From Promethearchaeota archaeon (GTDB taxonomy: Archaea > Asgardarchaeota > Lokiarchaeia > Sigynarchaeales > SOKP01), in contig JAHLWT010000233.1 of the NCBI GenBank assembly GCA_019057775.1, positions 1 to 25,412 on the forward strand: a stretch of DNA of 25,412 nt, given 5' to 3'. Position numbers and translations under genes: made by a program. The notes under the pieces were generated by a model, which worked only from the letters and a program-made list of their open reading frames with translations, made no database searches and was not told the DNA's origin. Shown piece by piece: positions 1 to 25,412 of this stretch (position 1 is the first letter of the stretch; every line of letters begins with the position of its first letter).

Positions 1-66
1 TTTAATATAAATAGATTATTATTCAAAAATTGGAAGGAATTAAATTTTTCAGTTTATAATCCGAAC

Positions 67-79
67 CTTTTTAATAATA
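67..79 (+). promoter_or_regulatory. TATA-like element upstream of the Fe-S protein
   Basis: An A/T-only run (TTTTTAATAATAA) lies about 25 nt before a likely transcript start near 98-100, just ahead of the ribosome binding site at 104-110. The position fits an archaeal TATA box, but the surrounding DNA is also AT-rich, so specificity is low. Confidence 0.35.
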
Positions 80-103
80 ATCTGACTAAAGCAAATAATT
101 ATT

Positions 104-110
104 AGAGGAG
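104..110 (+). promoter_or_regulatory. Shine-Dalgarno site deciding the start of the Fe-S protein
   Basis: AGAGGAG ends 8 nt before a GTG at 119. The other in-frame GTG at 110 lies inside this motif and so cannot use it. This favours 119 as the start codon, which shortens the longest reading frame by three residues. Confidence 0.6.
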
Positions 111-118
111 TGTTTTTA

Positions 119-991
119 GTGTTAAAAAGATCAAAGGGATTAAAATCTAATGTAATTGATATGACTAAATTCGATATCTCATTATTTACTGGTCCTTTAG
201 CAGAAGAAGCTAAAAAAATTATACCAAGAGTTTTTAAAAGTGTTCAAAAAGCTAGAGTCATCTATAAAAAAGAAATCAAGACTCCCCCTAATGAGATTTC
301 ATCTGCTCCTAAAGAATTTTGGGAAGACGTCGTCAAAAAAGCTGAATCCTTAGGAATTGATCTTATCGGGTTTGCACCCGTGGATGAAAATCTAATCTTT
401 AAAAATGATTATGTTGGGGGGATAGAAATACTGTATGAAAATGCTATAGTACTAGGAATGGAAATGGATTTTAAGGCAATCGACAACGCACCTGAACCCC
501 AGGCAGGATTAGAATCTTTGAGAATTTATGCTGAATTGGGTACAGCAACAAACACTTTAACTGACTTTATCCGCTCCAAAGGATATAGAGCGATTGCTTG
601 TCATCCCTTAGGTGGACCTATTCTATACCCTGCAATGGCAGTTAAAGCAAAATTAGGACAAATTGGTAGGCAAGGGCTTTTAATTACAAAAAAATTTGGA
701 CCAAGACAAAGATTATCAATGATCTCTATAAATGCCGGACCTCTTCCAGACATTAATAATCAAGAAATTGACATATCTAGTTATTGTGAAAAATGTAGAA
801 GATGTTTGAGTCATTGTCCTGTAAAGGCGATTTATGATACACCGGTTATAAATAAAAATGGAACAGTTACTAGAATTGATAGTGATAAATGTTTTGACTA
901 TTTTTATAAAACTGTTGGATGTTCTGTGTGTATTGAAACGTGCCCGTTTCATAAAATAGGTTACAAAGTAATGTTTTATAGACAGATATAA
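119..991 (+). CDS. RdhA/QueG-like double [4Fe-4S] cluster protein (reductive dehalogenase-like)
   Basis: A 290-residue protein of the reductive dehalogenase / epoxyqueuosine reductase superfamily, probably a redox enzyme of unknown substrate. The C-terminal third has two ferredoxin-type cysteine sets: C223-C226-C229-C233 followed by Pro, and C258, C268, C271, C275 followed by Pro. Before them is the family segment around residues 165-205, with HPLGG, the GQIGRQGLL stretch and the FGPRQRL stretch, typical of RdhA/QueG. No twin-arginine signal or membrane segment is visible, so a cytoplasmic enzyme is likely, unlike respiratory RdhA. It is shorter than typical RdhA (about 450 residues). Whether it binds cobalamin cannot be read from the sequence. 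The start is GTG at 119, chosen because of AGAGGAG at 104-110. It converges on the E1-like gene with a 51-nt gap. The Fe-S assignment is firm; the reaction is unknown. Confidence 0.8.
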   Translation: MLKRSKGLKSNVIDMTKFDISLFTGPLAEEAKKIIPRVFKSVQKARVIYKKEIKTPPNEISSAPKEFWEDVVKKAESLGIDLIGFAPVDENLIFKNDYVGGIEILYENAIVLGMEMDFKAIDNAPEPQAGLESLRIYAELGTATNTLTDFIRSKGYRAIACHPLGGPILYPAMAVKAKLGQIGRQGLLITKKFGPRQRLSMISINAGPLPDINNQEIDISSYCEKCRRCLSHCPVKAIYDTPVINKNGTVTRIDSDKCFDYFYKTVGCSVCIETCPFHKIGYKVMFYRQI

Positions 992-1013
992 AAAATTGAT
1001 GAAGGGGAGCACA

Positions 1014-1033
1014 TAAAAAATATTAAAAATTTA
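1014..1033 (-). terminator. Poly-U termination region after the E1-like gene
   Basis: The plus strand carries A-rich runs here (AAAAAATATTAAAAAT), giving U-rich RNA just downstream of the minus-strand E1 stop at 1043. Archaeal termination often needs only such a U tract. No stable hairpin was seen. Confidence 0.4.
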
Positions 1034-1042
1034 TATTTGATT

Positions 1043-2626
1043 TTACATAAAGGCAATAATTACGTTATATTTTTTAATTTCTGATTCTATAAGTGCTTTC
1101 CCTAACGGTGTAAGACTAACAATTTCATTGCTTTTTATTTTCAATGCTGTTAATTTAATATCAGGATCTTTCAATGAAGGCATATAAGGATTCCAATAGA
1201 TTTCCTTGGTCATTGGGTTAGTTATCATCCATAATTCGGGATCTAATTCATATTCTGCTATTTTCATAGCCTCAAAAATATAACCAACATCTGCATCAAA
1301 GGGAACAACGATTTGAATGTTTTCTTCACCTTCAATCTCACCACATGCAAGGCAATCCTCGCGTTTAAGTATTGGTAAGGCATCAAATTGACCATAAACC
1401 CCATTATAATTAACATAGGAGGGATCCATTGGAGGTCCAATGTTTCTTCCTTTTACTCTAAATAAAAGCTTTAGTGCCTCTTGAGATTCAATACTCGAGA
1501 TAATAGAACTAACTGTCTGTATTGCTGCAATCTTGTTCCCTAAAATATTTTCCATTTCCTCAAATTTATAATCTTCTCCGAACGTCTCCCTTATGTTTTT
1601 TTTCCATTCTTCAATTTTTTCTTGAGTAAGAGATTCTCTTTCTTCTGGAGGCACATTCTCATCGAAAACTCTCTCTCTTAACTTATTCAATTCATCTTGA
1701 GCTATCTCTTTTAATTTTAAAACTTCCTCGTTTTTATTTAAATCAGGTTTATGACCATGTCTTTTTTCAAACTCGACTTCTGCTTTTATAACACAATGAT
1801 TACGATTTCGTGGTAAACCTTTCAAAGTACAAGCTGCAATCAACTTATCGTCAGCAGGTGGAATGGGAACTAAACATCTGTAACAAGGGGTTTGATCCAA
1901 AAGCTCAGGAGCAAATTTCCAATCAAATACCATTTCTATTTCTTTTCTGAATTTCTCAACTAAAGGAGTAATTTTTTCTCCTTTTATTCTCTCTATTTCT
2001 GACTCAAGTTCTTCAATTTTTCGTTGTGCTTCAAAATATTCCGGATATTCCATTTCAGTAATATCCCATAGTCTTGTTTCAACTAGATTTTCGATTTCCA
2101 GCTCTCTATTTTTGTATTGTAGACCTGAACCTTCTGGAATTACAATTTGTACATGGCCTTCGAAACCTACTGTTCCCCCTTCAACCATCGGTTTTTTCAT
2201 CCTTAGGCAAATTTTATTTAAATCTAATCGTGCGTTAAAATTGTCAAGAGCAGCTATTACAACATCTGATTCTTCGTAAACCGCCATTGGTAATTTTTGA
2301 AGTTTCTCAAAATAGTAATCTACTATTAAAAATGGATTCATTTCTTTTAATCTTTCAGCAGCAACCTCTGCTTTAGGACGTCCTTCATCTCCAGGCCTGA
2401 AAAGCATTTGTCTTGATAAATTTGAAGTTTCAATTGTATCGAGATCAATTAATATTAGTTTTCTTATCCCCATTAAAGCAAAGTCTTTGCCGATCTCACA
2501 ACCAAGAGCGCCCACGCCTACAATCATGATCGTTCCATTGTTAATCACATCTTGATCCCATCCATCAATTAATTGCTGGCGGGCATACATACGTGATTTT
2601 ACAATATCATCCTTGTTTTCAGTCAT
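1043..2626 (-). CDS. Eukaryote-type E1-like ubiquitin/UBL-activating enzyme
   Basis: A 527-residue ThiF/UBA-family enzyme, expected to adenylate the C-terminus of a ubiquitin-like protein and carry it as a thioester. Visible parts in order are: the ATP loop G37-V-G-A-L-G42; the D61-L-D-T-I-E...SNLSRQ segment (61-73); K85 in GRPKAE; D128-N129; the EGGTVGFEGHV strand (149-159); a roughly 80-residue charged, partly coiled insertion (about 168-245); zinc cysteines C248/C251 (CYRC) and C425/C428 (CLAC); the likely catalytic cysteine C266 in CTLKGLPRNRNHC, matching the Uba1/Uba2-type CT(I/L) motif; the second adenylation helix (365-390); and a C-terminal domain (about 437-527) resembling the ubiquitin-fold domain that recruits E2. 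MoeB/ThiF proteins lack this catalytic-cysteine arrangement. No E2, ubiquitin-like or deubiquitinase gene is in the window. It lies downstream of the giant gene on the same strand but has its own TATA-like box. Confidence 0.88.
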   Translation of the reverse strand: MTENKDDIVKSRMYARQQLIDGWDQDVINNGTIMIVGVGALGCEIGKDFALMGIRKLILIDLDTIETSNLSRQMLFRPGDEGRPKAEVAAERLKEMNPFLIVDYYFEKLQKLPMAVYEESDVVIAALDNFNARLDLNKICLRMKKPMVEGGTVGFEGHVQIVIPEGSGLQYKNRELEIENLVETRLWDITEMEYPEYFEAQRKIEELESEIERIKGEKITPLVEKFRKEIEMVFDWKFAPELLDQTPCYRCLVPIPPADDKLIAACTLKGLPRNRNHCVIKAEVEFEKRHGHKPDLNKNEEVLKLKEIAQDELNKLRERVFDENVPPEERESLTQEKIEEWKKNIRETFGEDYKFEEMENILGNKIAAIQTVSSIISSIESQEALKLLFRVKGRNIGPPMDPSYVNYNGVYGQFDALPILKREDCLACGEIEGEENIQIVVPFDADVGYIFEAMKIAEYELDPELWMITNPMTKEIYWNPYMPSLKDPDIKLTALKIKSNEIVSLTPLGKALIESEIKKYNVIIAFM

Positions 2627-2651
2627 TTTTGATACTCAAAATTTTTTTAAT

Positions 2652-2663
2652 TAAGTATAATAA
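2652..2663 (-). promoter_or_regulatory. TATA-like box for the E1-like gene
   Basis: On the minus strand the sequence reads TTATTATACTTA, centred about 31 nt before the ATG at 2626. A start of transcription near 2631 would give a leader of about 5 nt, common in archaea. Confidence 0.45.
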
Positions 2664-2774
2664 TTTTATTTCAAAATTTAAACTCTTTTGGATAATTCTA
2701 TTTAGTTAAAACTTTTCTTAATATAATTACAAAATTATTTTTATTCCTTTCAACCACATTATGATATCTTAAAT

Positions 2775-5700
2775 TTATTTCTTCTTGTTTTTATCTGCAT
2801 CCTTAATCATTTTCTTAAGATCATTTATTTCTTCTCTCTCTTTGGCTTCTTTTAGTTCATCTATTTTTAATTTCTTTTCCTTTTCTTTTTTTGCGAATTC
2901 ATCATGAAGTTCCTCCTTAAATTTTATTAGTTTCCCCATCTCCTTACGAAATTCTATTGATTCTTTTTTTATTAATTCTTTTTTCTCTTTTTCAGCCGTT
3001 TTTTGCTTTTCCTTCTTTTCTAGGATCATTGACATAACTGTATCAGCTAAATCACTGACTTCTTTTTTAGTTTCTTTTAATTTATTTAATTCTATTTTTC
3101 TACGTTCCTCTTCTAAAATTTTTTGTTCCTCTAGTTGTTTCTGAATTTGCTCAACTCTCTCAGCTTCCTTTTCTACTCTCTGTTCCAATTCTTTTACATT
3201 TTTTATTTCAGTTTCTATATATTTTATTTCAGCATCCCATCCAATTTCTTTAAACTTTAATATTGCCATATTTAGATTTTTATAAGCTCTTGGAAAATCA
3301 TGATATGCCGCGAAATTTTTTCCTTCATCTATTAATCTTAATCCTTCATCTTTAATCTGTTCTATTTGCTGTTTTTTAAGGATTATTTTTCTATATTGTC
3401 TTTCTTGTTCTCGTTTAGTCTTTTCCTGTTCAAATCTTCTTTTCTTTACCTCCTCTTGAAACAATTCATATTCTTTTTGTCTTTCAAACCGTGTTCTTTC
3501 CTCGAGTCTCTTCTTTTCAGCAAAATTTACTTGTTCTTCTTGTAAATCTTTTATTAATATACTTAAATTATTTATTTCTGGCTCCCATCCAATATTTTCT
3601 GCTAAAATATTTCGTGCTTGAATATATAGAGAAATAGCATTATTGTAATCAGGATTGTGTTGTTTTAGATATTTACCTCCTTCCTCTAATAACGAATACG
3701 CTGATTCTCTCGCACTCCTCTGTTCTTGAATTACTTTTTCTCTTTCTTGTAATGCTAATTGCTGGGCTCTCTTCTTCCCTTTCTCTTGTCTTTTTCTTTC
3801 TATTATAAGGCCCTTTAATGCTTTTTCTTCATGCAATTTGTCTAATTTTTTTTGATATTCCAAAAGTTGCGATTCTTCTTTCTGTTTTTTTAAATTCTTG
3901 ATCTTTCTCATTATATTTCTAACAGAATCTGTTGGAAATAGCAGCTCATTCAATATTACCTCAGCTTTTCTATAACTATTTAAAGCATTATCATAATCTG
4001 ATGATTTTAAAAGGTGGTCTGCTTCATCTAAAATCGTAAAAACCTGTTTCTTTCTTTCTTCTAGTTTTAATTTCAATTCTCCTAACTTTTGAATTTCTAA
4101 TTGTTTGTTTGCTAATCTCCTTTTTTCAATTTCTAAACCAGCAACAATATTTTGTTTAATTAAATGTTCTTGTTTTTCTCTTTTTAAACTCTTCTCTAGC
4201 TCCATTTGTTTTTGGAGATAGGATTCTCTTCTTTTCTCTTGAACCTTTATTATCGTTTCTCTGATAGCTTCAGTAGGGAATGAAATTTCATTTAAAATTA
4301 ATTCTGCAGTATGATAATAATCAAGAGTTTTATCATATTGAGCTTGTACCATAAAAACTTCTGCTTCCTCAAGAAGATTAAAAGCTTCTTCTTTTCTTCT
4401 TTCTACATGGATACGATATTCTCTTTGTTTATCAAGTTCAATCTGTCGAGATTTTAATTTCATCTCATTTATTCTTATATTCTGTTTTATTTGTTGTTGG
4501 AATTCGAAATTCTCCTGTTCTTTGCGTAAATTATTCTCTAACTCAATTTGTTTCGACATTAATTCTTCTCTACTTTTATCCTGAACTTTTGATAACATTT
4601 CTCTAACTGCTTGAGTTGGAAAACCTATTTCATTTAAGATAAGTTCTGCATTACGATATTTTTCTATAGCTTGATTAAATTGTTTTAAATTCAAGACTTT
4701 TTCTGCCTCATCCATTATTTCAAAAGCTTGTACTTTACGTTTTTCCTTTAATTCCTTTAATTCTTCAAGTTTAGTTATATCGATTTCTTTTGCTTTTAAT
4801 CTATTCTGCTCTCTTATCATATAATCAGAAATTTTCTTTTGAAATTCTACTTCTTCTCTGCCTTGTTGAATCCTAAGGTTATTTTCTTGCTCCTTTTTGC
4901 TCTCAAGTTCTTTCTTTCTGAGTTCAATTGTTTTAATCGTATTTTGAAGTAATCGTAAATAATCAGAAGTCCATCCAATTTCTGTTAATATTTTAGTTCC
5001 ATTTCTATATTTTTCTAATGCTCCGTCATACATTTTTTTGCTTATTAAAATGTATCCCTCTTCAATAAATCTGAATGCATCCTGTTCTTTTGATATATAT
5101 TGAGAGCTAATAATTTCTTGTTTCTCTATTAAATTCCTTTCCTCTATTGCTCTAGCTTTTTCTTCTTCTCTTCTAAGCCTAATTTGTTCCAAGAAAATAA
5201 AGTTTTCTTTCTCTTGTTGGATTGCATCTTGAATTGATTTTTGCTTTATTAAAATCTCTTGTTTCTTCTTCTTTTCTATTTCATTTATAGCCTCTTGAAT
5301 TATGGGGATCTCATCTAACCACTGAATCTGGGCAAAAATATTTGAAACATTAAGATAAATTTCGAGTGCTTCGTCCACTTTATTCTGATTAAGAAATTCT
5401 CGAGCTTGATCTAATAAATTGAAAGATTCCTCTTTCCTTTTCTCACGATAAGCAAGTTCTTGTTCTTGTTCTCTTAATAAAATTTCTTTTTGTGCTAATA
5501 TTTCTCGTTGGACCTTCATGTGCATCAGTATTTCTTCTTGGAATAATTTTTCTTGTTTTTTCTCTTCTAAAGCTGCTTTTAAATCCATTTGTTTTCTTAA
5601 CTCAGACTCTCGCTTTTTATTTTCAACAACCTGAATGGAATCCTTAATTAATTCGACTTCTTGGTCCCACTGAATCTCCTTAAAAATAGTTGCACTTTTT

Positions 5701-8700
5701 TTGTATTGTTCAATAGCTTCATTATACATCTCTGCTTCAATATTCATTTGAGCTTCTTCCAAATTCTTGAATGCTTTTGCTTTTTTCTTTTCTATATGTA
5801 GATTAGCTTCTTCAAGTTGTTTTAATTTTTCTTCCTTTTCTCTCAATTTTTGTTCTTCTAACTGAATTCTCTCCGAAATTTGTTGTCGAAATATTTCTTC
5901 GTTTTGTTCCTTTCTTAACATCACTTCTAATTCTTTGAATTTGTTTAAATCTTCCTCTCTTTTTTTCTCTTGGATCTTATAAATCATCTCTCTAATGATT
6001 CCAGTTGGGAAATTAATTTCATTTAAAATTAACTCTGCTTGTCGATAGTTTTCAAGGGAATCGTCATATTTTCCTTGATTCAATAACGTTTCACCCTTAT
6101 CCATAGAATTAAAAGCTTCTAATCTTTGTTTTTCCATTTGTTGAGTTAAATCTTCCCTCTTTTTTATCTTAATCTCTTTAACTTTTAACCTTGATTTCTC
6201 TCTATCAATATATTTATGTATTTTTTGTTGAAACTGCTCTTCCTCTTTTTGTTTTTTTAAAGCAATTTCAAATTCTAATTTTTTTTCTTTAACACTCTCT
6301 TCCTTTTTCAGTTTTATAGAATTGACAGTTTCTTGTAATAGTAATAAATTACCCTCTCCCCAACCAATTTCTTTTAGAAGCTCAACTGCTTTAAGATATT
6401 CTTCTATAGCTTCATTAAATTTATTAGTTTTTAGTAGGTTATCTCCATTTTCAATCATTTTAATAGCGTTTTGCTCTTTTACTAAATTTTGAGATGAAAT
6501 TTGTTTTCTATTTTCAATTCCAGCTTGTTCATTTAAAATTTCAATTCTTTCTTGTTCCCTATTATATCTTATCTTTTCGAGAAAAGCATGATCACTAGCT
6601 TCTCTTTTTATAGCTCTCTTTAAAATTTCTTGTTTGTATAGCTCATTCTCTCTCTTTCTATTCTTAATCTCATTCATAGCCTCCTGAATGACTGATATTT
6701 CTTCTGTCCATTGGATCTGAGCAAAAATAGTTGAGACGTCGTGATAAAGTTCAAGAACAGCATCAAATTTGCTCTGAGAAAGAAATTCTTGAGCTTTATC
6801 CAATAATTTGAATGCTTCTTCTTTCCGTTTCTCTCGAAAAGTATATTCGTGTCCTTTTTCTCTTATTACAAGCTCTTTTTGTTTTAGATCTTCACGTTGA
6901 GCTAGCATTTCATTCTTAATATATTCTTGGAACATCTTTTCTTGTTTTTCCCGCTCAATTTCTGCTTGGAACTTGATCTGTTTTTGTAATTCAGCTTCAC
7001 GTTTTTTATTTTCAATTTCTATTATCGAGCCTTGAATTAAATTAACTTCATTTTGCCATTCGATATCAGAGAAAAAGTTTATAGCATACTTAAGTATTTC
7101 AACAGCTTTATCAAATTCTTTGATTTTTACATGATCTTGAGCCTCTGCTAATAATTTAAATCCAATTTTCCTCTGTTCTTCTCGATATTTTAATTCTTGT
7201 TCATGTTCTTTTAATTCAATTTCTTTTCTTTTTATTTTATCCTTCTCATGTTGTAAATATTGCGTAATTTCCTTTTGGAATTCCTCTTCTTCTCTTTGTT
7301 TAACAATAGCTTCTTGTAACTTTTTTTGCGATAAGATGTGGTGTTTTTCTTGAAGAACCTCAACTTCCTTAATAGATTTTTCAATAATAGGGATTTCATC
7401 TGTCCATTGAATTTCAGCAAAAATGTTTCCCGCATTTTGATAAGCTGTAATAGCTTCCTCATAATCACCTTGTTTTAAATTATCTGAAGCAGAATCTAAT
7501 AATTTAAAAGCTTCAATTTTCAGTTGTTCAAAGTAACCAATTTTTTCCTCATGATCTTTTAAGACAATCTCTTTTTCTTTTAATCTATTACGTTCTTTCT
7601 TTAAATATGAATCGATCTGCTTATGAAATTCAATTTCCTCCTGTTTTCTCTTCTCTAACTTTGTTTGGGTTTCGTATTGTTGTACTATTTGTTTTTCTTT
7701 AAGTTTTTCTACGTTAAGTATCGTATTTTTAATTGTAGTAGTATAAGTCGCCCATTCTGGACCTAAATCTTCGAGAATTTTTAAACCGTTTTGGTATTCT
7801 TTTATTGCTCCATCATAATTTTTATCTTCTAAAATTCGATCGGCATTTTCTAATATTGAAAAGAACTCTCTTTCCTTTCTAATCTCTCCTTTCCTCTTGT
7901 CTTCATATCTTTCTTTTTTAACTTCTATCTCTTTTGCTGATTGAAAAATTTGCTCTCTTTGCTTCATGTGTATTGAATCTTGAAGAATTTCTAAATCCTT
8001 CTGTCTTTTTTCTTTTAGTTGATCCGCTTTTTCTTCTCTTTTTTGTTTTAACTTTATATCATCTATCAATTTAAGAATTGGTTGAATATAGGAATCCCAT
8101 TCAATTAAAGTGAGAAGTTCAATTGCTTGATTAAAATTATCTAAAGCTTTATCATAATTTTTTTCTCTTTCAAGTCTATTACCAATATCAATTAAATTGA
8201 AAGCTCTGTTTTGTATTTCTTCTTCCTTTTTCTTTTTAACTTTAAATTCACTTAGTTTCTCTTGTTTTATCATTGAATCTGATTCTAGTATATCTCGTTG
8301 CTTTTGTATCTTACCTGATGTATCCTCTATAAGTTCTGATTGACGTTCCTGGAATGCTTCAAATTCTTCTTTTTCTTGAGAGAGTTTTTTAATAATACTA
8401 CGAATGTTTTTTGTTTGGGCTTGCCAACCGATAGAATTTAATAATTCAATTGCACGTTCATAGTTCATAATAGCGGTATCAAAGCTTTTTTCTTTTTCAA
8501 ACATTTTAGCTTTATCAATATGAGCAAACGCTTGGTTTTGTAAATCTTCTTCATGCTTTTTCATAATTCTAAATTGTTCTATGGACTTTGCTTTATCAAC
8601 ACTTGATTTCTCTCCAAAAAATCCAACTACTTGAGGAGTGTCAACTTTTAATTCTATAGTTTCTTTTTTCTGGATTCCCTCTTTTATTAGTTTTTGTTGT

Positions 8701-9134
8701 TCAATTTTATCTTTAAGCATTTTTACTTTAGTCTGCAAGTTCTCTAACTGGGCTTCAGTCCAGCCTGATTGAATTAATATTGTAATAGACGATTTGTATT
8801 GCTCAATCGCATCGTCAAAAAAACCCTCAAATTCTAATTTTTTTGCGCCCTCAAGCAAAGAAAAAGCCTCGTCCTGTAGTTTTTCGACTTCAGATTGAGC
8901 TTGAGCACGTTGAAGTAACTGATCTTGTTTTATATATTTATTTAAAGCATCAATTCTTTCATATATATCACTTAATCGATGCATTAGAAATCCACTTCGT
9001 TTAAGAAAGTCAGCAGCTTTTTGATAATATGAAATTGATTTCTCCAAATCCTTTTCTTCTTCCAATTTTTGGGCAAACTCTAAATACTTTAAAGCTTCTT
9101 TTGCTAAATCTTCTGGGTTTTCCAATTTTAACAA
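2775..9134 (-). CDS. Giant coiled-coil protein with 18 MIT/TPR-like helical hairpins
   Basis: A 2119-residue, highly charged (Lys/Glu/Gln-rich) protein with no signal peptide or membrane segment. It contains 18 copies of a helical hairpin of roughly 50 residues with the pattern AFxLLxxAxxxLxxxxYDxAIxxYxxAxxILxEIxW. The A/F position of each copy falls near residues 14, 90, 202, 311, 424, 542, 658, 774, 890, 1007, 1121, 1237, 1353, 1470, 1584, 1698, 1812 and 1931. The hairpins are joined by roughly 60-residue predicted coiled-coil linkers, and the C-terminal 130 residues are pure coil. The hairpin pattern resembles both single TPR units and MIT domains, and sequence alone does not separate these. 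The start is TTG at 9134, as no ATG or GTG precedes the first hairpin. The length and regular period suggest an elongated scaffold or filament-like cytoplasmic protein (inference). It is divergent from the RACo gene. Confidence 0.85.
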   Translation of the reverse strand: MLKLENPEDLAKEALKYLEFAQKLEEEKDLEKSISYYQKAADFLKRSGFLMHRLSDIYERIDALNKYIKQDQLLQRAQAQSEVEKLQDEAFSLLEGAKKLEFEGFFDDAIEQYKSSITILIQSGWTEAQLENLQTKVKMLKDKIEQQKLIKEGIQKKETIELKVDTPQVVGFFGEKSSVDKAKSIEQFRIMKKHEEDLQNQAFAHIDKAKMFEKEKSFDTAIMNYERAIELLNSIGWQAQTKNIRSIIKKLSQEKEEFEAFQERQSELIEDTSGKIQKQRDILESDSMIKQEKLSEFKVKKKKEEEIQNRAFNLIDIGNRLEREKNYDKALDNFNQAIELLTLIEWDSYIQPILKLIDDIKLKQKREEKADQLKEKRQKDLEILQDSIHMKQREQIFQSAKEIEVKKERYEDKRKGEIRKEREFFSILENADRILEDKNYDGAIKEYQNGLKILEDLGPEWATYTTTIKNTILNVEKLKEKQIVQQYETQTKLEKRKQEEIEFHKQIDSYLKKERNRLKEKEIVLKDHEEKIGYFEQLKIEAFKLLDSASDNLKQGDYEEAITAYQNAGNIFAEIQWTDEIPIIEKSIKEVEVLQEKHHILSQKKLQEAIVKQREEEEFQKEITQYLQHEKDKIKRKEIELKEHEQELKYREEQRKIGFKLLAEAQDHVKIKEFDKAVEILKYAINFFSDIEWQNEVNLIQGSIIEIENKKREAELQKQIKFQAEIEREKQEKMFQEYIKNEMLAQREDLKQKELVIREKGHEYTFREKRKEEAFKLLDKAQEFLSQSKFDAVLELYHDVSTIFAQIQWTEEISVIQEAMNEIKNRKRENELYKQEILKRAIKREASDHAFLEKIRYNREQERIEILNEQAGIENRKQISSQNLVKEQNAIKMIENGDNLLKTNKFNEAIEEYLKAVELLKEIGWGEGNLLLLQETVNSIKLKKEESVKEKKLEFEIALKKQKEEEQFQQKIHKYIDREKSRLKVKEIKIKKREDLTQQMEKQRLEAFNSMDKGETLLNQGKYDDSLENYRQAELILNEINFPTGIIREMIYKIQEKKREEDLNKFKELEVMLRKEQNEEIFRQQISERIQLEEQKLREKEEKLKQLEEANLHIEKKKAKAFKNLEEAQMNIEAEMYNEAIEQYKKSATIFKEIQWDQEVELIKDSIQVVENKKRESELRKQMDLKAALEEKKQEKLFQEEILMHMKVQREILAQKEILLREQEQELAYREKRKEESFNLLDQAREFLNQNKVDEALEIYLNVSNIFAQIQWLDEIPIIQEAINEIEKKKKQEILIKQKSIQDAIQQEKENFIFLEQIRLRREEEKARAIEERNLIEKQEIISSQYISKEQDAFRFIEEGYILISKKMYDGALEKYRNGTKILTEIGWTSDYLRLLQNTIKTIELRKKELESKKEQENNLRIQQGREEVEFQKKISDYMIREQNRLKAKEIDITKLEELKELKEKRKVQAFEIMDEAEKVLNLKQFNQAIEKYRNAELILNEIGFPTQAVREMLSKVQDKSREELMSKQIELENNLRKEQENFEFQQQIKQNIRINEMKLKSRQIELDKQREYRIHVERRKEEAFNLLEEAEVFMVQAQYDKTLDYYHTAELILNEISFPTEAIRETIIKVQEKRRESYLQKQMELEKSLKREKQEHLIKQNIVAGLEIEKRRLANKQLEIQKLGELKLKLEERKKQVFTILDEADHLLKSSDYDNALNSYRKAEVILNELLFPTDSVRNIMRKIKNLKKQKEESQLLEYQKKLDKLHEEKALKGLIIERKRQEKGKKRAQQLALQEREKVIQEQRSARESAYSLLEEGGKYLKQHNPDYNNAISLYIQARNILAENIGWEPEINNLSILIKDLQEEQVNFAEKKRLEERTRFERQKEYELFQEEVKKRRFEQEKTKREQERQYRKIILKKQQIEQIKDEGLRLIDEGKNFAAYHDFPRAYKNLNMAILKFKEIGWDAEIKYIETEIKNVKELEQRVEKEAERVEQIQKQLEEQKILEEERRKIELNKLKETKKEVSDLADTVMSMILEKKEKQKTAEKEKKELIKKESIEFRKEMGKLIKFKEELHDEFAKKEKEKKLKIDELKEAKEREEINDLKKMIKDADKNKKK
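4386..5774 (-). repeat. Higher-order repeat copy B (hairpins 11-14 of the giant protein)
   Basis: Residues 1121-1583 repeat copy A with the same four spacings (116, 116, 117, 114) and the subtype order IQW, IQW, IGW, FPT. Unit 12 matches unit 8 at about 35 of 58 aligned positions by eye, whereas neighbouring units 8 and 9 match at only about a quarter. Linker landmarks such as ENKKRE, QEKxFQE and REKRKEE also recur in register. Confidence 0.75.
5775..7163 (-). repeat. Higher-order repeat copy A (hairpins 7-10 of the giant protein)
   Basis: Residues 658-1120 hold four hairpin-plus-coil units spaced 116, 116, 117 and 114 residues. They correspond one-to-one with the next four units (copy B). 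The order of subtypes is IEW, IQW, IGW, FPT. Confidence 0.75.
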
Positions 9135-9327
9135 ACTCGGTTAATCGTGATTTATATTAAAAAATATCAATTATTTTTCTTACTTAATTTAACCCCTCCA
9201 ACTAATTAAACTTTTTATATTAAGAGTATTATTTTAACTAAAATACTGAAAACGACGAACAGTCTTGAATTTATAAGGGTGGCAACTTTATTTTTAACAA
9301 ATAGTAAATTTCTTAAAAATCGGAGCT
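9135..9327. promoter_or_regulatory. Divergent promoter region between the giant gene and the RACo gene
   Basis: This AT-rich spacer must drive both directions. For the minus strand, an A/T run at 9151-9164 lies about 25 nt before the TTG at 9134, consistent with a leaderless or near-leaderless transcript. For the plus strand, candidate TATA-like runs lie at 9211-9220 (CTTTTTATAT) and 9285-9296 (CTTTATTTTTAA). CGGAG at 9321-9325 is close to the ATG at 9328. Which plus-strand box is used cannot be decided. Confidence 0.4.
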
Positions 9328-11280
9328 ATGGAGAATAAAACCAAAAATATAATTATAAATTTTGAACCAATTTCAAGAAGAGTAATTTATTCAAAAGACA
9401 ACTCATTATTTGAAATTCTAAATGAACTTGGAATTTCAATTAGGTCAATTTGTGGTGGTTTAGGAACTTGTGGAAAATGTAAAATTTCAATCCAAAATGG
9501 TATTGAATATTTAACTCCATTTACTAAATCCGAAATGCAATATTTAACTGTAGAAGAACGTGAGAGGGGATTTCGATTAGCCTGTCAAACTCATATTAAC
9601 CAAACTAAATTGAAATTATTAGAGACTTTAAATGAACCTCAGTTTCGAATTTTTTTGCCTTATGAATTGTTGTTAGAAGGTTTTAAGATATTAACTTCTG
9701 GTAAAAGTAGAGAGATACAACTAAATCCATTGATTAAAAAATATTATTTAGAAGTAAAAGAACCCTCTTTAGAAGAACCATTACCTGATTTCGAAAGGAT
9801 AAAAGCTGCTTTAATCTTAAAACTTCCAAAAGTAGTGAAAAAAAATAGTGTTACAATAGATTTTGATGTGTTAAATACTATATCCGAAATTCTAAGAAAG
9901 GATAAACATAAAATAACTTGTACATTATGGAATGAGCATATTGTAGCTTGTGAACCGGGTAATACCGAGAAAGAAAATTATGGAATAGCGTTTGATATCG
10001 GAACTACAACTATAGTCGGTTATTTAATTAATTTGAATAATGGTAAAATCTGTGCTGTAGATTCTAAGTTAAATAGTCAAACAGCATTTGGTGAGGATGT
10101 TATCACAAGATTAACAATAATTAAGGAGGAGAATGAAAATCTTAATAAACTCAAATCTTCCGTTATAAATGATTTAAATGATATTATAATAAATACCTGT
10201 AAACAGGCAAATATTTCTCCGGCCCAAATATACGAAGCTACTATCGTTGGTAATTCTGTTATGCATCACATCTTCCTGGGGATAAATCCTATAAATATTG
10301 GCTTAAGTCCATTTATTCCTGTTATCCAGAAAAGCTTAAATGTTAAGGCAAGTAAATTAAATCTTAATATATCCCCTAGTGGAAATGTGTTTACAGCACC
10401 AATTATTGCTGGGTTTGTCGGAGCTGATACTATTGGAGTAATTCTTTCATCTAATATTGATCAAGAAAAAGAACTTACCTTAGCAATTGATATTGGTACA
10501 AACGGAGAAATTATAATAGGAAATAGAAAATTCCTAGCTGTTGGTTCATGTGCTGCAGGTTCTGCACTAGAAGGAGCTCATATTAGTGATGGGATGAGAG
10601 CAGCAGCAGGTGCAATAGATAGTATAAAGATTGATCCAAAGAATCTCGATGTATCGTATTCAACAATTAAGAATAAAGCACCAATAGGAATATGTGGGTC
10701 TGGATTAGTCGATGCGATTGCAGAAATGTTAAAATCTAAAGTTATTACAAGAAGTGGGAACTTTAATAAAACAATAACAGACCACGAGAGATTCATAAAA
10801 AGAGATAAATTTCCTGAATTCATTATTGCAAATAAGGAGGAAACATCTTTAAATAAGGAAATAACAATCACACAAAACGACATAAGACAATTACAAATGG
10901 CAAAAGCGGCTTTTTATTCGGGGGCTAAATTAATTGTAAACAAATTAGGTGAAAATCTAAAAATTCAACAAATATTTTTAGCGGGAGCTTTTGGAAACTA
11001 CATTAATGCTAAGAACGCTAAATTTATTGGAATGATTCCTGATATTCAAGATGAAAAAATACATCAAGTAGGAAATGCAGCTGGGATCGGAGCTCAACAC
11101 TGCTTATTAAACAAAGAATTGAGAAATAAAGCCCAAAAATTACTGAATAAAATCCAATATGTAGAAATTGCCGTAGAAGAAGGATTTCAGAAAGAATACG
11201 CTGAAGCCATGTATTTCCCACATTATCATTTAAATTATTTCCCAAGTTTAAAGCAATATGAGGAAATACCAAAAAGATAA
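9328..11280 (+). CDS. RACo-type ATP-dependent reductive activator of corrinoid proteins
   Basis: A 650-residue protein expected to return oxidised Co(II) corrinoid proteins to the Co(I) state using ATP and a low-potential electron donor. An N-terminal plant-type [2Fe-2S] domain shows C42, C48, C51 (C-G-G-L-G-T-C-G-K-C) and C86. The C-terminal part is an ASKHA ATPase of the DUF4445 kind, with phosphate motifs D223-I-G-T-T-T and D388-I-G-T-N-G-E, the GICGSG loop (454-459) and an AGAFGNY motif near 550. There is no C-terminal [4Fe-4S] pair, so it resembles bacterial RACo (activator of CoFeSP) more than methanogen RamA. Substrates could be CoFeSP of the Wood-Ljungdahl pathway or methyltransferase corrinoid proteins; neither is encoded in the window. 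The ATG at 9328 is preceded by CGGAG and precedes the ferredoxin domain directly. Confidence 0.9.
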   Translation: MENKTKNIIINFEPISRRVIYSKDNSLFEILNELGISIRSICGGLGTCGKCKISIQNGIEYLTPFTKSEMQYLTVEERERGFRLACQTHINQTKLKLLETLNEPQFRIFLPYELLLEGFKILTSGKSREIQLNPLIKKYYLEVKEPSLEEPLPDFERIKAALILKLPKVVKKNSVTIDFDVLNTISEILRKDKHKITCTLWNEHIVACEPGNTEKENYGIAFDIGTTTIVGYLINLNNGKICAVDSKLNSQTAFGEDVITRLTIIKEENENLNKLKSSVINDLNDIIINTCKQANISPAQIYEATIVGNSVMHHIFLGINPINIGLSPFIPVIQKSLNVKASKLNLNISPSGNVFTAPIIAGFVGADTIGVILSSNIDQEKELTLAIDIGTNGEIIIGNRKFLAVGSCAAGSALEGAHISDGMRAAAGAIDSIKIDPKNLDVSYSTIKNKAPIGICGSGLVDAIAEMLKSKVITRSGNFNKTITDHERFIKRDKFPEFIIANKEETSLNKEITITQNDIRQLQMAKAAFYSGAKLIVNKLGENLKIQQIFLAGAFGNYINAKNAKFIGMIPDIQDEKIHQVGNAAGIGAQHCLLNKELRNKAQKLLNKIQYVEIAVEEGFQKEYAEAMYFPHYHLNYFPSLKQYEEIPKR

Positions 11281-11295
11281 AAATTTCGAAAATAG

Positions 11296-11314
11296 CTTTT
11301 TTAATTTTTTTTCC
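11296..11314 (+). terminator. T-rich terminator after the RACo gene
   Basis: Two T runs (CTTTTTT and TTTTTTTT) begin 16 nt after the stop codon, typical of archaeal U-tract termination. No strong hairpin precedes them. Confidence 0.5.
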
Positions 11315-11403
11315 ATTTGGTAGCCAAATCTCTAGTGTTTTTATATTATTTTATTTATTTCGTATTACCATCTTAGAAGTTTGAGAAAGTAATGTAATAA
11401 ACC

Positions 11404-11417
11404 TTATATATATAAAA
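11404..11417 (+). promoter_or_regulatory. TATA box for the 49-residue membrane peptide
   Basis: TTATATATATAAAA is centred about 25 nt before the ATG at 11434, the spacing expected if transcription begins at the start codon itself. It is the clearest TATA-like box in the window and supports the small gene. Confidence 0.6.
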
Positions 11418-11433
11418 AATAATAGGAAATACT

Positions 11434-11583
11434 ATGGAAAAAAAGATAATAATTATTGTTAGTGTTATTGTAATAATAATATTCGTTGTACTTTTACTTT
11501 TTGTTATTTTACCATTAGCGGGTTTTCCCGTTATTCCTGGTACCGGTGACAATGGCGGTGGTGGTGGCGGGGTGTTCGGATAA
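11434..11583 (+). CDS. Small single-pass membrane peptide with glycine-rich tail (49 residues)
   Basis: A short reading frame, ATG to TAA, with a clear design. Residues 1-4 are MEKK, residues 5-28 form an unbroken hydrophobic helix (mostly Ile, Val, Leu and Phe), and residues 29-49 form a Pro/Gly-rich tail with six consecutive glycines (41-46). The positive N-terminus suggests that end stays inside, with the tail outside (inference). The tail is coded by an unusually GC-rich stretch in an AT-rich region. A strong TATA box sits about 25 nt upstream, consistent with a leaderless mRNA. It stands alone between the RACo terminator and the Rab-like GTPase. No family is recognised. It could be a small membrane protein or subunit; a chance frame is unlikely given the promoter and the hydrophobic segment. 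Confidence 0.6.
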   Translation: MEKKIIIIVSVIVIIIFVVLLLFVILPLAGFPVIPGTGDNGGGGGGVFG

Positions 11584-11681
11584 TGATTTTAGATAATGAA
11601 AGAACTTTTTAGTATTCAAAGAACTTAAGCATCTAATAATATTTAATAAGCCCATTCAGCCTTCCAAATTTAGGTTATATT

Positions 11682-11710
11682 AGTTCTGATTATACACTAA
11701 AATCAGAACT
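11682..11710. repeat. Perfect 10-bp inverted repeat (stem-loop or operator)
   Basis: AGTTCTGATT at 11682-11691 is answered by AATCAGAACT at 11701-11710 around a 9-nt loop. On the plus strand it is followed by TTTT. It lies about 100 nt after the small membrane peptide and about 235 nt before the GTPase. It could be a hairpin ending the small transcript or a binding site for a dimeric regulator. Confidence 0.55.
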
Positions 11711-11904
11711 TTTAAACCATTTTTAATTCCAAATTAATTGTTTAAAAAATATTAATAATGTTATGCATCTAAAAATTAATTTTGAGTTTCGTAAAAATAT
11801 TTAAATTCAGAATTTATTTTATGTTTAATTTAATTTGAATATAAAATAAATAGATAAATGCTTAAATACCATTTACGATATTTATTTATATACATAAACT
11901 AAAA

Positions 11905-11914
11905 GTTATATATT
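11905..11914 (+). promoter_or_regulatory. TATA-like box for the Rab-like GTPase
   Basis: GTTATATATT lies about 37 nt before the ATG at 11947, predicting a start near 11936 and a leader of roughly 10 nt. Confidence 0.45.
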
Positions 11915-11946
11915 AACATTAAAAATATCGACGTGTGTGAAGCTGT

Positions 11947-12471
11947 ATGTCAAGTTTTAAATTAAAAGTATTATTAACGGGTGCGGCTGCTGTTGGGAAG
12001 ACAAGCTTAGTTCAGAGATTCATCAAGAGTCGATTTCAAGCAAACTATAAATTGACAGTGGGAGTTGACATTCTAACTAAAGATGTAGAGTACAGACAGG
12101 GTGAAATTGCGACTCTTTCCATTTGGGACATTGGAGGTCAACAAAGATTTGAATTTATTCGCAGTACATTTTATAAAGGAGCTGCTGGGGCTTTATTAGT
12201 ATTTGACTTGACGAGAGAGCAGACTTATACTGAAACAAGAAAGTGGCTTACTGAGATTCGCCAATTCGCAGGTGAAGGCATCCCTTTTCTATTAATTGGG
12301 AATAAAGCTGATTTAATTGAAGATGTTGGGGAGGTAATTGATAGAGATGAGGCACGCTCATTTGCAGAAGGCGAAGGAAGTATTTATATTGAATCATCTG
12401 CCAAAACGGGCGTGAATGTTGATGAGGCGTTTACTAAATTAGCCCGTCGAATTATTGATTCTAGAACATAA
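11947..12471 (+). CDS. Rab/Ras-like small GTPase
   Basis: A 174-residue stand-alone GTPase of the Ras superfamily, closest in appearance to Rab. G1 is G12-A-A-A-V-G-K18-T19, the switch I threonine is T37, G3 is WD61-I-G-G64-Q65 with the catalytic-type Gln present, G4 is N119-K-A-D122 and G5 is S151-A-K153. Switch II reads DIGGQQRF, with an extra Gly-like look compared with Rab DTAGQERF. The protein ends in DSRT with no C-terminal cysteine, so eukaryote-style prenylation is not possible; membrane targeting, if any, must work differently. It has its own promoter and no adjacent regulator; the nearest Roadblock gene is about 6 kb away. Such GTPases are numerous in Asgard genomes. The partner and process are unknown. 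Confidence 0.92.
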   Translation: MSSFKLKVLLTGAAAVGKTSLVQRFIKSRFQANYKLTVGVDILTKDVEYRQGEIATLSIWDIGGQQRFEFIRSTFYKGAAGALLVFDLTREQTYTETRKWLTEIRQFAGEGIPFLLIGNKADLIEDVGEVIDRDEARSFAEGEGSIYIESSAKTGVNVDEAFTKLARRIIDSRT

Positions 12472-12478
12472 ATAAAAC

Positions 12479-12495
12479 TTATTTTTATTTCATTT
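12479..12495 (+). terminator. T-rich terminator after the Rab-like GTPase
   Basis: TTATTTTTATTTCATTT follows the GTPase stop codon by 8 nt and lies in the short convergent gap with the aspartate kinase gene. Confidence 0.4.
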
Positions 12496-12541
12496 ATACA
12501 GTAATGTATAGATTTTTTAACTAGATCTTAATCGCTCAATT

Positions 12542-13966
12542 TTATTTAAATTCTTTAAGGAGTTCAAAATCCTCATATAAATCGTCGTGAATAATATTGA
12601 TAGCATTAGTTAATTTTTCTCTGTTAATTACAATTGATAAATTTAATTCATTTAGACTTTGAGAAATTGCTTTTACTATGACATTTTCTTTATTAAGGGC
12701 ATTGAAAATATCTGCTTTCGTTTTATTCTCGAGTATTTTTACTCCTGTAATATTGATCACCGCCACATGTTCCCATTTTATATGAAAAAATTCAGAAAAG
12801 AATTTTGAATTCTTTAAAGCTGAAATAGCTTTCTCAGAATCTTTCTCCATAATTATAAAGGACGTGCTTATTTCAGATGAGCTTTGGGCAACAAATGAAA
12901 CACTAATCTTATTTTTACTCAGTACTCTAAAAATTTTCGCTAAGACTCCAGGGACATCAACCATACTACCGGAAATTATCGTAATAATTGTAGCTAACTC
13001 TACAGCTGAAATTCCTTTTATTTGTTCCCTATTAGTTCGTTCAGATATCTCTGTAAATCTCTTCCCTAATGGTTTATCAAAATTTCTGATTTCTAATGGT
13101 GTCTTATGCACTTCTATTGCTTCTAAACATTTTGGGTGGAGAATTTTCGCTCCAAAGTTAGCGATATGTTTTGCTTCGTCATAATCTAAATTCTTTATAA
13201 GAGAAGGGTTATGAAAATATTTTGGATTTATTGCCAATAAACCATCAACATTTTTCCAGAGAATTACTTTAATATTTTTATCATTACCAGCTTCAAATAG
13301 CGCACGTGCTATTATAGTAGCTGTATAATCTGAACCTCCTCTACCTAGAGTTGTTAAGTATCCTATCTTGTTTCTACCGATAAAACCAGGTATACAGATG
13401 ATTGTTTTTTTTTTAGGATTTTCTAAGAGAGGAACTAATAATCTTTCAACTCTAGAGTTTGTTAAATTGTAAAGTGGATAAGCGTTATTAAACTCATCAT
13501 TCGTAATAATTAATTCATTCGCTGGAATGAAAATAGAATCTATTCCATTACTTAATAGAAATTGATTTAAGATATATGTTGATAGAAGTTCCCCAAAACT
13601 TAAAACATAATCTTGATAATAAGGTTCCAAACCAAACTCTCTAATATCTGCAAATGTTTCTTCTAATTCACTTAATTTTTCATCAACCCAATCTTTTGCT
13701 TTAATATAATACTCAGAATCTTCTGTAAATATCTTTTCAATTATATCAATATGCCTTTTTTCAATTAAAGCGATGTTGTTATCAACAAATTCATCCTCTT
13801 CTATCAATTTAGCAGTTTTTAAGAGTAAGTCGGTTATGCCTATAAATGCGGAAGATACAAATACTTTCTTATCATCTTTATAAATCTTTATTATATTCAA
13901 TATTTTCTGGAAGGATTTTTCATCGGTTAAACAAGAGCCTCCGAATTTCATTATTACAATTGTCAT
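12542..13966 (-). CDS. Aspartate kinase with two ACT domains
   Basis: A 474-residue enzyme that phosphorylates L-aspartate with ATP, the first step towards lysine, threonine, methionine and homoserine. The amino-acid kinase domain shows K7-F-G-G-S11, SSAF (38-41), SFGE (123-126) and TLGRGGSD (206-213), followed by the W-K-N-V-D-G segment (237-242) and the FGAKILHP segment (271-278). Two ACT modules follow: one from about 328 containing SGSMVDVPG (332-340), and one from about 404 containing ISQS (434-437). These are the usual sites of feedback control by end-product amino acids. Length and order match monofunctional aspartokinases; no homoserine dehydrogenase is fused. The ATG at 13966 was chosen; another ATG five codons in is nearly equivalent. 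It stands alone, convergent with the GTPase and divergent from the PHP gene. Confidence 0.92.
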   Translation of the reverse strand: MTIVIMKFGGSCLTDEKSFQKILNIIKIYKDDKKVFVSSAFIGITDLLLKTAKLIEEDEFVDNNIALIEKRHIDIIEKIFTEDSEYYIKAKDWVDEKLSELEETFADIREFGLEPYYQDYVLSFGELLSTYILNQFLLSNGIDSIFIPANELIITNDEFNNAYPLYNLTNSRVERLLVPLLENPKKKTIICIPGFIGRNKIGYLTTLGRGGSDYTATIIARALFEAGNDKNIKVILWKNVDGLLAINPKYFHNPSLIKNLDYDEAKHIANFGAKILHPKCLEAIEVHKTPLEIRNFDKPLGKRFTEISERTNREQIKGISAVELATIITIISGSMVDVPGVLAKIFRVLSKNKISVSFVAQSSSEISTSFIIMEKDSEKAISALKNSKFFSEFFHIKWEHVAVINITGVKILENKTKADIFNALNKENVIVKAISQSLNELNLSIVINREKLTNAINIIHDDLYEDFELLKEFK

Positions 13967-14144
13967 TTTGTTTAATATTTTTAACTAGATTAATTGATCT
14001 TCTCTATAACGATTATTAGTTATATTAATTTTGTTAAAACTATCAAATAACTTTTATGAATTAGAGTAGGATTTTTGAGATTGTATTATGGTTCAAACAA
14101 TATCTTCAATAAAGCTAAAATTCAATAAATAATTCATTCTTACA

Positions 14145-15020
14145 ATGATAGATCTTCATGTCCATTCAACAGGTTCTGATGGATCTGACACTCCATCGCA
14201 ACTAATTGATAAAGCTTTAGACCTGAAACTAAAAGCTATTGCTCTAACTGATCATGATACTATAGCTTCCTTAGATGAGTTTCTATCATATGGAGAAAAT
14301 AAGGAGCTTATTGTTATACCCGGAATAGAGATTTCAATACAACATGAACCTAAAAGAGAACTGATAGATGTTCATATTGTTGGTTTAAATATTGATCATA
14401 GAGCTACAAATGTAATAAATATAATCAATGATCAAATTAACGGAAGATTAGAACAGAAAAGAGCAATTTGTAAAAAGTTAAGGGACGAATTAGGATATGA
14501 AATTACGTTTGAAGAAGTCAAAGCTATAGCTGGAAGTAGAATTATCGGTCGGCCACATATAGTTGAAATCATGATTAAAAATAACCCCGATAAAATTAAA
14601 GGAAAATCTAAAAATGAATTATTCAAGATGATTAGTATTGGCGGTGTAGCTTATGTTCACAGGAAAGTTGAATTAAATCTTGAAGAATCAATTGAATTAA
14701 TCAGGTCTGCAGGGGGTATTCCTATATTAGCTCACCCGGGAATTTATCAAGTCTCAGATAGAAGGAAACTTGTAGAACTATGCGTGAATGCTGGAGTGAA
14801 AGGGATTGAAGTAGAATATACATATAGAAAAAATAGGCCATTTTACGATACAGGTAAAGCTAATTGGGCACAAGAGTTTCTCCCTGAATTTTACCGAGGG
14901 ATTGCTGAAAAATTTAATTTAGTAAAATCAGGTGGTTCTGACTATCACGGAGGTAAAAAGGGAATTAAAATGGGAGAAGCAAATGTACCTGATTTTTATT
15001 TAAAAAACTTTATTTCATAA
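14145..15020 (+). CDS. PHP-domain phosphoesterase (TrpH/RNase AM-like)
   Basis: A 291-residue metal-dependent hydrolase of the PHP family. The metal ligands are all present: H5-x-H7 and D12 in HVHSTGSDG, D36-H37-D38, E62 in PGIEIS, H77, H137 in GRPH, H197 in AHPG, and D266-x-H268 in GSDYHG. The GRPH insertion between the two halves is typical of the TrpH/YciV group, whose studied members hydrolyse 3',5'-nucleotide bisphosphates or trim RNA 5' ends. A polymerase-type PHP or histidinol phosphatase is less likely because of this insertion and the length. The ATG at 14145 places the first metal motif at residue 5, as usual. It converges with the MFS gene, leaving 20 nt between stops. The exact substrate cannot be read from sequence. 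Confidence 0.85.
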   Translation: MIDLHVHSTGSDGSDTPSQLIDKALDLKLKAIALTDHDTIASLDEFLSYGENKELIVIPGIEISIQHEPKRELIDVHIVGLNIDHRATNVINIINDQINGRLEQKRAICKKLRDELGYEITFEEVKAIAGSRIIGRPHIVEIMIKNNPDKIKGKSKNELFKMISIGGVAYVHRKVELNLEESIELIRSAGGIPILAHPGIYQVSDRRKLVELCVNAGVKGIEVEYTYRKNRPFYDTGKANWAQEFLPEFYRGIAEKFNLVKSGGSDYHGGKKGIKMGEANVPDFYLKNFIS

Positions 15021-15040
15021 CTGGTTTATTATTTTTGAAT

Positions 15041-16513
15041 CTAAATCTCACTTCGTTTATCTAACTTCCCAATATTCATCTCTGCAGCACGTTTCCTCAA
15101 AATTTCATCTACTTCTAAGAAATCTTTTTTACCTGTAAAAAATAGTGGAATCCAGAAAAAGGTTGAAATGATTCCAAAAATTAAAGTTGACCAAAAGATT
15201 GTTGATGAGAAGTTATCTGTAAGTGTTATCATAAAACCGCCAATGATAGTGCCTAAAGCTCTACCAAATGTATCGACGAATGATCCCATGGCAACCATTG
15301 TACCTCGATGTTCTGGTAGGTTTAAATCAATAAGAGAAGCATACCAGTTTGGAGCAATACCAAATGTGAAAGCAAGCCCCACTCCCAAAAGAGAAGAAAA
15401 AACAATCCATAAACTCCAAAATCCAATAGAATTAACAGAAACTCTTCCAAAGAAAAATGTTTGAGTATTTACATTTGGGGCCATTGAAAATGCTAACAAT
15501 AAGAAAGGTAATGTCAGAATAGAGCAAATCGTTGCTACTTTGACTCTGCCACTTAAATCTCCTCTCTGAACCTTTTTATCTCCCCAATGTGCTAACCCAA
15601 ATTGGCCTATAAGTAATCCTAGTGGAAGAATTATTAACAATAAAACTATTAGAGGGAATATATTTGATGCATTAATTCCAAGTTCCAATGTAAAATATGG
15701 AAATATATAGGCAACCAATAATCCTGAAGCAACAACATCAAATAAATTAATAATCAAGAAAAAATTCGATTTCCGTTTAAAGATGTATCGTAAATCTTTT
15801 AATTTTATTTTATAAGTATATCGGTAATCGTCATCAGATATTACGTCTTCAAAATACTTCTCTTTCGCTGCTCTTTTAGGTTCAAAGGTAATTAATAAAT
15901 TCATTATCGTTATTACTAATGCGAGGATCCCCAAAATTAAAAATGGATATCGCCATGTGTTTAGTAGATTAGGGAAGTTGATTTTTATGAAGTTTATATT
16001 TTCTCTTATACCCTCCGATTCAACATCTATTTTTCCAAAAGGGATTTTATTAAACATTAAAGCTATAATTCCACCAATAAGGCTAGCTAATGTAGAGAAT
16101 AAAGACCATACAGCAAACGTCTTTGCACGGGATTTAGAAGAAACAATATCTGCGAGATAAGAAATGGTTAATGGGGTAGTAACTCCTGTAGCAATTGCCG
16201 CTAATATTCTTAACACTAATAATAACCAAAAATCTAAAACAAATATGTGTAAAATAGCTACAAAAGACCATAAGAATCCTGCAAACACTAATAGTTGTTT
16301 CCTTTTAATTGTATCTGTTAGATAACCAAAGATAATCACAGATATTCCAGTAACAATAATATATACACCAATTAATATTCCTATTACGTCAAAATAGATA
16401 TTTAAGTCTGCTGCTATAAGCACTTGGTTCGGAAGGATTAAATATCCATCCATAACAATAATTAAAATTAAAGTAATAAATAGAAATAAAGAAAGAAGTT
16501 CCTTCTTTTTCAC
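15041..16513 (-). CDS. MFS transporter
   Basis: A 490-residue integral membrane protein with about 12 hydrophobic segments and the usual major facilitator layout. It includes a loop 2-3 motif resembling G-x-L-x-D (GYLTDTIKRK, about residues 63-72) and a long charged cytoplasmic loop between the two halves (about 212-250, with DDDYRY). An unusually long outside loop (about 155-190) separates two segments of the N-terminal half. The substrate is not identifiable. The start is GTG at 16513. It lies 47 nt after the longin-GTPase gene on the same strand, so read-through is possible, though an A/T-rich box at about 16533-16545 could serve as its own promoter. Confidence 0.8.
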   Translation of the reverse strand: MKKKELLSLFLFITLILIIVMDGYLILPNQVLIAADLNIYFDVIGILIGVYIIVTGISVIIFGYLTDTIKRKQLLVFAGFLWSFVAILHIFVLDFWLLLVLRILAAIATGVTTPLTISYLADIVSSKSRAKTFAVWSLFSTLASLIGGIIALMFNKIPFGKIDVESEGIRENINFIKINFPNLLNTWRYPFLILGILALVITIMNLLITFEPKRAAKEKYFEDVISDDDYRYTYKIKLKDLRYIFKRKSNFFLIINLFDVVASGLLVAYIFPYFTLELGINASNIFPLIVLLLIILPLGLLIGQFGLAHWGDKKVQRGDLSGRVKVATICSILTLPFLLLAFSMAPNVNTQTFFFGRVSVNSIGFWSLWIVFSSLLGVGLAFTFGIAPNWYASLIDLNLPEHRGTMVAMGSFVDTFGRALGTIIGGFMITLTDNFSSTIFWSTLIFGIISTFFWIPLFFTGKKDFLEVDEILRKRAAEMNIGKLDKRSEI

Positions 16514-16560
16514 AATATGTTAGAACTCTTTTATTTTAATAAGGCTATATCTTAATGAGT

Positions 16561-18450
16561 CTAATCACTTAAAAGTTTTTCCAGTTCCTTAATTTCGTCA
16601 TCGACTTTCTGTACGATTGCATTTAATTTATCTTTTTTTTCCTGTAGCTCTAGAGAAGTAATTTCGCCCATGAGTTCTTTCATATCAAAATCAATTGATA
16701 TCTTTGAAATATTAGCTTTTTTTATTTTCAATTCTAGTAATGACTGTTTTAGATCGTTATTTAAGGTAGGAAATGGCTCCGATACTTCATCTAGAGATGT
16801 CGTATCCTTCAGTTTTTCTGGTTCTGGTTCTGGTTCTGTTTTAGAGATGGCTTTATGGATTTCTCTCGGCTTGATTTCTTTAGAATTATCTTTTTGCTGC
16901 ATCAATTTTACAGGTGATATTGGTGCAGGGATAATTTTATCATCAACATTCTTTACATGACTAAATGGAGATGTTTTTAATTTATATTTAGCATCCTTAG
17001 GAACAACAGTTACAGTTTTTGGTCTTGCTTTTACAAAAAAATCCTCAGGATTTAGCTTTAATCCAATCTGTTCTTGAGGTGCTTCTGGTTTAATAACTTC
17101 TTCTTGAGTAAGCACCTTTTCCTGAATTATTTTTTCTTCCGTAATAGGTTTTGCTTCTTTAATTTCTACTGGAGTTAAAGGTTCCAGTTTTGTATCTATT
17201 TCCTTAAGTGGTTTGGATGGTGTTGAAACTTCCTGAGTTTTTTGGGTAGGAGGTAACTTAGGGGGAATTAGAGAAGTTTTTGAATCAATTAGAGCTTCCT
17301 CCGTATCTAATGTTTTTACAGGTTCGGGAACTTTCGGTCTATGAAAAAGAGGTGGAATCTCTTTAATTTTCTTTCCTGTAGGTGTCGCTGGTGTAGGAGG
17401 TGGTGCTCCAACTTTTTTCAACATTTCCTTAATCTTCTGTGATTTTTCGTAAAATTCCTTTCCCAGTGAATCGTCTCCTAATTCAAGACATAAATCACTT
17501 ATTTTGTCAAATAAAAATGCTGCTTTGTTGAAGTCAGCAACTTTTAAAGCTTTTACAGCCTCTTCAGTCAATTTATCTCTCTCTAGAAGAGGTTTTAATA
17601 ATGGAGAAACTTCTGCACTCATTTCTAAAATATCTGCAATAATTTGAATCATTTTATCACGATTATTCGGATTTTTTGCAATCATGGAATATGTTTTTAA
17701 ACCTAGAATTTTTTCTATTTGACCTGGCTTCATTGCATTTTTTAAATCTTGTTTGTTTCCAATTACAGCAGTTTGAGCATTAGGTGCTTGTTCTTTTATT
17801 AGTTCTAAGAAATATTTACTTTTTTCAACATTTTCTAATGAAGAATTTGTTATTAAAAGAACCGCATCACTTCCTTTAATAAAATTATTCCACAAATAAC
17901 TAAATTGTTCTTGTCCAGCAAAGTCCCATAAATGGAAATGTAGTTTTCCTATTTTAATTGTAGCTATATCACCTGTAATTGTTGGTATGTGTTGTGTAGG
18001 AATTTCATCAGCTTTTATCAATTTCGTAATTGTGGTTTTGCCGACTCCAGAAAATCCAATTAATGATATCTTAGGTCGAAGATTTCTGTGGATAACATCA
18101 ACAGTAGGATCAAACACATCAAAAGTCTTCGCATCAAATTTATGATCTAAAATTTCTTCAAATAAGTTTAAAAACTCATTTTTACATCTTATTAGTTCCT
18201 TTTTAATGTTTTCAATTTTATCAGTTAAGCTAGCTACAAATAAAAAAATTAGATTTAATTCTTTTACTGTAATATAAGAGACTCGGTATTTATAGAAATC
18301 ATGGAATTCTAATTTACTTTCACTTCCCAACATTACTTCATTGATAATATCGCCAACAAGAAGATCTAAAGCTTCCTGTTTTAAAGCTTTCCCAAAATGT
18401 CTATAATATAGAAGCTCATTATTCCTATAAATAAATACTTGCCTTAAAAT
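16561..18450 (-). CDS. Longin-Arf-like GTPase fusion with hairpin, Pro-rich linker and C-terminal coil
   Basis: A 629-residue protein if translation starts at ATT 18450, or 590 residues from the first in-frame ATG at 18333. Residues 1-102 form a longin-like fold signature (LRQVFIYRNNEL, then ELLYYRHFGKAL, and helices ending near EFLNLFEEIL). The GTPase core follows: G1 GFSGVGKT (132-139), an Arf-like PT in switch I (156-157), G3 WDFAGQ (D176, G179, Q180) and G4 NKQD (232-235); a G5 is less clear. Residues 294-345 form a helical hairpin (AVKALKVADFNKAA...) like those of the giant protein. Residues 346-566 are Pro/Lys/Glu-rich and probably disordered, and 567-629 are coiled coil. Starting at 18333 would cut the longin domain in half, so the upstream start is preferred. 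It sits 33 nt after the Roadblock gene. A role in membrane-linked GTPase signalling is inferred. Confidence 0.75.
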   Translation of the reverse strand: MLRQVFIYRNNELLYYRHFGKALKQEALDLLVGDIINEVMLGSESKLEFHDFYKYRVSYITVKELNLIFLFVASLTDKIENIKKELIRCKNEFLNLFEEILDHKFDAKTFDVFDPTVDVIHRNLRPKISLIGFSGVGKTTITKLIKADEIPTQHIPTITGDIATIKIGKLHFHLWDFAGQEQFSYLWNNFIKGSDAVLLITNSSLENVEKSKYFLELIKEQAPNAQTAVIGNKQDLKNAMKPGQIEKILGLKTYSMIAKNPNNRDKMIQIIADILEMSAEVSPLLKPLLERDKLTEEAVKALKVADFNKAAFLFDKISDLCLELGDDSLGKEFYEKSQKIKEMLKKVGAPPPTPATPTGKKIKEIPPLFHRPKVPEPVKTLDTEEALIDSKTSLIPPKLPPTQKTQEVSTPSKPLKEIDTKLEPLTPVEIKEAKPITEEKIIQEKVLTQEEVIKPEAPQEQIGLKLNPEDFFVKARPKTVTVVPKDAKYKLKTSPFSHVKNVDDKIIPAPISPVKLMQQKDNSKEIKPREIHKAISKTEPEPEPEKLKDTTSLDEVSEPFPTLNNDLKQSLLELKIKKANISKISIDFDMKELMGEITSLELQEKKDKLNAIVQKVDDEIKELEKLLSD

Positions 18451-18456
18451 ACATCT

Positions 18457-18461
18457 TCACC
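18457..18461 (-). promoter_or_regulatory. Shine-Dalgarno GGTGA preceding the ATT start
   Basis: On the minus strand GGTGA ends 6 nt before the ATT at 18450, ideal spacing. It ends only 2 nt before an out-of-frame ATG at 18454 that opens a 9-codon frame. The motif marks a translation start well upstream of the first in-frame ATG of the GTPase. Confidence 0.5.
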
Positions 18462-18483
18462 GTAATAATGTATATTGCCTATT

Positions 18484-18981
18484 TTATTTCTGTTTAGAAA
18501 TATATTTAACAAGATCTTTTATAATAGCGTACTTCTCCTTTTCAACTTTTTCTCGGTTTAGCGTGCCCTTCATTTTTGATACTTCTTTTGAGAAATCAAA
18601 TATAGAAAATTCTTTGATCTCATCCTCCTTGATGCTTTTACTCAATTTTGTTAAAAACACACTTATACTTGGCATAAATTTAGCCAAGTTAACATTTAAG
18701 TCTAATTTCGAAATCAGTATTAATTCACTGCTAAAAGTAAATATATAATTGTATTCTTGTGCCTCTAATGCAAAAGAATTGATTTTGTTTAAATTTAGTT
18801 CATCAGCAATTTCTTTTAAATTTGAGATTAGTGATAATATCCCTTGAGGAATAACCTTACTTTTAGCAAATTCTTCAATTAACGTCCCTAAGATAATTCC
18901 ATATTTATTAGCAATAGCACATTCAGCATTTAAATCAGACTTTAATTGAGAAATAATTTCTTCATAATTTATTTGTTTCAT
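18484..18981 (-). CDS. Roadblock/LC7-like protein
   Basis: A 165-residue protein whose first 115 residues follow the Roadblock/LC7 pattern. A helix leads into a strand pair around the NKYGIILGTL segment, then a long helix (about 44-62, ISNLKEIADEL), strands around YNYIFTF and LILISKL, and a final helix (about 99-115). The last 50 residues are a charged helical extension. Roadblock proteins such as MglB act as dimers that bind Ras-like GTPases and can stimulate GTP hydrolysis or anchor them. This gene comes first in a run and is followed 33 nt later by the longin-GTPase, so that protein is the likely partner (inference from position). The similarity is at the level of fold pattern, so the call is moderate. 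The start is ATG at 18981. Confidence 0.6.
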   Translation of the reverse strand: MKQINYEEIISQLKSDLNAECAIANKYGIILGTLIEEFAKSKVIPQGILSLISNLKEIADELNLNKINSFALEAQEYNYIFTFSSELILISKLDLNVNLAKFMPSISVFLTKLSKSIKEDEIKEFSIFDFSKEVSKMKGTLNREKVEKEKYAIIKDLVKYISKQK

Positions 18982-19093
18982 ATTTCGGATATGTTCTTTT
19001 TGTAAATAATGAAAAATTATTTATTTATATTTGTCTAGTTATTTAACTCAAGATAATTAACAAATTTTAACGTTTTTAAATTTAAAATAAAAA

Positions 19094-19891
19094 TTGAAAG
19101 CATTTAAAACACATTTTTCGGAAAAAGAATCTGATATTACAATTATTTCAGATTCAATGAAGGCAATTTTACGAGCAAGAAAGAGCTTTCAATTTCATCG
19201 GAAAAATTTAGATGAATACATAGCAGAAAACATTCTATTTCGTAAATCATTCTCTCCTATAAAAGTAAGTTCGAACTTTAAAGTAATAAAAATAATGGCT
19301 AAAGTAGCATTTATGTGCGAAGTTGGCCCAATGGCTGCTGTAGCAGGAGCCTTAGCGGATTTAATGCTAGAAGAAATGAATTTAAATATTGGTAATGATG
19401 AATCAGAATTTGAGGAATGTAATGTTGCTTTAGTTGAGAATGGTGGTGAAATAGCTATTAATTCCGAAGAGCCAATGAGCATTGCATTATACGCAGGGAA
19501 AAATAAATTAAATCTAAACATCGGATTTTTAGTGAAGAAGGAAGACTGTCCAATTGGAATTGGAACAAGTTCAGCAACAGTCGGGCATGCTATAAGCTTA
19601 GGACAAGCTGATGCAGTCACAATTTTTGCTAAAAGTGCTGCTTTAGCAGATGCAGCAGCCACTAAAATTGGAAATTTAGTGAAAGGAGATGATATTGAAA
19701 AATCAATTAAGAGGGCCCTAGATGCTGTGGATGATATTGAAGGACTAAGGGGGGCATTCATTTCTCGACAAAATAAAGTGGGTCAAACAGGAAAATTGCC
19801 TGAATTAATAAAGATTGAAGGTAATAGAATGGATCTTTTAGGAAATAAATTAGAAGATGTCTTGATTGATGATTCTGAGTTGTTTAAATAA
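19094..19891 (+). CDS. UPF0280 family protein (ApbE-like fold)
   Basis: A 265-residue member of UPF0280, a family common in archaea whose function is not established and which has a remote relation to the flavin transferase ApbE. Signature segments are VGPMAAVAGA (77-86), ENGGEI (115-120), and the run G157-T-S-S-A-T-V-G-H then S-L-G-Q-A-D-A (157-174), followed by ADAAAT (185-190). The start is TTG at 19094; the first ATG in frame (19157) would remove the conserved N-terminal strand, so TTG is preferred. No Shine-Dalgarno is visible. It is divergent from the Roadblock gene across 112 nt, and its last 8 nt overlap the end of the convergent GT-C-like gene. No neighbour clarifies its role. Confidence 0.85.
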   Translation: MKAFKTHFSEKESDITIISDSMKAILRARKSFQFHRKNLDEYIAENILFRKSFSPIKVSSNFKVIKIMAKVAFMCEVGPMAAVAGALADLMLEEMNLNIGNDESEFEECNVALVENGGEIAINSEEPMSIALYAGKNKLNLNIGFLVKKEDCPIGIGTSSATVGHAISLGQADAVTIFAKSAALADAAATKIGNLVKGDDIEKSIKRALDAVDDIEGLRGAFISRQNKVGQTGKLPELIKIEGNRMDLLGNKLEDVLIDDSELFK

Positions 19892-22166
19892 CCCAAAAGA
19901 GGGGTGTTTCTTCTCCATCATTCGTTTTAGCAGAGTATATTTTATTAATATATTTTAAGTTATAATACTGTTCAATTTCTCCTTCCGTTAATTCTCCAAA
20001 TAAATCTAATCCTTTGTTGATTATATAATCATCCGCAAAAGTGAGATATACCTCTGAATTATATTCTTTTTTAACTTCTTTTAGAAGATTTATTCCACTT
20101 TCATTAATATGATTACTTGGGGGGAATAAATCAGTTTCACTTTTTAGAAAATAAAAATTCTCCTCATACTGAAATGCAGCTGTTTTATTCTCAAACGGAT
20201 AATAAAAATATTTAAATGCGTGCGTCCAGCCAAATTCTGTGATTATTACATTTTTGTGCGGAGCATTTTCAGAATACCATTGAATAGGGCTAGTATCTCT
20301 TCTATTAAGAGTAAATACTTTAAAACTAGTAGACTCATATATAAAGGTCGTAAACAAAGAAAATATAATAATTGATAAAATAACTGCTTTCATTTTTAAA
20401 GTACCAATAGCTTTTATTTTAATTAGCTTATAAAGGTATGAAACAAACCCAATTACAATGATTGGTGGAGACAAATATAGAATTCGCTGCCAAATCATGT
20501 TACTAAGAATTAATAGGTTAAAAACAAAACCTATAAGTAGAATTACAAATAGACACAGCCCCCAAAAAAAGAGCGGTTTTCCTTTTGGCTTTTTCTGAAA
20601 TAAATATAATCCCCATATAGCAAACGCAGTAATTAATATAATTTCACTTACAAAAAATGCACTGATTATTTCCAAATTTAAATAAGTAAGATTCACGATT
20701 GAAAGTACAATAATAGACAAAACTAAAAAACTAAAAATTAGAGGGAGGAGTATTGAATCTTCAATTTTTTTATAGTATTTCTTTTCTTTCCCTAATATTA
20801 CCGATTTGTATCTCCCCCTTGTGAAATTTATTGATTTCTGTAATCTCCAGAAAAAGAGGAACCCTACTAAAACCCCTCCTGAGCCCACTAAGAGTAGTAG
20901 ATACCATGGAAGATTTAGTGGTATAAAGAACCAATAATGACCACTCCCTATACCAAATACATTTAAAATTATAAATATTCCAAATAATCCAATTAAAAAT
21001 ATAAGATCAATCCCTCGCTTATAATCTTTTAAAAAATATACAATATAAACGAATATAAAAGAGAAGAGGAAGAATATTGTTGTAACAACATGAGTAAGAA
21101 CTGCTGATATAAAAATAATAGTAATTAAAACATATATATAAGACATATTCGAATAGATTAGCTTTTTAGTTGGGCGTTCTACTTGAGTAAAAGTCTGTAA
21201 TCTGACATATAATAGAAAAAATATAATTAAACATTTTATTAAAGCTGATCCTGAAGGCCAATATTGAACCATCATCATTGAAAAACCTAATGATGAAAAT
21301 TCTAATAAAAATACTCCGAAGAAAGCTAAATTTCTATTTTTAAAAATTCGAATTAAAATATTATAGAAGATTAATCCAGATAAGAAAAAGGTGTAAAATG
21401 GAAAATATTTCGGGATCATCACGTGACTTATTCCAGAAAAAAAGTGGATTACTGCTCCAAAAATGTTTAAACCTAGTTCTGCGTGGTAGCCTTCAAGAGG
21501 AAGAATATTAATATTTGTTATAATCCTACTATTTAAAATATGTAGCCAAGGATCGGTTCCTATAAAGATACTAGTTGTCACAATGTTTAGAAAGCACATT
21601 AAAACTATGAAGACAATAAGGAGAATCCCATTTAAAGGAATTAATGTTGTTAGTTTCTTAAAAAAGGATGTTTTCTTTAGATCTCTTTCCTGTAAAGTGG
21701 AGTTTCTTGATCTTAAAAAATAATAAAAGCCCTTCTTCTTCTCACATAAAATTATATATACTGTCATCAATAAAAATGAACAAATTACAAGAAAAAAGAA
21801 AAAGAAACTACTAAGAGGTAATCCTGTCCAATAACAAACATATCCAATAATAATATAAAAAGATGAGTTAACTACAATCGATAAACTTAATTTCTCTAGA
21901 GATGTAAATGTGCCATTATTGAGAATGATGAAAAATAAAGGGTAGCAGGGTAGAAATAAAACACAGAATATGGTCCCTAAATTTACCATTGTATGGAAAG
22001 TAAAATTTAAGAACGGTACCCCTTCCAATCCTAAAAGTATATCAATTTTAATTAAATTTAAAAATACGAATATAAGAGAAATTATGGAGAGTAAGAATAA
22101 AAACATATGAATTCTCGATTTAATCAGAGAATATAGCTTAGATAATTTCAAATCAAACTTACCCAT
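19884..22166 (-). CDS. GT-C-like multi-pass membrane protein, probable glycosyltransferase
   Basis: About 760 residues with many hydrophobic segments spread over the first 600, then a soluble C-terminal domain of about 140 residues, likely outside the cell. After the first block of helices comes GTDPWLH (residues 207-213 counted from a possible TTG at 22178). An acidic D-P-W/Y motif in the first large external loop is typical of GT-C enzymes such as OST/AglB and PMT-like proteins. No WWDYG motif of oligosaccharyltransferase is present. The soluble domain begins near SPIQWYSENAPHKNVIITE. A start at ATG 22166 is chosen over TTG 22178 because ATG is stronger; both follow the epimerase stop at 22181 by a few bases, so the two genes are very probably co-transcribed. 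Transfer of a sugar from a lipid carrier to a surface glycan or protein is inferred. Confidence 0.65.
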   Translation of the reverse strand: MGKFDLKLSKLYSLIKSRIHMFLFLLSIISLIFVFLNLIKIDILLGLEGVPFLNFTFHTMVNLGTIFCVLFLPCYPLFFIILNNGTFTSLEKLSLSIVVNSSFYIIIGYVCYWTGLPLSSFFFFFLVICSFLLMTVYIILCEKKKGFYYFLRSRNSTLQERDLKKTSFFKKLTTLIPLNGILLIVFIVLMCFLNIVTTSIFIGTDPWLHILNSRIITNINILPLEGYHAELGLNIFGAVIHFFSGISHVMIPKYFPFYTFFLSGLIFYNILIRIFKNRNLAFFGVFLLEFSSLGFSMMMVQYWPSGSALIKCLIIFFLLYVRLQTFTQVERPTKKLIYSNMSYIYVLITIIFISAVLTHVVTTIFFLFSFIFVYIVYFLKDYKRGIDLIFLIGLFGIFIILNVFGIGSGHYWFFIPLNLPWYLLLLVGSGGVLVGFLFFWRLQKSINFTRGRYKSVILGKEKKYYKKIEDSILLPLIFSFLVLSIIVLSIVNLTYLNLEIISAFFVSEIILITAFAIWGLYLFQKKPKGKPLFFWGLCLFVILLIGFVFNLLILSNMIWQRILYLSPPIIVIGFVSYLYKLIKIKAIGTLKMKAVILSIIIFSLFTTFIYESTSFKVFTLNRRDTSPIQWYSENAPHKNVIITEFGWTHAFKYFYYPFENKTAAFQYEENFYFLKSETDLFPPSNHINESGINLLKEVKKEYNSEVYLTFADDYIINKGLDLFGELTEGEIEQYYNLKYINKIYSAKTNDGEETPLFWVI

Positions 22167-22180
22167 CTTTGTATCCAAAA

Positions 22181-23152
22181 TTATGTTAATGTTAAATCAA
22201 TTTTATACTCACTACAATACCATTCCAAATAATCTCTTAATCCACTTTCTGGGGCATATTTTGGTATGAAATTTAATATCTCTTTAGCTTTCGAAATATC
22301 AGCATAACTATGTAAAATATCACCCGGCCTAGGATCTTTGTAAATTAACTTTAAATTATCCTTGTTCGTAAGTTTTAATAGTAAGTTAGCAAGATCTGTA
22401 ATTTTAATTGGCGAACCTGCGCCAATATTAAAAATCTCTCCTCCAGCGTGACTCTCTGCTGCTAATATATTCGCTTTAATTACATCCATAATATATGTAA
22501 AATCTCTTGATTGTTCTCCATCACCAAATATTATTAAATCTTGATTTCTAATGATTCTTCCCAACCAAATGGCAAGTACTCCGCTATAAGGTGAATCTCT
22601 TTGTCTTGGGCCATATACATTAAAATAACGTAAAGAAATTGTATTCATTCCATATGTTTCATAATAAGATTGCATATATGCTTCACATGCTAATTTTGCT
22701 ACTCCATAGGGAGATATTGGTGATCTTTTCATATCTTCTTTCTTAGGTAAGGTAGGTGTGTCTCCGTAAACAGCTGAACTTGAGGCAAAAATGATTTTTC
22801 TCACATCTCTATGCCTAGCTGCGTTTAATAAATTAAGTGTACCATTAACATTAACGTCATTACAAGAATCAGGCATTAAAACTGACTGAGGAACACTAGT
22901 AAATGCTGCTTCATGATATACAATTTCAATTTCCTTTAATACATCAATTAAAAAGTTAAGATCTCTTATATCTCCTTTTATAAATTGAAAATCTTTATTA
23001 TCTAAAACTCCCGTTAAATTATCGAGTCTACCGTTGTAAAGATTATCAATCCCTGTTACCTTCGCACCTAATTCAAGTAATTCAATTGTTAAATTACTAC
23101 CAATGAAACCAGCAGCTCCAGTAACTAATATTTTTTTATCTTCAAGGCTCAT
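22181..23152 (-). CDS. NAD-dependent UDP-sugar 4-epimerase (GalE/WbpP-like)
   Basis: A 323-residue extended short-chain dehydrogenase. The NAD loop is T11-G-A-A-G-F-I-G18, the catalytic residues are S124-S126 with Y149-x3-K153 (SPYGVAK), and the sugar-nucleotide part has LRYFNVYGPRQ (174-184) and the GDGEQSRDFTY stretch (210-220). HEAAFTSVPQSV (80-91) and the general layout resemble WbpP-type UDP-GlcNAc/UDP-GalNAc 4-epimerases as well as archaeal UDP-glucose 4-epimerases; substrate choice between them is not decidable here. It would supply a nucleotide sugar in the cytoplasm. The GT-C-like gene follows within a few bases, suggesting a shared glycan pathway. A TATA-like box lies at 23180-23189. 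Confidence 0.9.
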   Translation of the reverse strand: MSLEDKKILVTGAAGFIGSNLTIELLELGAKVTGIDNLYNGRLDNLTGVLDNKDFQFIKGDIRDLNFLIDVLKEIEIVYHEAAFTSVPQSVLMPDSCNDVNVNGTLNLLNAARHRDVRKIIFASSSAVYGDTPTLPKKEDMKRSPISPYGVAKLACEAYMQSYYETYGMNTISLRYFNVYGPRQRDSPYSGVLAIWLGRIIRNQDLIIFGDGEQSRDFTYIMDVIKANILAAESHAGGEIFNIGAGSPIKITDLANLLLKLTNKDNLKLIYKDPRPGDILHSYADISKAKEILNFIPKYAPESGLRDYLEWYCSEYKIDLTLT

Positions 23153-23179
23153 TGTTGCAATTCTATATATATGGAATTA

Positions 23180-23189
23180 AATATATACT
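23180..23189 (-). promoter_or_regulatory. TATA-like box for the epimerase/GT-C operon
   Basis: On the minus strand AGTATATATT is centred about 33 nt before the ATG at 23152, predicting a leader of about 6 nt. A second A/T run (CATATATATAG, around 23164-23174) is too close to the start codon to serve as the usual box. Confidence 0.5.
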
Positions 23190-23210
23190 CAAGTTTTATA
23201 TTAAACTTGA
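23189..23210. repeat. 8-bp inverted repeat behind the epimerase promoter
   Basis: TCAAGTTT (23189-23196) and AAACTTGA (23203-23210) enclose a 6-nt loop. The element touches the TATA-like box on its upstream side as seen from the epimerase gene, a place suited to a regulator or to the BRE. On the plus strand it is followed by TTTTT, but no plus-strand gene precedes it. Confidence 0.45.
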
Positions 23211-23460
23211 TTTTTACCTTAAGAAATTTTAGATAAAATTAAAATGTTCAGAATGAATCATCCTTTAAATAGGATTTAAAATGCCTAATTTAATTCAGAC
23301 AGATAACTCATAAATTCTTCTTTATATTGATATTAAAATTGTCAATCTCGAATCTCAATATCTTTAATAACTTTCAATAAACACTCATAGGTTCTGCTTG
23401 AATTTGCAATTTACTTACAATACATATAATAAAAAAAAAAGGAAATTAACAATTAAAAAA

Positions 23461-24750
23461 TCAAAGGTATTCTTGTTTCTCTGGAAGGCTTTTCAAATCT
23501 GCTAAAAGAACTAAACCTCCGATAAGCGCGACAATTATCCAGAGTAAAAATGCGGCTCCAGAACCTGCTGTGCCTATTAGAGCTCCTGATGTAAAACTTG
23601 TAATTGCGGCACCAATATAACCACATCCATCAATAAACCCCGTAGCGGCAGACGCTGCTTTTCTTGTACTGAATTCCATCGGTATAGTAGAAACTAAAAG
23701 TGCATGAGGGGCAAAGTTCAATATTCCTATTACTATCAATACGGGAATCCCAAAGATAATATCTAGAGCGGGTAGTAATGTATACAAAAATAACGTTAAC
23801 GACAGTAAAATGAAAAAAACACTAATTACAGGCATTCGTTTTTTACCCACAAATTTATCAGATATCCAAGCTCCAAGAATAACACCAATAACTCCTCCGA
23901 TGGGATAGAATATAGATTTCCATATATGAAAAAATTCTCCTTCTGTTACTATTATTAATGGAAGCCAGTCGGTTAAACCATACCTAACCATATTTAAACA
24001 GAATAATCCAAATGCAGCAAAAAGAACAGTTCTCGTTTTAATTACTTTTCCAAATGTATATTTAAATCCTAGAAATTCATCATCTCGACATTCTCCCAAT
24101 TCAATTTTACCTTCACATTCTTCTTCTATAGTTGGTAACCCACATTCTTCAGGAGCGTTTCTAGCCCGCAGATAAAAATGAATCGCCATGAAAAACATGA
24201 TAATGCCAGGAACAATAAAAGAAAATCTCCAATTTAAACCGAAAGTTTCAGTTATCAGTATGGCTATAAGCCATGATACTACACCTCCGAGTAAATAAGA
24301 TGTGGCAAGTCTACTAGACCATTTCCCTCTTTCCTCTGGAGCATACCAATTTGCTATTGTTTTTACAGAAGGAGCCCATCCCATTGATTGGAAATATCCA
24401 TTTAATCCCCATAAAAGGAATGCTAGCCAGATAAATTCAAACGCAAATCCCATAAATAAATTTATCACTGAAGAAACTATCAAACCTATAGCAATAAATT
24501 TTCTAGCTCCAACCTTATCACCTAAGAAACCGTTGATAAATTGTCCAGATGCATACGCAAGAAAAAAAGTTGTTCCGATAAGCCCCATTACTGCTGGTGT
24601 AATACCCAATTCAGCCATTAAAAGAGGTTTTGCAATAGAAAGGTTAGCGCGCCCTATATAGTAAATCATGTAAGTGATCCACACTGTAAAGAAAATTCGT
24701 TGTCTCCATGACTTCATTTTTTGTTTTACTTCATTTTCATTAGTAACCAT
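23461..24750 (-). CDS. OPA-family organophosphate:phosphate antiporter (GlpT/UhpT-like)
   Basis: A 429-residue major facilitator protein with about 12 membrane segments. Marks of the OPA group include R34 in YIGRANLS, GWAPSVKTIANWY followed by ERGKWSS (124-146), matching the GlpT GW-P-P...W-W...ERG segment, and NMVRYGLTDWLP with R256, matching the second substrate-binding arginine region of GlpT. The two arginines bind the phosphate group in GlpT, so a sugar-phosphate or glycerol-phosphate substrate exchanged for phosphate is likely; the exact one is not readable. A central loop (about 196-225) is acidic with three cysteines. It starts 30 nt after the nucleotidyltransferase on the same strand, so the two form an operon. 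Confidence 0.8.
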   Translation of the reverse strand: MVTNENEVKQKMKSWRQRIFFTVWITYMIYYIGRANLSIAKPLLMAELGITPAVMGLIGTTFFLAYASGQFINGFLGDKVGARKFIAIGLIVSSVINLFMGFAFEFIWLAFLLWGLNGYFQSMGWAPSVKTIANWYAPEERGKWSSRLATSYLLGGVVSWLIAILITETFGLNWRFSFIVPGIIMFFMAIHFYLRARNAPEECGLPTIEEECEGKIELGECRDDEFLGFKYTFGKVIKTRTVLFAAFGLFCLNMVRYGLTDWLPLIIVTEGEFFHIWKSIFYPIGGVIGVILGAWISDKFVGKKRMPVISVFFILLSLTLFLYTLLPALDIIFGIPVLIVIGILNFAPHALLVSTIPMEFSTRKAASAATGFIDGCGYIGAAITSFTSGALIGTAGSGAAFLLWIIVALIGGLVLLADLKSLPEKQEYL

Positions 24751-24780
24751 AATTTTTCAACCATTTTTTATATTGATTTG

Positions 24781-25412
24781 TTATATTTTTCCTTCTCGAA
24801 TTAATTCTTGTGCATATTCATAATCTTGTTGGGTATCAATTTCAACCCATCCATGATTTACCATTACAGCATGTATAGGATATCCTCTATCAATGAGTTC
24901 TTGAAACATATCGGTAAGATAGGCTTTCCGCATTGAAACCGCGTCGTGAAATCGCTGACCTTCTGCAAATCGACAAGAATTGCTTTCTTTTGCTCGATGG
25001 TAATTTCTTCGAAGGATTTCTGCACCCTTTTTAGTAAATTTCGCAACTCCAATAAATTCTCCATCAAACGCTTCAGGATTGCAGAATTTTGAAAGAGACA
25101 CAATTTTTCCAGCCTTTATTTTTACTAATTCTGCTTCATCTGTAGGATGATCATTACGATTTTCATATCTACTTTTCCAATTTGGTTCTACACCAATACA
25201 CATATCATAAGGTGCATCCAAAATTCTTTGGAAAATATCTTTTGAGAATACACTATCGGCATAGGTACAAATAAACCCATCTTCCATAGCCTCTTCCGCA
25301 TAGAAAAGCGACTCTAAGATGTTATTCTCTGTGTATACATCATTATCATAGTATTTAACATTGGGAATTGTAAATTTATCCTTCTGATATCCTCGAACAA
25401 TGACAATGTCTT
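24781..25412 (-). CDS. Nucleotidyltransferase (sugar-phosphate/phosphocholine cytidylyltransferase-like), 5' end cut by window
   Basis: The minus-strand frame stays open to the window edge, so the start codon lies outside and the ATG at 25287 is internal. 209 residues are visible. The sequence enters after the N-terminal nucleotide-binding loop with DIVIVRGYQKD, then NDVYTENNILESL (residues 23-35 of the visible part), the Asp-bearing YADSVF strand, a roughly 35-residue ENRNDHPTDEAE region, and a C-terminal helix-strand block. This is the alpha/beta NTP-transferase fold; the Y-x-x-N-N-x-x-x-S-L pattern is common in LicC-type phosphocholine cytidylyltransferases and relatives that activate phosphorylated headgroups or sugars. 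The loop that would confirm nucleotide choice is missing. The downstream OPA antiporter suggests a phosphorylated substrate. Confidence 0.75.
   Translation of the reverse strand, partial: DIVIVRGYQKDKFTIPNVKYYDNDVYTENNILESLFYAEEAMEDGFICTYADSVFSKDIFQRILDAPYDMCIGVEPNWKSRYENRNDHPTDEAELVKIKAGKIVSLSKFCNPEAFDGEFIGVAKFTKKGAEILRRNYHRAKESNSCRFAEGQRFHDAVSMRKAYLTDMFQELIDRGYPIHAVMVNHGWVEIDTQQDYEYAQELIREGKI

Follow-up and report, generated by a model that had tools for sequence, protein, structure and literature searches.

What a 2119-residue protein made of regularly repeated helical hairpins might do in an Asgard archaeon is the question raised by one gene in the stretch of 25,412 nucleotides analysed here (the window). 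The open reading frame runs on the minus strand from a TTG start at 9134 to a stop at 2775; a second TTG three codons further in (9125, giving 2116 aa) is the likelier start, because the database copy (P0002) has 2116 aa and the family consensus begins M-Q-N-P-E. NCBIfam gave no family match for the protein, a membrane anchor was rejected from its highest 19-residue hydropathy, only 0.77, and a match to the coiled coil of TRIM25 close to the C-terminus (E 3e-4) was taken as an effect of composition.

A profile built from the protein itself detects 18 units with 54–79 bits each, in agreement with the 18 hairpin copies of the original prediction, and three extra matches all lie below 0 bits. The top match is 9.1 bits in 200 whole-protein shuffles (928 weak matches) and 5.7 bits in 200 shuffles confined to 20-residue blocks, on which grounds a chance or low-complexity origin of the repeats was rejected; a profile of the other 17 units recognises each one left out with 29.5–74.1 bits. 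The unit spacings are, in order, 76, 112, 109, 113, 118, 116, 116, 116, 117, 114, 116, 116, 117, 114, 114, 114 and 119 residues, so that 16 of 17 fall between 109 and 119, as had been claimed for most of them, and the first is shorter. Most of these beads are only ~12–24% identical to one another. At a self-offset of 463 aa, units 7–10 match units 11–14 with 40–51% identity unit by unit and with the same internal spacings (116, 116, 117, 114), which, judged from the sequence, is a 463-residue, four-bead duplication within the rod (Table 1). Since the exact spacing survived the duplication, we count it in favour of a fixed-spacing rod.

Table 1 Parts of the rod gene and its downstream neighbour, in window coordinates
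Feature	Position	Strand	Basis or remark
Rod gene, whole, 2119 aa	2775..9134	minus	ORF, database copy, family consensus
Bead 1 (head)	8918..9113	minus	unit profile
Bead 2 (head)	8690..8888	minus	unit profile
PQVVG-F-FG-K motif, linker 2-3, residues 167-178	8601..8636	minus	alignment of 18-unit proteins
Bead 3 (head)	8354..8552	minus	unit profile
Bead 4 (head)	8027..8225	minus	unit profile; next span (to bead 5) 69 instead of 72
Bead 5, rod start	7685..7886	minus	unit profile
Bead 6	7337..7532	minus	unit profile
Bead 7	6986..7184	minus	unit profile
Bead 8	6638..6836	minus	unit profile
Bead 9	6290..6485	minus	unit profile
Bead 10	5948..6137	minus	unit profile
Bead 11	5597..5795	minus	unit profile
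Bead 12	5249..5447	minus	unit profile
Bead 13	4901..5096	minus	unit profile
Bead 14	4559..4745	minus	unit profile
Bead 15	4217..4406	minus	unit profile
Bead 16	3863..4061	minus	unit profile
Bead 17	3527..3710	minus	unit profile; mean entropy 0.75 bit, lowest among 18 beads
Bead 18	3170..3365	minus	unit profile
Four-unit block copy 1, units 7-10, residues 651-1113	5796..7184	minus	463-aa self-offset
Four-unit block copy 2, units 11-14, residues 1114-1576	4407..5795	minus	463-aa self-offset
C-terminal tail, residues 1990-2119	2778..3167	minus	tail profile
Region with mid-spacer F-x-x-x-I/V motifs	3447..7628	minus	sequence and alignment
E1-like (ubiquitin-activating type) gene	1043..2626	minus	directly downstream of rod gene, 148 bp gap

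Across 112 proteins, 1281 of the 1290 rod spans have exactly 72 residues from the third-helix anchor of one bead to the first-helix anchor of the next, and the remaining nine have 69. This count excludes one span near the C-terminus (72 in 60 proteins, 69 in 52); counted from the turn aromatic, the excluded span comes to 78 in the query, a value shared by all spans with that type of turn (units 10, 14, 15 and 16). The 72-residue rule is valid even between units of only 13–20% identity, and the variation in unit spacing sits in the bead turns, not in the rod spacers, which are nearly free of helix breakers (G+P 0.4% on average and at most 1.4% at any column, versus up to 43% in the turns). A second motif, F-x-x-x-I/V, occupies the mid-point of 11 of the 13 rod spacers of the query (F503, 619, 735, 851, 968, 1082, 1198, 1314, 1431, 1545 and 1892), and its F is near-universal for spacers 5–14 and 17 (58–61 of the 61 18-unit proteins, that is the query and 60 relatives 48–89% identical).

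Spacers are almost as conserved as beads (entropy 1.40 vs 1.12 bits); together with the near-universal F and I positions, this is more than a passive spacer needs, and it counts against reading the protein as a tether or ruler. The spacers may or may not follow a heptad pattern: the hydrophobic spectra of 8 of 13 single spacers peak at 3.5–3.55, and because the pooled spectrum has no significant peak, the spacer may be a monomeric helix, a dimeric coiled coil or a partner-bound helix. The classical signature of a single alpha-helix was rejected (E to K at i+4, 45 observed vs 39.1 ± 5.0 expected), though K to E at i+3 is above expectation (63 vs 39.3 ± 4.9). Coupling within spacers is strongest at i+3/i+4, and a fold-back hairpin was rejected, its best antiparallel band (0.55) being matched by 39 of 100 null runs.

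Within the beads, covariation supports an antiparallel hairpin of helices A and B (p 0.0005–0.011, two methods), the best band of which is reached in 4 of 100 runs of a stricter null. Band tests give a mixed picture: mean-field captures 13 of the top 20 pairs (p 0.003) and 14 of the top 30 (p 0.07), and pseudo-likelihood 11 of 20 (p 0.018) and 13 of 30 (p 0.09), or 4 of 15 with tighter bands (p 0.35). The signal for a third helix packing on this hairpin is weak (A-C p 0.015–0.14, B-C p 0.06–0.57). The mean of the top 30 pairs is 1.21 within a bead versus 0.76 between neighbouring beads.

TPRs are 34-residue repeats packed side by side. The beads resemble their hairpin pattern (Pfam TPR_1, TPR_2, TPR_11 and TPR_12), and the 18-bead profile aligns with designed TPRs from the PDB over stretches of 22 residues, but the rod protein has a single hairpin per 109–119 residues. 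A standard TPR superhelix was rejected on this spacing, on the 72-residue rod spans and on the lower covariation between beads than within them. The original prediction of hairpin beads on an extended rod, and not a TPR solenoid, agrees with these data and with the scarcity of helix breakers in the spacers; its ~60 residues of coil after each hairpin are more exactly given, for the rod, as a constant 72 residues from anchor to anchor.

The Asgard origin that had been proposed also holds, since all organism names among the matches listed (in the first listing, the best 120 of 216) are Asgard, and of 45 genome loci, 44 carry Lokiarchaeota or Lokiarchaeia in their titles and one carries 'archaeon'. 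The search for long Asgard homologues suggested with the prediction returned a large family, with 60 relatives of 18 units and others of 4 to 25 (classes of 4, 7, 9, 10, 14, 16, 18, 20, 21 and 25 units), and viral contigs scanned with patterns from a single query gave no match. With filters off, a profile of the C-terminal tail matches 14 listed members from the ten size classes with 48–136 bits (rod control −0.8 bits; 100 shuffles, at most 2.3 bits), including the 20-, 21- and 25-unit proteins missed under default filters, and finds no tail in two distant four-bead proteins among those listed. A 501-aa form (L071) consists of head and tail without the rod, with gene order unchanged. Among the 61 18-unit proteins, alignment gaps are confined to columns 149–167 and 246–293, to column 444 (+1 in 5) and to both ends; linker 2-3 is otherwise indel-rich, but F173 and G174 of its PQVVG-F-FG-K motif are present in all 61. 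Length is strictly kept over ~1,700 residues while identity drifts to ~50%.

As far as sequence can tell, the protein is composed of a four-bead head, whose linkers vary and which holds a short conserved motif, a rod with 72-residue spacing and a conserved C-terminal tail; the ten size classes appear to share the head (beads 1–4) and the tail, and from one lineage to another the protein grows or shrinks by entire rod units. The original prediction did not contain this head-rod-tail layout with quantised length, the exact spacer length or the second repeated motif in mid-spacer.

This architecture of beads, fixed spacers, head and tail is well supported, and for its function we infer a tether or ruler, in which the rod sets the distance between partners bound at head and tail; we give this reading a probability of about one half. 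Each bead would be an MIT-like helical hairpin (helices A and B) with the start of a long helix C packed on top, and helix C would continue unbroken across the spacer to form helix A of the following bead; the bead would act as a splice between consecutive long helices. The rise per unit would be ~10.8 nm (72 × 0.15 nm), adding up to ~140 nm, i.e. ~0.14 micrometre, over 13 rod spans in the 18-bead protein. Because 72 residues make 20.0 turns of a 3.6-residue helix, successive beads might point to about the same side, as might the F-x-x-x-I knobs in mid-spacer. Head and tail would bind two different partners, candidates being membrane, cytoskeletal elements and the E1/ubiquitin apparatus, and rod length would set the distance from one partner to the other. 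More tentatively, the family could be a residue-exact, evolvable Asgard ruler with one-sided beads and knobs, changing in length from lineage to lineage solely by whole steps of 10.8 nm and fixing the distance between two cell structures.

MIT domains are three-helix bundles, with A antiparallel to B and C parallel to A, and bind ESCRT-III tails (MIM motifs). MIT (PF04212) is the top-scoring Pfam profile for the whole rod protein, its 51.1 bits (cut-off 30) summing several stretches, and is among the Pfam matches at E ≤ 1 for 9 of 18 single beads (best E 1.4e-5); the single bead with a full Pfam result gives 17.7 bits, below the cut-off. The likeness would lie in a helical hairpin with a Y-x-x-A...Y-x-x-A core and possibly a third helix, whereas the rod protein repeats its bead 18 times at regular intervals, with helical spacers in between. 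It is conceivable, though rather doubtful, that the beads form a multivalent docking scaffold, with 4 to 25 sites in a row for short helical motifs in the MIT/ESCRT-III manner and with selection acting on how many sites there are and in which order, rather than on length. Beads conserved across relatives yet so divergent from each other would suit separate partners, but their strongest conservation falls on apparent hydrophobic-core positions (A, F, L, A, Y, Y, L, W), inspection of the window ORFs by eye revealed no ESCRT gene (five of them scanned with Pfam), and a docking array does not need residue-exact spacers.

It is unlikely that the protein is a spectrin-like or filament-forming cytoskeletal element, in which the spacer knobs dimerise rods into a lateral in-register network or filament beneath the membrane. 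The near-universal F and I, an exact spacing that permits in-register lateral packing and a band of local coupling at i+8 within the spacer (reached by 0 of 100 null runs) are in its favour, but antiparallel covariation from spacer to spacer is not significant (39 of 100 null runs reach the band; p 0.08–0.28), and short 4-bead forms with similar ends occur. Spectrin repeats are ~106 residues long with a helix continuous between repeats, a modular helical rod of similar repeat length, but the rod protein would have a long bare spacer between beads and a larger rise per unit, and membership was rejected since no Pfam spectrin match appears at E ≤ 0.5.

In 40 of 45 loci an E1-like gene lies 34–1714 bp downstream on the same strand, and in the other five the sequence ends 0–1378 bp past the rod gene. 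The neighbour's product has a ThiF/adenylation fold (Pfam ThiF 187.9 bits) and UBA1 as best PDB matches (E 7.7e-37); its ACTLKGLPRNRNHC aligns at 0.1 bit to the UBA1 CTLK segment, which we take to hold the E1 catalytic cysteine. This gene order, already found beside the 501-aa form, suggests a ubiquitin-system factor whose rod holds E1 or its substrates, which is highly improbable: gene order by itself is weak evidence, the whole neighbourhood is syntenic (divergent upstream gene in 34 of 45 loci), 14 of 40 gaps measure 1605–1714 bp with an inserted gene in 7 of 7 inspected, and a distant relative (L072) has E1 on the opposite strand.

Golgins are long helical tethers between two partners, and they and other long tethers resemble the proposed tether or ruler in general build. 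A study of SMC proteins describes coiled-coil arms with functionally constrained lengths in preferred steps of ~100 residues (PMC5344682); the stepwise, constrained length is shared, but the rod protein has no recognised ATPase head or hinge, and its step is a recognisable bead-plus-spacer unit with a spacer exact to the residue.

Protrusions and an actin-like cytoskeleton have been described in a cultured Asgard archaeon (PMC9834061), but our searches of open-access PMC papers brought up no comparable long structural spacer or tether. The rod family is large and lies in conserved gene order, and its strict length despite sequence drift raises the question of how length is maintained. A tether or ruler predicts length steps of 10.8 nm, partners at both ends and intolerance of insertions other than whole units, and the natural series of 4 to 25 units is a means of asking why a cell needs a given rod length. 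If this reading is true, a ruler in the archaeal relatives of eukaryotes would fix the spacing of two cell structures.

The ORF of the rod gene encodes 2119 residues, with no cysteine and 13 prolines, which are found in or near the bead turns and at the N-terminus, except for P167 in the linker between head beads 2 and 3; none is located mid-spacer in the rod, and no membrane-like segment was detected in the protein. A profile built from its own hairpins identifies 18 units at 54-79 bits, while the best scores in the controls were 9.1 bits (200 shuffles of the whole protein) and 5.7 bits (200 shuffles within 20-residue blocks). Each of the 18 units is also recognised when the profile is made from the remaining 17 only, and the 18 hairpin copies of the original prediction are borne out.

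A protein search with this sequence returned 216 proteins at E<=1e-3, of which the best 120 were listed. All organism names given by the source among the matches listed are Asgard (Promethearchaeota, Lokiarchaeota, and Hermod-, Hod- and Thorarchaeota labels). At least 66 of the 227 genomes in the phylum match at E<=1e-10, and at least 50 at E<=1e-35 (counted from the table), both lower bounds because two candidates were scored per genome, with second copies possible. Scanning genome contigs yielded 45 loci, of which 44 carry the title Lokiarchaeota or Lokiarchaeia and the last just "archaeon"; L014 and L020 are two contigs from one genome. By title or start of abstract, no description of the family was found among the open-access PMC papers listed, and the terms sought in PMC12993045 do not occur there. 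We aligned the query with 60 relatives of 18 units (2108-2127 residues, 48-89% identity to the query), excluding its own database copy, P0002. The alignment of these 61 proteins is just 2130 columns wide, and the unit spacings from unit 6 onward do not differ in any of them. Spacing 5-6 is 118 (119 in six proteins) and spacing 4-5 is 113 (112 in one), with variation at spacings 2-3 and 3-4.

Along the rod the units are spaced by 113 to 119 residues, and despite this the distance between the third-helix anchor of one unit (profile column 52) and the first-helix anchor of the following unit (column 8) is constant. Rod spans were counted in the 112 proteins that have 14, 16, 18, 20, 21 or 25 units and whose first span is 31, setting aside the four opening spans (five where there are 21 or 25 units) and a single span close to the C-terminus. 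Of these 1290 rod spans, 1281 are exactly 72 residues. The remaining nine are 69, all in 20-unit proteins. The span set aside close to the C-terminus measures 72 in 60 of the proteins and 69 in the other 52; one turn aligns two ways there, and direct counting from the turn aromatic of the query gives 78 in all four units sharing that turn type. When all kinds of span are pooled (126 proteins), 1435 of 1974 equal 72, the others including the first span (31), the remaining spans of the head, span 4 (69) and three-column alignment shifts. The 72-residue rule is kept by units with mutual identity down to 13-20%. As helix, 72 residues correspond to 10.8 nm and, with 3.6 residues to the turn, make 20.0 turns. 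The bead direction derived from this value is only suggestive, because by our own arithmetic altering the helix by 0.01 residue per turn shifts the following bead by ~20 degrees.

Covariation pooled over 1412 unit sequences, all distinct and equivalent to 409 effective sequences at 70% identity, supports the antiparallel hairpin of helices A and B by two methods (p 0.0005-0.011) and weakly a parallel contact between A and the putative third helix C (p 0.015-0.14), with no support for a B-C contact (p 0.06-0.57). Cruder band tests gave a mixed picture: with mean-field analysis, the bands take in 13 of the 20 strongest pairs (6.5 expected, p 0.003) but only 14 of the 30 strongest (against 9.7 expected, p 0.07), and with pseudo-likelihood 11/20 (p 0.018) and 13/30 (p 0.09), or 4/15 with tighter bands (p 0.35). 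The spacers contain 0.4% glycine plus proline and display i+3 and i+4 coupling, together with a local i+8 band reached in 0/100 null runs; no significant covariation signal for spacer fold-back was found. Most carry a mid-spacer F-x-x-x-I motif, with F in 58-61 of the 61 proteins for spacers 5-14 and 17 and in 29 for spacer 15, and Leu at this position of spacer 16 in all 24 rows covered. Conservation of spacers is slightly below that of beads (1.40 vs 1.12 bits), of which 17, 15, 7 and 1 are the best conserved.

Units 7-10 and 11-14 of the query form a tandem duplication (offset 463; identity per unit 44, 51, 40 and 46%), which would account for 18 versus 14 units. Other lineages have 9, 10, 16, 20, 21 or 25 units; counts of 6, 11, 12 and 15 also occur, and those inspected are incomplete or possibly so. 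The 9- to 25-unit proteins displayed with the family head and tail have an opening spacing of 75-79 and closing spacings of 114, 114, 118 or 119. P0122-P0125, at 498-501 residues, are four rodless proteins, each with four beads and with both head and tail. A profile of the tail scores 48-136 bits in 14 displayed members from ten size classes, the controls giving -0.8 bits in the query's rod and <=2.3 in 100 shuffles; with default filters the 20-, 21- and 25-unit proteins are missed. L075 (1.2 bits) and L077 (1.9 bits), distant proteins of four beads, show no tail with this profile, and L072 gives just a weak match (10.2 bits), so that these are relatives of the head at most. Distant Asgard genomes hold two nearby genes of four/five beads each (L075 3862-6384, L076 2115-4634, L077 2-1849 (+)), the second being related to the head. 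The L079 ORF (1312 aa, start open) has nine bead-like units, spaced by 116 six times and then by 75 and 75, and is possibly a separate rod protein sharing the 116-residue period.

The next gene downstream of the rod gene, on the same strand, encodes an E1-like ubiquitin-activating enzyme. A gene of this kind lies downstream on the same strand in 40 of the 45 loci; the other five end 0-1378 bp past the rod gene. The intervening gap, approximate since ORFs were read mechanically, is 34-721 bp in 26 loci and 1605-1714 bp in 14. Nine gaps were inspected, seven of them large, of which six contain an opposite-strand gene that we take to be subtilisin-like and one a presumably transposase-like gene. 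A divergent upstream gene, which we assume to be of the DUF4445/RACo type, is present in 34 loci, and three of the 11 loci without it have ~10 kb of upstream sequence. The gene order is old and already exists beside one of the four rodless proteins (L071), but it is common to the whole block and is no proof of joint function.

Coordinates of the rod gene, of genes in rod-E1 gaps and of other genes mentioned
Feature	Locus	Position	Strand	Remark
Rod gene	window	2775-9134	-	
Subtilisin-like protease gene between rod and E1	L018	14940-16475	- (opposite)	presumed identity
Subtilisin-like protease gene between rod and E1	L019	13490-15025	- (opposite)	presumed identity
Subtilisin-like protease gene between rod and E1	L025	10654-12189	- (opposite)	presumed identity
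Subtilisin-like protease gene between rod and E1	L029	18801-20381	- (opposite)	presumed identity
Subtilisin-like protease gene between rod and E1	L033	17051-18595	- (opposite)	presumed identity
Subtilisin-like protease gene between rod and E1	L037	14961-16496	- (opposite)	presumed identity
Ras-family GTPase	window	11947-12471	+	up to 94% identical in relatives
Small GTPase domain (Arf/Roc/Ras, Pfam) with long low-complexity tail	window	16561-18333	-	590 aa; match in 26/57 loci, some overlapping
Protein of no clear family	window	18484-18981	-	165 aa; Pfam CodY E 0.02, under cut-off; match in 21/57 loci, some overlapping
ORF with bead-like units	L079	1-3939	+	

Elsewhere in the window, the Ras-family GTPase is far more conserved than the rod protein, which is just 58% identical in such relatives (e.g., L003).

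Since both ends and the length of the spacers are constant and only the number of rod units varies, as expected for a spacer of functionally important length, the rod protein is probably a tether or ruler. The spacer length is exact to one residue, hinting that rotation is important as well, as though the beads or the F-x-x-x-I knobs had to point to one side. For the arms of SMC proteins, comparable length steps of ~100 residues are described (PMC5344682). The beads look MIT-like and may also dock ESCRT-type tails.
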